64,000 nt of DNA, taken from Acidithiobacillus caldus ATCC 51756. GTDB taxonomy: Bacteria > Pseudomonadota > Gammaproteobacteria > Acidithiobacillales > Acidithiobacillaceae. Shown piece after piece: positions 1-64,000 of this stretch; within the stretch, counting starts at the first letter, position 1; each line of letters opens with the position of its first letter. The DNA is taken from contig NZ_CP005986.1 in assembly GCF_000175575.2 (NCBI RefSeq), positions 186,001 to 250,000 on the forward strand, in the 5' to 3' direction. The notes beneath the pieces are model-generated. The model was not told the DNA's origin and ran no database searches. It saw only the letters and a list, made by a program, of their open reading frames with translations. The position numbers and the translations under genes are program-made.

Positions 1-426
1 TTGGCGGGATCCCTTGTAGCGCCAATCCGGCTGGCATCCCACAAGACGGGTCTTTCGCCAGCTCTTCTGGCCGCTGTGGTCTATGTGGAGAGTCGAGGGC
101 GGGCAGGGGCAGTCAGTGCTGCTGGGGCCATTGGCCCCATGCAGCTGATGCCAGCCACCGCATGGACGGTTTTGCACGTCAACCCCTGGCAAGTGCAACA
201 GAACATTCTGGGTGGGGCGCAGTTTCTGCAAAGCCTCCTCAAGCTCTTTCATGGAAACCTGACCTTGGCATTGGAGGCGTATAACGCCGGCCCCACCCGG
301 GTAGCCTCGGGAGAACCGCCTCCACCATCTGCCGTCACCTACGCGAAAACCGTTGAAACGTTTCTACGGCGGGCAGAGGTTAGAACCGATTCGTCGCCGC
401 AGAAGCGCTTCCTCCATCAGTTGTAG
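1..426 (+). CDS. Lytic transglycosylase (SLT domain), 5' end beyond window
   Basis: Soluble lytic transglycosylase-like domain that would cleave the MurNAc-GlcNAc bond of peptidoglycan in the periplasm. The SLT landmarks appear in order: the catalytic Glu in VESRG, then GAIGPMQLMPATA, a NILGGAQFLQ helix and the closing EAYNAGP motif. The frame is open at base 1 and no signal peptide is visible, so the N-terminus lies outside the window or the TTG at base 1 is not the true start. After the domain only a short tail remains. The gene converges on the proline-rich lipoprotein gene and overlaps its 3' end by 10 bp. Family assignment is firm; the exact subtype is not resolvable. Confidence 0.85.
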   Translation: MAGSLVAPIRLASHKTGLSPALLAAVVYVESRGRAGAVSAAGAIGPMQLMPATAWTVLHVNPWQVQQNILGGAQFLQSLLKLFHGNLTLALEAYNAGPTRVASGEPPPPSAVTYAKTVETFLRRAEVRTDSSPQKRFLHQL

Positions 427-641
427 TATCCGGGAGGCGGTGGTGGCGGACCCGGTGGTGGTGGCGGAGGAGCCCCTGGCCCGGGCGGAGGGGGTGGTGG
501 CGGTGGCCCGTAAACTCCTCCGGGACCCGGAGGCGGCGGTGAAACTTCTGCGTAACAACCCGTGAGCCCCAGGCTCAGCCCGAGGAGGGTCAACCAGCCA
601 ACTAGCCTCACGCCCTTGCGTTTGCGCCCATCAATGTTCAT
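417..641 (-). CDS. Proline-rich lipoprotein, 74 aa
   Basis: Short predicted lipoprotein. A basic N-terminus and hydrophobic core end in a lipobox LTGC at about residue 29, so the mature protein would start with a lipidated Cys. The rest is almost only Pro and Gly (runs of six to eight Pro) and ends PPGYYN. A good ribosome site (GGAG) precedes the ATG. It lies 12 bp downstream of the 654-998 gene on the same strand, probably one operon. Function unknown; an extended poly-Pro spacer anchored in a membrane is what the sequence suggests. Confidence 0.75.
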   Translation of the reverse strand: MNIDGRKRKGVRLVGWLTLLGLSLGLTGCYAEVSPPPPGPGGVYGPPPPPPPPGPGAPPPPPPGPPPPPPGYYN

Positions 642-653
642 TCGTGTTCTCCT

Positions 654-998
654 TCAATACCCATAGATCGAGCGGTCGTACTTGCGCTCTGCTTTGTACA
701 TCCTCTTGTAATATTTACGGCGCGCCTTCCAGTAGCGATGTTCCGCCTTACGCTGACGCTTCTCCCAGCGCCGCTCCCAATGCGCCTCTCTCCGATACGC
801 CCGCCAGGAATATGCCGGACCGTAGCCATCGGTATACAGGTCCCCTCCTGCAGGTTGTACCCAGACACTGGCAGAGGGTACTCCCAAAGCCAAACTGAGC
901 GTATCGGCCCGCGCGCTGCTGAGGCTTGTGGCGAAAACGGCCCAGAAGACCAATGGGATTCCCCAAAGAACTATACGGCTGTGAAGCTTGCTATTCAT
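654..998 (-). CDS. Small exported Tyr/Arg/Lys-rich protein
   Basis: 114-residue protein with a signal peptide ending near SSARA-DT. The start at 998 is chosen because GGGAGG lies just upstream; a longer frame to 1046 lacks such a site and would bury the signal peptide. The mature protein begins DTLSLALGVPS, then has a highly basic stretch of repeated RR/KR/YW residues (about residues 60-105) and ends SIYGY. The LxLALGxP start resembles the mature starts of the proline-rich proteins at 1978 and 5748, hinting at one family. No known function; a peptidoglycan- or surface-binding role is speculation. Confidence 0.7.
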   Translation of the reverse strand: MNSKLHSRIVLWGIPLVFWAVFATSLSSARADTLSLALGVPSASVWVQPAGGDLYTDGYGPAYSWRAYRREAHWERRWEKRQRKAEHRYWKARRKYYKRMYKAERKYDRSIYGY

Positions 999-1273
999 TG
1001 CTGCCTCCCTATCGTACTCTGCAAACCCAAGCAGGAAAGATGCCAATCCGTAAAATCCGCTGCCAGGCTGCGAAACTCTCGCATCTTCAACGCTGAGATG
1101 CCACTCCCCAGGCCGATCGGGGCTGATCTCGTCTCCTTCAGGCGACAGTTCTGGGGGAAGTGACCAAGGGGTTACACTGTTTGCCGCGGTATCCCCACGA
1201 AAAGGAAGGGCGTTTTGCGGTTGGCACGAGGATTGCTGACCTTGCTCACAAGCCGTGAAACAGGAGTGATCCC

Positions 1274-1948
1274 ATGAAAAGAAATCGGTTGTTCGCAGTA
1301 TTGATTGGCACCGGTCTGCTCGCTGCTACCGCAACGGCAGAGGCCTCTATTTACTCGGTCATGAATCAGGCCGACGTGTCCGGCAATGTCCAGGGCACTA
1401 CCAACCAGTATGGCAACACTACCGGCGGCCTCGGTGTGCGGGGAAGCCTGTTTTCGAATGGACTTTTCGGTACCGCCAAGTATCGCCATCAATTCGGTAC
1501 AGCCGATCAAGGAGATACGAGCGGTGACAGCAATACCTTTGGTCTGAAAATCGGTTACCTCTTCCCAGCAAGCCCGATTCTCGCAGTCGGACCGTATCTG
1601 GGCTACGAATACAACCGATTCTCGCAGAACGATGCGTATCTGAATTCCCAATCGTCTCAGAGCCTCGACAACCTTGGCGGTGGTTTGTACGCCGCAGCTT
1701 CCTTACCTTTTGCGAACGTAACCGGGTATCTGGGATATCTGGGGGGTGTCTCGGAAACCAGCCACGTCACAGGCTTTCCGCCCCTGCGGTATAACCGATC
1801 CTCGAATCTGCTGCAGTTGGGGGTGACCGCCTATTATCCTCTAGTTGCCAATCTGAATTTCTTTGTGGGCCTGCACGATGATGACTTCACCCAAGCCGGC
1901 GCTCCCAACCTGTTGCGGGGCACGGTCGGAATTGGGGCGGCGTTTTAA
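1274..1948 (+). CDS. Outer-membrane beta-barrel protein
   Basis: 224 residues with a signal peptide (MKRNRLFAVLIGTGLL...TAEA). The mature part alternates hydrophobic and polar residues in short strands with Gly/Tyr turns (GLGVRGSLF, AKYRHQFGT, GLKIGYLF, VGPYLGYEYNR) and ends in a C-terminal Phe (GIGAAF), as expected for a Bam-inserted barrel of about eight strands. A ribosome site AGGAG precedes the ATG. It is followed 29 bp later by the proline-rich repeat gene on the same strand. No family more specific than OmpA/OmpW-type small barrel can be claimed. Confidence 0.75.
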   Translation: MKRNRLFAVLIGTGLLAATATAEASIYSVMNQADVSGNVQGTTNQYGNTTGGLGVRGSLFSNGLFGTAKYRHQFGTADQGDTSGDSNTFGLKIGYLFPASPILAVGPYLGYEYNRFSQNDAYLNSQSSQSLDNLGGGLYAAASLPFANVTGYLGYLGGVSETSHVTGFPPLRYNRSSNLLQLGVTAYYPLVANLNFFVGLHDDDFTQAGAPNLLRGTVGIGAAF

Positions 1949-1977
1949 GCGTTCCGTGATGGAATAAGGAGTCTTTC

Positions 1978-2901
1978 ATGTTGCCGCCGAAGAAATCCTT
2001 GCTCTCGCTGTTGCTCGTATCGAGTCTTGGCTGGGTTGCAGTTGCGCACGCCGACCCGTTGAATTTCAGCCTCGATTTGGGTGGGCCAGGGTACACCATA
2101 GGGTTCTCCAACTACCCGCAGTACAGTTTCTGGGCGCCGCCTCCAGTATATGAGGAATATTATCCGCAGCCGCTCTATGCGCAGTATCTCATGTGGTACT
2201 ACTACCCCCAGTACTACTATGAGTACTACCCAGCGCCGCCACCTCCACCTCCTCCAGGGGCTCCACCGCCCCCGCCACCTCCGGCAGGTGCGCCGCCACC
2301 CCCGCCTCCTGGGGCATATTTCGCGGGCTTGGGGATTCCTCCGCCACCGCCACCTCCTCCAGGGGCACCCCCACCGCCACCACCGGGAGGACCACCACCG
2401 GGAGGACCACCGCCGGGAGGACCACCGCCGGGAGGACCACCACCGGGAGGACCACCACCGGGAGGACCACCGCCGGGAGGACCACCGCCGGGAGGACCAC
2501 CACCGGGAGGACCACCGCCGGGAGGACCACCGCCGGGAGGACCACCACCGGGAGGACCACCGCCGGGAGGACCACCGCCGGGAGGACCACCACCGGGAGG
2601 ACCACCACCGGGAGGACCACCACCGGGAGGACCACCGCCGGGAGGACCACCGCCGGGAGGACCACCACCGGGAGGGCCACCGCCGGGAGGGCCACCGCCG
2701 GGAGGGCCACCGCCGGGAGGGCCACCGCCGGGAGGGCCACCGCCGGGAGGGCCACCGCCGGGAGGACCACCACCGGGAGGACCACCACCGGGAGGACCAC
2801 CACCGGGAGGACCACCACCGGGAGGACCACCACCGGGAGGACCACCACCGGGAGGACCACCACCGGGAGGACCACCACCGGGAGGACCACCACCCAGATA
2901 G
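1978..2901 (+). CDS. Exported Tyr/Pro-rich protein with 34 GGPPP repeats
   Basis: 307 residues. A signal peptide (MLPPKKSLLSLLLVSSLGW...AHA) is followed by a mature start ADPLNFSLDLGGPG, a Tyr-rich block (about residues 45-85, YYPQYYYEYYP) and runs of Pro, then 34 perfect GGPPP units to the C-terminus (PPPR). AAGGAG precedes the ATG. A poly-Pro/Gly tail of this kind should be an extended, flexible rod; the Tyr block could mediate stacking or crosslinking, but this is inference. Translation of such Pro runs would be expected to need EF-P. The repeat length is likely to vary between strains. Confidence 0.75.
   Translation: MLPPKKSLLSLLLVSSLGWVAVAHADPLNFSLDLGGPGYTIGFSNYPQYSFWAPPPVYEEYYPQPLYAQYLMWYYYPQYYYEYYPAPPPPPPPGAPPPPPPPAGAPPPPPPGAYFAGLGIPPPPPPPPGAPPPPPPGGPPPGGPPPGGPPPGGPPPGGPPPGGPPPGGPPPGGPPPGGPPPGGPPPGGPPPGGPPPGGPPPGGPPPGGPPPGGPPPGGPPPGGPPPGGPPPGGPPPGGPPPGGPPPGGPPPGGPPPGGPPPGGPPPGGPPPGGPPPGGPPPGGPPPGGPPPGGPPPGGPPPGGPPPR
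2386..2895 (+). repeat. 34 x 15-bp tandem repeat encoding GGPPP
   Basis: Unit GGAGGACCACCRCCG repeated 34 times without a break of phase. Two variants alternate (CCACCACCG and CCACCGCCG), and a block at about 2671-2760 uses GGAGGGCCACCGCCG, so the array grew by local duplications. Because the unit is a multiple of three, all overlapping frames stay open and are not separate genes. Confidence 0.97.
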
Positions 2902-2966
2902 CCTCGGAAACCGTCCCCGTTTCTCGTATAGATCCGGGGCGTTATCTTTTGGGAAGAATCATTCGC

Positions 2967-3626
2967 ATGGAGAAAGTCTTGACAGAATCTTCCTGGAAAT
3001 GGCCGCTGGTATTGGCCGCGGTTTTGGGCCTATCCGCTGGAATGGGTAGCACTACGGTATCCGCGCATGTCATCATCTCATCCAGAGGTGCGTGCCATTG
3101 GTTGCGCAGGAACGCGGTTCAGCCGTCGCCCGCGACTCGAAGGATCTTTGCGCAGGCGCGCCGTTTATCGGGGACGAAAACCAGCATTTACCTCGATCGT
3201 AGCAAAACGATTGCGCACGTCGCGCACATTCCGGATGCACCCTACCTCACGGCGATTGTTGGCAGAGAAGCTCGATGTGTCGCAGTCAGCCCGGTTTGGC
3301 TTGATCCGCTCACTACCGCAGAAAGGCTCTGGCTGACCTTGGTTGGAATCGGCGGACTAGAGCATCCTCATACCTACAAAATGATGCTGCATGCTGCAGA
3401 AAACCCGCCCTCTGGACTGTTTTCTGGGCTTGCTCGCTGGTGGGGGCGTAGGACCGCGGATCGTGCGATTCTTGCCTCCGAGAAACAAGCCACTCTGTGG
3501 CTACGCAAAGACAATCCCAAAGCGGCCTACGCGGCGCTAGAGCGATTGCAGAGACTCCCAGACTTTGCCACGGATCATTGGTTACCCAAAATCTCCGCCC
3601 AGAAACGGGCAGTACAGCAAGGATGA
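2967..3626 (+). CDS. Exported hypothetical protein, 219 aa
   Basis: Start at 2967 is preferred because GGAAG lies about 8 bp upstream; six extra residues would be added by an earlier in-frame codon. N-terminal signal-like segment (WPLVLAAVLGLSAGMGSTTVSA) ends near residue 38. The mature part has several Trp, His and Cys residues (CHWLRRN, REARCVAVSP) and a C-terminal helical region (YAALERLQRLPDF) that could be a repeat-type helical fold. I do not recognise the family. It sits between the proline-rich protein and dedA on the same strand, so an envelope role is likely. Confidence 0.6.
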   Translation: MEKVLTESSWKWPLVLAAVLGLSAGMGSTTVSAHVIISSRGACHWLRRNAVQPSPATRRIFAQARRLSGTKTSIYLDRSKTIAHVAHIPDAPYLTAIVGREARCVAVSPVWLDPLTTAERLWLTLVGIGGLEHPHTYKMMLHAAENPPSGLFSGLARWWGRRTADRAILASEKQATLWLRKDNPKAAYAALERLQRLPDFATDHWLPKISAQKRAVQQG

Positions 3627-3635
3627 CGATACATC

Positions 3636-4175
3636 GTGCAATGGTTGCATCATGAGGCAATGGCATACCTGCAGGAACTTCACGCCACCGTGCAGGCAGG
3701 GGCTGGAGTTGTTGGTCAATACGGCGTCTGGATGGTGTTTGGCAGTCTGCTGATCGAGAGTGCAGGAGTAATCTTTGCTCCCGGGGAGACCTTTCTGATC
3801 GCTTCTGGTTTTCTGGCCGCGCAAGGAACGCTGAATCCGGGCTTGCTTTTCCTTCTCGCCGTTGCTGGCACCTCCCTGGGTTGGTTTCTCGCGTATTTTC
3901 TTGCGGACCGAGTGGGCATCTCCTGGCTACGCAAACACGGGAAATGGATTGGTGTGACACCTGATCGTTTACAGAAAACTCATCGATTCCTCGAGAAATA
4001 CGGCAGCATTGTGGTCCTCTTTGGGCGTTTTGTGGTGCCACTGCGACAGCTTCAGGGATATATTTCCGGATCTGCAGAAGTTCCATTACGAGACTTCTAC
4101 CTCTGGAATGTTCTCGGTGCCGTGACCTGGGTCAGCTTTTGGGGCGGTGCAGGGTATTTGTTGGGTTTGCTCTAG
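3636..4175 (+). CDS. DedA family membrane protein
   Basis: DedA/SNARE-associated family inner-membrane protein; members act as lipid transporters (for example undecaprenyl-phosphate or phospholipid flipping) and protect the envelope. Family hallmarks: ESAGVIFAPGETFL near residue 41, GxxLGWFLAYFLADRVG, and the C-terminal F-GRF-VPLRQLQGYISGSAEV followed by W-GAGYLLG. About 179 residues with four hydrophobic spans. The GTG at 3636 is used; an ATG at 3660 is possible. A second, interrupted copy lies at 41951-42484. It lies between exported protein genes of the envelope cluster. Confidence 0.85.
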   Translation: MQWLHHEAMAYLQELHATVQAGAGVVGQYGVWMVFGSLLIESAGVIFAPGETFLIASGFLAAQGTLNPGLLFLLAVAGTSLGWFLAYFLADRVGISWLRKHGKWIGVTPDRLQKTHRFLEKYGSIVVLFGRFVVPLRQLQGYISGSAEVPLRDFYLWNVLGAVTWVSFWGGAGYLLGLL

Positions 4176-4401
4176 GCTCAGAGGCACTAGCTCCCCGCTG
4201 TCACGATATGACGACAAGTAGACATGAAGCTAACTGGCGCAGTGCAAGGTGATTGCGCGTGTTGTCCGTCAGATGAATGCACGACCGTCGCCATTTGAGT
4301 ACATGCGACGAATGCTGTCCCATGATAAACACTTGCGGCCACATCTGGCATAGTTCATGCTTGAATTCCTTGGCGGTAACTCGAACGGAGGACGATCACC
4401 C

Positions 4402-4872
4402 ATGAATAAAGCTCTTGCGTCAGCATTTTTTGGAATAGGTCTTGCGATGACTGCAGGTTATGCCGCTGCGGCATTGCCTCCACCACCGCCAGGAGGAACT
4501 GCTCCCACCCCTGGAGCCATGCCCCCACCGCCACCTGGGGGTTCGGTGCCCACTCAGCCGGCCGGCACACCAACTCCTATGCCCACGAACCCTCCCTATC
4601 CAGCCCGTTCGTATGCAGCCACCCCCGCACAGCCTAATGGTCCCGGAAATCCAGCCACCCCGGCAATGCCTGGGAACCCACAGGCATACAACCAAGTCCA
4701 GCAGCATCGGCACGGTTACGTCGATAACGACGGTATGATGCGGGGCAATCACTTTGGACCCGGTGCGATGCATCCGCATGGAATGATGGCTCGTCCCATG
4801 ATTATGCGTCCTAACATAGAGCGCCCGAATATTCAAAGGCCACACATTCAGGTGCCGCATTTCAGCCACTGA
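4402..4872 (+). CDS. Exported Pro/Met/His-rich protein
   Basis: 156 residues from the ATG at 4402, with GGAGG upstream. Signal peptide (MNKALASAFFGIGLAMTAGYAAA), then proline-rich spacers (PPPPPGG twice) and a C-terminal part rich in Met and His (MHPHGMMARPMIMRPN) ending in three related IxRPxI/H units and a C-terminal HFSH. Met/His-rich tails bind copper or other soft metals in some periplasmic proteins; here that is only suggested by composition. A strong hairpin follows at 4880. Confidence 0.7.
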   Translation: MNKALASAFFGIGLAMTAGYAAAALPPPPPGGTAPTPGAMPPPPPGGSVPTQPAGTPTPMPTNPPYPARSYAATPAQPNGPGNPATPAMPGNPQAYNQVQQHRHGYVDNDGMMRGNHFGPGAMHPHGMMARPMIMRPNIERPNIQRPHIQVPHFSH

Positions 4873-4879
4873 CGTGCTC

Positions 4880-4917
4880 GCTCCAGAGGACATGCCCTCT
4901 GGAGCTCCTTCCGTTTT
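4880..4917 (+). terminator. Hairpin after Pro/Met/His-rich gene
   Basis: A perfect 10-bp stem GCTCCAGAGG/CCTCTGGAGC (4880-4889 with 4896-4905) with a 6-nt loop, followed by a T-run at 4913-4917. The T-run is 7 nt away from the stem, so it may attenuate rather than fully stop transcription into the barrel gene at 4930. Confidence 0.6.
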
Positions 4918-4929
4918 TGAGGATCTCGA

Positions 4930-5721
4930 ATGCGCAAATACAAAACGGGTCTCTGTCTACTGATTGCATCTCCTGCCTTGGCGTGGGGATCCGCGCAGGC
5001 CTCCGGTCAGTTTACCATCGGAGATTTGCCAGCCTTCTATCAAGGCTCCTTCGGAACCAATAGCAACCTTAATATTTTCTATAACTCTACCTACTTTCAG
5101 TACCAGAATTCCACACTTCGGCTAAAACTTACCGTTCCCGAACTGTCCGTGTCAGGTTTACCTAATGGCGCCACTCTCTCAGGCGGCGGAATCGCCAGTA
5201 GGGGTCAAACCAACACAGGAACGCATAGCGCAAGTGGCATAGGGGACATCTGGCTGGCAGCTCACTATACTGCGATCCAAAACCAAGGGCTGGTCCCTTC
5301 GGTTGTGCCCTTCGCGAAGGTGAAGCTTGGCACTGCTTCGGCAGCCCAAGGGCTGGGCACGGGACGAAACGACTATGAGTTTGGGGTCGGCTTGAATGAC
5401 AACATAGGCACGCGCATCTTTCCATTCGCGCACCTGGCCTATCGGATTGTGGGCAATCCTCCCGGCGATAATCTGCAAAACATCTGGACTTACAATCTTG
5501 GATCCAGCTTTGAAGTCACCCCGCGAAATATTTTCACGGCGATGTTTTCTGGAGCGCAATCAGAACAGCCCGGCTACAGTGGGCCAGCTGATCTAATCCT
5601 AGCCTGGAACTATAATCTCACTTCCGCAGGCTCAGGGATCCAGCTGTTTGTGGATAAAGGCTTAACCAATGGCAGTCCGGATTACGGTATTGGCTTGGGG
5701 GTACAATATGTCTTTTCGTGA
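4930..5721 (+). CDS. Outer-membrane beta-barrel protein (transporter-like)
   Basis: 263 residues: signal peptide to about residue 25 (SAQASG), then amphipathic strands (LNIFYNSTYFQYQN, LRLKLTVPELSVSG, GIGDIWLAAHYTAI, YEFGVGLND, FPFAHLAYRIVG, IFTAMFSGAQ) and a C-terminal strand YGIGLGVQYVFS. The pattern GxGDxWL...Y near residue 100 and a TGRNDYEFGVGL segment resemble the MetA-pathway/transporter type of barrel (about 12 strands). Probably a porin or substrate channel; substrate unknown. The downstream gene at 5748 follows within 26 bp. Confidence 0.7.
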   Translation: MRKYKTGLCLLIASPALAWGSAQASGQFTIGDLPAFYQGSFGTNSNLNIFYNSTYFQYQNSTLRLKLTVPELSVSGLPNGATLSGGGIASRGQTNTGTHSASGIGDIWLAAHYTAIQNQGLVPSVVPFAKVKLGTASAAQGLGTGRNDYEFGVGLNDNIGTRIFPFAHLAYRIVGNPPGDNLQNIWTYNLGSSFEVTPRNIFTAMFSGAQSEQPGYSGPADLILAWNYNLTSAGSGIQLFVDKGLTNGSPDYGIGLGVQYVFS

Positions 5722-5747
5722 GACTCTTTGAAAAAGGAGGTTCAACA

Positions 5748-6068
5748 ATGAACAAGAATAAATCGAGAAGTTGGATGGCTCTGATTACAGCAGCATTGTT
5801 GCTGCTTAGTGCAAGTGGGGCCTATGCAGATGATGATGACGGAGACGGCTTGGGTTTCACCTTGGGGTTGGGGCTGCCAGGATTGAGTGCGGAGGTAAGC
5901 AACCAGGGGGCTTATTATGCCGCACCCGAATACTACGCACCCCCTCCGCCCGTAGTATATGCGCCACCCCCACCGCCTGCCGTCGTGTATGAACCTGCGG
6001 CGCCGGTCTACTACGCACCAGCACCGCGGCGAGGGCCGCCACCATGGGCTGGTGTCTGGCGGCACTAA
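5748..6068 (+). CDS. Exported Tyr/Pro-rich protein
   Basis: 106 residues. Start fixed by a consensus AAGGAGG 8 nt upstream of the ATG at 5748. Signal peptide MNKNKSRSWMALITAALLLL...AYA, then a short acidic patch (DDDDGDG) and LGFTLGLGLPG, which resembles the mature starts of the proteins at 654-998 and 1978. The rest is YYAAPEYYAPPPP-type Tyr/Pro sequence ending WAGVWRH. Likely a small surface or periplasmic structural protein of the same cluster; no function known. Confidence 0.72.
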   Translation: MNKNKSRSWMALITAALLLLSASGAYADDDDGDGLGFTLGLGLPGLSAEVSNQGAYYAAPEYYAPPPPVVYAPPPPPAVVYEPAAPVYYAPAPRRGPPPWAGVWRH

Positions 6069-6394
6069 GGATTGAGCCAATTAGCCAAGGAGTCCTGCCT
6101 CTGTTTTTTGCAGAGGCTGAACTCCCGAGGAGTTTTGCGATATAAACTCACTCAAGAAATGGCACGTTTTTTCGCAACGTCTAGGGGGTTTACTTTTTCT
6201 TCTCTGCGGATCGTTTATGGGGTCTCGCTGCAGGTTATGGATTTGCCCGTCGCACCCAGCGTCTCTCCAGTTTCGGTAAAGAATCCCGGAACTCTGCCCA
6301 GAGTGCTGCGGTCCGGGATCACGAATTTCTTATCGACGCCCTTCCATTTTCGGATTAGCGCCATCAGTAAGTTCCTGCCGGAACCCCCGCATGT
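6069..6394. other. No recognisable gene
   Basis: Contains a 7-bp hairpin GCCTCTG/CAGAGGC at about 6098-6118 just after the Tyr/Pro gene, which could end that transcript, but no convincing gene. Open frames on both strands lack ribosome sites and family signal. Confidence 0.5.
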
Positions 6395-6667
6395 GTCTCG
6401 CAAATACAAAGGATCCGCCATGGACGGGCACACCACTCGTGACGTCGCGTACAGCATCGGCATTCGTGTACGCAAGGGGATCGAATCCATCTTTGGCTGG
6501 ATGAAGACCGTGGGGGAATGCGTAAAACGTGATTCCGTGGATTGGAACGGGTTCGTCCGCATTGTACCCTGGTGTCCGCCGTCGACAATTTGGCGCGCAC
6601 GGAACGATTGGGTGTGGTACGATGGGAAGCATTGCGTTCAGAGTTCTGGCAACTGGGGGTTGTTTGA
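6395..6667 (+). pseudogene. IS5-family transposase C-terminal remnant
   Basis: Reads KGIESIFGWMKTVG, the classic C-terminal IS5 signature containing the catalytic Glu, then loses frame: one G is missing in the G-run at about 6511-6515. After shifting frame it continues GMRKT-stop-FRGLERV...NLARTERL, with TGA in place of an Arg codon. Only the last quarter of the transposase is present, so this is dead IS debris between the envelope cluster and the glycosyltransferase genes. Confidence 0.75.
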
Positions 6668-6829
6668 ATTAAAAGGCAAGAAAAACACCTCACCTGGGAG
6701 GTCTACTCTGGTTTTTCGACAAATCCGGGTACAGCGCCAGTTTTATCTCAGGCATTTTCTGCAGATGTGTAACATCGAAGGATCACAATTTGATAGCCGA
6801 TCTCATCTAGCGCAACTGACGCGAGTCAA

Positions 6830-7789
6830 ATGACCAATAGCCGACCCGAAGTTTCTCTCGTGGTACCCTGCCACGACGAGGCCGCAAATCTGTCCACTCT
6901 CTATGGACGTGTCCGGGCTGTTATGGATGAATCCGGGAAATCTTGGGAAATGGTCTGTATCAACGATGGGAGCAAAGACGATACGCTAGAGCGGCTCCTC
7001 ACGCTGCACGAGAAAGATCCCCGCATCGTAGTGATCGACCTCTCCCGCAACTTCGGCAAGGAGGCGGCCCTAACGGCAGGACTGGATTACGCGCGGGGCG
7101 AATGCGCCATTCCCCTGGATGCGGATCTCCAAGATCCGCCCGAGCTCATCCCCGTGCTCCTAGCCAAGTGGCAGGAGGGGTACGAAGTGGTCAACGCCGT
7201 GCGGCTTTCACGGGATGGGGAATCCTGGGCAAAGCGCGCCAGTGCCCACGTCTTCTATCGGATCCTCAATAGGATCAGCGAAGTGGCCATTCCTGAGGAC
7301 ACCGGAGATTTCCGTCTGCTTTCGCGGCCTGTGCTCGAGGCTATCAAAATGCTCCCGGAGCGCCGCCGATTTATGAAGGGTTTGTTTGCCTGGGTCGGGT
7401 TTAGGACGACCCAAGTATATTATCGTCGTGAGCCTCGAAATGCCGGTAATACCAAGTGGAATTATCGGCGCCTGTTGAATCTTGCGGTGGAGGGGATTAC
7501 CTCCTTCAGTCAAGTGCCTTTGCGGCTTGCCGCCCATCTTGGGCTGATGGTATCCATTCTCGCCTTCCTATATGCGATCTACATGGTGATCGGCACACTG
7601 GTCTACGGTAATCCTGTGAAGGGCTACCCGTCTCTCATGGTGGTAGTTCTATTCCTAGGTGGAGTGCAATTGTTGGCTTTGGGTATAATTGGGGAATATA
7701 TTTCCCGCATCTACGAGGAGAGCAAGCAGCGACCTATTTATCTCGTAAAAAATACTTGGCTGCGTGGCACAGATAGAAAGGACGATTAA
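6830..7789 (+). CDS. GT2 polyprenyl-phosphate glycosyltransferase (ArnC/GtrB/DPM-like)
   Basis: 319 residues. N-terminal GT-A domain with VSLVVPCHDEAANL, INDGSKDDT, LSRNFGKEAALTAG, LDADLQDPPE (DxD motif at about residue 97) and the GNTKWNYRRLLNLA segment; then two transmembrane helices (about 228-255 and 268-292) and a short cytoplasmic tail with EESKQRPIYLV. This architecture belongs to enzymes that move a sugar from a nucleotide donor to undecaprenyl phosphate at the inner membrane. The next gene, 9 bp downstream, is an ArnT-like glycosyltransferase that would use such a lipid-linked sugar. Substrate sugar unknown. Confidence 0.88.
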   Translation: MTNSRPEVSLVVPCHDEAANLSTLYGRVRAVMDESGKSWEMVCINDGSKDDTLERLLTLHEKDPRIVVIDLSRNFGKEAALTAGLDYARGECAIPLDADLQDPPELIPVLLAKWQEGYEVVNAVRLSRDGESWAKRASAHVFYRILNRISEVAIPEDTGDFRLLSRPVLEAIKMLPERRRFMKGLFAWVGFRTTQVYYRREPRNAGNTKWNYRRLLNLAVEGITSFSQVPLRLAAHLGLMVSILAFLYAIYMVIGTLVYGNPVKGYPSLMVVVLFLGGVQLLALGIIGEYISRIYEESKQRPIYLVKNTWLRGTDRKDD

Positions 7790-7798
7790 TCAAGGCGC

Positions 7799-9439
7799 AT
7801 GAAGAAGCTATCGATCGTAACATACTCCATCATCATATTCCTCGTCTCCTTTTTGTATTTCTCCTGGGCAACAGGCAATACCAGTCTGTGGGACATCGAT
7901 GAACCCATTTATGCTCAGTCTCTTAAAGAAATGATTGCCCATCACGATTTGGTGGTGCCTACGTTCAACGGTCACATTTTGCCCGATAAGCCGATATTGA
8001 ATTACTGGTTAATGTGGTGTGGAACGAAGGTTTTTGGCTGGAACTCATTAGGGCTGCGTGTGGGCTCGGCCTTCGTTGGTGCGCTGCTCATTCTGTTGTT
8101 ATGGATCTATGTCAGCCGGCTATATAACCCTACCATTGCATTACTTGCAGCTTCCATCACGGCCACTCTGCTACATAGTACCGTCATCTTTCGCAGTGCA
8201 ACACCAGATCCGCTGCTCATCCTTACGGTTTCCGCAGCGCTGATTTTCTTCATCACCGGTTATGTGGAGAGAGACAAGAACCACTATCGGTTCCTGCTTT
8301 TCTCTTACGCTGCTATGGCCCTTGCCACGCTGGACAAGGGACCGATAGGCTTTCTTCTGCCCGGTCTCATCATCGTGCTTTTCCTCCTGATCCAGAGAAA
8401 TCTCCAGTTTCTCTGGAACGAAGGGCGGCTGTATATCGGCATCCCTCTCTTTCTCATCATTGTGCTGCCATGGTACGTGGCTGTTGGCATAGAGACCCAT
8501 TGGGCCTGGGACCAGGTCTTTCTACTGCAGCAGAACATTGGCCGCTTCGACTCAAGCATGCAGGGTCACCGGGGACCATGGTTTTACTATGTGCTGAGTA
8601 TTTTCCTGGGAATGCTCCCCTGGTCTATTTTTTTACCCCAGACTCTTGTTTTGGCGATCAGAAAAAGGTACTTTCTGGATGGGGAATTTCATGTTCAGAA
8701 CTTGTTCTTAGTGATCTGGGCCGCTGTCTGGTCAGTCTTCTTCAGTCTTTCTGCGACGAAGCTACCGAATTATGTCTGGGAAGTGTATCCGCCTCTTGCC
8801 ATACTGCTCGCCGTGTATTTTGTTCAATTGCTACGAGAGCACGAAACCCGTCCGCCGGTTCTCTACTGGCTATCTGATCTTGTGCTCTTTACGATCGGGG
8901 TTACCCTAAGCATTCTTGGCGGGTGGGTCCTGCCTAGAGTGCAGCCAGAACTCCCAAATCTCGCGTTTATCGGCTTGCCCTATGCTATTGCAGCTGCGAT
9001 GGCCACGATCTTTCTCTGGAAACGAAGACTTCGGGCGGCTCTGAGCAGTCTTGGAGCGGGTGCGATTATACTCAGCGCGTTGCTGGTATTTCAGTACACC
9101 CCAGAATTCAACCACCTGAAGCCGTCGCGCGCTATGGGTGAAAGGATCAGGGAGATACAGCAAGGATTGCCCTACCGTCTTGCCTCGTGGCAATGGTTCC
9201 AGCCCAATTTTCTGTTCTATGCCGGAGAGGGCGCCATGCGCATACACCGCCTCCCGAACTTAGACAAGGTGCCTTTGCTGGCTCGTCATATGCCACTGTA
9301 CCTGGTGTGTCCATATTCGCGGGTACGGGATGTGCTTGCTGCGGTAAAGCCGCCCTATTGCACGACGTTGCTGCTCGTGCGCTATGAGATCTACGATCAT
9401 GAAAAGATTTCGCTCTTGAGGATAGAGAAGGGTTGTTGA
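7799..9439 (+). CDS. ArnT/PMT-like membrane glycosyltransferase
   Basis: 546 residues, about twelve hydrophobic spans. GT-C fold features: first periplasmic loop with the acidic motif LWDIDEPIYAQ (about residue 31), the DKPILNYWL segment, and STVIFRSATPDPLL. These match the PMT/ArnT superfamily, which transfers a sugar from a polyprenyl phosphate carrier to lipid A or another periplasmic acceptor. The soluble C-terminal part (from about 430) is typical. Paired with the upstream GT2 gene, it makes a two-gene lipid or glycan modification unit. Acceptor unknown; lipid A or a hopanoid are possible. Confidence 0.85.
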   Translation: MKKLSIVTYSIIIFLVSFLYFSWATGNTSLWDIDEPIYAQSLKEMIAHHDLVVPTFNGHILPDKPILNYWLMWCGTKVFGWNSLGLRVGSAFVGALLILLLWIYVSRLYNPTIALLAASITATLLHSTVIFRSATPDPLLILTVSAALIFFITGYVERDKNHYRFLLFSYAAMALATLDKGPIGFLLPGLIIVLFLLIQRNLQFLWNEGRLYIGIPLFLIIVLPWYVAVGIETHWAWDQVFLLQQNIGRFDSSMQGHRGPWFYYVLSIFLGMLPWSIFLPQTLVLAIRKRYFLDGEFHVQNLFLVIWAAVWSVFFSLSATKLPNYVWEVYPPLAILLAVYFVQLLREHETRPPVLYWLSDLVLFTIGVTLSILGGWVLPRVQPELPNLAFIGLPYAIAAAMATIFLWKRRLRAALSSLGAGAIILSALLVFQYTPEFNHLKPSRAMGERIREIQQGLPYRLASWQWFQPNFLFYAGEGAMRIHRLPNLDKVPLLARHMPLYLVCPYSRVRDVLAAVKPPYCTTLLLVRYEIYDHEKISLLRIEKGC

Positions 9440-9504
9440 ATTGTGGCTCTTCGATATTTCGAGTGGGTAGGGCGATATGATGGTAGAGTATGCAACCTCG
9501 GCAT

Positions 9505-9600
9505 TCGGGCGGGGAAAGACCCGGACTGAGGAGTCCATGGACGTTTAGGCGCTGGATCGGAAGATCGGCCAGCTGGAGCTAAAAGGCAATTTTTTAGCCT
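9505..9600 (+). pseudogene. IS3-family orfA fragment
   Basis: About 75 bp nearly identical to 11540-11614 in the IS3 orfA remnant (GCGGGGAAAGACCC, GAGGAGTCC, GAAGATCGGCCAGCTGGA). A CAG codon has become TAG. It lies directly left of the IS5 element. Confidence 0.75.
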
Positions 9601-9612
9601 CCGGGGTCTCAT

Positions 9613-10846
9613 GGGCGCCTCGAAAAACCCCATCCTGCCCGAGTTTTTGGTAAAATGGTGGGCAGGTAGATGGCAGCAGGATAGACGGGATGATTGCTCG
9701 CAGGACTGCGGTGACGAACGATCTGTTGGCAGATGACGGTTACGTCCAGAAGGCGGATAGCATTGGGGATCCGCTACAGAAGATCAATGCGGTGGTCGAT
9801 TTCGCTGCTTTAGCGCAAGCGGTAGAGGAGATCGCTCCCCGTCCAGAGCAACCCAAGGGTGGGCGTCCTCCCTATCCTACCGAGGTGATGGTTCGGGTCT
9901 TGGTGGTCAAACGTTTGCACGGCCTTTCTGACGAGCAGACCGAGTTTCAACTGCTGGATCGTCGCAGTTTCCGGCGCTTCTGTGGCCTCGAGCATTCCCG
10001 CAATATTCCGGATCGGACCACAATCTGGAACTTTGAGAATCGGATTGGGGTAGAGGGAGTCACGGCCCTGTTCAACGAGTTGGACCGACAGATTCGTGCT
10101 CATGGCCTGGAGGCTCGTGCGGGGCAGATCGTGGATGCCACCTTGGTGCCTGCCCCCAAGCAGCATTTTACCCGGGTAGAGAAAGAAGTCTTGGAGCAGG
10201 ATGCCATGCCCGCCGGCTGGAAGCCGGCCAAGCGACGGCAGAAAGACGTAGATGCCAGCTGGACCAAGAAGCATGGGAAGTCCTACCACGGCTACAAGTG
10301 CACTGTCAGTGTCGATCGCAAGCACAAATTCATTCGCACCTGGGTGGCTGATACGGCCAGTGTGCACGATTCCCAGCACCTGGAAGCCGCGCTCGACGAA
10401 TGGAACACCAGTGCCGAGATTTATGCGGACAAAGGCTATGTGGGTGGCGAGCGAGAAGAGCGTCTACGGGAGCAAGGCTATCGCCCGAAGATCCAGCGCA
10501 AAGCGAAGCCAGGCAAAGCGCTTTCTGCCTGTCAGGAGCGACGGAATCGACGCATCGCGAAGGTCCGAGCGCGCGTAGAGCATGTTTTTGCCGCCATCCA
10601 CCAGTGGGGCGGCAAGCAGATCCGCACCATCGGCCAGGCCCGTGCCACCTTCGCCGCGGGCATGATGGTAGTGGTCTACAACATGCGCCGTTTGGCCTTT
10701 CTGGGGGCGTAATGCGTCCAGAGGTCAGGAAATAGAGGAAAAAATCCTACAACAGGATGAGAAACCGGCTCAAAAAGTCCATTTTTGAGCCTCGGCGGGT
10801 TTCTTCATGCCGTGTGGTCTGATTTTTGGGGTTTATCGAGGTGCCC
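9613..10846 (+). mobile_element. Complete IS5-family insertion sequence
   Basis: Imperfect 20-bp terminal inverted repeats match at 18 of 20 positions: GGGCGCCTCGAAAAACCC at 9613 and, reverse complement, GGGCACCTCGATAAACCC ending at 10846. CAT flanks both ends (9610-9612 and 10847-10849), fitting a 3-bp target duplication. One intact transposase gene fills it. A 10-bp hairpin GGCTCAAAAA/TTTTTGAGCC at 10767-10791 lies inside the right end and could terminate the transposase message. Confidence 0.85.
9690..10712 (+). CDS. IS5-family transposase, intact
   Basis: 340 residues with an N-terminal DNA-binding region and DDE catalytic core: D in GQIVDATLVPAP, D in IYADKGYVGG, E in ARVEHVFAAI, with the usual KxGKSYHGYKCTVSVD segment between. 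Length is normal and there is no internal stop, so the element may be active. Start ATG at 9690 lies 77 bp inside the left inverted repeat. Confidence 0.92.
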   Translation: MIARRTAVTNDLLADDGYVQKADSIGDPLQKINAVVDFAALAQAVEEIAPRPEQPKGGRPPYPTEVMVRVLVVKRLHGLSDEQTEFQLLDRRSFRRFCGLEHSRNIPDRTTIWNFENRIGVEGVTALFNELDRQIRAHGLEARAGQIVDATLVPAPKQHFTRVEKEVLEQDAMPAGWKPAKRRQKDVDASWTKKHGKSYHGYKCTVSVDRKHKFIRTWVADTASVHDSQHLEAALDEWNTSAEIYADKGYVGGEREERLREQGYRPKIQRKAKPGKALSACQERRNRRIAKVRARVEHVFAAIHQWGGKQIRTIGQARATFAAGMMVVVYNMRRLAFLGA

Positions 10847-10876
10847 CATTGGGCCGCTTTCCAGTCGAACCATAGG

Positions 10877-11323
10877 TCAGGGCTTCGTGCTGGTTTCCAG
10901 GTACTCCAGACTCAGCCCCTTGGTCTCGAGTTGGTAGTGCCAGGTCACCCATGCTGCTGCAATGGCGCATACTGCCAGAATCGCCAGCACACCAGGAATG
11001 GTGACGCCGGTCTCCATGAGCGGAAAGCCCACGGCTGATAGCAAGGCGCCTATCCGGGCAACAGCCGCCGCCAGTCCCGAGGCGCTGCCGATTAAATCCG
11101 TCGGAAACAGTTCAACGGCAAAGGCAAATACGGTCACGCCCGGTCCCATGCCGATACCGAGACAGTACACCCGGGCTCCCAGGAAAACCGCCCAACTCCG
11201 ATGGGACAAAAGTGCGAGGGAAAGGGTTATCAAGCTAAACGCCATAGCAAAAAAGCCGATCCACTGGAGCCGAACCCTCCCCAAACGATCGATTCGTGGC
11301 AGAATGAGTGAAGTGGCACCCAA
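10877..11323 (-). pseudogene. MFS transporter, C-terminal part only
   Basis: 148 residues covering about the last third to half of a major facilitator transporter: a loop motif RIDRLGRVRL (the A-loop type DRxGR signature), then four to five hydrophobic helices and ELFPTDLIGSASGLAAAVARIG, typical of sugar/organic-acid MFS members. No N-terminal helices remain: the 5' side abuts IS3 sequence at about 11320. Not expected to transport. Original substrate cannot be told. Confidence 0.8.
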
Positions 11324-11371
11324 AAGTTGGACAGGGACTTAAGCTCTGGGCTTCTGAACAAGGAGTCGGAG

Positions 11372-11614
11372 ATGAAGGGGAAACGCAAGCAGTACACGCC
11401 GGAGTTCAAGGCGCAGGTGGCTCTGGCGGCATTGCAGGACGACAAGACAATGGCAGAGCTGGCTCAGGAGTTTGGGGTGCATCCCACCATGATCAACGCC
11501 TGGCGTCGGCAGCTGGTAGACCATGCCGCCACGGCTTTTGAGCGGGGAAAGACCCAGCCTGAGGAGTCCGTGGACGTTCAGGCGCTGTATCAGAAGATCG
11601 GCCAGCTGGATGTC
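11372..11614 (+). pseudogene. IS3-family orfA, 3' truncated
   Basis: Reads MKGKRKQYTPEFKAQVALAA, then DKTMAELAQEFGVHPTMINAWRRQL (the helix-turn-helix) and EESVDVQALYQKIGQLD. Normal orfA continues with the WLKKK leucine-zipper end and a frameshift into orfB; here it stops being homologous at 11614 and runs into unrelated IS sequence. The left terminus seems to be near 11320 (CCCAAAAGTTGGACAGG), where it truncates the MFS gene. Confidence 0.85.
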
Positions 11615-11760
11615 GGTCAGCGCGATAAAATGAACAGGATGCTTGCCAGATCAGCGAGTCATTTGAACACCTTGCTTGGTGGGCGATCGCCGGTCCTTTT
11701 TGTTATAAATCATGCCAGTATGTCGACGATCGCCCCGCTGGCATGTGTTCACGCCAGGAC
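11613..11760 (+). repeat. IS21-like terminal segment, copy 1
   Basis: About 145 bp matching the reverse complement of 18008-18149. It begins TGTCGGTCAGCGCG, contains ATGAACAGGAT and TTGAACACCTTGCTTGG, and looks like the TGT-starting multi-repeat end of an IS21-type element. No istA/istB is in the window. Family assignment is tentative; the repeat itself is clear. Confidence 0.65.
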
Positions 11761-11796
11761 GCTTACGATTGTTCTACCGATGACGCTGACTAACAT

Positions 11797-11892
11797 GCCG
11801 AGGCCAAAGCCCGTGGCTACCGCACGCACAAGAACTTCATCAACATGGCCTACCTGATTCTGGGTAAGCTGGATCTGAGGCTACCCACATGA
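11797..11892 (+). pseudogene. ISL3-type transposase C-terminal fragment
   Basis: 32 codons reading AEAKARGYRTHKNFINMAY then LILGKLDLRLPT-stop, which matches the conserved end of ISL3-family transposases (ARGYRxxxNFIxMxYLxxGKL). Only the tail is left; it ends about 105 bp before the DoxX/DoxD-like gene. Confidence 0.7.
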
Positions 11893-11997
11893 AACGTCGA
11901 GGAACCACGTTATGGAATGTTATGATTTTGTCTAGTTTGCTTGCTCTATGTAATCATGCAGAAGATTCTGTCGCTGCGAAAATTTAGGAGAGCATAA

Positions 11998-12954
11998 ATG
12001 ACCACCGCTACTACTGCGGAACCCACGATTGCCGAGTATTCCCCGCAACAACGCGCCTTCGCTGCAGTGCGTATCCTTTTTGGGTTCGTCTGGCTGATCA
12101 ACACCGCCCTGCAGTTGAGTCCGGCATACCGTGCGCATTTTCTCGGTACCTTCGGTGCGGACTGGGTCAGTGGGCAACCCGCGTGGGTGATGGCTTATGG
12201 ACACTGGATGGCATCTGTGGTGGCCAGTGTTGGCCCGAACCTGGTCGCCTGGATCACTATTGTGCTGGATGCGCTTCTCGCCGTCAGCCTGATCAGCGGA
12301 CTCTTTTTGCCATTCTTTGCTTACGTCGGGGTGTTTTACAACCTCTGGCTATGGAGCACCGTTGGCGGCTTCGGCGGCCCCTACACCCAAGGTGCCACGG
12401 ATCCGGGAACCGCCATCATCTACGCGCTGGTTTTCGTTTTTGTCATTACCAGCCGTTCCTGGGACTGCTGGAGTCTGTCTGGCACGCGCCCCGGGCGTCT
12501 TTCTCCTGCGGCCATGCACACCGCGCGAATACTCTTCGGCCTGCTCTGGGCCTTCGACGCCTTCTGGAAGTGGCAGCCCTTTTTCCTGCATAACGCTGTC
12601 AGTTATCTCCAGCAGGCCTTGTCCGGTGAGCCGGCATGGATTGCCGCCTATATCAACTTTTTCATCACCGTCATCAACGCCGTGGGACCTTTCCTCTTCG
12701 GCGTTTTTGCGGCGCTGGCGGAGAGCGTGATCGCTCTTTTCCTCCTGATCGGTGGCAAGCAGCTCCGCTGGATCATTCCCGTCGGCATCGCCTATAGCTT
12801 TGGCGTTTGGACCACCGCCGAGGGGTGGGGTGCGCCCTATCTGCCGGGCAGTACCGCCAACAAGGGGGATGTCCTTGGTACCACCAACATCTATATCATT
12901 GCCTTTTTGTTCCTGGCTGCGTGGGTCTATTGCCGGCCACAGAAGGAAAAATAG
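11998..12954 (+). CDS. DoxX/DoxD-like membrane protein, internally duplicated
   Basis: 318 residues with about eight transmembrane helices. Two halves are related: residues 20-150 start AAVRILFGFVWLINTALQLSP and contain GGFGGPYTQGATDPGT, while residues 170-312 start TARILFGLLWAFDAFWKWQP and contain GWGAPYLPGSTANKGD. The fold belongs to the DoxX family; DoxD is the quinone-reducing membrane subunit of thiosulfate:quinone oxidoreductase in acidophilic sulfur oxidisers. No separate doxA is adjacent, so a TQO role is an inference. AGGAG lies upstream of the ATG. It stands alone between IS remnants. Confidence 0.7.
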   Translation: MTTATTAEPTIAEYSPQQRAFAAVRILFGFVWLINTALQLSPAYRAHFLGTFGADWVSGQPAWVMAYGHWMASVVASVGPNLVAWITIVLDALLAVSLISGLFLPFFAYVGVFYNLWLWSTVGGFGGPYTQGATDPGTAIIYALVFVFVITSRSWDCWSLSGTRPGRLSPAAMHTARILFGLLWAFDAFWKWQPFFLHNAVSYLQQALSGEPAWIAAYINFFITVINAVGPFLFGVFAALAESVIALFLLIGGKQLRWIIPVGIAYSFGVWTTAEGWGAPYLPGSTANKGDVLGTTNIYIIAFLFLAAWVYCRPQKEK

Positions 12955-13163
12955 GGCCCTAATTGGCATTGAAGCCTGGGTTTTACCCGCGCCTGGCGGC
13001 TGCAAAATGGAGCGGAGACCTCTGTGGAAGTCAATCGGTACCAACCGATCTTTCGCCATGTTTACCTTCAGCCGGGTCTGCAATACATAATCAATCCCAG
13101 TGCCAATCGCAACTGGGATGGGAACGTCCGCTATCGCTGCACCACCGCCCATTCCGCGTTGAA

Positions 13164-13415
13164 TCATGCAGCCTCGTGCTGCAGGGATTCGTAGCCGATG
13201 CAGGCCAGCCAAACCGTCTTCGGTATGGGTCGGGCGCCACTTTTGTAGTAGTCAATCATTCGCCGGGTCATGCCAATCGCCTGAGCGGCCAGACTCAGGC
13301 TGAGCTGGTTACGCTCCATCCAGGCGGTGAAGTCCTCGCGCGTGGGCAAGCCTGCCTGCTGACGACCGAGAAGCCATAGAGTTGATCTGCTTTGAGATTC
13401 AGGCAGTTGGGCCAA
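13164..13415 (-). CDS. HTH (XRE-like) regulator, probably N-terminally truncated
   Basis: 83 residues. The C-terminal two thirds, REDFTAWMERNQLSLSLAAQAIGMTRRMIDYYKSG then ARPIPKTVWLACIGYE, is a helix-turn-helix of the kind found at the end of DUF2442/XRE antitoxin-like proteins. The first codon is a TTG with no ribosome site, only 10 bp from the truncated IS5 transposase gene, so the true N-terminus was probably removed by that insertion. Likely non-functional or a minimal DNA-binding domain. Confidence 0.6.
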   Translation of the reverse strand: MAQLPESQSRSTLWLLGRQQAGLPTREDFTAWMERNQLSLSLAAQAIGMTRRMIDYYKSGARPIPKTVWLACIGYESLQHEAA

Positions 13416-13424
13416 CTCAGGCCA

Positions 13425-14279
13425 TCATCTCATGCTGGGTTCTGCCGGCCGAAGCTGATCAGAGCCGAATTGGCATTTCAGCACCCGAAAGATGTGCTCT
13501 CCCCGAGCACGGATCCGGGCAATGGCGCGGTTATAGCGCTTGAGTGCCGCCAAGCCGGTTTTCTGACCAGGGTAGCGCCGGCGCGCGACCGCGTTCTTAA
13601 TGCCCCGGTCCGCGAGGACCACCGACTCCTCTCCAGTAAGGAGCCCATCCAACATCTGATGATCCGGTACCTTGGCCGCCGTGAAGTCCACGGCCTGCAC
13701 GATGCCCTGGAGATCCGTTGCCACATGCGCCTTCATCCCGAAATACCATTGATTCCCTTTCTTGGTGGAGCTCATCTCCGGATCCCGCTGGCGGTCTCGG
13801 TTCTTGGTGGAGCTCGGGGCGTGAATCAAGGTGGCATCCACGGTCTTGCCCTCCTGCAGCAAGAGCCCTTTCTCCTGCAACACAGACTGCACCTCGGCAA
13901 AGATGGCCTGGGCAAGCGCATGGCGCTCCAGTAAGCGGCGGAACTTCAGGATCGTGGTCTCGTCAGGAACGAAGTCCCGGCCCAGGTCGATGCCCACGAA
14001 TCGGCGCAGCAAAGGAATCTCATAGAGGGCCTCTTCCATCCCTGGATCGGAGTAGCCGAACCATTGCTGGAGAAAGTGGATACGCAGCATCCGCTCCAAG
14101 GGCATGGGCTTGCGGCCACTGCCACCCTTGGGATAGTGCGGCTCGATCAAGGCCACAAGCCTGGCCCAGGGAACCACGGCATCCATCTCGGCCAGAAAGC
14201 GTTCTCGCTTGGTCTGCTTGCGACGCCGCGACAGGCTGGGCTCTTCGGCAAAGGTCATCTGTCCGGACATGGATAGCAT
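13425..14279 (-). pseudogene. IS5-family transposase, 3' truncated
   Basis: Typical IS5-subgroup start (MLSMSGQMTFAEEPSLSRRR), HFLQQWFGYSDPGMEEALYE, D in VDATLIHAPSSTKN, the STKKGNQWYFGMKAHVATD block, D in VLADRG and E in RGEHIFRVLKCQFG. After CQFG the sequence changes to SDQLRPAEPSMR-stop; the usual last 30-40 residues are lost. The right IS end is near 14334 (GGGAGTCTCTGATTTAG read on the minus strand). It separates the HTH remnant from the HEPN-like gene. Confidence 0.85.
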
Positions 14280-14334
14280 CTCCTAGCTGCTCGGTCAGCC
14301 CATTGTATCAGATGGCTAAATCAGAGACTCCCTA

Positions 14335-15515
14335 GCAGAACTTACCGCGTCCCTCGGTGTTCCGAGAGAGGTTCTGGCCAGCGATGAAGAGATTCATTAC
14401 GCGTGGCAAGACTTGCCGCGCGAACTGCGTGAGATACCTCCAACTCTGCGCGGAGAACTCATCGCCCGCATGTGCGTGGCTGTAAGTACCGGCTTGTTCG
14501 ACGGTGCGATGAACTACATCTGGAACGCCGCTATCCTTCAGCTACGCACGAAGGTTCGCAACTTCGGCTTGCCTATTGTTGCCCAGATTGTTCAATCCGA
14601 TTTCGAAGAAAATGACCTTCTCGAACTTCAGGATAGTCGTCTGCTAGAGCTTTGCTTGAAGCTAAATCTCGTCAACGAGGATGGCTTCTTTTTCCTTGAT
14701 CAGTGCCGTAACGTCCGGAACAGCTTCTCTGCAGCCCATCCGACGATCGGCAAAGTCAATGACCGCGAATTCACCACCTTTCTAAATCGCTGCGTAAGAT
14801 ATGCGCTTGCGGACTCGGTATCGCCGAAAGGTGTTGATATTAGCGCCTTCATTGCGGCAGTTAAGGGTGCGCGATTTACCTCTAATCAGAACGACGTGTG
14901 GGTAAAACACGCCTGTCCGAGACGCACGACGCACAGCGCCAAATGCTGATTGGAATGATACACGGAATCTATTGCGATCCGAATACGTCCGAACCAGCCC
15001 GCCTAAATGCCTTAGACATCTGTGATGCGTTGAAGGGCGGATTTACCTCTGCGCTGAGAGCAGATCTCATCAATAAGCATAGCGAGTACGCGGCCAAGGG
15101 AGATGAACCGCGCCATACGGCTTCCCTTCAGTTCTTCGAGAAGCTTGGTCTGTTGGGATTGCTCAACGAGTCCGAGCAGCACGCGGTTTTTTATCGCGCA
15201 ATCGATCGCTTGTGGGGAGTTCACAACGGGATGAATAACTTCTACAACGAATTACCTTTTGCCGAGCGCCTTCTTGAGTTGTCACGTCAAGGCGCGGTCC
15301 CCGAGACAGTACAGGAGCATTTCGTTCAAGTAGTCGTTTGTTGCAACGTCGGAAATGGCTATGGTGTTTCCTGGTCTGCTGCTCCAAGCTATGAACAAAT
15401 TATCAGGGCGTTCTCTCCACGTGAAATCGCTACAATGATTCGGCTCGCGGTCACAAAAGACTCGACGCTTGGGCGGCGCGTGTCGAGTTTCCCATCTTGC
15501 CGCGAGAGATTTACT
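14335..15515 (+). pseudogene. Broken HEPN-like protein gene
   Basis: Open from the IS5 end at 14335 with no own start, then frameshifted near 14898-14906: the first frame ends at 14949 while the second continues from GKTRLSETHDAQRQMLIG. Joined, about 390 residues are recovered before IS110 sequence begins near 15515. The first half contains FFLDQCRNVRNSFSAAHP, whose RNSFSAAH fits the R-x4-6-H ribonuclease motif of HEPN domains seen in abortive-infection and toxin proteins. So the ancestor may have been a defence gene; this is inference. Both ends are cut by insertion sequences. Confidence 0.55.
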
Positions 15516-15587
15516 GTGAAAGAAACCGGTGAATGGGCACGACAGGGCCTGACCCCCGAGTGGCCACTGTCAGATCGGTATGACGCT

Positions 15588-16813
15588 CTACGCTAGCTGT
15601 TCCTGCGACAGGTAGCCGAATTCGATCAGCTTTCTGATCCAGCGAGGAGCATTGCGTCGCACGCTAAGCGCCTCATAGTCTGTGTCGGCATCCCGGTAGT
15701 TCGTGCCGTGCGAGAGCATGAGGTAGATGATGCGCAACATTTTGTGGGCCAGAGCGATGATGGAACGCTTGTGTCCCCGACGGACGACGAGACTCTGAAA
15801 TTTGGAGCGCAGAGCGCACTGCGTCCGACTGGCGGCGTGAGCGCATTCACAGAGAATTCGGCGAACGTAAGGATTACCCTTGCGAGTTCGCCCGGTTTTT
15901 CGCTTCCCGGCGGATTCGTTGTTCCCTGGGCACAGGCCGGTCCAGGAGGCCAGACGATCCGCGCTTCCGAAGACGCTCATGTCGTCGCCGATTTCGACCA
16001 GCAGCAAGGCCGCACCCACGACGTCGATCCCCGGCAAGGTTTGCAGGAGTTCGAGAGCCTTCTTTTGCGGCTCCAGACCTTCCAGCAGCTGGGCATCGAA
16101 GAGGGCGATGCGAGCTTCCAGATACTCGATATGCCGGAGCATCTCCTCCAGGACAAAGCGGTGACTGGCCGTCAACTCGCCCTGCAGGGCATCCAGGATC
16201 TCCTCATGACTGGCTTTGAGTCGCCGGCTGGCCAGGCGGAGTACGGATTCCGGAGAGTCGCCCTGAATCAGGGCTTGGATCATGGCCCGAGCCGATTGCC
16301 CATGGATATCGCTGACCACAACTCCCAGGCGAATCCCGCCATCCGTAAGCACCTTGTGCAGACGGTTTTTCTCCGAGGAGAGCATGCCCACCAGTTTTTG
16401 CCTTTGCCGTGCAATGAGCCGCAGTTCCCGCAGTTGTGCCGGGGGCACGAAGGAACCTCGCAACAGCCCGGCTCGGGCTAGGGTAGCAAGCCACTCAGCA
16501 TCCCCCACATCGGTCTTGCGGCCCGGGACGTGTTTGACGTGACGGGCATTCACCACCTGCGCCTGGATGCCCACCTTTTCCAGTGCCGCATAGGGACTCT
16601 TCCAGTAGATTCCCGTGCTCTCCATGACCACTGTATCGGGTCTATGGGAAGCACACCACTGCGCCAATTTCCGCCGGTCTCTCTGAAACGCACCAAACTG
16701 CCGCCGCTCGATCGTGACACTACCGTCTGGCTCCGTGAGCATGGCGCAGGCGGTAACCGGGCCTGATGAATGTCCAGGCCAATGACTCGTTGAAAGAGGG
16801 GTTGCAGTTCCAT
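15588..16813 (-). pseudogene. IS110-family transposase with N-terminal frameshift
   Basis: DEDD transposase. The natural start is the ATG at 16813 (MELQPLFQRVIGLDIHQA), which carries the first catalytic Asp. One base is missing right after that (near 16757), so the rest (VTACAMLTEPDGS, MESTGIYW, KTDVGDAEWL, the C-terminal LPGIDVVGAALLL and GLCPGNNESAGKRK...CAHAA with the catalytic Ser region) is in another frame. The downstream frame is open to 16829 but only by using unrelated N-terminal codons. As read, the protein lacks the first Asp and should be inactive unless ribosomes shift frame. Confidence 0.85.
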
Positions 16814-17225
16814 AACGGTATCTCTCCAAGTATGATCAAAAGGGAGAGATGGCAGGTGCCAGTGCCGAAGAAACCAGCCTGTGGCAAGCCTCAGGCGGCC
16901 CTTTTACTGTGCGCTCTCCAAGGAGGCAATCCGGGGTGCGAGTCGGCCTGACGGGTCACGTTAAGTTCGGGATGGAATCGCCAAAAATTTGCTCGACCTC
17001 ACCCCGCCATCTCCTCACCCCACATTCTCTTTCATCCTCCGGGGCGGCGCGAATCGCAATGTCCGTTAAGACGACGCTTGCCCTAATTGACCCGGCTAGT
17101 GTCCCCAGCGGGGTCAAAGCCGCTTACGATCAGTTCTGCAAGTAGGCGCCGTGACGGCTGAACCTCCACTCAAGCCGAGGTTCATCGGGATAGTCCTTGA
17201 GCAGCGCCTCAGCTCAAACATTAAT
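16814..17225 (-). other. IS110 upstream non-coding end and junction; no protein gene
   Basis: About 410 bp between the two IS110 copies. The first part (to roughly 16990) is the non-coding left end of IS110 copy 1, the place where IS110-group elements encode their structured bridge RNA; a small GCCTG/CAGGC stem is visible at about 16878-16897. The rest may be the displaced flank of the interrupted host gene (frame ...GVKAAYDQFCK-stop at 17145). The RNA is not demonstrated. Confidence 0.4.
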
Positions 17226-17297
17226 GTGAAAGAAATCAGCGGAATGGGCACGACAATGCCTGGCCCCGAGTGGCCATTCCAAGATCGGCGTGACGCT

Positions 17298-18008
17298 TTA
17301 CGCTGGCTGCTGCTGTGGTTGCAGGAAGCCGAATTTGATCAGTTTCTTGATCCAGCGAGAAGCATTGCGCTGCACGCTCAGCGCCTCATAGTCCGTGTCG
17401 GCATCCCGGTAGTACGTGCCGTGCAGCAGCATGAAGTAGATGATGCGCAGCATTTTGTGGGCCAGAGCGATGATGGAGCGCTTGTGTCCTCGGCGAACAA
17501 CGAGGCTCTGGAACTTGGAGCGCAGGGCGCATTGGGTACGACTGGCGGCGTGGGCGCATTCGCAGAGGATCCGGCGGACATAGGGATTGCCCTTGCGGGT
17601 TCGCCCACTTTTGCGTTTCCCGGCGGATTCATTGTTCCCGGGGCACAGGCCGGTCCAGGAAGTCAGTCGATCAGCGCTTCCGAAGACGCGCATGTCGTCC
17701 CCGATCTCGACCAGCAGCAGAGCGGCTCCCACCATATCGATACCCGGCAGGGTCTGCAGGAGTTGCAGGGCGTGCTTCTGCGGCTCTAGCCCCTCCAGCA
17801 GCTGAGCATCAAAGCGTGCGATTCGGTCCTCCAAATACTCAATATGGTTGAGCGTCTCCTCCAGGACAAAGCGGTGGCTCGCCGTCAACTCGCCTTGCAG
17901 GGCATCCAGGATCTCTTCGTGGCTGGCCTTGAGCCGTCGGCTGGCTAGTCGAAGTACCGCCTCTGGGGAGCCCCCCTGAATCAGGGCCTGGATCATGGCT
18001 CGAGCCGA
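17298..18008 (-). pseudogene. IS110-family transposase, 5' truncated second copy
   Basis: Same element as at 15588-16813, in the same orientation, with matching 3' flank (GAATGGGCACGAC at 15532 and 17242). It lacks roughly the first 160 residues, including all three N-terminal acidic catalytic residues, and begins abruptly at ARAMIQALIQ; at 18008 it is joined to IS21-like sequence. Transposase activity is lost. Confidence 0.88.
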
Positions 18009-18149
18009 ACACTTGCCAGCAGGGTGATCGTCGACGTACCGACCTTATACATAACAGAAAGAACCGCCGATCGCCCACCAAGCAAGGTGTTAAGTTGAAT
18101 TGCTGATTTGGTGTGCATCCTGTTCATTTTTCCGCGCTGACCGACAGGG
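18008..18149 (-). repeat. IS21-like terminal segment, copy 2
   Basis: Reverse-complement counterpart of 11613-11760. Read on the minus strand it begins TGTCGGTCAGCGCGG and contains AATGAACAGGATG and AACACCTTGCTTGGTGGG. It is joined to the truncated IS110 on one side and to an IS3 orfA remnant on the other. Confidence 0.65.
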
Positions 18150-18497
18150 TGATCGCCGAGCGGCACTCCCGACCATCTGCCTTCGGATATCCGGGCAGCG
18201 TTCGCGGATCCAGGAAGACAGGGTCCCAGGCCTTGGGTATCCCAGTGCTTTTCGCGTACTCGCCAGGCAACGGCCATGACCGAGATAGTAGTCAACGGCG
18301 GCCTGCTTCTGCGCCTCCGTATAAGGCGATCGCGATCGAACGTAACCCTTGGGGCAGTCCCGAGTTCACGCATACTCACGGTACCAAGCATTGAGGGCGT
18401 TTTTGCTCGGATAGCCCAGGCAGAGGATGGTGGCCGCGCGCTTCCCGCACTCCACATACCACTCCACGGCACGAATATGTTCCTCGTAGGAATACAT
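18150..18497 (-). pseudogene. IS3-family orfA remnant (IS150-like)
   Basis: Minus-strand frame reads MYSYEEHIRAVEWYVECGK, ATILCLGYPSKNALNAWYREYA, then a stop, and resumes GYVRSRSPYTEAQKQAAVDYYL and GRCLASTRKALGYPRPGTLSSWIRER. This is the double helix-turn-helix orfA of IS3-family elements. One stop and the fusion to IS21-like sequence at about 18149 make it dead. No orfB follows. Confidence 0.75.
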
Positions 18498-18556
18498 GAA
18501 CTACCTCGATGGTATCCAAGTTTTATCCGCACCCCCATCTGACCTAAATTTATGCA

Positions 18557-18590
18557 TTTTTTACGCACTTTATATATTTTTTTTATAGAC
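18557..18590 (+). promoter_or_regulatory. AT-rich motif upstream of kdp (KdpE-box-like)
   Basis: TTTTTTACGCACTTTATA followed by TATTTTTTTTATAGAC. It resembles the T-rich KdpE site of enterobacterial kdp promoters and shares TTTTACGCA-n-TTTATRTATT with the region before the porin at 23424. Likely operator/promoter for kdp; not proven. Confidence 0.5.
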
Positions 18591-18619
18591 ACTGGGTTCG
18601 CCGTTTGCAAAGCTCTTTC

Positions 18620-18655
18620 CCACGATCGGTCGTGGACCGCCCAGTTTGGGCGTCC
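18620..18655 (+). promoter_or_regulatory. Two back-to-back hairpins in the kdp leader
   Basis: Stem 1: CCACGA/TCGTGG with loop TCGG (18620-18635). Stem 2: GGACCGCCCA/TGGGCGTCC type (18634-18655), overlapping stem 1 by two bases, so they could be alternative or stacked. They lie between the AT-rich promoter region and the first ORF at 18698. Could stabilise or regulate the leader; no known riboswitch class recognised. Confidence 0.4.
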
Positions 18656-18697
18656 ATGGAGTCTGCTTTGATAGTGACAAGCACCCGGGGGGTTGTT

Positions 18698-18790
18698 ATG
18701 GAGTACGTGTATTTACTGATTATATTAGGCTTTTTTCTAGTCTCCATAGGTTTGGTCGAAGGATTGGAACGGTTGAGGAAGATAAGATGA
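18698..18790 (+). CDS. Small one-helix membrane protein upstream of kdpF
   Basis: 30 residues, MEYVYLLIILGFFLVSIGLV then EGLERLRKIR: one transmembrane helix and a basic tail. A G-rich ribosome site (GGGGGG) lies 6-11 nt upstream of the ATG. Its stop overlaps the kdpF start (ATGA). Small ORFs ending in ERLR-like tails are common just before kdpF in other bacteria, but no function is established; it may be an extra small Kdp subunit. Confidence 0.7.
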   Translation: MEYVYLLIILGFFLVSIGLVEGLERLRKIR

Positions 18791-18879
18791 GCCCGTTTAT
18801 TTGGATCGGCCTCGGCCTGGGTGTTTTTCTCTTTGGTTACCTGTTGGTGTTTCTAATCTTCCCGGAGCGTTTTCTATGA
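18787..18879 (+). CDS. kdpF: Potassium-transporting ATPase subunit KdpF
   Basis: 30 residues, MSPFIWIGLGLGVFLFGYLL then [10 protein letters not shown]: a single transmembrane helix ending in the PERF motif typical of KdpF, which stabilises the KdpABC complex. Translationally coupled on both sides: ATGA overlap with the preceding small ORF and with kdpA. Confidence 0.88.
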   Translation: MSPFIWIGLGLGVFLFGYLLVFLIFPERFL

Positions 18880-20636
18880 TGCCTAGCATCCTACTGACCT
18901 TAACCCTCTTGGTAGTAACGATAATACTCGCCATTCCCTTGGGACGATACATGTATCGCGTGTACCAAGGAGAAAACTTCTGGGCATCAAAGTTGCTCGC
19001 CCCAGTCGAAAGAGCCCTCTACCGCGTCTCTGGAATCTCTCCGGATCAGGAGATGGATTGGAAGCGCTACGCCATAACCTTGCTGGTATTTAGTTTGTTT
19101 GGCGGTTTATTCCTGTATGCCCTCCTCCTGGCACAACGATCACTGCCGCTCGATCCATTGCATTTCCGTGGAGTCCCTGCAGGATCAGCCTTTAACACAG
19201 CCGTGAGTTTTTTGACCAACACGAACTGGCAAGACTACTCAGGCGGTTCGACAATGAGTTACTTGTCCCAGATGCTCGGGCTTACCGTGCAGAATTTCCT
19301 CTCTGCGGCAGTTGGTATTACGTTTCTGCTACCGCTAATTCGTGCATTTTCTCGACACAGCACCAGAGACGTAGGAAACTTTTGGGTCGATCTAACCCGC
19401 ACGGTACTTTACGTTCTGCTGCCCTTGGCAAGCATCCTAGCCATTGCGCTGATGGAGCAGGGAGTCGTCCAAACTTTGGTGGCCGATGTATCCGTTCATC
19501 TTGTTGCTCCATTTTTATCTCACGGCAAAGAGATCGTCTCACAGACCCTGCATGTCGGACCGGTAGCTTCACAGGAGGCCATCATGATGTTGGGCAACAA
19601 TGGTGGTGGTTTCTTCAATATGAACGATGCCCATCCGTTTGAGAACCCGACGGGGTTGACCAATCTCCTCGAAACAGGCGCAATGATTTTGATTCCGATC
19701 GCGCTGGTTTTTCTTTTTGGGCATATGGTTCAATCGAAACGTAACGCGTGGATCATACTGGTCGCCATGCTCGTAATCTTTGTGCCGCTGACCTTTATCA
19801 GTCAGCATTTCGAACTGGCTGGCAACCCTCTGTTAACCCAGATGGGAGTAAATCAGAGTAATACCGTAAACTTAGCTGGTGGTGGGAATCTGGAAGGAGT
19901 GGAAGATCGGATTGGTGCTGCTGCCTCGGCGCTCTTTGCAACGCTCGCGACTGCCACGTCCACAGGTGCAGCCAACTGCGCGTATGATTCTCTGATGCCC
20001 CTTAGCGGTGGGATCAATCTCTTCCTGATGCAAATGGGAGAGGTCGTATTTGGTGGGGTGGGATCTGGTCTTGCAAGCTTTCTGACCTTTATGATTTTCG
20101 CGGTATTCATCGGAGGTCTTATGGTCGGTCGCACCCCGGAGTTTCTTGGCAAAAAGATTGAATCCTATGAAATAAAAATGGCATCCCTGTCGATTCTGAT
20201 CATGCCGCTTTTGGTGCTTATTGGTACCGCCATCGCAGTTTCTACGCACGCGGGCCGGGCGGGAGTTTTTAATCCCGGACCTCATGGTTTCAGTGAGATT
20301 CTGTATGCGGTTACCAGCCCAGCAAACAATAATGGTAGCGCCTTTGGAGGCTTGAGTAATGATACGCGCTTCTACAATATATTGACCGGAATGTGCATGC
20401 TCTTTGGTCGGTATTGGGTATACCTACCACTTCTGGCCATGGTTGGCTCATTGGTGGAGAAAAAGCGTGTCCCAGCGAGCGTTGGAACCTTGGCGACAGA
20501 TACGCCTATTTTCATGGGATTGACAGTCGGGGTGATTCTCCTGGTGGGCGCATTGAATTTCTTTCCGGCACTGGCGCTGGGCCCAATTGCCGAACAATTA
20601 ACTCCTGTTACCTCCGTATTGACACATCGAGGATAA
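18876..20636 (+). CDS. kdpA: Potassium-transporting ATPase subunit A
   Basis: 586 residues from the ATG that overlaps the kdpF stop (an ATG three bases on is equally possible). KdpA is the K+-selective channel-like subunit of the Kdp pump. The four pore-loop signatures are intact: [11 protein letters not shown] (about residue 113), [15 protein letters not shown] (about 240), [13 protein letters not shown] (about 368) and NNNGSAFGG (about 483). Ten membrane helices expected. Followed 4 bp later by kdpB. Confidence 0.96.
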
Positions 20637-20640
20637 CGTT

Positions 20641-22701
20641 ATGTCGGATATGAATGTATCTTCTCCAATGATTTGGGGTACAATTGTCAAAGATTCTGCT
20701 CGCGACAGTTTTACTCTGCTCTCTCTCCGGCATCAGCTCCGCAACCCGGTTATGGCCGTGGTATATTTGTCGTCCTGGCTGTTGCTGGTCATGCTCGTGT
20801 ACGACCTGTTTAGGGGATCAAGCGAAACCGTTTTTGTCGGATTTATCGACTTGTGGCTTTGGCTGACGCTTCTCTTTGCGAATTTCGCGGAAGCCCTGGC
20901 AGAGCGCCAAGGGCAGGCTCAAGCGGCTAGTTTGCGGCAGAGTCGGCAGGAGATGGCCGCAAAGAAGTTGTCTCGGGCCGAACGTTCATCGGCCTACACG
21001 ATTGTGCCGGGTGCAAGCCTTCGTGTGGGAGACTTTGTACTGGTCGAGGCAGGAGATCTGGTGCCAACTGACGGCGACGCGGTTTTGGGGGTGGCTGCGG
21101 TCGATGAAAGCGCTATCACCGGAGAGAGCGCCCCTGTCATTCGGGAGAGTGGAGGTGATCGTAGCGCGGTTACCGGAGGTACGCGCGTGATTTCCGACTG
21201 GTTGGTGATTCGTGTTACCCAGGAAGCGGGTAACACCTTCCTCGACCGGATGATCGGCATGGTAGAGAGCGCCACGCGCCGGAAGACCCCAAACGAAATT
21301 GCCCTCAGTGTGTTGCTCGTTGTGCTTACCCTGGTCTTTCTGGTGGTCACCCTGACGCTCTACGCATTTTCCTGGTACAGCGTTCACTACGCCAGCCACG
21401 CGGGCCATGTGATCAGCCTCCCAATTCTCATAGCTCTCCTGGTCTGCCTGATTCCAACAACCATCGGTGCGCTGTTGCCGGCCATTGGTATCGCTGGCAT
21501 CGTCCGGCTCCTGAAGGCCAAGGTGGTCGCCATGTCGGGACGCGCCATCGAGGCGGCCGGTGACGCGGACATTCTCCTTTTGGACAAAACGGGAACGATC
21601 ACCCTGGGCAACCGGCAGGCAGATATATTTTATCCGGTCGGTCGCGTAACCAGTGACGAGCTTGCCCTGGCGGCACGTCGGGCCTCATTGGCCGACAATA
21701 CCCCGGAAGGCAAGAGCATTGTTGCGCTCGCGGAGAAAAACTTCCCCGATCGTAAGGAAGCCCTCCCCGAAGGCGCCACCTTCATTGCGTTTACGGCAGA
21801 GAGCCGCATGAGTGGTGTCAACTGGGACGGCGTGGCCCTGCGTAAGGGGGCACCGGACGCGATCAAAGCCTATGTCCTTGAGTCGGGTGGCGAGTGGCCC
21901 AAGGAACTGGACACGCTGGTCGATCAGGTTGCCGGTAGCGGTTCGACACCGCTCGTCGTTTGCGCCGACGCCCAAGTATTGGGAGTCGTCGAACTACGCG
22001 ACATCATCAAATCCGGTATCCGGGAACGCTTTGCCGAACTGCGAGAAATGGGTATTCGCACAGTTATGGTTACCGGAGACAATCCGTTGACTGCCGCCGC
22101 CATAGCCGCGGAAGCCGGTGTGGACGACTATCTTGCTGAAGCCAAACCGGAAACGAAGCTTGCGCGGATTCGCCAATATCAGCAAGAGGGTTATATGGTC
22201 GCGATGACCGGCGACGGGACCAACGATGCTCCTGCTCTTGCACAAGCGGACGTTGGCCTGTGCATGGCCAGTGGTACCCAGGCTGCTCGGGAGGCATCCA
22301 ATATGGTGGATCTGGACTCCGATCCTACGAAGTTGCTGGACATCGTGCGCATCGGAAAGCAATTGCTGATGACCCGAGGAGCACTCACGACCTTTAGCAT
22401 CGCCAACGACGTTGCAAAGTACTTCGCAATCATCCCCGCTGCTTTTGTCGCCACGTACCCGCAACTCTCGGCGCTCAACATTATGGACCTGAATTCGCCA
22501 AGCGACGCCATTATGGCGGCGGTGATTTTCAATGCGATCATTATTCCGTTCCTCATCCCCTTAGCACTGCGCGGAATTAAGTTCCGAGCCGAATCCGCAG
22601 AGCAAATCCTTCGCCGAAATGTCTGGATCTATGGGCTAGGCGGCATCGTTGCCCCATTTGTCGGGATCAAGCTCATCGATATGCTGTTGGCCGTACTCTA
22701 G
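20641..22701 (+). CDS. kdpB: Potassium-transporting ATPase ATP-binding subunit B
   Basis: 686-residue P-type ATPase (type IA) that powers K+ uptake by KdpA. Motifs in order: ITGESAPV (actuator TGES, about residue 157), [12 protein letters not shown] (phosphorylated Asp, about 315), [14 protein letters not shown] (about 475) and [18 protein letters not shown] (about 522). Seven transmembrane helices, with the usual C-terminal [18 protein letters not shown] segment. No sign of decay. Sits between kdpA and kdpC in one transcript. Confidence 0.97.
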
Positions 22702-22711
22702 GAGAAGACAG

Positions 22712-23314
22712 ATGCTTAAAGAGATCAGAACGGCGCTCGTGTTATTTTTGTTACTGGCGGTATTGACTGGGCTGGTCTACCCCTTGGTCATGACCGGCAT
22801 TGGTCAACTGGCGTTTCCGTATCAAGCCAACGGCTCTTTGATACGCGAGAATGGCAAAATCGTGGGGTCGGCGCTGATCGGCCAGTACTTTCGCGAACCC
22901 CAGTACTTCTGGAGTCGACCCTCAGCAACATCACCCATGCCGTATAATGGGGCGGGTTCGAGCGCCTCCAACCTTGGCCCGAACAACCCTGTGCTGTTGC
23001 AGCACGTCAAGGCTCGGGTCGAGGCACTCAAGCGGGCCGACCCCGCAGAAAAAGGCCCGGTTCCGGTCGATCTGGTGACGTCTTCGGCGAGCGGACTCGA
23101 CCCCGACATCAGTATTGCCGCGGCAAACTACCAGATTTTGCGCATCGCCCACAGCGGAGGGATCAGCCCAGCCAGGTTGAAGGCACTCGTGCAGCGCTAT
23201 ACCACCTATCCGCTTTTGGGTTTTATCGGTGAACCGGTGGTTAATGCCGTACGCTTGAATCTTGCTTTGCACGCCATATATCAGCATATGAGCCGAGGCA
23301 GAGAGGGTAAGTAA
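22712..23314 (+). CDS. kdpC: Potassium-transporting ATPase subunit C
   Basis: 200 residues, start ATG at 22712 with GGAGAAGA upstream. One N-terminal helix (ALVLFLLLAVLTGLVYPLV) and a periplasmic domain with QLAFPYQANGSLI, IGQYFREPQYFWSRPSAT, GSSASNLGPNNP and the C-terminal LGFIGEPVVNAVRLNLAL, all typical of KdpC. It is the last gene of the operon and is followed by a strong terminator at 23390. No kdpD is present in this window. Confidence 0.96.
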   Translation: MLKEIRTALVLFLLLAVLTGLVYPLVMTGIGQLAFPYQANGSLIRENGKIVGSALIGQYFREPQYFWSRPSATSPMPYNGAGSSASNLGPNNPVLLQHVKARVEALKRADPAEKGPVPVDLVTSSASGLDPDISIAAANYQILRIAHSGGISPARLKALVQRYTTYPLLGFIGEPVVNAVRLNLALHAIYQHMSRGREGK

Positions 23315-23389
23315 TAGCTTGCCCAGGAAACGGGTGCGATGTCCTCGGCGGGCAAACAAGCACGTAAAACGGGAATATGTCGTTAATAA

Positions 23390-23411
23390 AAAGGCGCCGA
23401 GAGGCGCCTTT
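23390..23411 (+). terminator. Rho-independent terminator after kdpC
   Basis: Perfect 9-bp stem AAAGGCGCC/GGCGCCTTT with loop GAGA, followed by CTTTGTGTT and preceded by A-rich sequence, so it can work in both directions. Confidence 0.88.
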
Positions 23412-23423
23412 CTTTGTGTTCAA

Positions 23424-23465
23424 ATTTTACGCAAATTTTATGTATTATTTATTTTATTTTTACGA
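23424..23465 (+). promoter_or_regulatory. AT-rich motif upstream of porin, shared with kdp
   Basis: ATTTTACGCAAATTTTATG followed by TATTATTTATTTTATTTTTACG. The start matches the kdp upstream motif at 18557 (TTTTACGCA, then TTTATRTATT), and TTTTTACG recurs at its end. Likely a shared regulator site and AT-rich promoter. Confidence 0.5.
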
Positions 23466-23559
23466 TAAACCGTCTATCTTTTAGGGAGTACCTAAATGGT
23501 GGCGAACCTCACGCTACCAACGTGGGTATCCGTAGAGTTCTTCCAGAAGGAGTGGCAAC

Positions 23560-24729
23560 GTGACGATCCGTAACTCCCTGCGCAGGCAAATCCAGTACGC
23601 ATGTGTCGCACTCTGCGTGCCCGTATCTGCCAGCGCTCTGACCCTTCCGAGCCCCTATATGGTCTCTGCAGGCCCCTTGGGCCAGATCGGCGTACAGGGG
23701 GTAGTCAGTGGTCTTGGGTTTTATCAGGATAATCCCCAAGGGACTGTTGCCGGAACCCTGGCCAGCAAGCATGTCGGTGCCGATATCAGTAACGGTCTTG
23801 TCATCGTGCAGAAAAGCAGTGGCCTCGTCCAATTCACCCTCGAGGCCGGGGCCTACAGCTTCCCGACCCTGGCATCCTGGTTCACCTCGGCGAGCCAAAC
23901 CGTCAACGACTTTGGGGCCCTGCCAGTTGCCTACGTGACGCTTGCCCCGAGCAAGGCGTTCTCTGTGGAGATCGGTAAACTGCCCACCCTCATCGGTGCC
24001 GAGGACGGGTTTACCTTTCAGAACCTCAACATCGAACGGGGACTGTTGTGGGATGTGGAACCCATCGTCAGTCGCGGTGTGCAGGCCAATTACAGCATGG
24101 GTCCGCTCAGCGCATCTTTGTCCTGGAACGATGGCTATTACTCCAACCGCTACAACACGGTCAGCGGCGACCTGACCTGGACCATCGATGGCAGCAACAG
24201 TCTGGAGTTCTACGCGAGCGGGAACCTCGGCAAAGCCGGTGGCAGCACGACCAATACCTACGGTGCGGGGAATATCGCCGACGGGGCCGACGACAGCACG
24301 ATCTACGGACTGATTTACACCTACAACCACGGTCCGCTGACGATAGAGCCCTACCTGCAGTACATGCGTACGCCGGCCCAGTTGGGGATTGGCCTTGACC
24401 ACGGCTTTTCCAATTACGGAGGCGCCGTGCTCGCGAGCTACAGCTTTACTCCGACGTTCAGTCTGACTGGCCGGGTGGAGTACCTCGGGGTGTCGGGCCA
24501 TCCAGGCTTGGGACAGGAGTCCTATGCCAGCGGCATTACCGACCTGCCCGAGGATTCCCACGCTTGGTCGGTGACCCTGACGCCCACCTATCAGGCCGGG
24601 GATTTCTTCCTGCGCGGGGAATTGTCCTATGTCACCGCGTCGTGTCCGACGGGCCTTGGTTTCTCAGGGGCTACGGGCCAGGGAACTACCCAGTTGCGGG
24701 GACTTATCGAGACGGGTTTTTTGTTTTGA
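23560..24729 (+). CDS. OmpL-like outer-membrane porin (beta-barrel porin-2 type)
   Basis: 389 residues from GTG at 23560 with AAGGAG upstream. Signal peptide through VSASA-LTL. Strand-rich mature protein with the porin-2 features VEIGKLPTLIGAEDGFTFQN, RGLLWDVEPIVSRGVQANY, SWNDGYYSNRYNTVSGDLTW and ASYSFTPTFSLTGRVEYLG, ending TGFLF with the C-terminal Phe. Such porins are often found next to kdp, and here it shares an upstream motif with kdp, so it may supply K+ or small solutes to the periplasm. The pore substrate is not known. Confidence 0.82.
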   Translation: MTIRNSLRRQIQYACVALCVPVSASALTLPSPYMVSAGPLGQIGVQGVVSGLGFYQDNPQGTVAGTLASKHVGADISNGLVIVQKSSGLVQFTLEAGAYSFPTLASWFTSASQTVNDFGALPVAYVTLAPSKAFSVEIGKLPTLIGAEDGFTFQNLNIERGLLWDVEPIVSRGVQANYSMGPLSASLSWNDGYYSNRYNTVSGDLTWTIDGSNSLEFYASGNLGKAGGSTTNTYGAGNIADGADDSTIYGLIYTYNHGPLTIEPYLQYMRTPAQLGIGLDHGFSNYGGAVLASYSFTPTFSLTGRVEYLGVSGHPGLGQESYASGITDLPEDSHAWSVTLTPTYQAGDFFLRGELSYVTASCPTGLGFSGATGQGTTQLRGLIETGFLF

Positions 24730-24815
24730 ACGACAGTTGATGGTGGAGGCTTCGTTGGGAGTTTGCGAAGCCGTATGGCGCTCGCCCACAGTGGGTATGC
24801 CGAATGAGGGTAGCT

Positions 24816-25025
24816 ATGGAACCGCTTAAGATGCAGATAAAGAAGGCCGAATGGCAAGGATATCGCTGGGCGCTGGATCACCCACAGGCCAATCCCGATG
24901 CCATAGAAGCCGCCTGTTACACCCTATATTCCGAAAACCGTGCTGGTGTTCTGCTCTATGCCTTCGAGCGCGGCTGTGCTTTGGCGCAAGCCGGTGTCCA
25001 GCCGGAAGCCCCCGAGCCTGTGTAG
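24816..25025 (+). CDS. Small hypothetical protein with RWALDHPQA motif
   Basis: 69 residues, start ATG at 24816 with GAGGG 6 nt upstream. Predicted soluble helical protein: KKAEWQGYRWALDHPQANP, then IEAACYTLY, LLYAFERGCALAQAG. The GxRWAxxHPQA segment recurs in the membrane protein at 26011-26313, so the two are probably paralogues. It precedes the glutamate-kinase-like gene by 45 bp. Function unknown. Confidence 0.6.
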   Translation: MEPLKMQIKKAEWQGYRWALDHPQANPDAIEAACYTLYSENRAGVLLYAFERGCALAQAGVQPEAPEPV

Positions 25026-25070
25026 AGATTATCCGACGAGTATACGTGAACCGTCTCAGAGGAGTCCGTC

Positions 25071-25973
25071 ATGTTGAGAAGTGCAAAGGTTGAACTACGG
25101 CAAAATCCGTCCACGAGGCACGTCACGTGTCTGGGTCATCGCTGGGTCATCAAAGTGGGAAGCAGCGTGCTCACTCGGGATGACGGCCAACCGGATCGTG
25201 TGGCTATTCGCGGCCTGGTCTTTCAGATAGCGGCGCTGCGCGAGCAGGGTGTGGAGATAGTGCTGGTGAGCTCGGGCTCCGTCAGCGTCGGCCAAGGCCA
25301 CTTGCGCGAGCGTGCCGGCGATCCTGGCACCGATGCGGTGGTACGGCGAGTCGCGGCAAGTTTGGGGCAGGCAGCGCTGATGCGGGTCTTCCAGGAAAGC
25401 TTCGAGGCCTGCGAAACGTTTTGTGGACAACTGCTGCTGACGAGCGCGGATCTTTCCGGTCGGCACGCCCAGCGCCGTCTGCGCCGTTCCCTCGGCACGC
25501 TCCTGACCATGGGTGCTGTGCCGATCGTCAACGAGAACGATGCTACGACACATGCCGGTAACGGCATTGGCAACAACGATCTGCTCGCTGCCCACGTCGC
25601 CCGAGCCTGGCGCGCGGACTTATTGGTTTTACTCACCGACCAGGGGGGCCTGTACACCGCTGATCCACGCCGAGACGCCCTGGCGCGTTTGGTAGAGGTC
25701 TGCCATGGCAATGATCCCAGGATACTGGCGATGGCTGGCGGCGACACGGGAGTGCACGGAACGGGCGGTATGGCCACCAAGATTCAGGCGGCTATCCTCG
25801 CCGGTGGCCGTGGTATTCCCACGCGCATCGCCGCTGGACGACAGAGTCACGTATTGTTACGCATTCGCCGGGGAGAAAGAGTGGGCACCTGGGTTCTGCC
25901 GCCCGCGACCTGGAGCCTGGGTCAGCGCTTGGGGCTGCCGGCCCTCCCGCAACCGGCTTACCAATGGGCGTGA
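25071..25973 (+). CDS. Glutamate 5-kinase-like protein lacking the PUA domain
   Basis: 300 residues of the amino-acid kinase fold. ProB landmarks: WVIKVGSSVLT (phosphate loop), IVLVSSGSVSVGQGHL (normally SSGAVAAG), VRRVAASLGQ, VPIVNENDATTHAGNGIGNND, LLVLLTDQGGLYTADPR and GTGGMATKIQAAILAGGRGI. Full-length ProB has about 370 residues with a C-terminal PUA domain; here the protein ends after the kinase fold. Glutamate 5-phosphate is the first step of proline synthesis, a compatible solute, which fits the Kdp neighbourhood. The altered SSG loop leaves open another acid substrate. Confidence 0.8.
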   Translation: MLRSAKVELRQNPSTRHVTCLGHRWVIKVGSSVLTRDDGQPDRVAIRGLVFQIAALREQGVEIVLVSSGSVSVGQGHLRERAGDPGTDAVVRRVAASLGQAALMRVFQESFEACETFCGQLLLTSADLSGRHAQRRLRRSLGTLLTMGAVPIVNENDATTHAGNGIGNNDLLAAHVARAWRADLLVLLTDQGGLYTADPRRDALARLVEVCHGNDPRILAMAGGDTGVHGTGGMATKIQAAILAGGRGIPTRIAAGRQSHVLLRIRRGERVGTWVLPPATWSLGQRLGLPALPQPAYQWA

Positions 25974-26010
25974 ACCGGAAACGCCGCCGCTTGCCCCAAG
26001 GAAAGTTATC

Positions 26011-26313
26011 GTGCTCTCGCCGAACCCATGGCCATCCCTGACGAGGGGTTTGGTTTGGCTGCTGCCGGCGGTGTGGTTTTGCCTCGTGTGGCTTGCACAG
26101 AGCAGACTTCGTTTACGCAGGGCATTCCGAGATGGCCAGCGCTGGGCGCGCCAGCACCCGCAGGCGGACTTGCATCCGGCAATTCTTACTGCCCAGGCGC
26201 GCTGGCCACTGCGCGATGCAGGCCAAGATCCGTGTTTTTACGCCTTTCTCAAGGGCTATCACGCAGCGCGTCGGCAGGATAGGGACGCGCTGCAAACGGG
26301 GTTGAAGCCGTGA
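26011..26313 (+). CDS. Small membrane protein with RWARQHPQA motif
   Basis: 100 residues from a GTG at 26011 with AAGGA about 8 nt upstream. One N-terminal membrane helix (LVWLLPAVWFCLVWLAQS), then a basic soluble part FRDGQRWARQHPQADLHPAI and CFYAFLKGYHAARRQDRDAL. The GxRWAxxHPQA core matches the 24816-25025 protein. It follows the kinase-like gene by 37 bp and probably forms one operon with it. Function unknown. Confidence 0.55.
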   Translation: MLSPNPWPSLTRGLVWLLPAVWFCLVWLAQSRLRLRRAFRDGQRWARQHPQADLHPAILTAQARWPLRDAGQDPCFYAFLKGYHAARRQDRDALQTGLKP

Positions 26314-26646
26314 TCCATGTCGTCCGTAAATCCGTTTTTCTCACCTTGGGTCGCTTTGGGAGGAGTTGCTTATGCTATACGGTGTGATTCTGAGCTTTGC
26401 TTTACTCCTTTTGGGCCTTTATTGGCTCTACGCTCGGCACCTCGCCGCTGCCGATTCTGCGCGTAGGGAGCGGCAATCCTTGCGGGCCAGACCGGGTATT
26501 TTCCCCGGCATCGAAAAGCTCCTGCCGCGTGTCGCGCCCCACGATCTTTTTCCGTGGGGCAAAGCTTTTTTTGAGCCCAGCCGCAGGGCTAGGGAATCGC
26601 GCCAGTGGGAGCTTCTGGTCGACCTCGAGCACCGCGCTTTTTGGTA

Positions 26647-27623
26647 CATGCCTGTTAACCTTTCTCAGCAACAAGCCGGACCGGGATATGTTCCATACAG
26701 GCATTGAGCAACCTCAGGGGCAGTTCTGGCTCCCAGAAACGGCGATTGAAGCGATAGACAAACTCGTTCAGATATTCCTGCAGATATTTGCCGGATACCC
26801 CATGGAATGTGCCCAAAAGAAAGGCCTTGAGGTTACCAATGGCGATGTGTACCCACGGCAACCACTCGTCCACCTGATGCGGTTTGGTCACGCGCCCCTC
26901 ATGCTCTTGGCTCTCTCCGAGAACTCGCAGCGCTATTAAGCCGTCGGTGCGGGTAGGTTGCTTGGGGCGCAAGCGTCGCCGCGCGAATTCGCGAATCCGG
27001 TCGGCAGAGACCGAAGGCGTCGTCTCGATGGCAATAAAGCCCGCCTTCTTGCCCCGGTTTTCCACGGCAACCAAGATCGGTGTTTTGCCTTCGGCCCCTC
27101 GACCGCTCTTCCCCCCAGACCGGCGTCCACCGACAAAGGCATCGTCCAACTCTACCAGCCCTTCCAAGCGATACAGACTGTCGCGATCGCCCATGGCGCG
27201 GCGCATGCGGCGCAACATCCGGTGAGCCGTGATCCAGGAGACCCCAATCTGCTTCGACAGCCGCAGGGCGGACAATCCGCCCTTGTCGCTCGCCATCAAA
27301 TAGATGGCCAGGAACCATTGCACCAGGGGCACATTGGACGAATGAAAAATTGTGCCGGCCGTCACCGAGGTCTGATGGCGACAGTGCCCGCACTGAAAGA
27401 GTTTTCGTCCGGCGATCCAGTATCCGCGGTCATGGCCGCATTTCGGACATCGAAACCCCTCGGGCCAGCGCTTTTGTTTCAGCGCCTCCAAGCAGGCCTC
27501 TTCCGTGCCAAACCGCGCTTGCCACTGCAAGAGGTTCGTCGCTTCAGCTTTCATCTCAGACCTCCTTTCTCTATGCCTCACAGAGAGTTAGAGCTTGATT
27601 GCTGAGAATGATTCAGAGGCATG
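26647..27623 (-). mobile_element. Complete IS1595-family insertion sequence (977 bp)
   Basis: Ends are inverted: CATGCCTGTTAACCTTTC at 26647 and CATGCCTCTGAATCATTC read inward from 27623, both leading into TCAGCAA. An exact 8-bp target duplication TTTTGGTA lies at 26639-26646 and 27624-27631, the size typical of this family. It carries one intact transposase. Confidence 0.93.
26655..27554 (-). CDS. IS1595-family transposase
   Basis: 299 residues from ATG at 27554 (AAGGAGG upstream; an ATG-less extension to 27581 is less likely). N-terminal zinc ribbon CPKCGHDRGYW...CGHC, then HQTSVTAGTIFHSS, a DDE core with LVELDDAFVGGRRSGGKSG, RTDGLIALR, and the NLKAFLLGTFHGVS segment before EYLNEFVYRFNRRF. 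All family motifs are present and uninterrupted, so it is probably active. Confidence 0.92.
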   Translation of the reverse strand: MKAEATNLLQWQARFGTEEACLEALKQKRWPEGFRCPKCGHDRGYWIAGRKLFQCGHCRHQTSVTAGTIFHSSNVPLVQWFLAIYLMASDKGGLSALRLSKQIGVSWITAHRMLRRMRRAMGDRDSLYRLEGLVELDDAFVGGRRSGGKSGRGAEGKTPILVAVENRGKKAGFIAIETTPSVSADRIREFARRRLRPKQPTRTDGLIALRVLGESQEHEGRVTKPHQVDEWLPWVHIAIGNLKAFLLGTFHGVSGKYLQEYLNEFVYRFNRRFWEPELPLRLLNACMEHIPVRLVAEKG

Positions 27624-27938
27624 TTTTGGTATTGCCGCGAAACCTCCACCCTGGGATTTTGGCGCATCGATCCCGATGGCGCGGCTTTCTGGCAGGAATG
27701 GCGTCTTGCGCCCCAGGAAGTAGACCACCTTCGTCGGCAGTACGTGCAAGAGGGAGCGCAAGCATCGATGTCCTCCGATGTGCAACCGCGTGCCGTTGGT
27801 TTTTAGGGAAGATCCCTGCTGTTGTCTGGACGGAAGGCCTTTTACGGATCGAAACGGTATTCCCTGGGGGAAGCCCATCGATCCACGAGAGGCCTTCCGC
27901 CTCCTGTATCCCGCTCAGCCGCAAAGGAGTGTGAGGTT

Positions 27939-28233
27939 ATGAAGCAGTTACCGATCATGGCGCAAGTCGCCCAAGGGCGCCTTTCGGGGTTTGCACTGGG
28001 ACCTTTGGTTCATTCCGCTGAGCAATGCCGAACCTCCGGAACGCAAGGTGCGGCGGATCGGTGCGGTGTATGTGATACGCTTACCCGACCTGGTCTTGCC
28101 GGCGCTCCAGCATCTCCTTGAGACGCGTATGCGTGAAAGTTATCTGCTCTGCCTTTGCGTTAGCCAGATCTTTCGCGGCTGCCACCCGCGCGACCACGCC
28201 TTCATCCAATCGGACTGGGCAATCTGGTCTTGA
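27939..28233 (+). CDS. Small ORF before the second kdpA, possibly frameshifted
   Basis: An ATG at 27939 with AAAGGAG upstream opens a 60-residue frame to 28121. A second frame, from about 27943 to the TGA at 28233, reads more like protein (LHWDLWFIPLSNAEPPERKV, RRIGAVYVIRLPDLVLPALQ, ...SDWAIWS) and ends 10 bp before the kdpA-like start. The simplest view is one gene with a one-base shift around 27985. I do not recognise the family. Confidence 0.35.
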
Positions 28234-28243
28234 GGAGAGCCCC

Positions 28244-30002
28244 ATGCATCCCTTACTTGCCAGCGTCCTCCAAACCCTTTTCGTCCTGGGGCTGACCATC
28301 CTGTTGGCCTATCCCCTCGGAATATATCTCGACTCGGTCTACAACGGCCGCGTGTTTTGGGCGCGGCGGGTATTGGGTCCGATAGAGGAGATGATCTACC
28401 ACCTGGCAGGCAGCGCACCAGGACATGGATTGGAAACGTTACGCTCTCAGCTTTTTGGGCTTCAACGGGCTCGGCGCACCGAGTCTCTACGTCCTGTTGC
28501 GTTGGCAAGGGGCTTTGCCTTTCAATCCGGAACACTTTGCCGGCATGTCGCCCATTATGGCCTTTAACACCGCCGCAAGTTTCGTGACCACCACCAATCT
28601 GCAGGATTATGGTGGCGAGAGCACGTTGAGTTATCTATCCAAAGCCGCAGGCCTTGCGCAGCAGAATTTCCTCGCCGCCGCCAGTGGCGTCGTTACGCTG
28701 CTGGCAGTGGCCCGCGCCTTCATGCGCAGCGAAGGACGGGGGCTCGGCAATTTCTGGGTAGACACCACCCGAACGGTGCTGTACCTCTTCTTGCCGTTGG
28801 CCGCCATTTTTACGGTGTTTTATATCCAGCAAGGAGCCATTGAGAATTGGGTGGCCTATGTCCACGCGGATTTGATACAGCCCTTTTGGCATGACGGTCA
28901 CTGGATAAGACATCAGGTTCTGGCCATGGGGCCGGCTGCCTCACAGGAAGCGATCACCATACTGGCGGGGGATGGAGGAGCTGTTTTCAACGCAGGTGTG
29001 GCACATCCCTTCGTGAATCCGACGCCTTTGTCCAACCTCGGGCAGATGGTGTCCTTTTTGCTCATCCCCACCGCCCTGATTTTCTGGTTCGGGCGTGCCT
29101 TGCGGCGCCCCCGGGTAGCTTGGGCGATTCTCGCCTGTACCACGCTCTTATGGCTCCCTCTGGCTGTGACGAGCGAAGCGGCGGACCTCGTTTCCAATCC
29201 CCAATTCCCACCCAGCGTTTCTCGCGCAAGCGGCCCAGACGCGGGCGGAGGTGGTAATCTGGAGGGGGTTGATCTGCGCTTCGGATCCGGCGCATGTGCG
29301 CTTTTCGGCAGTCTCGCTGCCACCACGGGAGCCGGTATGTCTGGCTGTGCCTACGACTCCATGATGCCGCTATCCAGTGGTATCAACATGGTATTTATGC
29401 AGCTGGGGGAGCTCTTGTTTGGGGGAGCTCGTGTGGGCCTGGAGAGCTTCCTGGCAACTATGATCTTTGCGGTTTTTTTAGCAGGATTGATGACCGGGCG
29501 CAGTCCAGTCTTCTTGGCCAAAAAAATTGAGGCATTCGAGATCAAAATGGTGGCCTTGTCCCTATTGGTGATGCCGGTGCTTGTGTTGCTCACCACGGCT
29601 TTCGCCGTGAGTGTGCCTGACGGACGCGCTGCCGTGTTCAATCCTGGTCCCCAGGGGTTCAGCGAGGTCCTCTACGAATTCACGAGCGCGGTAAACAATA
29701 ATGGAAGCGATATGGGCGGTCTGAATGTCAACACCACCTTCTACAACGCACTCTCGGCCATGGCAATGCTGTTCGGAAGATACTTTGGAATACTGCCGCT
29801 TCTGGCCATGGCTGGGAGTCTTATCCAAAAGAAGCGGTTGCCGCAAGGCGCGGGAATATTGCGAGAGAGCTCGGTACTCATGATTCTCTTCGTCACTTTC
29901 GTTATCGTCGTACTGGGAGCGATTACCTTCCTGCCGGCCTTTGCCCTCGGTCCGCTGGCAGCACAATGGGCCATCCTGCCCCCCCCACAACTCCAGTGGT
30001 GA
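28244..30002 (+). pseudogene. Second, diverged kdpA with frameshift
   Basis: Starts well (GAGGAGAG, ATG at 28244, MHPLLASVLQTLFVLGLTI) but loses frame at about 28420-28426, just before MDWKRYALSFLGFNG; the remaining 525 codons are open to 30002. It is a full-length KdpA homologue in both frames. Pore loops differ from the intact copy: loop 1 TTTNLQDYGGE, loop 2 AGDGGAVFNAGVAHP instead of [15 protein letters not shown], loop 3 SGCAYDSMMPLSSG, loop 4 NNNGSDMGG. There is no kdpB or kdpC beside it. Either a pseudogene or a KdpA-like protein needing frameshifting. Confidence 0.85.
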
Positions 30003-30046
30003 GCGTGGTGACTGCTTAGACGAGGCGCGCGGGAGGCTAAAACGGT

Positions 30047-30793
30047 ATGGAGAACAAATTGGCAATACTCGTGGTTGAGGACGACTTGCGTATCGGTAGA
30101 CTCCTCGAGAATAATCTGCGCCTCGGGGATACGTACCTTGTGGATTGGGAGACATCGGCGGCCGCAGCACAGCGGGCCGTGCGCCAGCGCCGCGCGCACG
30201 AACGCACGCCCTATTCGGTCGTCTTCTTGGACTTGGGGCTTCCGGATCGGGACGGCTTGGATCTGATTCCGTGGTTTAGAACGCAGTCGGCCGATCAGGT
30301 GATTATTGTGGTCTCGGCTCGTGGAAACGAAGCGGATAAGATTCAGGCCTTTCAGCTAGGTGCTGACGACTATCTAACCAAACCCTTTCATTATGGGGAA
30401 CTGATGGCTCGTCTCCAAGCGCACCTCAGAAGGGTTCATGTCACGACGAACGAGGGCGCTATAGTGCGGGGAGAATGGCGATTGGACGACAACAGACGCG
30501 TGCTGGTGATCGGGGAACGGGAAATTCTGCTCACCAATAAGGAGTACCAACTCATGCGCATTCTCTTACGCAACTGCGGAACCATCGTTCCGAGTAAGCG
30601 TATCCTGAACGCCATTTGGGGCCACACGCATGAGGAACACACGCATTACGTACGTATATACGTGCAAAGGCTGCGTGAGAAAATCGAAAGCGATGCAAGC
30701 CTTCCCCAATTCCTGCTCACTGAGCTTGGAATTGGGTATCGCCTCGTTGTTCCCGACTTTACCGAGAAACAATCAAAAACTAACAGAGATTAA
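30047..30793 (+). CDS. OmpR/KdpE-family response regulator, orphan
   Basis: 248 residues. Receiver domain with acidic pair D12/D13 (VVEDD), phosphoacceptor D62 (FLDLGLPD), S90 (VVSARG) and K112 (TKPF), followed by a winged-helix DNA-binding domain (NKEYQLMRILLRNCGTIVPS, HYVRIYVQRLREKIE, LTELGIGYRL). An insertion with Arg/His lies before the phospho-site. No histidine kinase is adjacent. Its place just after kdpA-like sequence suggests it replaces or derives from KdpE and may read the AT-rich motif shared by kdp and the porin. Confidence 0.82.
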   Translation: MENKLAILVVEDDLRIGRLLENNLRLGDTYLVDWETSAAAAQRAVRQRRAHERTPYSVVFLDLGLPDRDGLDLIPWFRTQSADQVIIVVSARGNEADKIQAFQLGADDYLTKPFHYGELMARLQAHLRRVHVTTNEGAIVRGEWRLDDNRRVLVIGEREILLTNKEYQLMRILLRNCGTIVPSKRILNAIWGHTHEEHTHYVRIYVQRLREKIESDASLPQFLLTELGIGYRLVVPDFTEKQSKTNRD

Positions 30794-30975
30794 GTAACGA
30801 CAATAAAGAGTTATTTTTTGAAATCAGCCCACAGGTATTTGTGGTATTCGTTTATCAATCGGCGTGCAAAAGGGGATAATTCTGGGCACGCTTTATCGTG
30901 ACGATCTCCTATGTGCGAGAAAACACGGAACTATTACAAGCCCATATAGAGCAGATGTACACCTCCGGTAATGCC

Positions 30976-31032
30976 TTGACAGACTCCTGCGCGCGGGTAT
31001 CCACTCTGCGTTTAAATACTGTTAGGGGGTAT
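30976..31032 (+). promoter_or_regulatory. Promoter and putative RcnR/CsoR-type operator
   Basis: TTGACA (30976-30981), 16-bp spacer, TATCCA (30998-31003). Downstream, ATAC-TGTTAGGGG-GTAT (31016-31032) is a G-tract flanked by a short inverted repeat, the layout of RcnR/CsoR operators. It overlaps the ribosome site of the repressor gene, so binding could give autoregulation. Confidence 0.5.
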
Positions 31033-31036
31033 AGGT

Positions 31037-31306
31037 ATGTCGGCACACGATCGACGGGCCATCCTGCAGCGCATGGCCCGTCTGGAAGGCCAGGTCCGCG
31101 GTATCCGGCAAATGCTGGAGGAAGACCGCGATTGCCCAGAAGTCCTGAATCAGATGGCCGCAGCGCGCGCCGCTTTGGATAAGGTCGCCCGGATGGTTTT
31201 TGAAGATCACCTGGATCACTGCTTGGTAGATGTTATCCAGGACGGGGATGCAGACGAACCGATAGCGAGTATCAAAGCGGCCTTCGCCTGTTATTTCTTG
31301 CCCTGA
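31037..31306 (+). CDS. CsoR/RcnR/FrmR-family metal-responsive repressor
   Basis: 89-residue all-helical repressor. Typical start MSAHDRRAILQRMARLEGQV-RGIRQMLEEDRDCPEVLNQ with the conserved first-helix Cys at 35 and, in helix 2, a DHLDHCLVD segment giving His60 and Cys61-type ligands. These proteins leave a G-tract operator when metal binds. The next gene is a His-rich exporter of the RcnA/NicO kind, so a Ni/Co sensor is the best guess; copper (CsoR) and formaldehyde (FrmR) are alternatives. Confidence 0.85.
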   Translation: MSAHDRRAILQRMARLEGQVRGIRQMLEEDRDCPEVLNQMAAARAALDKVARMVFEDHLDHCLVDVIQDGDADEPIASIKAAFACYFLP

Positions 31307-31321
31307 TCACGGGAGCTCTTC

Positions 31322-32032
<711 letters not shown>

Positions 32033-32053
32033 TTCGCAAAACGGGAGGAAAAC

Positions 32054-32281
32054 GTGACTCTCCTGACGATATACGGCGCATCGGTGGTCACTCGGATGAT
32101 GATATTTTATGCTCTGGAGCAAAAATCATCGTGGTTTACTCTAGCATTTGGTATAAGCTGCATCGGTTCTGCGATCTACGGGTTTCTTGCCGGAACGTGG
32201 CCCTTTGGCATCGTAGAATCTATCTGGAGTTTGGTGGCCTTTCAGAAGTGGTATTCCATGTTGGACAATCCTGAGAAATAG
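32054..32281 (+). CDS. Small conserved membrane protein
   Basis: 75 residues from GTG at 32054 with GGGAGGA upstream. Two hydrophobic segments (TIYGASVVTRMMIFYAL and TLAFGISCIGSAIYGFLAG) followed by WPFGIVESIWSLVAFQKW. Short proteins of this shape are widespread in proteobacteria with no assigned function. It follows the exporter by 21 bp and is likely in the same transcript. Confidence 0.65.
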   Translation: MTLLTIYGASVVTRMMIFYALEQKSSWFTLAFGISCIGSAIYGFLAGTWPFGIVESIWSLVAFQKWYSMLDNPEK

Positions 32282-32368
32282 CATACTCCCGAGTCGATAA
32301 TGTGGATCTCATGAACGGCAGCTTCCGCTGCAGTCCTGCTCTTGCGACCGTCCATATACGGCGGTGAG

Positions 32369-35300
32369 CTACCCAAGTTGGAATACCTCTTGTAGCTCAG
32401 TATCGCTGAGATTACCAATCCATTGTTCTCCAGCACCGACGGTTAGGTTGGCTAAATCCCGCTTTGTTTTCATGAGTTCGTTGATGCGTTCCTCGAAAGT
32501 AGCTCTGGTGATCAGCCGATGTACTTGGACATTTCGCTGTTGACCAATGCGGTAGGCGCGGTCTGTGGCCTGCGCTTCCACCGCTGGATTCCACCAGAGA
32601 TCATAGTGAACGACATGAGAGGCTGCCGTCAAATTTAGCCCTGTGCCTCCAGCTTTGAGAGACAAAATCAGGATACGCTCTCTGGGATCCTGTTGAAATT
32701 TATCGACCATGACATCGCGTTGCTTTCGGGTGACCCCACCATGTAGAAACGGTGGCAGATGACCTGTTGCCTCTCGAATCCAAGGACGCAGCAATTCTCC
32801 CATTTCCCGAAACTGGGTAAAGATCAGACATTTTTCGTGGTTAGCAAGAATGGGTTCCAGCAAATCCAGGAGTAGCGAGGCCTTTCCAGAAATCGATGGG
32901 CCCCTATCCCCCTGTTCCTTCAAGTAATGGGCAGGATGATTACAGACTTGCTTGAGGGCTAAAATCATCTGTAGCACGAGCCCCTTTCGGTGGAAGGTGT
33001 CGGACTCTCCCCGGATCACCTGGAGCGATTCCCGCACCACGGATTCATATAAGGCGGCTTGTGCGTCTGTGAGAGTAGCGTATTCGTCTTGCTCGATCTT
33101 ATCGGGCAGGTCGCTGATGATCTGTCTATCTAATTTGACTCGTCGAAGCAGAAAAGGTGCGGTAACTTTTTGGAACTTGTGGATCGCATGCTGATCCCGA
33201 TTCCGCTCGATAGGAACGGCAAATTCTTTGGTGAAGCGTGCCAGGGGTCCAAACAATCCCCGGTTGGCAAAATCCAGGATGCTCCAGTATTCGGACAAGC
33301 GATTTTCAACGGGGGTGCCGCTCATGGCGATGAACGATCGGGCTGGTATGGACTTAGCTGCCCTGGTCTGGGACGCTGCGGGATTCTTGATGTTCTGCGC
33401 TTCGTCTACCACCACCACGCGCCAAGGCAGTTTCTTGAGACGAGGGGCATCGGACCGCACGACACCATAGGTCGTGAGCAAGATGTCGGAACGATCCGTG
33501 CTCAAGGTACGGTCCACGCCATGAAATACTTGGACGGTCAGAGAGGGGGTGAACCGCTGGATTTCCTTAAACCAGTTGGTCAGCAGGCTGGTCGGAACGA
33601 CAATTAGTACCTTGCCGTCCGCCAACTCCCCTTCCTCTTTGAGTTGACAGAGCAAAGCAAGCACCTGCAGCGTCTTGCCCAAGCCCATATCGTCGGCGAT
33701 TACACTGCCAAAGCCCGCTCGAAAATTCCGGTATAGCCAGGCAAAACCGCGTTGTTGGTAGGGGCGCAAGGTAGCGTGCAGGTCCGCGGGGGGAGGTATC
33801 GTATCGACCTCCCGCAGTTGCCGTAGTAGCTCGCGCGTGGCCTCATCAAGGTAGACGGGATGTCCACAGTACTCCTCGGCCAAACCAGCTCGTAAGGCCT
33901 CGTGTCCAGAAAGCACCGGTGGCTTCTGGAGTTCTGCGCGCAGCCGCTCGATATCGCTGGGGTCCAATAACACATACGCACCACGGAACCGCAGGAGACC
34001 TTGGCTATTCGATACCAGCGTCTCAAATTCTTCCGGGGTCAGCTGATGGTCACCGATAGCCACCACCCAGTCGAACTGAAATAGATCATCGATATTGAGC
34101 ATACCCTGATGATGGCCTGCCTGACTTCGCATGCACAGGGAGACCCGGGGACGTAACAACTCGGCCAATCCTTTGGGAAGAACGGTACGAATACCCAACA
34201 GCCGCAGGGTCGGCAGGGTGCTCTGTAATAAGTCCGGCAGTGTCTCCGCCCCGACTGGAATGGGCGTAGTGGCAGCGTTCTGTAGATAGCTTTTGAGCGG
34301 GGGGAAATAGGTCGCAAGGAGCGAGGCAGTTTGCAAGACCGGATATCTGGAATTCGTCCACTGTTCGTCCGTCAAAAAGTTGGCCATGGGTATCGGCGGC
34401 ATTCCCAAAGGGGCTTCCCGATCCTCTACCGCCAAAGAAAGCGCAAAGTCCTCCGTGGACTCCTCGAGCCAAAGGATTGGCGCCTTTTTTAGTCGGGTCC
34501 AGTGCAGGCGAGCAAGCCAGGCTTGTATTCCCGAGGCAATGGCACCTTCTCCAGGACCAGAGAACCGACCACGCAAAGAACAAAAGAATAGATTCGTGAT
34601 GGGAACACCATCCCGCATGCCACCATCTGCATAGGTTAATCTGCTGATCAATGCATCCAAAAAAAGACTGCAAACGGTCATAGCCTGAAGTTCTGGCGAC
34701 AATGTGAAAGGCTTTTTGCCGAAATTACAGAAGAGCAGATTAAGCGGTCCTGAGATGGCCAGCTGGATCAGCAGATCGCGTACACGCTCGTCCATGAGCG
34801 CGGGAAGCCAGCGGATAGCAACCCGGTCCTTGGGGAGCGCGAAAATCTGTGGGACTACTGCTCCCCGGGCTAGCAAGTGCAAAGCCGCCATGTATCCGTG
34901 ATAGAGACCTCTGACGGAAAGTGGAAGATCCGGCAAATCCACTGGACGAACCGTGCCAAGACGCGAGACCCATTCTGCCCAATCCTCTGGTCCAGCTTGT
35001 CCTTGGAGCCTTACCGCGTACTGATTATCCAGCGTGAGGCGAACTGCATCGGGTACCCAGCTGAGATCCGAATCTTCTTTTATCGGGGATTCGAGGATCC
35101 TGCGGGCCGATCGGGCAATTCGCTGAAGCATGGCGCCATACGTGGCGCGAAAATCCACGCCAGGAAAGAATATCGGCTGGGCAGGCAGAATCTGCACTAG
35201 AGTCTTGCCAAGTTCTGGCAGGGTGGTGTAATCGAAGGCGAAAAGAGGATCGGAAGGCTCGGCAGGAACCTGAAAGGGGATCGCTTCGCCAGATGCCGAG

Positions 35301-35866
35301 CACAATGATTCAACAGTAGGCAGCGCGGACTCCGCCTCGCGGGCAATATGAATATGCCGATCCTGCAGCGCAGCGACAAGGTCTACACCTTTCAGCGCAA
35401 ATACCAAAAACGGATTGCCATCAATCTCACGGCTCAACAAATAGATCACAGCCGCGATATGTTTGCAGGGGACGGCCCAGTCCGGGCAGGTGCACTGCAT
35501 GGACAAATCCTTCCATTGCGAGGGAAAGACGGAGATACCCAGAGAATCGGCAAAAGAGAGAACGGCGGGGTCCAGTTCCCGGTTGAGAAGTTGGGAAAGA
35601 ATCCAAGGATCCCGACTGAGACCGTCGATCAAGGAGTCTGCTTGCACAGCGGGTATCGGCGGTACGTCGATCGCTACCTTATAAGGCCGTGCTCGTGAGC
35701 CTTGGACAAGAGCTTCGATATGACCGCCATGCATTTTTAGGCTAGTCACAGCCCCACGGTTGGCGTAACCGCGACCGCGCGGCAGCCGATTATCGTAGTC
35801 GATGTGCGTCAGTGCTTGTAACCACTGTGCGCCCCACCAAGTTGTTCCAAAGGATTTCGTTGTCAT
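32369..35866 (-). CDS. SNF2-family helicase with N-terminal SWIM zinc finger
   Basis: 1165 residues. SWIM zinc finger C125-x-C127...C134-x-H136 (CTCPDWAVPCKH), a long bacterial SNF2-associated middle region, then helicase motifs: I DDMGLGKT (about residue 724), II VDEAQN (about 820), III SGTPVENR, V/VI TGLNLTAASHVVHYDLWWNP and DRAYRIGQ (about 1107). This is the bacterial SWIM-SNF2/HepA type, an ATP-dependent DNA or RNA polymerase translocase. No methylase or nuclease partner is adjacent, so a role in a phage-defence system such as DISARM is not supported here. Confidence 0.92.
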   Translation of the reverse strand: MTTKSFGTTWWGAQWLQALTHIDYDNRLPRGRGYANRGAVTSLKMHGGHIEALVQGSRARPYKVAIDVPPIPAVQADSLIDGLSRDPWILSQLLNRELDPAVLSFADSLGISVFPSQWKDLSMQCTCPDWAVPCKHIAAVIYLLSREIDGNPFLVFALKGVDLVAALQDRHIHIAREAESALPTVESLCSASGEAIPFQVPAEPSDPLFAFDYTTLPELGKTLVQILPAQPIFFPGVDFRATYGAMLQRIARSARRILESPIKEDSDLSWVPDAVRLTLDNQYAVRLQGQAGPEDWAEWVSRLGTVRPVDLPDLPLSVRGLYHGYMAALHLLARGAVVPQIFALPKDRVAIRWLPALMDERVRDLLIQLAISGPLNLLFCNFGKKPFTLSPELQAMTVCSLFLDALISRLTYADGGMRDGVPITNLFFCSLRGRFSGPGEGAIASGIQAWLARLHWTRLKKAPILWLEESTEDFALSLAVEDREAPLGMPPIPMANFLTDEQWTNSRYPVLQTASLLATYFPPLKSYLQNAATTPIPVGAETLPDLLQSTLPTLRLLGIRTVLPKGLAELLRPRVSLCMRSQAGHHQGMLNIDDLFQFDWVVAIGDHQLTPEEFETLVSNSQGLLRFRGAYVLLDPSDIERLRAELQKPPVLSGHEALRAGLAEEYCGHPVYLDEATRELLRQLREVDTIPPPADLHATLRPYQQRGFAWLYRNFRAGFGSVIADDMGLGKTLQVLALLCQLKEEGELADGKVLIVVPTSLLTNWFKEIQRFTPSLTVQVFHGVDRTLSTDRSDILLTTYGVVRSDAPRLKKLPWRVVVVDEAQNIKNPAASQTRAAKSIPARSFIAMSGTPVENRLSEYWSILDFANRGLFGPLARFTKEFAVPIERNRDQHAIHKFQKVTAPFLLRRVKLDRQIISDLPDKIEQDEYATLTDAQAALYESVVRESLQVIRGESDTFHRKGLVLQMILALKQVCNHPAHYLKEQGDRGPSISGKASLLLDLLEPILANHEKCLIFTQFREMGELLRPWIREATGHLPPFLHGGVTRKQRDVMVDKFQQDPRERILILSLKAGGTGLNLTAASHVVHYDLWWNPAVEAQATDRAYRIGQQRNVQVHRLITRATFEERINELMKTKRDLANLTVGAGEQWIGNLSDTELQEVFQLG

Positions 35867-35987
35867 GCCGTTCTATGGTACGAATTCATCAGTTGGCAGG
35901 CGTAAGTCAGGTGACCTCCACGAAACGCACGTATGGATACTGCCGGACTTTTGCGCTGATGACAAGTGTCGCGCGACGGATTATAGT

Positions 35988-36279
35988 ATGAACATGACGC
36001 GATCGTTCCGCCACAAGGGCGTTGAGGCGTTTTTCTACAGTGGCGGCAAGGCGGGGTCTACCGGACCATGCTGCCAAACTGGGAGTCGTGTTAACTGTCC
36101 TCGAAGCAACGGAAGGAGCCGGGCAAATGAGTGCACCTCGGTGGCGTTTGCATCGATTGACAGGAGACTACCAAGGATACTGGTCGGTTCGGGTGAATGG
36201 AAAATGGCGGGTGATCTTTCGCTTTGAAGGAATTCATGCGGAACTGATTACATGGATAATCGCTGAGGTGGCGTTATGA
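35988..36279 (+). pseudogene. HigB-type toxin with frameshift
   Basis: Starts MNMTRSFRHKGVEAFFYSGG in one frame and continues PDHAAKLGVVLTVLEATEG, APRWRLHRLTGDYQGYWSVR and NGKWRVIFRFE in the next. The switch occurs at the G4 run 36053-36056; with three G instead of four the 93-residue RelE/HigB mRNA-interferase fold is restored. The only long frame on the 3' side starts at a TTG at 36022 and lacks the N-terminal helix. As written the toxin is inactive, while the overlapping antitoxin is intact. Confidence 0.82.
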
Positions 36280-36557
36280 GCGAAATGCATAAACCTGCAC
36301 ATCCAGGTGAGGTTTTGCGAGAATACTTACCTGAGGGGATGAGCGTCACAGACGCTGCCAAAGCGCTTAACGTGACGCGACAATCCTTATCGGCCGTATT
36401 GAATGGAAGGGCGGGCATCAGCATCGAAATGGCGCTCCGCTTAGAAGCAGCGCTGGGGATAGAAGCAGAGTTTTGGCTGCGTATGCAGATGACCTTCGAC
36501 CTGCGGGAAGCGCGACAGAAGGAACTGGTCCGCGGCGTGCGATATATAGCCGCTTGA
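36276..36557 (+). CDS. higA: HigA-type antitoxin
   Basis: 93 residues, ATGA overlap with the higB frame. HTH XRE protein with the HigA hallmarks HPGEVLREYLPEGMSVTDAA, KALNVTRQSLSAVLNGRAGI and EMALRLEAALGIEAEFWLRM. Binds the toxin and represses the operon. Start ATG is the natural coupled one. Intact even though its toxin frame is broken, consistent with recent toxin loss or a sequencing slip. Confidence 0.9.
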   Translation: MSEMHKPAHPGEVLREYLPEGMSVTDAAKALNVTRQSLSAVLNGRAGISIEMALRLEAALGIEAEFWLRMQMTFDLREARQKELVRGVRYIAA

Positions 36558-37801
36558 GATACAATCCGTTCCAGACTGGAAGCTGGCCATAATGCTAGCC
36601 TTCCTCGACGTCGCCTGTAACGCCAAAAAGGAATTGAGAGACAAATGTCGCCTCAACATACGCGCTACCAGTCCTGTCATTGACCATACGTGGCCAGAAC
36701 GAGACGCTTAGTTGCCTTCACCCAATTCATAGTCGCTGACCGATAGATGCGCAAATACCTCGCAAGCAGACGCGCTTTTTGGTGATGGCCGCCTTTTATT
36801 GTCTTAGCTGTATGAGAAAATAATCGCAGGCTATTCTTTGCTTTGGACCGCCAATAGGTGCGCGCTTTTTGATACATGGGTATGCGAAGTTGCCGTATCT
36901 TTGCGCTTTGTAAAGATGCAAGATTATCATTCTGCAGTTTCAGTATAATATTCTCACGCTCCGCCGCGAGAGCGGCGTCTGCGTGTCGTTCTGCCCCAAA
37001 AATATCGAACGGCATATTGATATACGCACCCGCTATGAGGGCCAGCTTGGTGCGTCCCGCCGACGGATAGTAAGAGGGGCGGACAAACGCCTTGAATTTT
37101 ATGTTAACAAATCGTAATAGTCCCAGCTTCTTTTGATCGTGATAATATCGGATCAGACCAGCGATACCTGGATGTGCACGCATGAATGACGTTTTGTCCT
37201 TTTTGTGAAGCTTGTCAACCAACGGTACAATCGGAATTAATGCGGGCAACTGCTTGCCAATAATACGCGAGAGATTGTGAAGAGCGATCCGGGACTTCAT
37301 CCCCTGAAGATATATGCTCAATCGCATCCGAGTAAATATACCTCCAAGCTTCCTTGCCATTCGTCTTGCGTAGCTGTCGTCTTTGAACAGTCGTGCGTAC
37401 TGCTGCTCTAGTGTATAGCTACGCCAATAGCTTAGATACGCTTTGGCAATAGCTAGTTTTGTATCGCGGATCGTTTTATCGTACGCGGATATCTGCTTGT
37501 AGTATTCTGGTTGCGCCTGATCTATGATGTGTCGCAGATATTTATTGCCGCCGAACAGATAGTATTTGAATCCTATTTTAGGTTTAGCAACATATCCGCG
37601 AGGGATTCCGTCATAGTTGAAATGGGTATATCTGCCCAACGTTACTCGGCCCTGAAAGATGGCCGAACTTTCTGCCCGAAGCATGGCAATATTATCCTTC
37701 GACGCCAATATGTCATTATATTTCTCTCTCGCCACTGGCGTCTTACTCGCTTCTGCTTCAACGTAACCGTCCAAACTAGACCGCTATTGTCCCAAGCGAG
37801 G

Positions 37802-38119
37802 TTATCTGAGTCGTTTTTTATCGGCGGTCGGCTGGTGGGGTTGGGTGGGTCTGGCGTCCTTTACCGGTGAGAGCAGATGGGGTGGGACATTCCAGCTCTG
37901 GCGGTTGTCGGTGACCACGGTGACGGTCTTGCGGTTATACTTGACCACCGTGCCCATCAAGCGTCCCCCCTGGTGGGCAAAGCTGACGCGCTGACCGGGA
38001 TGGAAGCGCATCATCTCCAGGTGCGCCTGCATCGACTCGAGCATTTTCAGGCGCGCCACCACGCGCTGGTTGAGTTCCAGCAGTTCCTCGAAGCTCAGGC
38101 CGTCAATGTCCATGGGCAT
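37802..38119 (-). CDS. Fourth IS66 gene: KOW-like small protein
   Basis: Start taken at ATG 38119 (MPMDIDGLSFEELLELNQRV); an earlier ATG at 38152 is possible. 105 residues: a coiled helix (EELLELNQRVVARLKMLESM) and a small beta domain FHPGQRVSFAHQGGRLMGTV-VKYNRKTVTVVTDN that resembles KOW/SH3-like folds. It overlaps the tnpC 3' end by 17 bp and is inside the inverted repeats, so it is carried by the element. Nucleic-acid or ribosome binding is a guess. Confidence 0.65.
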   Translation of the reverse strand: MPMDIDGLSFEELLELNQRVVARLKMLESMQAHLEMMRFHPGQRVSFAHQGGRLMGTVVKYNRKTVTVVTDNRQSWNVPPHLLSPVKDARPTQPHQPTADKKRLR

Positions 38120-39674
38120 GGTCGAGATCCGAGCGCAGCGGGTTGTTGGCAAAGCGGTCTTTCCAGACCCGTGGGGTCAGTGCTTCCACATCTCGGGCCG
38201 GGTGCAGGGCGACCCGTTGCAGGACATCCACCAGGTAGGTGTAGGGATCGACGTGATGTAGTCGGCAGGTGGTCAGCAGGCTCTGGATGATGCCAACGTG
38301 CCTTGCCCCCACCTCGCTCCAGCAGAACAGCCAGTTCTTGCGCCCCATCGGGATGACCCGCAGGGCCCGCTCCAGATGATTGGTATCGATGGGCACCTCG
38401 GGATCGTTCAGGTAGACCTTGAGCTGAGCCTGGTGATTCTCGGCATAGACCAAGGCCTTGGCCAAAGGATCGCTGTTGAGCAGATCCATGCGTTGGCGTT
38501 GCTGGTGACACCAGCTGAAGAAAGCCTCGGCCATCGGGCCGGCATGGCGGCTGCGGTAGTCGCGCTTCGGTTCGCCTTCGAGTCCCTGTTCTCGAATCTG
38601 CTGTTCGACCCGGTACAGTGCGCCGATCCGGGTGAGGGCCTCCTGCGCCGCCGGGTCCTGGTCCTTGGCCCGCTCAAAGTAGCGCCGGGTGTGTGCCCAA
38701 CACTGGGCCCGAGTCACCTGTGGTCGGGATTTGGCATAGCGGTCGTAGGCCGCATAACCATCACTGAGCAGCACGCCGGCAAAGCCCGCGAGCTGTTGCT
38801 CCACGTGGGCGCTGCCACGGCTCGTCGACCAGGTAAAGCACAACTCGTCGTCCTCTCCATGGATCGGCCAGTACCAGGTGGCCTGCAGCTGACCCGGCTT
38901 CTTGCGCCCCGCCTTGATCGGCGTCTCGTCCATCGCCAGCACACGGCTCTGCAGGATGTGCCGCCACTGAGCATCGTAGATGGGGCGCAGGAGCTCAATG
39001 GCCCGTTGGGTGTAGTTCGTCAGCGTACTGCGACTCAGGGTGATACCGGCGTCCTGGAGTCGCTGGTGTTGACGATAGAGCGGGAGGTGGTAGCAGAATT
39101 TGTCCACCAGGATGCCGGCCAGCAGGCTGACATCGGCGAGGCTACCCGCGAACACCGCGGCAGGGGCCGGCACTTCCCGCAGGCTGGAGGAGGCCTTGTG
39201 CCGCCATACCGGGCGGCGGTACTCGAGCACCACGTAGCTGCCGGGACGCTGGGCCAGACGGCGGGTGATCTGGTAATCGATCACCTCGTACTGATCGGCA
39301 TCGGGGCCATGGAACTCGGGCGCGGAGAGTTCGATCACCTCGACGGGGACATCGGGGCCGAAGCGCAGACCGGCATCGGTCACATCGTCGGCGTTGCGCT
39401 GCTTTGGCTTGCGCCGCCGATAGCTGATCTCTTCGGTGGGCGTAGGATCGGCCGCCGGTGGGGCATCGCCCAGCAGAGTGCTGAGATCGAGCTGATTGGG
39501 ATGTTCGAGGATCCGCTTCTCGGACTTGCGCCCGAACAGCTGCCGCTTGAACCAGTCGAGTTGCTGTTTGAGCGAGGCGATTTCGGCGCGAAGGGCCTGG
39601 ATGACCGCGGTCGGATCTCCCCCAGGGGAGAAGGTATTTTTTGCTGTGCAGTCCGACAGTTGCATGCACGGCAT
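38103..39674 (-). CDS. tnpC: IS66 transposase TnpC
   Basis: 523 residues. N-terminal leucine-zipper part (VIQALRAEIASLKQQLDWFK), zinc-finger-like section and the IS66 catalytic core: DETPIKAGRKKPG (first Asp), LSDGYAAYDRYAKSRPQVTR (second Asp), AQCWAHTRRYFERAKD and IDTNHLERALRVIPMGRKNW with the catalytic Glu. C-terminal DPYTYLVDVLQRVA is typical. No stop or frameshift seen. Confidence 0.94.
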   Translation of the reverse strand: MPCMQLSDCTAKNTFSPGGDPTAVIQALRAEIASLKQQLDWFKRQLFGRKSEKRILEHPNQLDLSTLLGDAPPAADPTPTEEISYRRRKPKQRNADDVTDAGLRFGPDVPVEVIELSAPEFHGPDADQYEVIDYQITRRLAQRPGSYVVLEYRRPVWRHKASSSLREVPAPAAVFAGSLADVSLLAGILVDKFCYHLPLYRQHQRLQDAGITLSRSTLTNYTQRAIELLRPIYDAQWRHILQSRVLAMDETPIKAGRKKPGQLQATWYWPIHGEDDELCFTWSTSRGSAHVEQQLAGFAGVLLSDGYAAYDRYAKSRPQVTRAQCWAHTRRYFERAKDQDPAAQEALTRIGALYRVEQQIREQGLEGEPKRDYRSRHAGPMAEAFFSWCHQQRQRMDLLNSDPLAKALVYAENHQAQLKVYLNDPEVPIDTNHLERALRVIPMGRKNWLFCWSEVGARHVGIIQSLLTTCRLHHVDPYTYLVDVLQRVALHPARDVEALTPRVWKDRFANNPLRSDLDHAHGH

Positions 39675-40081
39675 TATACCTTTTCGGGTCTCCCGAGGCT
39701 ATGATTTCTGCCTTTTTCGAAGCGTTTGAAGCGGCGCAGCGAGGACAGATCGATGCCTTCGATGATCAGCTTCAGCTCCGTCCAGCTCAGCATCCGCCTG
39801 TCACCGCCCCGGCCATCCACATAAAAGCGGCCCGCTTCCAGGCGCTTGCTCCACAGGCAGTAACCGCCCTGCTCGAAGTACAGCACCTTGAGCTGCGTGC
39901 GCCTGCGGTTGATGAACACGAACAATTGGCCGCTGGCCGGATCCTCGGCTAACTTCTGTCGCACCAGGGCGCTGAGCCCATCGAAGGACTTGCGCAGGTC
40001 CGCAGGCGGCGTATACAGCCATACCCGGAGGACGGCCGACCCGGGGACCAGCATGGTCAGCCTTGGCGTAGCCGCAGACAC
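39674..40081 (-). CDS. tnpB: IS66 accessory protein TnpB
   Basis: 135 residues of the IS66 Orf2 family: VWLYTPPADLRKSFDGLSAL then GQLFVFINRRRTQLKVLYFE and YCLWSKRLEAGRF. Its stop overlaps the tnpC start at 39674, so the genes are coupled. Required with TnpC for transposition in studied IS66 elements. Confidence 0.92.
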   Translation of the reverse strand: MSAATPRLTMLVPGSAVLRVWLYTPPADLRKSFDGLSALVRQKLAEDPASGQLFVFINRRRTQLKVLYFEQGGYCLWSKRLEAGRFYVDGRGGDRRMLSWTELKLIIEGIDLSSLRRFKRFEKGRNHSLGRPEKV

Positions 40082-40353
40082 ACCCCATTGCCCAGATCGA
40101 GCTCGATGTGCCAGCCACGCGCTGGCTCAGAGACCTCGGGTGCCAGCTCGAGCCAATCGTTCAATGAGCCGCCTCGGGCACTGGCGGGATCCTCGGCTAA
40201 GCCTGCACTATCGGCCCGCAGCTTGCGCTTCCAATAACCAAAGGTCGCCACGGCTACACCGGCTTGGGCACAGAATGCTCTTTGCGTCAGGCCGCTGACC
40301 CCTTGTTCGTCGATCAGTCGTTGCCAGTCGGCCCTGCTGTACCGCTGCTTCAT
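40057..40353 (-). CDS. tnpA: IS66 accessory protein TnpA
   Basis: 98 residues, helix-turn-helix: RYSRADWQRLIDEQGVSGLT, QRAFCAQAGVAVATFGYWKR. First gene of IS66; AGGAG upstream of the ATG. Overlaps tnpB by 25 bp. Function in transposition is accessory. Confidence 0.88.
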   Translation of the reverse strand: MKQRYSRADWQRLIDEQGVSGLTQRAFCAQAGVAVATFGYWKRKLRADSAGLAEDPASARGGSLNDWLELAPEVSEPARGWHIELDLGNGVCLRLRQG

Positions 40354-40547
40354 ATCGCGCTCCTGTATGTAAATGCAGGAACAGGTTATGGCGCGCAGGT
40401 CAGGCCGGGAAGTACGGTGCGGTTTGAACGGTTACGCTTCAACGGCACGAAGCGAGAGAATGGATTCGGCATAACTGGACGCAGCGTAAAGCCACAATCC
40501 ACCTGCGCCCAGGATACTAAAGACAAGCGCTCGAAGAATGTGCTGGT

Positions 40548-41144
40548 TCACGTCGTCTCCTCGCTTGGTAATATCCTAAGCTTGGGTAACATGCGGATAA
40601 GGGTATCGTCTCGCAATATGTAATGGTGATATAACGCGGCTGCGCTGTGAATCACGATTAGCACTGCCATGGCCAGAGCGATTGCGGCGTGTATCTGGAG
40701 TATGCTGTGAAATACCAGCGCCGGATCCGGCGTTATTGGTAAGCTCCAGTGCCAAAGCCCAATGGTCAACCCCTTGCCCAGCAAGCCCATCATCCAGATG
40801 CCGACGCCGCACTCCAGGATAATGAGGGTATAGAACGAGCCGTGGATGAGTCGTGCCCAACGCCTATGTATCTGTGGTGTCCCTTCGCCAGACCGCCTTC
40901 CGAGAACGATACGCGTCAAGAGCAGGGACAAAGTGAGCACGAGAATCAGGAGCCCGACCTGCTCATGCACGACGATCGCGGTATCCAGATGCTCACGTAA
41001 CCACGGAACGCGGAGATTGGCCGCGCCAAGCACACCCTGGAAGACAACAAGCACGGCTATGGACCAATGCAATAGCGAAAACACCAGGCGCGCGTAGGTA
41101 CGTTGCACGTTGCTGCTAGGTGCGTTACCCGATCCTTGTTTCAT
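40548..41144 (-). CDS. Cytochrome b561-type membrane protein
   Basis: 198 residues, four transmembrane helices. His ligands for two b hemes: LVFSLLHWSIAVL (helix 1), VVHEQVGLLIL (helix 2), ILQIHAAIALAM and IVIHSAAALYHHY (helices 3-4). Matches the YodB/YceJ di-heme cytochrome b561 family, which moves electrons from quinol or to periplasmic partners. The stop overlaps the GTG of the TolC-like gene (GTGA), so the two were one operon before IS66 inserted. Redox partner unknown. Confidence 0.85.
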   Translation of the reverse strand: MKQGSGNAPSSNVQRTYARLVFSLLHWSIAVLVVFQGVLGAANLRVPWLREHLDTAIVVHEQVGLLILVLTLSLLLTRIVLGRRSGEGTPQIHRRWARLIHGSFYTLIILECGVGIWMMGLLGKGLTIGLWHWSLPITPDPALVFHSILQIHAAIALAMAVLIVIHSAAALYHHYILRDDTLIRMLPKLRILPSEETT

Positions 41145-41218
41145 GCCTGGTTGCCAAGTGCGAATCGATATTGTCGTACCGAATGAGGCGATAGGACGCG
41201 TCGAATGCGTTTGGTATG

Positions 41219-41554
41219 CTATTCATATTGGTTTATGCCCTTTATACTCCGAGCAGTGCGGTAGATTTTATGTGCCAGTTTATACGCACGCTTCCAGTGG
41301 TGATCGTCAAGTTCCACAATCATCGTGTTTGCAAGGTATTCGCATTTGTTTTTTAGGATCGACGTCTCGTAGTGAGGATTGGTGCGCGTATGATCATCGC
41401 TTGCCACGACATTGGGTGAGAAAGTTGTGGAACCCAGGGCCACTGCAACAAGCATAGCGTAAACCTTGGGTAATACAGTTGCACGTCTGCTATATTTACT
41501 TGTGTCTCTGCTATCGGTAGCGTGCCCTACAGAAAAGAAATCGCGGGACTGCAT
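41219..41554 (-). CDS. Small exported hypothetical protein
   Basis: 111 residues from ATG 41554, chosen because GGAGG lies 9 nt upstream; a longer frame to 41665 has no site. A signal-like segment (VLPKVYAMLVAVALGSTTF...VVA) is preceded by a long polar N-region. The mature part has a single Cys and a helical C-terminus (MIVELDDHHWKRAYKLAHKI). Lies 75 bp upstream of cytochrome b561 on the same strand. Function unknown. Confidence 0.55.
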   Translation of the reverse strand: MQSRDFFSVGHATDSRDTSKYSRRATVLPKVYAMLVAVALGSTTFSPNVVASDDHTRTNPHYETSILKNKCEYLANTMIVELDDHHWKRAYKLAHKIYRTARSIKGINQYE

Positions 41555-41950
41555 AACTTCACCTCCGTATCTCTCACAGAAGCAGGCATATGTTGTGCCA
41601 AGTGCTAGTAAGTCTTTGAAATTCTTTCGCGATACGCGTTGATCGTAAAAGTTATGTCGCCGCATAGCGACAAAATTATTTTATAAGATCAATCTAATAT
41701 GCAATCTGCTTCTGATACGCGCCGATATTCCGCGTTCCTTAGTCATTCTAGGTAATCGTTGTTGAGGTCGTTCATTGGCGACATAAAGTGATCGCGGGTC
41801 GGCCGAGAAGTGCGAAAAATAGGCATGGTATGGCGTATCGGTTCGGCGTATACTCTTGGGGATGGGCACAGGGGAATCTTGATAAGCCGTCTCGCACTGA
41901 GTCGGTTGCCATTGGTTAGATACTGTGCGCATCGCCAAAAACTGGTGCAT
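41555..41950. other. Intergenic region between divergent genes
   Basis: About 400 bp with no gene I can support. Presumably holds promoters for the exported protein (minus) and the dedA copy (plus). Minus-strand frames here lack ribosome sites and look random. Confidence 0.5.
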
Positions 41951-42484
41951 ATGGTGCTTGATATTATTCAGTTTGTTCAAAGCGATCTGGCAGATGCTGT
42001 GAGGGTTTTGTCTCCGATTGTCCGGGCATACGGCCTTCCGATCGTATTTATTGGGATCTTTGTCGAAAGTGCAGGGATGGTGCTTGCCCCCGGAGAAACG
42101 CTACTTATCGCCGCGGGATTCCTCGCGAGCAAAGGCACGCTCAACCCGATAGCGGTTCTCATAGTGAGCTTAGTTGCCACGATTCTTGGGTGGTTCATTG
42201 CGTACTTTATCGGCAGCTGGCTGGGGATATCTTGGTTGCGGCGTCATGGTCGTTGGATCGGCGTGACGCCAAATCGGTTGCAGAAAACCCACGCCTTTCT
42301 GGAATAATATGGCCCCATCGTCGTCCTGTTCGGGCGCTTCGTAGTTCCGCTGCGGCAACTACAAGGATACATCTCCGGATCCGCAGAATCGTCCTTCAAG
42401 CAGTTCTATCTATGGAATATTCTTGGGGCCGCGTTATGGGTTGGATTCTGGGGAGGGGCAGGGTATATCTTCGGTCTGTTGTAG
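41951..42484 (+). pseudogene. Second dedA copy with internal stop
   Basis: Close paralogue of the 3636-4175 DedA protein: FVESAGMVLAPGETLLIAAG, LGISWLRRHGRWIGVTPNRL, QKTHAFLE, then TAA (42305-42307), then in the same frame YGPIVVLFGRFVVPLRQLQG...GGAGYIFGLL-stop. In the other copy the corresponding codon is Lys (FLEKYGS), so a single AAA-to-TAA change explains the break. The truncated product would lack the conserved C-terminal GRF-VP-R membrane motif. Confidence 0.9.
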
Positions 42485-42634
42485 ATATATCAGAAGTAAT
42501 GTGTTCAATTCGATGAATACTAATAGAATCACCAGAATTTGACAGGGCTAATAACGACGCGTTACGGTGATCGGGCGGTGCAGATAATTGCGCCGATTGG
42601 CAAATCGCAGTGATTACTGTAAGGAGAGTGGATT

Positions 42635-42928
42635 GTGAAATACCGTTCGTTACTACGCTATCCGATCGTTGCCCTGGGAGTTACCGCCCTGGGAATCGGC
42701 GGAGCCTTTGCAGCAACGACCTACGCACCACCATCCCAGCAGAGCGGCAGTCCTAATCCGCCTCCACAAGCGACCGCGGGGCATTCGAACTCCGGGTATG
42801 GAACCATGACCCATCACCGCAAGCAAAGTGGTATGGCGACGGGTGGTTCCGACCATGCTGGGGGCGGCATGACGCAGTCGCCCTCCGCTCAGCAGAGCGT
42901 CAATGGCGGTGGTACGTCGACAGACTGA
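42635..42928 (+). CDS. Small exported Gly/Ser/Gln-rich protein
   Basis: 97 residues from GTG 42635 with AAGGAGAG 4 nt upstream. Signal peptide (RYPIVALGVTALGIGGAFA), then a low-complexity mature part rich in Ser, Gly, Pro, Gln, His and Met (THHRKQSGMATGG). No family known. It probably shares a transcript with the next exported protein. Confidence 0.65.
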   Translation: MKYRSLLRYPIVALGVTALGIGGAFAATTYAPPSQQSGSPNPPPQATAGHSNSGYGTMTHHRKQSGMATGGSDHAGGGMTQSPSAQQSVNGGGTSTD

Positions 42929-43023
42929 GTCGTGTCCCCCGTGCTCCGGGGCGTGATGGTCCTTCCCAGATCGTGGCGTCCGGGAGCATCCCTAATCCGA
43001 TGTAGATTCCAGAGGAGTAAACG

Positions 43024-43425
43024 ATGGCAAAAACACCGATGGTCTTATCCGGACTCGCGCTGGTTGCGCTGGTCACCGGAGGTACGGCTTGGGCGGGCAC
43101 GGCCCAAGACAGCAGCCAAGGGGCTCCGACACCGAGTCCCGCCATGACGGGAAAGGGTCCCCACGTAGGGCATCACGAACTCGTGCGTTTCGCCAGTGCC
43201 ATTCGGGCTATTCAGCCTGTCGATGAGCAGGCACACAAAGTGTTGATGAATCCGCACCTCGCGGCATCGCAGAAGCGTGCGGATCTGGCCCACTACGATC
43301 ACAAAATCACCACCACGCTACAGCATTATCATTTATCTCCCGTGACCTATGAGACGCTCTTGCACAAGGCACAGGTAGATCCCAGTTTTGCCAAAAGGAC
43401 AGAACGAATCTTGAAGAAGGGTTAG
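43024..43425 (+). CDS. Exported DUF4168-like protein
   Basis: 133 residues, signal peptide to about residue 25 (MVLSGLALVALVTGGTAWAG), a short spacer, then a helical domain starting VRFASAIRAIQPVDEQAHKV and ending LQHYHLSPVTYETLLHKAQV-DPSFAKRTERIL. The F-x3-I-x-I...L...Y-x-x-I pattern fits the DUF4168 group of periplasmic proteins of unknown function. AGAGGAG upstream. A clear terminator follows at 43455. Confidence 0.6.
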   Translation: MAKTPMVLSGLALVALVTGGTAWAGTAQDSSQGAPTPSPAMTGKGPHVGHHELVRFASAIRAIQPVDEQAHKVLMNPHLAASQKRADLAHYDHKITTTLQHYHLSPVTYETLLHKAQVDPSFAKRTERILKKG

Positions 43426-43454
43426 TTTCAGCGGTGGTTGTTCGATAGGGCTTG

Positions 43455-43483
43455 CCTCCGACCCCCAAGTCGGAGGTTTTTTT
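43455..43483 (+). terminator. Rho-independent terminator
   Basis: 8-bp stem CCTCCGAC/GTCGGAGG (43455-43462 with 43469-43476), loop CCCCAA, followed directly by seven T. Ends the exported-protein transcript. Confidence 0.92.
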
Positions 43484-43857
43484 GAGTAAGCTGATCCTCT
43501 TTCTAGTAACCGCTGGCATGGATTCCAGACTCGACAGTTGTCTCGCAGATAAATCTATTCTGGATCTCGCGAACGTCCGCTAACGCTGCATTCCTGTCGC
43601 TCACTGACTTCACATCCCAACTCCAGTCTGTACGAATCGGGACTGCTCGAAAAGCCACCTGCCCACCAGATATTGCACAGGAAGGAAGTTGACGCCATGA
43701 GGATTAATCCCGCCATTCCAACCAAGTTTTGTAAATAGCATTTCAGACACTGGTTATCGATTATTGCCGTTTTTTCTGGGTAATGGGGTATGATGACGAA
43801 TCTGTAGTGGCGGTGAGTCGGCAACGAGGGCTAGTTAGAATAGGCTCAACGTTTCGG
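43484..43857. other. Gap without a supported gene
   Basis: Between a terminator and the 3' end of a minus-strand gene. No repeat, RNA or family signal seen. Confidence 0.5.
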
Positions 43858-44862
43858 CTAGTGCACCCCCCAGGTTGGCCCATTCCGTCCGGAGTCTACC
43901 ACCCACAACACCCGTACTCCGAGATCGGACAGGACCACACGTACCCGGTCGAGGATTCTCTCGCGTTCCAGAGTCGGTGCCCCATACTCCACGCGACACA
44001 GGGACGCTTTGAGTTTCCCCTTGGCCTGGACGTACACCTCGAGCCTGTCCGGCGCATGGGCATCCAAGAGAACGGTGCATTCCTGCGTTGGCACGGCTAT
44101 TTCGGCCAGCCAGTGCTGCAACGCGTGCCGGATGGAAAACCCCATGTTCGTCAGCATCTGATCCAAGGGGTCCAGTGTCTCCTCCTCGTCGTGCTCCAGG
44201 AACTTCAACAAGGGTGCCAGGTAGCCCAGGCTTTGTGGGGCCCAATTCAACGCGCTGGCCATGGCGTTGCGCAAATCCTCGAGATCCATCCATTCGATGT
44301 CCGCTCCCGGCGGCAATTCTACCCGTCCCACCAGGATCTGCAGTCCTGGAGTGAACTCCTTGCGATAGGTCCACCAGTACGGAGCGGAGGCCCCGGGCGT
44401 GTTGAAATCCCAGAGAGTTACTGGACTCACGTCGCGCAGGAAATGGGCACTCTGCGGCGCCGCCGCCCAAGAGACGGCACTGCGCTTGGGCAGAACCTGC
44501 AGCTCTTTGAGTAGCTTGGTGATCTGCTTGCGGTCCTGCGCCGTGCAGCGCCCGGTCCAGGGGGCCAACAGCGGCTGCCCCACCAACACCGAGCGAGACT
44601 CGTCGGTGTAGCTCTTCTCGCAAGCAAAGCCTACGGCCTGGTCCCAAATGAATTGCCAGACCTCGCTCAGGCCCTCGGCACGCAAGGCCTCCAAAAATCC
44701 CTGAAACAGTTCCTGGTCCCCGTGCTCGAGGCACTCGTAAATTGCATTCATCAGGTGGGCGCCGCTGTCCTGGGCATCCTTACCCGCGCGGTCCATCAAC
44801 CCACGGGCCAGGGGGAGCCATTCCTCGAGGCGTTGCAGAACTCGGTGACTGCGACTGACCAT
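43858..44862 (-). CDS. Hypothetical protein, 334 aa
   Basis: ATG at 44862 with AGAGGAG upstream. Mostly helical N-terminal third (RVLQRLEEWLPLARGLMDRA, HLMNAIYECLEHGDQELFQG), a middle part with Trp-rich motifs (PYWWTYRKEFTPGLQILVGR) and a C-terminal alpha/beta region (CTVLLDAHAPDRLEVYVQ; RVRVVLSDLGVRVLWVVDSG) that could be a small nuclease-like or recombination-related fold, but no catalytic motif is evident. It is on the same strand as umuC (61 bp apart), suggesting co-mobilisation. Family not recognised. Confidence 0.65.
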   Translation of the reverse strand: MVSRSHRVLQRLEEWLPLARGLMDRAGKDAQDSGAHLMNAIYECLEHGDQELFQGFLEALRAEGLSEVWQFIWDQAVGFACEKSYTDESRSVLVGQPLLAPWTGRCTAQDRKQITKLLKELQVLPKRSAVSWAAAPQSAHFLRDVSPVTLWDFNTPGASAPYWWTYRKEFTPGLQILVGRVELPPGADIEWMDLEDLRNAMASALNWAPQSLGYLAPLLKFLEHDEEETLDPLDQMLTNMGFSIRHALQHWLAEIAVPTQECTVLLDAHAPDRLEVYVQAKGKLKASLCRVEYGAPTLERERILDRVRVVLSDLGVRVLWVVDSGRNGPTWGVH

Positions 44863-44922
44863 GAGATCTCCTCTGTAATTGGACCGGATTGTGCCACAAA
44901 CCCCGGGTGGACCGGCAGCTTT

Positions 44923-46197
44923 CTACCTCGCGAAAGCCACCGGCAAGGACCACCAGTCACTGAGATAGCTGGGGCTGCGTCGGTCGGAGCGCATCGCCCA
45001 GTCCCGCCCTTGCCGGAGACCGCCCACACCCCGGGCCAACGTGTGTTTGCCAAAACGGTCCTGCGCTCGTTGCAGGGCTTCCTGTAGCCGCTCCGCCCGT
45101 TCCTCGCCCCCCTCCTGGACAGCAAACAGGTCGCCGGTACGCGCCTGGGCCTGCAGGTCGAAGAGCAGGATGCCCGACTTTTGGTAGGACACCCCCGGCT
45201 GAAAGGCTTCCGCGGCGGCACTGCGCACCGCTTCCCACAACACCCGGTAATCACGGCTAGGCTCCGGCAGGCGGCGATGTGCCGTGCCGCTGTAGAATCC
45301 CTCGCGAAAGGGAGAACTGCGGACCATAACCTGGACCGAGCCTGCCCAGAGGGCTTGCTCATGCAGCTTCTCGATACCGCGCTGGGTGTGCAGCGAAAGG
45401 CTCTCCAACACGTCGGAGAACTCGGTGACCGCCCGCCCAAAGGAACGGCTGCACTGGATCTGCTGGCGGGGCGGAGACACTTCCTCCAACGACAAGCAAG
45501 GCACTCCGCGCAACTCCTGCTGCATTCTCGCCAGGGCCACACCGTAGTGCTGTCGCAGCCAGCGGGAGTCCGTCCGCGCCAAGTCTCCCGCGCTCTGCAC
45601 CCCCTGGGCTTCCAACCGTGCCGCGAGTCTCCTGCCCACCCCCCAGAGGTCTCCGACCGGGGTCTCGTGGAACCATTGGCGCCGTTGCTGGGGATCCAGA
45701 TCTCCCCAGATACAGACGCCTTCCGCAGTCCGTTCCTTTTTGGCCCAGTGGTTGCAGACCTTGGCCAAGGTTTTGGTGGGCGCCACCCCCACACAGACCG
45801 GCAAGCCGAGTTGCCTGCGAATCTGCTGGCGAAGGTGTTGCGCCCAGGAGTCAGCCTCTGCATCTGCCACGGGCACCTCCAGGAATGACTCGTCGATGCT
45901 GTAGATCTCCTGACCCACGGCCTGATTCCCCAACAGGCGCATGAGCCGCGCGGAAAGCTCCCCGTAGAGGGCATAGTTGGAAGAGAGCACCACAATGCCG
46001 TGTTGCTTGGCCAGCTTCTCCCACTGAAAGTACGGGGCACCCATGGTCACCCCCAGGGCCTTGGCCTCGTTGGAGCGGGCCACGGCACAGCCATCGTTGT
46101 TGCTCAGCACCACCACAGGTTTCCCCTCGAGCCTGGGCTGAAACAACCGCTCGCAGGAGACATAGAAGTTGTTGGCATCGACCAGGGCCAGGGTCAT
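44923..46197 (-). CDS. umuC: DNA polymerase V subunit UmuC
   Basis: 424-residue Y-family translesion polymerase. Catalytic residues: D7 and N-terminal [30 protein letters not shown], and SIDESFLEV (about residues 101-106, the D-E pair), followed by the thumb/HhH region [15 protein letters not shown] and a little-finger domain with [20 protein letters not shown]-terminal clamp-binding-type tail is present. Overlaps the umuD stop by 4 bp. Typical of plasmid or ICE-borne umuDC; no LexA box was found upstream. Confidence 0.95.
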
Positions 46198-46658
46198 GGC
46201 GCAAAGCTATGAATGACGTGAATCACCACCCCCCAGACCACGAGCTCCTGGCCCTCGCGGATGGGAATGGGCGCATAGCGATCGTTCCCCGGCAGTAAGG
46301 CGGGTTGGCCTGCGTGCTTACCCAGGCGCTTCACCGTGAGTTCCCCGTCCAGAGCGGCGACGACGATCATCCCTTCCTTGGCCTGCACCGCGCGATCGAC
46401 GATGAGCAAGTCTCCGTCATGGATCCCATACGCGAGCATGGAATCCCCGGAGATGCGGAGGAAAAAAGAAGCGTCCGGGTGTGCCAGGAGGTGTCGGTGC
46501 AAATCCAGGCTGCGCTCTACATGATCGTCCGCTGGGGAAGGAAATCCGGCGGGGATCCGGGAGAGATACAAAGGCAGGGGACGATGCTCGGCATCGGGGT
46601 CCGGTCGATAGACCGTGAGGCCCACCCGGGCCAGTTTGTCGAGAATAGCTTGCTCGAG
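46194..46658 (-). CDS. umuD: UmuD-type self-cleaving protease
   Basis: 154 residues from ATG 46658, preferred because AAGGAG lies 6 nt upstream; ATG 46694 would add 12 residues. S24/LexA fold: cleavage site region [15 protein letters not shown] (A-G bond), catalytic Ser in [11 protein letters not shown] and Lys in [11 protein letters not shown], then the closing [11 protein letters not shown]. RecA-stimulated cleavage would activate it with UmuC. Coupled to umuC and divergent from the LEA14-like gene. Confidence 0.9.
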
Positions 46659-46781
46659 CATGGCAAACTCCTTGGAAAGGCTTTGAAGCTTCATTGTCCC
46701 CTTGGCGCAAGGGGTTGTCGAGGCGGGAACTGGTGCCCAGGGCGTGGGGTCCATGATGAGGATATAAAAAGGGAGAACGGA

Positions 46782-47279
46782 ATGACGCGATCCATCGGAC
46801 GGCGTTTCCACAAAATACGCCTGACTCTGGGAAACCTGGTCTTTGTCGTGTTGCTCATGGGGCATGCCTATGGGGACACGCGCCCCGTGATTCGCTACGA
46901 GGGGAGTCGCTTACTGGGCGTGGAAAGAGGACAAGCGCTCCTGCGCGTGCGCCTTGAGGTCACCAACCCCGGTAAGCAAGCGATCCCGGTGGAATATGGC
47001 CGAGTGGACTTGCGCCTCGGCCACCAGCCCATCGGCCATGGCACCATACCCCCCACGAGCTTCCCGGCGCATCGGCAAAGGGCCGTGGAGGTCCCTGTGG
47101 AGCTCTCCCTCAGCCGCTTGGGCGGCTTGCTGCCTGACCTGCTGTTGCGGCCCGCGCTGCCTTGGTCAGCCCAAGGGTACGTGCAGCTTGCGGGACCCAG
47201 GATTCCCATTGATGAGCAGGGAGAGGTGCGCAGCACCCAGGTCACCCCGCTTTTGGAGCAGATCTTCCGGGAGGAATGA
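46782..47279 (+). CDS. Exported LEA14-like (WHy) protein
   Basis: 165 residues, ATG at 46782 with GGGAG upstream. A short N-terminal hydrophobic stretch (LTLGNLVFVVLLMGHAYG) is a signal peptide. The domain reads EGSRLLGVERGQALLRVRLE-VTNPGKQAIPVEYGRVDLRL, then GTIPPTSFPAHRQRAVEVPV, a LEA type 2/WHy beta-sandwich. Such bacterial proteins are periplasmic and of unclear role. Divergent from umuD. Confidence 0.75.
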   Translation: MTRSIGRRFHKIRLTLGNLVFVVLLMGHAYGDTRPVIRYEGSRLLGVERGQALLRVRLEVTNPGKQAIPVEYGRVDLRLGHQPIGHGTIPPTSFPAHRQRAVEVPVELSLSRLGGLLPDLLLRPALPWSAQGYVQLAGPRIPIDEQGEVRSTQVTPLLEQIFREE

Positions 47280-47350
47280 GGCTGTCGCCGTGAATCGCAC
47301 TAGGTCTTGCGTTACCATCCCACCCTGATCGCAGAGCAGGAAACCCTGTC

Positions 47351-47905
47351 ATGAATCTCTTCCCCCAAGCCCAAGACCATCTCCTCCGGGCGGAGCGCAA
47401 GCTGCAACGCAAAGGCCCCTACCTGCACAGCGTTGCCTTGACGGTGTTGGTCATGGCTGCCTACTTCCTGGGCTACGGTCTGGACGATGTGGTACCCACC
47501 CACGTCACGGCGGCGGTGATTGGCGCCCTCTGGTCTGCTGTGACCGTCCTCGCGGTTTTCAAGGACGAATGGACGGAGACCTGGCACGGCTTTTGGTCGA
47601 CGTTGGCCTCGGGTCTTTTGGGGGGAGTGGTGGCGATCTTATACCTCTTGTACCTGCCGCAAAAGATGCTCGCCCTTGCGGTTGTCATGGTCGTTGCCCT
47701 GCTGTCGAGTCAACTGCTGGGATTCCAAGACCGTGGCCGTCAGGTCGTCTCCACCGTCTTGCTCATCGTGATCTTCTCCCACCTGAACCGCAGCCCTCCC
47801 TGGCTCAATGTTGGCATGCGCTTGGCGGAGGTGCTCATTGGTTCCATGGTAGGACTGCTCGGCGGCTGGCTGCTGAGAAACGCAGGGGTGCTGGAAGAAG
47901 AGTAG
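47351..47905 (+). CDS. FUSC-like membrane protein
   Basis: 184 residues with four or five closely spaced hydrophobic helices (SVALTVLVMAAYFLGYGL, HVTAAVIGALWSAVTVLAVF, STLASGLLGGVVAILYLLYL, LALAVVMVVALLSSQLLGF, RLAEVLIGSMVGLLGGWLLR). The last helix, RxxEVLIGSxVGLxGGWLL, matches the end of the FUSC/aromatic acid exporter N-terminal domain. Only that domain is present, so it could be a small half-type exporter. Function not certain. Confidence 0.65.
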   Translation: MNLFPQAQDHLLRAERKLQRKGPYLHSVALTVLVMAAYFLGYGLDDVVPTHVTAAVIGALWSAVTVLAVFKDEWTETWHGFWSTLASGLLGGVVAILYLLYLPQKMLALAVVMVVALLSSQLLGFQDRGRQVVSTVLLIVIFSHLNRSPPWLNVGMRLAEVLIGSMVGLLGGWLLRNAGVLEEE

Positions 47906-48059
47906 TAGCCTTGCAGGAGTTACGTCCCGCGATAATTTCGGCGTAGCATCCAAAACTTTTGGGGTCAAATGTGCAAAAATCCAGATGCCTTGGCCGGGGT
48001 TCCGGGACCAGCATAGCCCTTGGGATCGCCCGTCTGCCTAAGCATTCCAGGTGGCACAG

Positions 48060-48295
48060 GTGATGCGTTCATCGGGGGAAAAGCGCAAAAGCCCGATGCC
48101 AGAGTTCATGACGCGGAGCAGCCACCAAGTGCTCGGCGCGTATCTTCGCCGCTTGGTGGACTTCTTGATCTGCTGAACATCGGACGGATGCGAGACAGAA
48201 ATCCAGTGCACCAGGGCAACGGGCGGTATAGGCCAAGCCGTTGCTTTAGCGGACCGTTGGGGTGTTCCGGTGGTAAACTTGGCTCGTAGCAAATC
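48060..48295 (+). pseudogene. Phage/ICE-type protein remnant
   Basis: Plus-strand frame reads FMTRSSHQVLGAYLRRLVDF, LIC-stop-TSDGCETEIQCTRATGGIG and QAVALADRWGVPVVNLA. The RATGGxGQAxALAxRxGVPVxNLA pattern is that of a phage/plasmid protein with a Rossmann-like fold; the TGA stands where a Trp (CWTPDG) is expected. The end is cut by the IS3 fragment at 48296. N-terminus missing. Confidence 0.5.
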
Positions 48296-48545
48296 CCTAT
48301 TCCAGAAACACGGAGCCCGAATCTCCCTGTCCCGCAAGGGAAATTGTTACGACAACGCGCCTATTGAGGGCTTCTGGGGGAGCCTAAAGGACGAAATGGT
48401 ACACCACGCCACTTTGAAGCCGCATGGAGGCCGAGGCCGCTATCCGGGAATACATCGAGATTTTTTACAATCGCCAGCTCGCCACTCACGTCTCGGCTAT
48501 CTGGCACCGGCTGTCTTCGCCCAGTCCTACTGGAGGCCAGCCGCT
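48296..48545 (+). pseudogene. IS3-family orfB C-terminal remnant
   Basis: Reads ISLSRKGNCYDNAPIEGFWG and SLKDEMVHHATLKP, the end of the DDE domain with the catalytic Glu (NAPIEGFW), then shifts frame; the tail IREYIEIFYNRQ and HSRLGYLAPAVFAQSY are in other frames. Only the last third of orfB remains. Confidence 0.85.
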
Positions 48546-48637
48546 TGAAGCGATAGCGTCCACTATTGCAAGGACACCTCATCCGTGAACACTATCCTCC
48601 TGATAGGCATGCAATTGCCTTGATGCAGCGATCATTC

Positions 48638-49810
48638 TTACACTCGCTGACCAGATACAGGATTGCCACACCCCCCGCAAAATCGGTGGTCGGGCGCCAG
48701 GGCGGCACCGCAACGGGTACAGAAGCGTTGGATTTGGACGCCCGAAGGCGACGGGGACGGCTTGGGTGTGGTTGAAACTCCGATAGCTGGATCTGCTCCG
48801 CGCACGGCCTCTACTAGGGACTTCCCGCTCAGATGGGTATATCTGGCCAGCATCTGGGCGGTTTTGTGACCGGTGATCCCCTGCACAACCGCTGCATTCA
48901 GCCCCCGCTCGAAGAACCGGCTGGTGGCCTCGTGGCGTAGATCGTGAAAGTGGAAGTCCTCCAGGCCAGCCACCTTGACCGCCTTGAAAAACGAAGCCCG
49001 GACGCCGTCCTGTGTGGCGTAGCTCCACACGCGGTTGCCATGCCCGTTGTGGCGCGCTCTCTGCCGTTTCAAGGCGTCCTCTGCCCGTTCAGAGAGGGGC
49101 ACCGTCCGGCCCTTGCGGGTCTTGGTCAGTTCCGGGGGGAGTTTTATGGTGTGGTCGGTGAAGGATATGCGGTCCCAGGTCAAGGTAAAGACCTCTCCCT
49201 GCCGCATCGCGGTCTCCAGGGCGACAATCACGAGATCGGCAAGCTCCGGGTTCTTCCTGGCGCAGGCCTCCAGCAGGCGGTCTTCCTCGTTGCCAACAAA
49301 GCGCCGGTCCCGGCCTTCGGGCAGGCGGGGTTTGCGGACGAGTTCAACCGGGTTGATAAGATCGACATAGCCCCATTCCTTTCTCGCGATGGTGTACAGG
49401 TGCGAGAGCACAGCCAGCATAAGGCGGATGGTGTTTGCCGAGCGGTTCTCTTTCTCCATGGCACGGATGGCTTGGGCCACCTGTGGACCGTCGAGATTGG
49501 GGAGTGGAACCGCCTGCCACAGGCTGCGTGACCACCACTGGATGAGGGAATGTTCCCTCCTGGACGTGCGCGGTGCCTTGGAGGGCAAGATCTCCCGCGT
49601 ATACCGTTCAAAAGCGGCTTTCAGGGTGAGTTCCCGGACTTCCACTTTTTTGTAGACTTGGGCGGGTGTCTGGGTTTCCAGGCGGGCTTCGACCTGTGCG
49701 GCCCACTGTAGTGCTTCCCGCTTGGTGTCAAAGGTAGCGGAAAGCGATGGGTAGCCTCTTCTGCGTACCTGGGCACGCCAGAACTTGCCGCTTTGGAATA
49801 CGGATGCCAT
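48638..49810 (-). CDS. Tyrosine recombinase (integrase) with C-terminal zinc ribbon
   Basis: About 390 residues from ATG 49810 (earlier in-frame starts to 49840 are possible). N-terminal AP2-like arm domain (FQSGKFWRAQVRRRGYPSLS), SAM-like core-binding domain (RYTREILPSKAPRTSRREHS) and catalytic domain with R in ALETAMRQGEV, H-x-x-R in FHDLRHEATS, H in GHKTAQML and the nucleophile Y in ARYTHLSGKS. The C-terminus adds a zinc ribbon (FCTRCGAAL...FCGGCGNP), unusual for integrases. It lies 250 bp left of a tRNA 3' half, the usual position for an att-proximal integrase. Confidence 0.9.
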   Translation of the reverse strand: MASVFQSGKFWRAQVRRRGYPSLSATFDTKREALQWAAQVEARLETQTPAQVYKKVEVRELTLKAAFERYTREILPSKAPRTSRREHSLIQWWSRSLWQAVPLPNLDGPQVAQAIRAMEKENRSANTIRLMLAVLSHLYTIARKEWGYVDLINPVELVRKPRLPEGRDRRFVGNEEDRLLEACARKNPELADLVIVALETAMRQGEVFTLTWDRISFTDHTIKLPPELTKTRKGRTVPLSERAEDALKRQRARHNGHGNRVWSYATQDGVRASFFKAVKVAGLEDFHFHDLRHEATSRFFERGLNAAVVQGITGHKTAQMLARYTHLSGKSLVEAVRGADPAIGVSTTPKPSPSPSGVQIQRFCTRCGAALAPDHRFCGGCGNPVSGQRV

Positions 49811-50063
49811 GGATCGCCTCACCATCTTGGTATAGCGCAATGGTGCCGGGCGACGGAGGAGCTATCAAGAGAGAAAGGGGGTACTAACCCAGAGACCAGA
49901 AAACCACAAATCCCTTGGTCGGTGGCAGGTTGCCCGAGGCGTGTAAATATCCTCAGAAGGCGCAGAAACCCCCTACCTCGGCGGATGATTGCCGACAGAC
50001 AATAACAAAGCAGAACAAGCGGGTACGCCGCAGTCTGTTGTTTATTTGTGTGTTATTCTTCAA

Positions 50064-50108
50064 ATCATAATCCGCGTGTCCGGGGTTCGAGTCCCTGAAG
50101 CGCCACCA
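50064..50108 (+). other. tRNA 3' half: putative attachment site
   Basis: Starts in the anticodon loop (AATCATAATCCGC, anticodon CAT), then GTGTC variable loop, T-stem/loop CGGGGTTCGAGTCCCTG, acceptor strand AAGCGCC and encoded CCA. No matching 5' half (no GGCGCTT, no D-loop) lies upstream. This is the pattern left by integration into a tRNA, probably tRNA-Met(CAU); the intact copy should lie to the left of this element. Confidence 0.75.
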
Positions 50109-50403
50109 ATAAAATCGAGCAGATAAGAAAATTCCCCAGCGCCAGAACCCGCAGACGTCTTCTTGGGCCCGGGCAAGGGCAGGCGGATCTGCCATGTTGT
50201 ATCCAGTCCTTGGGACCCTCGTCCGCAATATCCTCTCGATCTGATCGGTTCCAGCTCCCGGGGACGACCCACATCGGGACGAGGCAGGGCAATCGCTGGC
50301 ATATCCTAAGTTGCGGCAGCGCGTTCTTGGCACAGCAGGGACGCTACACCCGACCTGCCTGGGCCTCGGGGAGCGGGCACGCACCGGATATATCGCGCTA
50401 GCG

Positions 50404-52488
50404 TCAGGATTTGGTTGGCGTCGCCATAGTCTTTTCGGCGTGGACGATCTCGCGCAGGAGTTCCAGGGTGGGACCGAAATCCGGGTTGGCCTCGAGGCTC
50501 GCGATGAGGGTCTTTTCCGCCGCCTTGGGATCGTGGGCCAGGAGCCACTGGCTGCGGGCGATGACCCACTCCAGGAGGGCGCGCGGCTCCGGGAAGAGCG
50601 GCCGCTTGAGGCCCGCCTGCAAGAAGGCGATGCCGCCCGCCACATCGCCGCGGTTGAAGAAGGCTTGTGTCGCGATCTCGCTGCGCAGGTTGACGCTTTC
50701 GGGGGTGAGGGCAAGACCCTTGCGCCAAGCCAGCACCGCGTCGTCCCGAGCTACCGCCGGGCTCAGGCCGAGGACGCTGCTGCCGTAGTTGAGATACAAA
50801 GACCCGATGGCGTTGTAGACCCCCGCCTGGCGGGGAATACCCACGAGCGACTGGCGATACTGGTGGAGGGCGGCCTCCAGCAGCACCTTTTTCTGGACCG
50901 TGGGCATGGAGGGCTCCTGCGCCACGAGGTTCAGATAGGCGTTGCCGGTGTACACCCAGGGCTGAGTCGCCTGCGGGCGCGCCGCCTCCAAGAATCGGGC
51001 TGCTTTCATGAGAAAGATCGCGCGCGCATTGGCGTTGGGTATGAGGCCGTCGAGCCAGGCATTGGCGCTAAAAAGACCGTAGACCGCAGCGTCCAGCGCC
51101 AAAAACCAGCCCGCCAGCACAAAGAGCAGGGCCATGCTGAGCTGGATCACGCCGGGGTGCCGGATCCCCAAGCGGGGCAGCAAGGGTGCCGTATCCTTGG
51201 GCTGTTGGTACAGGCGCCAGGCCTGGGCCAAGAAGATTCCGGCCAAGATGCTCAAGGGCAGGTTGTAGAAGATGAAGTTGCCCAACGCGTGGCCGGTGAT
51301 GGCGAAAACCCCCAGCACCAGCCCCAGCGCCCAGTAACGGTTTTCCTCGGAGATGCCCAGCCGTGCAGGATGGATGATCAGGCGATAGAGGGCGTAAAAC
51401 AAGGTCCCGGCAAAGGCCAGCAAAAAGCCCAGGTTGATGAGCCCCCCTTCGGCCAGGAACTCGATGTAGTCGTTGTGGGCGTAGGTCCCCGCCGAAGCCA
51501 GCTCCCCGTGCAGGCGGTAAGCGGGGTAGAAGAGAAAGTAACTGCCAAGGCCCGTACCCAGATACGGATGACTCAGGAAAATGTGCCAGGTGGCGATCCA
51601 CATCAGACCGCGTGAGACCGTTTCTATGCTGCTGCTGATGTAGCCCGGCGCAAGATGGCCGAGCATATCGTAATGGTGCAGGTAGCCAAAAATGGCGTAT
51701 GCAGCGACTTCTATGGCCAGCACCAAAGCAAGCTTGCGCCCGAAACCCGGCGTTTTGCGGAAGGCGATCAAGGCCACGAGAAAGGTGCAGAGCCAGGCCA
51801 GAGCACCGCCGCGGCTATAAGTCATCCAGAATGCAAAGGTGGTGAGCGTCAGCGTGACGAGGTAGAAAAGAACGGTCCCATCGATGCGCCGTAGCGCTTG
51901 TCGAGCGTCGTCGCGCTGACCATCGAGGTAAAAAAAGCGCCCCAACAGCACGAACCAAAGCAAGTTCATCCAGGCAGCAAAGCTGTTGGTGTCCAGCAGA
52001 GGACCTTGGACACGAATGTTTCCCAAGGCCTGACCGGTGGCAACGCCGTCGAAATATTCCCAGAAGGCGATGCCGACGAGTACCCAGGTGGTGACGAGTA
52101 TCCCGCGCCAGAACCACGGCCAGACGGCTGGGATATCCCCCTCACTTTGCAGGACCCAGAATAAAAACCCCAGTGGCACCGCCCCCAGAGTCCAGAAATA
52201 AAACCAGCTACTGTACGGTACATGGCTCCAGAAGAGCGTTAGCCAATACCAAAAGAGCCAGAGCAGCATGAAGACCGGCAGAAACCCCCGAGGCCAGGGC
52301 AGACCGGCCTGAAGACGGGGCCACAGCACCGTACCACCCCAGGCCAGCATCAGGACGCTGCTCAGGGCCAGCAAAGGGATGGTCTGGCCGTTGTAGTACC
52401 AGCTGCTGATATAGCCCAGAAGGGGAAGCAAACTGAGCCAAAGAGCGCGGGTGGCAGAGATCTTGGGTTTGGTTTTCATCGCCGGCAT
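50404..52488 (-). CDS. O-antigen ligase/polymerase-like protein with C-terminal TPR region
   Basis: 694 residues. About twelve membrane helices; a large periplasmic loop before LASAGTYAHNDYIEFLAEGG, the Wzy/WaaL H-x-D-Y-x-E motif (about residue 332). The last 230 residues are helical repeats (VYTGNAYLNLVAQEP; VYNAIGSLYLNYGSS; NLRSEIATQAFFNRGDVAGG) of TPR type. The combination is seen in O-antigen ligases and in some pilin/protein glycosyltransferases. The first ATG is used; one three codons later is equally good. Monocistronic, 100 bp from manC. Confidence 0.82.
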   Translation of the reverse strand: MPAMKTKPKISATRALWLSLLPLLGYISSWYYNGQTIPLLALSSVLMLAWGGTVLWPRLQAGLPWPRGFLPVFMLLWLFWYWLTLFWSHVPYSSWFYFWTLGAVPLGFLFWVLQSEGDIPAVWPWFWRGILVTTWVLVGIAFWEYFDGVATGQALGNIRVQGPLLDTNSFAAWMNLLWFVLLGRFFYLDGQRDDARQALRRIDGTVLFYLVTLTLTTFAFWMTYSRGGALAWLCTFLVALIAFRKTPGFGRKLALVLAIEVAAYAIFGYLHHYDMLGHLAPGYISSSIETVSRGLMWIATWHIFLSHPYLGTGLGSYFLFYPAYRLHGELASAGTYAHNDYIEFLAEGGLINLGFLLAFAGTLFYALYRLIIHPARLGISEENRYWALGLVLGVFAITGHALGNFIFYNLPLSILAGIFLAQAWRLYQQPKDTAPLLPRLGIRHPGVIQLSMALLFVLAGWFLALDAAVYGLFSANAWLDGLIPNANARAIFLMKAARFLEAARPQATQPWVYTGNAYLNLVAQEPSMPTVQKKVLLEAALHQYRQSLVGIPRQAGVYNAIGSLYLNYGSSVLGLSPAVARDDAVLAWRKGLALTPESVNLRSEIATQAFFNRGDVAGGIAFLQAGLKRPLFPEPRALLEWVIARSQWLLAHDPKAAEKTLIASLEANPDFGPTLELLREIVHAEKTMATPTKS

Positions 52489-52587
52489 GTCGTAAACGAT
52501 TTACCGCAGTCTAGCAGAGAGCCTGCAGTCACTGGAAATCTCTGCGTCGCGGCGTGCCCAAGGGCACAGGGGCTGCGGCCATCGCCA

Positions 52588-54033
52588 TCAAGCCGGTGTG
52601 CGCCCGTAGCGATCTTCAAAACGCACGATATCGTCCTCTCCCAGATATTCGCCGCTTTGCACCTCGATCATGACCAGATCGATGACGCCGGGATTGATGA
52701 GGCGATGGGGCGTGCCGGCAGGAATGTAGGTGGATTCGTTGGTGCGGATCAGGCGCTCTTCATCCCCATTGACAATCTTGGCCGTCCCCGACACCACAAT
52801 CCAGTGCTCGCTGCGGTGGTGGTGCATCTGTAGGGACAAGGCTGCTCCGGGCTTGACCAGGATACGTTTGATCTTGAAACGAGGTCCCTCTTCCAGAACG
52901 GTATAGGTGCCCCAGGGCCGGTGGGCGGTGCGGTGCAGGGCGTGGCTTTCGTGGCCGCGACGCTTGAGTTCGGCAACGATCTTCTTGACCTCCTGATCCC
53001 GATCCTTGCGGGCGATCAGGAGCGCATCCGGCGTATCGATGATGACCAGATCCTCGACGCCCAGCAGTGCAGCCAGTCGCTCCGAGCTGTGTACGATGCA
53101 GCCATGGGCATCCTCCAGAACCACCTCGCCAACTACCTGGTTGCCCTGCGCATCGGCCTCCAGTAAGCCACCAAAGGCCGACCACGAACCGATATCGGAC
53201 CAGCCGAAGTCCCCCGCCACCACGGCCGCCCGTTGGGTGGGCTCCATAACGGCGTAGTCGACGGAGATGTCGGGTAGCTGGGCAAAGCTTTGGGGGAGTT
53301 CCAGGTAGTCGTCCTGCCGACGCCCATGGGCAAGGACTTGCCCCAGCGCTCGGGATAATGCCGGTTGATGATTGGCGAGTTCCTCCAAGAAGATCCCCGC
53401 ACGCAAGCAGAACATGCCGCTATTCCAGCTATATCCGCCCGCATCCAGGAAGCTCTGGGCCCGCGCCAGATCGGGCTTCTCGACAAAGCGTCGGACGCGG
53501 TGGCCAAGTACGCTGCCCTCGGCCATCAAGACCTCGCCCGCTTCGATATAGCCATACCCCGTCTCCGGCCAGCCGGGAGTGATGCCAAAGGTGACCAGAT
53601 AGCCCGCCTGAGCCAGTTCCCGGGCTTTCTCTACCGCAGCCAGAAAGGAAGGCAGATCCTGAACCAAGTGGTCGGCAGGTAAGACCAGCAGTATCGTATC
53701 TGGACCGAAGGATTCCTGCAGCTCCCATGCCGCTGCCGCTATGGCGGGTGCGGTATTGCGGCCTACGGGTTCCAAGAGGTAGCGCAGCTGCCGATGCCCT
53801 TCCCTAGAGTCGACAGCGTCATAGGCATCCCGCGTCTGAAAGTAGTAATCGCGATTGGTGACGGTAAGGATCTCCTGCACGTCAGGTATTGCCGCCGCTC
53901 GCCGGAGACTCTTCTGCAACAGGTTCTCGCCATCGGGCAAGGTCAGAAAGGGTTTGGGGTGGCTTTGGCGCGACAGGGGCCAGAGACGGGTACCGGCGCC
54001 GCCGGAAAGAATCACCGGGATGAAGGCGTTCAT
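52588..54033 (-). CDS. manC: Mannose-1-P guanylyltransferase / mannose-6-P isomerase
   Basis: 481-residue bifunctional type II enzyme. N-terminal nucleotidyltransferase: VILSGGAGTRLWPLSRQSHP-KPFL (signature), LEPVGRNTAPAIAAAAW, VFVEKPDLA-type KP motif. C-terminal cupin isomerase: RPWGTYTVLEEGPRFKIKRI, MHHHRSEHWIVVSGTAKI and TPHRLINPGVIDLVMIEVQSG. Supplies GDP-mannose for the glycosyltransferases of the locus. ATG overlaps the stop of the gmd remnant (ATGA), so the genes were one operon. Confidence 0.95.
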   Translation of the reverse strand: MNAFIPVILSGGAGTRLWPLSRQSHPKPFLTLPDGENLLQKSLRRAAAIPDVQEILTVTNRDYYFQTRDAYDAVDSREGHRQLRYLLEPVGRNTAPAIAAAAWELQESFGPDTILLVLPADHLVQDLPSFLAAVEKARELAQAGYLVTFGITPGWPETGYGYIEAGEVLMAEGSVLGHRVRRFVEKPDLARAQSFLDAGGYSWNSGMFCLRAGIFLEELANHQPALSRALGQVLAHGRRQDDYLELPQSFAQLPDISVDYAVMEPTQRAAVVAGDFGWSDIGSWSAFGGLLEADAQGNQVVGEVVLEDAHGCIVHSSERLAALLGVEDLVIIDTPDALLIARKDRDQEVKKIVAELKRRGHESHALHRTAHRPWGTYTVLEEGPRFKIKRILVKPGAALSLQMHHHRSEHWIVVSGTAKIVNGDEERLIRTNESTYIPAGTPHRLINPGVIDLVMIEVQSGEYLGEDDIVRFEDRYGRTPA

Positions 54034-54543
54034 TGCGCTTGTCCTCCAGCTACCCGCCGCAGGTCCGCCTCCATCATCATCTGCACCAGGGCATCGAAGC
54101 CCACCTCGCGCTCCCAGCCTAGCTTTTCTCGCGCTTTGGCAGGATTACCGATGAGAATGTCCACCTCGGCCGGGCGGTAAAAGGCCGGGTTGACGCGGAC
54201 GACAACCTTCCCGCTCTTGCGGTCGATACCCTGGGTCTTTTCGTCTTTACCCTGCCATTCCCGATCAAAGCCAGCGCTTTTAGCATCCAGGTTACCCAAT
54301 TCTGATACATCCTGCAGACCGTGGCGAATCTGCGCCAGGGTCAGGGTGATCTTGCGGGTAACGAACTCGATGCCGCACAGGGACGATTCATGGTGTTGGG
54401 GGATGTCGCTAGAGGCGTGCATTCCAAATCTCTCTTGGTAGTTGATGGCGATCCAATAGGGGAAAAGCTTGGCCACGCCGGAATGCCGCCGTCTGCAGAT
54501 ACCGACAGACGAAGCCGTTGGCGCCGGTGAGGTGGAGTTTCAT
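54030..54543 (-). pseudogene. Fused rmd/gmd remnant
   Basis: The first 20 or so codons from 54543 (MKLHLTGANGFVCRYLQT) match the Rossmann start of a GDP-sugar reductase/dehydratase (GANGFVG normally), then the frame changes and from 54476 a GDP-mannose 4,6-dehydratase C-terminal part follows: AKLFPYWIAINYQERFGMHA, VTRKITLTLAQIRHGLQDVS, FYRPAEVDILIGNPAKAREK. The middle of Gmd (catalytic and CDS region, about 65 residues between GNLDAK and VVRVNP) is missing. GDP-mannose conversion here is therefore broken. Confidence 0.8.
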
Positions 54544-54977
54544 CAGGGTTCCCGCCAACCACTTTGTAACGGATTGGTGAGCCAGACACCGAGAACGGAT
54601 CGGCCATCCTGCACATCCTCGGTCAGAAGATGCGACACGCCTGCCTCCTTTACCGTTGCAATCAGCAAAGCATCCCAAAACGACAAGGAGTGCTCAATGA
54701 CCAGGGACATAGCGGTGGATACTGCAGCAGGCGATGCGGTCACTGTCGGAAAAAGCACCATCCAGTCATGCACCTGTTCGGCGGCATCTGTAGCGGGCAT
54801 GCCATTTTTTAGAGTGACCACATGAAAAAACTCCCCCAGCGCCTGGGTAGCCAGGATGCAGTCGCTTCCCACGGCTTGATCCAGAACGTCCATCGCCCGC
54901 CCGTGACGTTCGCCCGCATCGCGGTCCATCGCATAGACAAGGATGTTCGTGTCGAGGGAAATGCGCTTAACGCGCAT
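54543..54977 (-). CDS. vapC: VapC-type PIN-domain toxin
   Basis: 144 residues with the PIN acidic residues: D in SLDTNILVYAMD, E in ALGEFFHVVT, D in SFWDALLIAT and D in LLTEDVQDG. An endoribonuclease toxin family. Starts at 54977, overlapping the antitoxin stop, and its last codons overlap the remnant gene (ATGA). Intact. Confidence 0.88.
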   Translation of the reverse strand: MRVKRISLDTNILVYAMDRDAGERHGRAMDVLDQAVGSDCILATQALGEFFHVVTLKNGMPATDAAEQVHDWMVLFPTVTASPAAVSTAMSLVIEHSLSFWDALLIATVKEAGVSHLLTEDVQDGRSVLGVWLTNPLQSGWREP

Positions 54978-55218
54978 GCGCGGCTTCCCGATCGAAGGAG
55001 TCCCCTCCCAGCGAATATCCCTGCCGCATCCTGGCCCGGGACCGTTCCAGTGCGGCTTTTTCGGCCTCCGACATCCGCCCGCCGACCTCGATGGGTGCGA
55101 TGCGCGCCACCGGGCGCCCCCTTTTGGTCACAATGATCTCCGTGCCATGGGACGCCATTTCAATGTATTTTGAGAAGCGCTGGTTGGCCTCCCGAAGCGA
55201 CACATGCTGGATGGCCAT
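54967..55218 (-). CDS. vapB: Phd/YefM-type antitoxin (VapB)
   Basis: 83 residues from ATG 55218 with GAGGTAA upstream. MAIQHVSLREANQRFSKYIE, GTEIIVTKRGRPVARIAPIE is the Phd/YefM DNA-binding fold; the rest (MSEAEKAALERSRARMRQ) would wrap the toxin. Forms a stability pair with the downstream PIN toxin. Confidence 0.85.
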   Translation of the reverse strand: MAIQHVSLREANQRFSKYIEMASHGTEIIVTKRGRPVARIAPIEVGGRMSEAEKAALERSRARMRQGYSLGGDSFDREAAHAR

Positions 55219-55333
55219 CGATATTACCTCATTGCGAATAAGCCATTGAACTAAAATGTAGGACATCTGGCAATTGTGGTCAAGGACGATCCACACAAAA
55301 GCAAGATCCGAACGGACATGACCAAAGCGTGGA

Positions 55334-56503
55334 TCAAGCCGAACATCCGCCCTGTTTGCCACTTTGGAACGCCGCCCACTCCCGCTCCACGAATGCCGTG
55401 AACTCCGCGCGGAAACGCTCTGGGGCGAAGCGCAGGGCGTTTTCGCGGCAGGCTTCCGGGGTGATGGCCGCGCCCGCAGCCTCGAAGCGCTTCACGGCGG
55501 CGATGATGGCGGCGGCGGATTGTTCGTAAAAGAATACGCCGGTGGGCGCGGGGGACGACCCGGCGCGCTCCGCATCCAGCAGGGGAACGATGGTCTCCAA
55601 CGCCCCACCCCTGCCAAGGGCGATGACAGGCGTCCCGCAGGCCTGGGCCTCTAGGGGGGAGATACCGAAGTCCTCCTCCGCCGCGAACACGAAGGCCCGC
55701 GCACGCTGCAGGTGATCGCGCAGGACCTCCACGCCCGCAAAGCCCAGCAATTGCACGTTCGGCCCCGCCTTGGCCCGGACCTTGGCGAAATCCGGCCCAT
55801 CCCCGATCACCACCAGACGCTTGTCCGGCATGGCGCTGAAGGCCTCGACGATCAGGTCCACTTTCTTGTATGGGACCATGCGCGAGGCGGTAACGTAGAA
55901 ATCTTCCTTGTCCCAGCACAGGGGAAAATCCGCCACATCCACCGGCGGGTAGATGACACGGGACTCGCGCCGGTACACCTTGCGGATGCGCCGTGCGATA
56001 AAAGAGGAATTGGCAACAAAGGCGTCCACACCGTTCGCCGTGCGAACATCCCACAGGCGGATATAATGTAGGATCGCCTTTGCCATCCAACTCCTTATGC
56101 CCCGCTGTAGCCCAGCCTCCCGTAGATATTGATGTTGTAAGTCCCAAGCATAACGGATGGGGGAGTGCACATAGCTGATATGAAGTTGATCTGGCCCAGT
56201 CAGTACCCCTTTGGCCACCGCATGGCTGCTGGACAAAACCAGGTCATAAGCGGAGAGATCCAATTGCTCGATGGCCAGAGGCATGAGGGGTAGATAGCCG
56301 CGATACTTTTTTCGTGCCCGAGGCAGGCGCTGGATGAAGGACGTGGTCGCCGGCTTGTTGTAAATGAAATCACGCTGACCAAGGGGCAAAAAATCCACCA
56401 GGCTGAAGAGATCGGCGTCGGGATAACAGGCAAGCATCTGCTCCAGTACCCGCTCCGCTCCCGCGTAAACCACCAGCCAGTCGTGAACTATGGCGATGCG
56501 CAT
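55334..56503 (-). CDS. GT4 glycosyltransferase (mannosyltransferase-like)
   Basis: 389 residues, GT-B fold. Acceptor domain with MRIAIVHDWLVVYAGAERVL, SYVHSPIRYAWDLQHQYL; donor domain with YPPVDVADFPL, ASRMVPYKKVDLIVEAF, VVIGDGPDFAKVRAKA, and the E-x7-E motif FAAEEDFGISPLEAQACGTP. Close in shape to WbaZ/MtfB-type mannosyltransferases, fitting the GDP-mannose made by ManC. Intact and on the same strand as the other glycan genes. Confidence 0.9.
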   Translation of the reverse strand: MRIAIVHDWLVVYAGAERVLEQMLACYPDADLFSLVDFLPLGQRDFIYNKPATTSFIQRLPRARKKYRGYLPLMPLAIEQLDLSAYDLVLSSSHAVAKGVLTGPDQLHISYVHSPIRYAWDLQHQYLREAGLQRGIRSWMAKAILHYIRLWDVRTANGVDAFVANSSFIARRIRKVYRRESRVIYPPVDVADFPLCWDKEDFYVTASRMVPYKKVDLIVEAFSAMPDKRLVVIGDGPDFAKVRAKAGPNVQLLGFAGVEVLRDHLQRARAFVFAAEEDFGISPLEAQACGTPVIALGRGGALETIVPLLDAERAGSSPAPTGVFFYEQSAAAIIAAVKRFEAAGAAITPEACRENALRFAPERFRAEFTAFVEREWAAFQSGKQGGCSA

Positions 56504-56509
56504 CAGTCT

Positions 56510-56650
56510 TCCGCAGCCTCCGCAAGCACCCGCCAGGTCAGTTCGGCGGTTTTAGCCCAGTTGAATTGTCCACAGCCCGCGGCTGCCCCTTCTCTCGTAG
56601 ACCCGCGCGCAGGGAACTATCCTCGATAAGCCCATTCGGCGCGCGCACAA
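56510..56650 (-). pseudogene. Glycosyltransferase C-terminal fragment
   Basis: On the minus strand, frames read SSLRAGLREKG and, after a shift, CGQFNWAKTAELTWRVLAEA-AED-stop, the usual last helix of GT4 enzymes (FxWxKTAE). No N-terminal part is present next to it, and a small ORF here is out of frame. It is a leftover of a deleted glycosyltransferase gene. Confidence 0.6.
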
Positions 56651-56762
56651 ACCACCAGCCAGTCATGGATTTATTGCTATATGCATACCTCGGCGTTACC
56701 TTTAGTTCTTCGGGAGTCAGCCAGTGCGGCATAAATGTTGAAGCAATAGGTTTCGCGCCGAG

Positions 56763-57929
56763 TCATTGTATATCATTAAGTAACTGTCGCTGAAAATGTG
56801 TTGGCCCCATCTTGGCAGATACCTCCTTTTGCAGCGCCTCTGCCTTACTCACAACATCGTCGTAGGAGCGCATCATGCTGGTCAATAGCTGCACGAATTC
56901 ATCCGCAGTGGAAGCAATATACATTTGATTCACCAGCCATACAGGAAATCCCTCTGCACCTTTTGGTGTGGTTACCATAGGCTTGCCGTATCCAATGGCA
57001 TCCAGCACCTTGATCTTAACACCTGCGCCAGAAAAAATTGGCGCCACAACAATCTGCGACTTGCATACGAATGCGTCAATATCATCCACAAAGCCACAAA
57101 CGCGCACACCATCGTATGCAGAAAATTGTTCGCTACCCTTTCCCGCCACATGCAACTGCACACTGTCTCGCCTTAATTCCGGCAAAACCTTGTCACAAAA
57201 CCAATGCAGGCCATTATAGTTATTTGGTAACGTAAGATCGCCATAGTAAGAAAGGATGAACGGCGTCCCCTTCCCGGACTCTCGGGCTCCACAAGGCTTG
57301 TCGGCAGGAATGGGAAGGGCCAACCGAAGTCTGTCCGCAGGCAAACGGTAGTGCAGTAGCAAGGTATCCCTCTCTATTTCTGAAATCGCATAAAGATATG
57401 AAAAATCGGAAAGAAACATATTTTCGAGAGGACGATATTGTAGAACAGACATTTGGTGGGCGAGTTTGAGTAACCCTCGCGATTCCAAGGCAACAGAATA
57501 ATGATATGCACTTTCAATATTGTGGACCCTAAGAATCGATTTCGCATTCTTTGGTATTATGCGCTTGATATCCGACCACAGGCTAAATAGCTGCATACCT
57601 TCGATGAATATAACAATTTGATCGGTATTAGCCACAATTGCCCGACGAATATCTATTACCATGCGCCGATTGTACCTGCGAACACAGGCAAGCGGATAAC
57701 GCCAACGCCACGGCCGGGGATCAATGCCTCTTGCGTATAAATGGAGATGAACATTGGCGGGTAGCGATTCTGGAGTGATAAGCTCCTGTGGATAATCGAT
57801 CGCGTAAATTGTTACGTCGTCCACAATGGAAGCAGTAGCCTCAATGCGACGACGAATATCCTCGGATCCACCATTGGAATGTTTACGGTATGGATTCACT
57901 AGCGAGCAAAATATGACATGGGTTATCAT
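56763..57929 (-). CDS. GT4 glycosyltransferase
   Basis: 388 residues, low-GC codon use compared with manC. GT-B fold with N-terminal VIFCSLVNPYRKHSNGGSED, a middle RVHNIESAYHYSVALESRGL, and donor site ILSYYGDLTLPNNYNGLHWF, PIFSGAGVKIKVLDAIGYGK (E-x7-E variant without the first Glu). Likely transfers a hexose in the surface glycan; the exact sugar cannot be told. Confidence 0.85.
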   Translation of the reverse strand: MITHVIFCSLVNPYRKHSNGGSEDIRRRIEATASIVDDVTIYAIDYPQELITPESLPANVHLHLYARGIDPRPWRWRYPLACVRRYNRRMVIDIRRAIVANTDQIVIFIEGMQLFSLWSDIKRIIPKNAKSILRVHNIESAYHYSVALESRGLLKLAHQMSVLQYRPLENMFLSDFSYLYAISEIERDTLLLHYRLPADRLRLALPIPADKPCGARESGKGTPFILSYYGDLTLPNNYNGLHWFCDKVLPELRRDSVQLHVAGKGSEQFSAYDGVRVCGFVDDIDAFVCKSQIVVAPIFSGAGVKIKVLDAIGYGKPMVTTPKGAEGFPVWLVNQMYIASTADEFVQLLTSMMRSYDDVVSKAEALQKEVSAKMGPTHFQRQLLNDIQ

Positions 57930-57938
57930 ATATAATTT

Positions 57939-58223
57939 CTACCCATATTTAATTTCGTGGATGGCGACCGCTTCCTTTGTTATCGCCAGATGACCGATAT
58001 TGCTCAAACCCCAGTGCAATTGCCCCCGCGTCCGAAGGGGCAGGACCGTCTGCTGCCAGTGGTGAGCGCGGGCACCGCTGAGAGGGCGCCGGGGAGCGAT
58101 CTGATGCATTTGATCAGACGGCATGCGCTGCAGTAACTCCAGCAGGTAGCGTTGAACGCCGGTTATCGGGTGAGAGAGAATGCGCGTGTTTATCGCGAAC
58201 TCTGGCAGTCTGTTGGTAGTCAC
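57939..58223 (-). pseudogene. GT4 glycosyltransferase, N-terminal fragment
   Basis: 94 residues reading FAINTRILSHPITGVQRYLL then IAPRRPLSGARAHHWQQTVL and LHWGLSNIGHLAITKEAVAI-HEIKYG, the first quarter of a WbpX-like GT4 enzyme with the typical TGVQRY motif. It stops at HEIKYG where the sequence should go on; the remainder is absent. Probably truncated by deletion. Confidence 0.7.
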
Positions 58224-58229
58224 AAAATG

Positions 58230-59516
58230 TCATGCCTTCCTGGAAATAAGCCAGACCGTAAATAACAATAAATAATCCAGCGTAGTGATCCCGAATATGC
58301 TGGTGAACGGAAAGGTGGAACAGGCGCTAACCACACCGATGGTGAGGATACTCCGTGGATGAGCTTGGAGGCCTTTCATAAGGGTTTTCCACAACTGCCA
58401 TATAAATGCCAGAATAACAAGGAATCCAACCAGTCCAAACTGGAACAACAAAGATAACCAGACATTGTCAATAACAATTTTCTGGGTGAGGGCAAATCGA
58501 CTGCTCTGCATTAACCCCGTGCCCAACAGCATCGTAGCCACGCCGTGGTTTAACCATATTCCACTGTAATGCGCCCATTCTTCATAGCGTATGAGCAAGG
58601 ACGCGTCGGCAAAGAGATGATCAGTACCGCGTAATCCAGCGATGATCGCAGGCGCTACGAATGCGACAAACAAGCCTATGCCCGCATAGACGCCCCAAAG
58701 CAGGGACAGTCGGATGCCGCGCCACTTGAAAAATGTGATTAAAGCTGCCGTGGTCACGGCAAGCAGCACCTCCACATAAGTGGCTCTTGTCAATGTCATG
58801 TAGGTAGCCACAAGCGCTAGAACGAAGCCAATGGCAGCTAAAGATTTACGGCGTCCATTCCATTGACCTAGGGCCGCCACGCTCATAGCCGCTACCAGAG
58901 CGAGGTAGTGCCCAAAGTTGGAGGCCGAGCCAAAGAGAGAGAAGGCACGCACCCGTCCATAAAAATCCCAGGAATAGACCTGAAAGTATTGATCCACAGA
59001 TATAGTAGGCAGAATAGGATCGTTAGTGACGCTTTGCCAGATTCCCAAGCTAACCAAGAGTACAAAAAGCCATGTGATTATCGTGGCAATCTGCCGCTCA
59101 TCTACGGTTTCTTTGAAAGCATACAGGAGCGGAAGTAACAATAGAAAATATAATGTTGACTCAAAGCTATAAACAATGTATATCAAGGAGTAGTTGGCGA
59201 AGAACGTAAAAAATACGGCTTCAAAAAACAGATAAGTTACTAAGGTCGCCCACGCAAGAAGTATCGGCGCAGGTGTGCCTAGCTTGCGTTTTATCAACAC
59301 GCCCAAGACTGCAATGGCTATCATGAGCAATTTTAGGACAACGGTTGGAATTTGCACATGACCAGAGAAAATAGCCATCTCGATCTGCGGCATCACTCCA
59401 TTAATCATGGAAAGCAGGAGCACCAGAAGCAGGATATATCCCAGCCAATGGCTGAGCCCCCAACTCTGCTCCCGCACCTGCTGGCGGCTCTGTGTATATG
59501 CTACGGCGACCCTCAT
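58230..59516 (-). CDS. O-antigen polymerase (Wzy)-like protein
   Basis: 428 residues, about eleven to twelve hydrophobic helices, with a periplasmic segment containing RGTDHLFADASLLIRYEEWA-HYSGIWLNHGVATMLLGTGL, similar to the Wzy loop of bacterial polysaccharide polymerases. No clear partner gene fixes the product. Its ATG overlaps the upstream GT2 stop by 4 bp. Low GC relative to the left flank. A second Wzy/WaaL-type protein is at 50404. Confidence 0.75.
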   Translation of the reverse strand: MRVAVAYTQSRQQVREQSWGLSHWLGYILLLVLLLSMINGVMPQIEMAIFSGHVQIPTVVLKLLMIAIAVLGVLIKRKLGTPAPILLAWATLVTYLFFEAVFFTFFANYSLIYIVYSFESTLYFLLLLPLLYAFKETVDERQIATIITWLFVLLVSLGIWQSVTNDPILPTISVDQYFQVYSWDFYGRVRAFSLFGSASNFGHYLALVAAMSVAALGQWNGRRKSLAAIGFVLALVATYMTLTRATYVEVLLAVTTAALITFFKWRGIRLSLLWGVYAGIGLFVAFVAPAIIAGLRGTDHLFADASLLIRYEEWAHYSGIWLNHGVATMLLGTGLMQSSRFALTQKIVIDNVWLSLLFQFGLVGFLVILAFIWQLWKTLMKGLQAHPRSILTIGVVSACSTFPFTSIFGITTLDYLLLFTVWLISRKA

Positions 59517-60391
59517 CCGATTTTCCTCATGCCAGCATAGGTGCCGCGCAGGGTCGCGACAAAACCGGGCAGGTTACATCGCAACACTCGCTTGGCCAGG
59601 CGCCCCAGCACGCCAATGGAAATTGGCCACGCTGGGATCAGCGCGTAGCGTCGGAAAAAGCGAACCGCCGACGCATTGAAGTAATAATCCAGCAATGGAC
59701 TGCCTTTGCCTGTTGCCGCGTGTTCTCTGTGAAGAACGATGGATTGATCGGCAACGGCGAGGCGCCACCCCGCCTTGCGTAGGCGAAACGAAAAATCCGT
59801 ATCTTCCCAGTACATGAAAAAAGTATTCTCGTCCAATAACCCGACTTCTTCCAGCGCGCGGCGGCGTAACAAGATACTGGCAGCAGTAAGGTAATGAAGC
59901 CTTGCGCCAGGCACTGGACCGAGGTGATGCCGTGTACGTCCAGACCAAAAACACACACTACCCCCACCCCAAGCCTGAATGTCCTTGGGATTGTCCAAAT
60001 AGTAGAGCACAGATCCAACCGCGCCAACCCCAGGATCAGTCTCAGCCACAGCGACCATGGCAGTCAGCGCGTGGGGATCGACTGTTGTGTCGTTGTTCAG
60101 GAGCCAAATATAATCAGCACCTTCTTCCAGGGCACGGCGGACACCCACATTGCAACCACCGGAGAAACCGAGGTTACGCCCCGTTTCCAGGATGGGAACC
60201 TCGGGATGGGCAGCGCGGATGCGCGCGACGGAATCATCCGTAGAGCCATTGTCGACCACTAATACGCGATAATTGGTATAATCTAACGACGCTAAGGAAT
60301 CCAGACAGGCGATAGTGTCTTGCCAGCCGTGCCAGTTGAGAAGAATTATCCATATTGCAGGCGAGTTATGGTCAAGTAATGTTTCAGGCAT
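59513..60391 (-). CDS. GT2 glycosyltransferase (rhamnosyltransferase-like)
   Basis: 292 residues. GT-A fold: WIILLNWHGWQDTIACLDSL, RVLVVDNGSTDDSV, GRNLGFSGGCNVGVRRALEE, DYIWLLNNDTTVDP (DxD-type NND), then the acceptor region LLDENTFFMYWEDTDFSFRL and C-terminal amphipathic helix. This is the WbbL/RfbN-like group that adds rhamnose or another deoxysugar to lipid-linked glycan. Overlaps the Wzy-like gene by 4 bp and the next gene by 8 bp. Confidence 0.88.
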   Translation of the reverse strand: MPETLLDHNSPAIWIILLNWHGWQDTIACLDSLASLDYTNYRVLVVDNGSTDDSVARIRAAHPEVPILETGRNLGFSGGCNVGVRRALEEGADYIWLLNNDTTVDPHALTAMVAVAETDPGVGAVGSVLYYLDNPKDIQAWGGGSVCFWSGRTRHHLGPVPGARLHYLTAASILLRRRALEEVGLLDENTFFMYWEDTDFSFRLRKAGWRLAVADQSIVLHREHAATGKGSPLLDYYFNASAVRFFRRYALIPAWPISIGVLGRLAKRVLRCNLPGFVATLRGTYAGMRKIG

Positions 60392-61487
60392 TGGTGTACT
60401 TCCGCAACACTAGCTCGAAAGAATCACATGCCCTTCTCCACGTAAATTTTTTAATGGATTCGTAACCAGCACGTGCGAGATCTGAACGTAACTTTTGATC
60501 TGCGATTAATGTTCGAACTGCTGCCGCCAGCCCTAAGGAGTCAGCAGGTGGAACGAAAAGCCCATTGTGTCCGTGCTCAAGAAATTCGCGATGACCGCCT
60601 ATATCGGTAGCTACCACAGCAGTGCCACACATCATCGCTTCGCAAGCGGGAAGTCCCCAGCCCTCGCTGAGACTGGGCGCCAAAAATATGGCTGCACGGT
60701 TATAAAGTTCCCTTAGCAATAAGGGAGAGGGAAGCCTATAATATTCAATCCACGGAGGCAAAGTGGGTCGACGAGTTGTGCCAAACAAAGTTCCGACTAA
60801 GCATGGGAACTCCTTCTTCAAGGAAATCAGTGCCTCAACACCATATCGGGATCCTTTCCAAGACAATGGATGGTACAACATCATAATATGATATGGGTTA
60901 CGCAATTTGATATCGTGATCGATTCCGAATGAATCAAAATCAAGGCCGTTCGGTATATAGTCGCTCTCCTCTCCCATGGAGTCAGCAATATCTTTTAACC
61001 AACGTGCTATCACGATCTTATGTAAGGGGGCGCGCCATGTCTGCTCAAGCCTGGAAATATCGTTATGTCCCCAATTCTCCCAGTGCTGGATAAGATAAAA
61101 CTTTTCCCCTTTGCTCGAAGGATAATCGCTCACCCATTCGGCTGTCTGCCACGCAGTGGCTATAATAGCATCACTCTCGTGTATAAATCTCTCACTCAGC
61201 GATGGGCGCCAGAGTAACTGTACCCTGGGATCAATAGAAAACCATTTGTTTGGGAGATAACTTTTATCGATCGCGCGTTGAAAAAAACGAGCTAGTTTTT
61301 TGGGGTATTCTAAAATTGCAGTAGTTTTATCGAGCAGCGCAGTATGCACCACCGCTACGGAATGTCCATTTGCCGCTAGACAATTAGCGTATTGATAGAC
61401 CACTTTAAATCCGCCAATTGGATGTTTTCCCGGTCCGGGAAGTGTAAAGGTGATCTTCAACTTAACGGATTCCTGCGCAATCAACAT
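60384..61487 (-). CDS. GT4 glycosyltransferase
   Basis: 367 residues. ITFTLPGPGKHPIGGFKVVY (acceptor-domain start), IIATAWQTAEWVSDYPSSKG, donor motif FLAPSLSEGWGLPACEAMMC-GTAVVATDIGG with the E-x7-E pair. The N-terminal codons (MLIAQESVKLK) overlap the upstream gene by 26 bp, so the start may be a little internal. Retaining GT-B enzyme; sugar unknown. Confidence 0.88.
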   Translation of the reverse strand: MLIAQESVKLKITFTLPGPGKHPIGGFKVVYQYANCLAANGHSVAVVHTALLDKTTAILEYPKKLARFFQRAIDKSYLPNKWFSIDPRVQLLWRPSLSERFIHESDAIIATAWQTAEWVSDYPSSKGEKFYLIQHWENWGHNDISRLEQTWRAPLHKIVIARWLKDIADSMGEESDYIPNGLDFDSFGIDHDIKLRNPYHIMMLYHPLSWKGSRYGVEALISLKKEFPCLVGTLFGTTRRPTLPPWIEYYRLPSPLLLRELYNRAAIFLAPSLSEGWGLPACEAMMCGTAVVATDIGGHREFLEHGHNGLFVPPADSLGLAAAVRTLIADQKLRSDLARAGYESIKKFTWRRACDSFELVLRKYTNA

Positions 61488-62889
61488 TGTTTGTTGGCAA
61501 GTCGTTGGCTTGAGCTAAGTTATGTACACTCGTAGGCCACAGTGCATACCATTTGTTATTATTGATGATATCCAGGAGATGATACGTGCTAGCAAACCAG
61601 TCCCTGTAGGCCATACCGACTGACTTGGGCTCCTCATTTCTTTCGGCAAGCGCCAACCAATTTACTATTGCATCGGCGATGGCGTCTGCGCCTGTATTCT
61701 CAAAGTAAAAGGCATGTTGACCAGCGACCTCCCTAAATATTGGAATGTCTCGTGCAATGATCGGTAATCCGTGGTAGGCAGCTTCAATTAGCGGAAGACC
61801 GAAACCTTCCGAGAAGGATGCAGCCAAAAGTGCCGTGGAGTTACTATACAGCGATACTAATGCCGCATCATCAACGAACTCAAACCAAAACAAGCGGTTA
61901 CCATACTCTCTATGGTTTATTATCGTTCCTTTAATGCTGGGTTGTAAAAGCCCGACTTTGCCGACGATAACAAGAATTACGTCTAAACCTTTGCTCCATA
62001 GTGTTTCAAAGGCCTGTATGACCTGCGCGTGACCTTTATGGGGATCCATAACACCTACCATTAGGAAAATAGGCTTATTCTTGGCATTCAACGTAGTATG
62101 GATGCAGTCTGGTACACCGTAGGTACCAAGTTCTTTTAAATTGATAAAATCTGCCCCTAAATAGAAAAAGCCTATTTGGAGATTTTTATTTTCGTAAATC
62201 CCTTTTTTATTTAACCAATCTAATAATTCGTCCGCGATGGACTTAGAAACGCAGATAATCCCATCTGATGTAGATAGAACACCGTGCAACCAGTTGCGAT
62301 AAGTTCGGCGAGCGATGTGCGCTATTAGTGAGGATGTGAGGTCGCTGTCTCCTAGACAGCAAGAGCGTAAATCAAGAAGGTCGTGGACGACAAAGTAGGT
62401 TTTTAGACCTTGTAATCGTAACTCTTGTAACGCCTTAAAGTTGAATTTTCGGTATAAATCTAGGCTGATAAATATGTCTCCGGGTTTTACGTTAATAGGA
62501 TAGTTGTTCAACCCCGATGAGTGACAACGATCGCCATCGTGGCCTTTCTCGCCGCATGTTATGAGGCCGTCGCGAGTCGATTTGACGGTAACAACTTGAT
62601 AGCCCTTCGCGGCTGCTGATAATTGCTCTAATATCTTATGTACGACGCGATGTATGCCCCTTGCATCCTTGTATGATGATATCGCAGAGATATCGTAAAA
62701 AAGTGTCGGTTGAGCAGTGACGGCCGCAAGATCTTCATAAATGTGACCCCTGTGCTTGGTAGGCGCAAAATTTATCCGCCGATTTCTTGTCCTGAAGTAG
62801 AATACGGCGACATCAATCCATCTCATTGGCAGGGGAAAATATTCCGATATTAACCGGAGCACATTTCGTAATCTCTGCTTACTTTTCAT
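61462..62889 (-). CDS. GT4 glycosyltransferase, long form
   Basis: 475 residues. An N-terminal extension before LFYDISAISSYKDARGIHRV; donor domain PIFLMVGVMDPHKGHAQVIQ, VIVGKVG, ASFSEGFGLPLIEAAYHGLP with E-x7-E. The R-x-x-R-V-V-x-x start is that of the mannosyltransferase-type (WbdA/MtfA) enzymes. AT-rich codon use, typical of acquired glycan genes. Polar to the Wzx gene upstream. Confidence 0.88.
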   Translation of the reverse strand: MKSKQRLRNVLRLISEYFPLPMRWIDVAVFYFRTRNRRINFAPTKHRGHIYEDLAAVTAQPTLFYDISAISSYKDARGIHRVVHKILEQLSAAAKGYQVVTVKSTRDGLITCGEKGHDGDRCHSSGLNNYPINVKPGDIFISLDLYRKFNFKALQELRLQGLKTYFVVHDLLDLRSCCLGDSDLTSSLIAHIARRTYRNWLHGVLSTSDGIICVSKSIADELLDWLNKKGIYENKNLQIGFFYLGADFINLKELGTYGVPDCIHTTLNAKNKPIFLMVGVMDPHKGHAQVIQAFETLWSKGLDVILVIVGKVGLLQPSIKGTIINHREYGNRLFWFEFVDDAALVSLYSNSTALLAASFSEGFGLPLIEAAYHGLPIIARDIPIFREVAGQHAFYFENTGADAIADAIVNWLALAERNEEPKSVGMAYRDWFASTYHLLDIINNNKWYALWPTSVHNLAQANDLPTNNVDCAGIR

Positions 62890-62983
62890 AAGTCACGCGG
62901 AATCTCATATGTTGTAAATACTGTGCGTAATACGGTCTTAATTTGCCCTCTATTGTTTTGCTCAGTGAGCAGCTCTATTCTAG

Positions 62984-64000
62984 TTAAAAAGTGCAAAGTA
63001 ATCGTACCTTATGCTTTACATTGTCAGGAAGGATATGTAAGGATAATAATGCAGTTGCGAGTATTATTCCTATTGTGCATATCATATAGTACAATGGCTC
63101 AATGCTTATTGACGCTAGCAGTATCGATGCGCCAAGGATGGGCAGTGCTTTAATTGATGGTTTCGCTAGTAATGGCAAATTACCGCTAGCCTTAAACCAC
63201 GCAAAAGAATCTAGTGTCATTCGCAGTGACCAGGCGATGGCCGCTCCAGTAATTCCGGCATATTTTATTAGAATCCACAGAATGGTTAAGAAGGGTACCA
63301 GCTGAATAAAGTAAAACTTAGTAATTATATCTGGTCGTCCTATTCCCTGTAGGTATGAATAACACGGGTATGATGGTCCATTTAACCATATTCCAATCAG
63401 TAAAATAATTGCTATGGGTGTGGTCTCGTTCGCGAGAGGTTCGCCGATCCAGAGATCGAGAAATGGGTGCATAAGTAGTATTGCGGTGACTATTAAGGGA
63501 GTTTGGATGGCGATGAGCGATCTAATTGACGGATCCAAAAGGTCCTTGTTATCCCCTGGTTGGTTTTGAGAAAAACGCGGGAATAACGTTGTGTTGAGAG
63601 CGGATGGCAGATAAGTTAATTTTTGAGTTAAGTTAAAGGGTACGGTATATGCGGTTACGGAAGCGGCTCCGAGTTGGACGCCGATTACGAGCCGATCAAT
63701 GATGGTGAGCAGAGGTATGACGGCACCGGAAACGCTCACCCAGCCACCAAAGCGGAGTAACGGACCGATCTCTGCGCGATCCAAGATAGGCCATCCCACA
63801 ATGGGGAGGCTGCGCGTGGTTACCCACAGCATGACCAGAACCCCCATCAGGCGTCCCGCCAGCGCTGCGGCGATAAGCTCAGCGATGTTACCATGGCCAA
63901 AGGCAACGCTGAGCAATGGAAAGGTCTGTAGCCCAATCACGCCGATGATTTGGCTGATATTCAGCGAGAGAAATGCTTGCCGTGCCTCGAGTGCTCCGGC
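62984..64000 (-). CDS. Polysaccharide flippase (Wzx/MOP family), partial
   Basis: 338 residues open to the right edge (frame continues AGALEARQAFLSLNISQIIG upstream of a GTG at 63940). Helices like SVSGAVIPLLTIIDRLVIGV, AYTVPFNLTQKLTYLPSALN, LFPRFSQ, IILLIGIWLNGPSYPCYSYL and RPDIITKFYFIQLVPFLTIL belong to Wzx/MATE-type lipid-linked oligosaccharide flippases. N-terminal third lies outside the window. AT-rich. Confidence 0.85.
   Translation of the reverse strand, partial: AGALEARQAFLSLNISQIIGVIGLQTFPLLSVAFGHGNIAELIAAALAGRLMGVLVMLWVTTRSLPIVGWPILDRAEIGPLLRFGGWVSVSGAVIPLLTIIDRLVIGVQLGAASVTAYTVPFNLTQKLTYLPSALNTTLFPRFSQNQPGDNKDLLDPSIRSLIAIQTPLIVTAILLMHPFLDLWIGEPLANETTPIAIILLIGIWLNGPSYPCYSYLQGIGRPDIITKFYFIQLVPFLTILWILIKYAGITGAAIAWSLRMTLDSFAWFKASGNLPLLAKPSIKALPILGASILLASISIEPLYYMICTIGIILATALLSLHILPDNVKHKVRLLCTF

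Follow-up and report, generated by a model that had tools for sequence, protein, structure and literature searches.

KdpA forms one half of the KdpFABC potassium pump and KdpB the other half, and the response regulator KdpE binds a box of the TTTATA type. In published structural and mutational work, residue N239 of KdpA contributes to K+ binding at the outer site (PMC6255902), and E. coli filter mutants stay coupled, G232D pumping Rb+ and NH4+ and Q116R having a lowered affinity (PMC12629597). Available sections of three further papers describe an IS110 element adjoining kdpABC in strain ATCC 51756 (PMC10214660), a kdpABCE set on an integrative element with Kdp genes common to the megaplasmid and the chromosome (PMC3826726), and a named plasmid kdpABCE cluster, with potassium uptake thought to build an inside-positive potential that keeps protons out (PMC8886135). 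A second kdpA is not mentioned in those sections of the three papers. A stand-alone or filter-variant natural KdpA was likewise not found in the literature searched, as far as its accessible text goes.

We analysed a window of 64,000 bases from Acidithiobacillus caldus ATCC 51756 (G000:C1:186001-250000). Contig C1 has 2,777,717 bases and contig C2 171,972; we take the species to be the one now called Fervidacidithiobacillus caldus and C2 to be its megaplasmid. IS110 transposases lie at 15588-16829 and 17298-17996 of the window, matching the published position beside kdpABC. The + strand then carries, in this order, kdpF, kdpA1, kdpB, kdpC, porin-2, Z, a short glutamate 5-kinase gene, X, Y, a second kdpA (kdpA2) and a gene for a KdpE-like regulator (kdpE'). 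The features are as follows; the sister genome is that of a metagenome-assembled genome (MAG) described below.

18569..18587, + strand: KdpE-box-like direct repeat TTTATA..TTTATA, the sole exact match within the window (0.01 expected by chance)
18787..18879, + strand: kdpF, a small open reading frame of 30 aa, its end overlapping the start of kdpA1
18876..20636, + strand: kdpA1, with an ordinary filter (open reading frame, KdpA match and loop comparison)
20641..22701, + strand: kdpB (open reading frame, over the family cut-off)
22712..23314, + strand: kdpC, start codon inferred (open reading frame; relatives found with kdpC)
23560..24729, + strand: porin-2 (BBP2) gene (Pfam PF07642)
24795..25022, + strand: Z, a small conserved module protein, 69-72% identical to the sister genome (69% over 75 aa)
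25071..25973, + strand: short proB-like glutamate 5-kinase (TIGR01027, 226 bits against a cut-off of 186)
25705..26313, + strand: X, a small protein with an uncertain start, 41% identical to the sister genome and without a Pfam match
26366..26646, + strand: Y, first part, split by an insertion sequence (sister-genome match; Y is open, 151 aa, in the C2 copy)
26647..27623, - strand: insertion sequence of the IS1595/ISXO2 type, ends approximate (transposase 26655-27581, Pfam PF12762)
27624..27806, + strand: Y, second part (sister-genome match)
28244..28417, + strand: kdpA2, first piece, 68% identical to the intact orthologue across 53 aa
28425..30002, + strand: kdpA2, second piece with all four pore loops, 525 open codons
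30047..30793, + strand: KdpE-like response regulator, 56% identical to the genome's KdpE, without an adjoining KdpD

The reading frame of kdpA2 begins at ATG 28244, is disrupted within 28410-28424 and resumes at ATG 28425, from where it runs open to 30002. With the intact orthologue as tblastn query, residues 6-58 matched 28259-28417 and residues 58-579 matched 28410-29975, which locates at 28410-28424 the frameshift that the first-pass annotation had placed near 28423, and the 525 codons that it had described as open are indeed so. The second piece scored 477.9 bits against the NCBIfam kdpA model TIGR00680 (cut-off 387.7) and 546.1 bits against Pfam KdpA (PF03814), and the intact orthologue scored 556 bits against TIGR00680. 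The extra kdpA of full-length type described earlier is real, and no kdpB or kdpC adjoins it in the window; a kdpF-like open reading frame of at least 18 aa was not seen directly 5' of it. The genome has five kdpA genes, not two as earlier noted: A1 occurs in the window and again on C2, A3 lies at C1:323576, and A2 is present twice, broken each time. The three kdpB genes over the family cut-off adjoin A1, A1 and A3.

Contig C2 carries the same gene set at 18091-27192 (99.93% identity), and its copy is identical to the window from 27624 to 29980, frameshift included. An uninterrupted reading frame is therefore lacking in both copies of kdpA2 here and is present in the sister MAG. Because the frameshift is identical on C2, it is not a lone base-call slip in one place; we considered a sequencing slip an unlikely cause of the break, with the proviso that one assembly may have given both replicons one sequence. 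Within the plasmid collection all 463 records were less than 60% identical to the query, though near records may be absent from that collection; the other genome samples had one genome per species.

The first-pass annotation had left the break as either recent or bypassed. A bypass of the frameshift, or translation of the 525-aa piece from the inner ATG at 28425 as a pore without its first helix, would be compatible with the 525 open codons containing all four pore loops and with the Met found at this ATG in 7/7 aligned rows. However, direct reading of the sequence showed no run of three equal bases in 28390-28433, so that no slippery or phase-variable tract is evident; the inner ATG has no well-placed Shine-Dalgarno sequence (AGGA stands one base before it), and the changes seen only in the window copy include G377R and N231D. 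We regard such an escape as highly improbable; a late break stands, and bypass found no support. It is very probable that kdpA2 of this genome is a pseudogene of a formerly constrained extra KdpA.

The intact orthologue was found in G001, which is the same contig as the MAG Acidithiobacillus sp. KMB_Bin03. It has 579 aa, is unbroken and is 74% identical to the window KdpA2, and the gene order (kdpABC-porin-Z-kinase-X-Y-kdpA2) is that of the window. The kdpABC genes of G001 are orthologous to the A3 set and not to A1 (A 91%, B 96%, KdpD 98%), so that the stretch from porin to kdpA2 accompanies a different kdpABC set in each genome. KdpA2 is the best conserved protein of this module (74%, compared with 69-72% for Z, 70% for the kinase, about 61% for Y, 58% for the porin and 41% for X). 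The module may have moved between lineages, in which case the stronger divergence of its proteins would be as expected. X had matches only in the window and the sister genome among the loci searched, and a porin-2 gene also lies 3' of the kdp genes in several relatives.

We estimated selection by a Nei-Gojobori count with our own script. The kdpA2 pair gave a dN/dS of 0.074 (dN 0.186; dS 2.51, near saturation); the ratios for the kdpA3 pair, the kinase and the porin were 0.057, 0.17 and 0.24, respectively. The relaxed selection, with a dN/dS near 1, that had been named earlier as counting against the proposal was thus not what we found, and these values suggest purifying selection on KdpA2 for most of the time since the two copies parted. 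Tree distances for the same pair of species were 0.31+0.22 for kdpA2 against 0.083+0.04 for kdpA3, and the other module genes also differed strongly. Only two KdpA2 are known, from two species, and one of them is broken. Against two kdpA, a single kdpB of the sister genome scores above the cut-off, and KdpA2 must therefore either share that KdpB or work without one.

We compared both KdpA2 with 102 ordinary KdpA, a set unevenly spread over taxa, using the residue numbering of E. coli KdpA; three partial KdpA of the family (G040, G041t and G020) were left out of the tree and of the column analyses. Pore loop 2 reads AGDGGAVF in the window KdpA2 against GNNGGGFF in the window's intact KdpA, and GGNGGAFF in the intact KdpA2. 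The earlier reading of GDGGAVF in place of NNGGGF is thus correct as to the letters but finds no support as the functional loop, since G229A, N231D and F235V are restricted to the broken copy. One residue occupied every lettered row of the ordinary KdpA at 64 columns. The intact KdpA2 differs at seven of these (N112T, W115L, G234A, N239G, T340A, F527M and L541V), and the window copy at 11, namely the same seven positions (with I at 541) together with G229A, N231D, G377R and G406A. The changes common to both at uniform positions include N112T, W115L, G234A, N239G and T340A, and both differ at all four of N112, W115, G234 and N239, each of which is uniform in 102/102 ordinary rows. S343 is also changed, and E403 is V, while the filter glycines G232, G345 and G468 are kept, as are Q116, R400 and two charged residues, E370 and R493, that are reported to lie within the membrane. 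The possibility raised earlier, that the loop changes are unique to this strain, holds for a minority of positions, 7/11 of the changes at uniform positions being changes in the intact orthologue also.

Of the 128 columns with at least 95% conservation in the 102 ordinary KdpA, 20 differ in both KdpA2, and at 18 of these 20 the two proteins carry the same new residue; among ordinary rows the median was one change and the highest number 13 (G039). At 13 filter positions that we picked ourselves, 101/102 ordinary KdpA were uniform. Finally, 15 of 127 columns invariant in 22 other KdpA were changed in both KdpA2, and since 12 of these 15 carry the same residue, most changes were fixed before the split and kept. 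Enrichment of the changes in the pore loops, whose borders were our choice, was weak (Fisher p 0.05 and 0.11).

That KdpA2 is a redundant relic in both species, with selection on it fading and its filter changes devoid of meaning, is unlikely. Its long stem in the tree (0.81), its faster change than kdpA3 and its broken state here would all fit; so would ten changes at conserved columns found only in the window copy against three only in the sister copy, although this difference is not significant (p 0.26) and decay of the window copy was not concluded from it. The low dN/dS, the 579 open codons of the sister gene, its place as the best conserved protein of the module, and the 12 identical residues among 15 jointly changed invariant columns argue against a relic.

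Both its sequence and its predicted fold mark the intact orthologue as a full-length KdpA. In its structure model residues 3-578 align with solved KdpA over 554 residues (Z 47-50, rmsd 2.2); the mean pLDDT is 81, with parts of the pore loops below 50, and the next folds are KtrB, TrkH and HKT at Z 15-24. KdpA2 resembles the KdpA of the E. coli KdpFABC structures (5mrw, 6hra and 7nnp) in score, in its full-length fold and at G232, G345, G468, E370, R400 and R493. It is unlike that KdpA at N112, W115, G234, N239, T340, S343, E403 and F386, and in being an extra copy without kdpB or kdpC, frameshifted in this genome. The E. coli mutants Q116R and G232D (PMC12629597) are each changed at a single residue of the same filter loops, but these are laboratory mutants, whereas in the natural protein Q116 and G232 are both retained and their neighbours are changed. 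At the contact with KdpB, F386 is V or T in KdpA2 and F or Y in 102/102 others; L422 and R400 are retained. The changes at F386, L541 and E403 argue against a simple exchange with the same KdpB, and would also be compatible with a free channel or a brake.

A free channel would conduct cations passively and independently of KdpB, in the manner of the Trk/Ktr/HKT superfamily, and X and Y might assist it. The absence of an own kdpB, the altered F386, L541 and E403, the matching of X only beside kdpA2, and the next folds of the model are consistent with this. However, R400, E370 and R493 are kept, and kdpA2 has remained linked to kdpABC in both genomes; X and the pieces of Y, when scanned, gave no Pfam domain and hence no TrkA- or KtrA-like partner, and Y weakly matches L121, a locus without kdpA2. 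We consider a free channel decidedly unlikely. A brake would act at the protein level, KdpA2 being a poorly transporting decoy that displaces KdpA in the complex and reduces the activity of the pump. Filter positions that are uniform elsewhere are lost while the fold, R400, E370 and R493 are kept, and the protein is encoded beside kdpABC without its own kdpB, all of which would fit a decoy, but retention of G232, G345, G468 and Q116 is more than a dead pore needs, and such a decoy seems to us quite unlikely.

We favour instead a reading in which the broken kdpA2 here is a lost gene of a kdp set present on two replicons, with the same frameshift in both, and in which its ancestor encoded an alternative A subunit with an altered filter that shared KdpB. 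This account as a whole stands at about even chances, and the ancestral role taken by itself, that of a changed-filter subunit working with a shared KdpB, is a tentative proposal somewhat below even chances. The intact KdpA2 would be made under potassium shortage with KdpF, KdpB and KdpC from the same set, and would replace the ordinary KdpA in part of the complexes. The resulting pump might have a lower potassium affinity or a wider ion choice, for example for NH4+ or Rb+ as in E. coli G232D, and KdpB would drive it as before. Of the altered ion choice proposed in the first-pass annotation, the filter-loop changes hold up, several being common to the intact orthologue; the altered choice itself is one part of the role proposed here. 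KdpA2 seems to represent a rare variation on the filter of a familiar pump, one that has been lost in A. caldus. Since the window copy is broken, its own interest is limited, and the interest lies in the intact relatives.

The kdpE' gene lies 44 bases 3' of kdpA2. Its product resembles KdpE (NF007820, its best model match) in having a receiver and a Trans_reg_C domain (winged helix, OmpR kind) and in its identity to the genome's KdpE; it is unlike KdpE in scoring 174.4 bits against an equivalog cut-off of 325, a score that divergence of the lineage could lower, and in standing apart from KdpD. Matches at E 1e-60 or better were found in 13/29 genomes of the family, our own included, and the best match elsewhere in the family was only 57%, so that no orthologue of kdpE' was seen beside another kdpA2. 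The genome has one KdpD match, adjoining the other KdpE, and this single KdpD might serve both KdpE-type regulators. The earlier proposal that KdpA2 acts as a sensor with the regulator found no backing in the sister genome, where this regulator does not adjoin kdpA2 and KdpD and KdpE lie at the opposite end of the locus. We infer that kdpE' is a second KdpE of a mobile kdp set and not the partner of a KdpA2 sensor; more probably it serves the whole kdp set.

A second kind of extra kdpA was found in the same family. In G018 the extra kdpA, together with a kdpF-like gene, stands in tandem before an ordinary kdpFABC, and G041 has the same kdpA pair, its contig ending inside the second kdpA; box-like repeats precede each of the two kdpA in both genomes. 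At the 64 columns this extra KdpA is changed at S108A, F109A, N112T, G229C, G233E, N239S and M397L, and it keeps E370, R400, R493, F386 and L541. Like KdpA2, it is a second KdpA in which N112 and N239 are lost. It is unlike KdpA2 in lying on a separate branch, in its tandem position with an ordinary kdpA and its own KdpE-like box, and in having G233E and G229C with F386 and L541 kept. Its changes in G018 were enriched in the loops (Fisher p 0.01), and its 12 changes at conserved columns do not go beyond the most divergent ordinary row (G039, 13); in the aligned sequences it is the filter positions, and not the number of changes, that set it apart. In the tree, the KdpA2 stem (0.81) and the stem of the G018/G041 pair (0.38) each had support of 100/100, and the pair fell inside a 16-row clade (99/99) that excludes KdpA2; placement of KdpA2 among the KdpA of the family was weakly supported (81/50). 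Both kinds are changed at positions 112, 140 and 239. This overlap is no larger than expected by chance (p 0.28), and we kept convergence as a lead only.

KdpA was present in 20/29 genomes of the family, and an extra KdpA without adjoining kdpB in 4/20 (G000, G001, G018 and G041, the last judged by its likeness to G018), with two origins. It is conceivable, if somewhat unlikely, that an exchangeable KdpA whose filter mouth had been remodelled, with loss of N112 and N239 in each case, arose on two occasions in the Acidithiobacillaceae next to ordinary kdp genes, giving isoforms that share one KdpB. If true, a P-type pump would be tuned by swapping its channel subunit, and natural KdpFABC isoforms would differ in ion preference. 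Natural KdpA variants with buried charges kept and the filter mouth changed would offer a direct test of the residues for affinity and choice, and of whether one KdpB serves two channel subunits.

In a sample of the class, 31/274 genomes had KdpA, and besides our own, two had more than one match: in G235 both kdpA genes have ordinary loops and a kdpB of their own (a contig end truncates one kdpC), and G202 has a single kdpA in two pieces, with kdpB and kdpC. No further extra KdpA lacking an adjoining kdpB was thus present among the genomes with more than one match in the 274. In a phylum sample 136/398 genomes had KdpA, but the scoring of three candidates per genome missed our own kdpA2, and this sample therefore says little about extra copies. 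From genomes of named species, 80 of 145 loci were kept by a scan that depended on finding either of two short peptides resembling KdpA2 and can overlook orthologues; among the 80, two kdpA in the retrieved stretch occurred only in the sister MAG, and in five other loci no kdpB follows because the contig ends. Viral contigs gave no match.

Several features of the surrounding DNA were also observed. The box-like repeat was matched in 41/156 loci, a count that includes overlapping loci, and the matches often advance by 11 bp ahead of kdp genes. In several Acidithiobacillaceae kdpABC and a porin gene have a short glutamate 5-kinase gene nearby, perhaps for proline as an osmolyte, and the repeat also precedes the kinase/porin genes of four relatives (L043 12332, L044 11887, L073 14703 and L121 14941). 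Its presence before kdp and kinase/porin genes alike suggests one potassium-controlled regulon. In L043 (G022), the matches to both kdpB and kdpD fall into two parts, as though these genes were split. Comparison of window 26082-27630 with L041 14600-15710 placed the IS1595-type element inside Y only in the chromosomal copy; in the C2 copy Y is whole, yet a fragment of the element precedes it, and the X-Y stretch there holds this piece and a repeat of about 565 bases. The replicon copies are near-identical through the kdp genes, and in window 29981-31900 differences rise just past the regulator gene: 13/15 mismatches and the 24-base gap of stretch 27624-31950 fall beyond 30793, as if copying between the replicons had ended there. 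A protein with a His-Pro repeat tract (31322-32032) is encoded next to a metal-sensitive-repressor gene (31037-31306), and here the C2 copy is longer by 24 bases.
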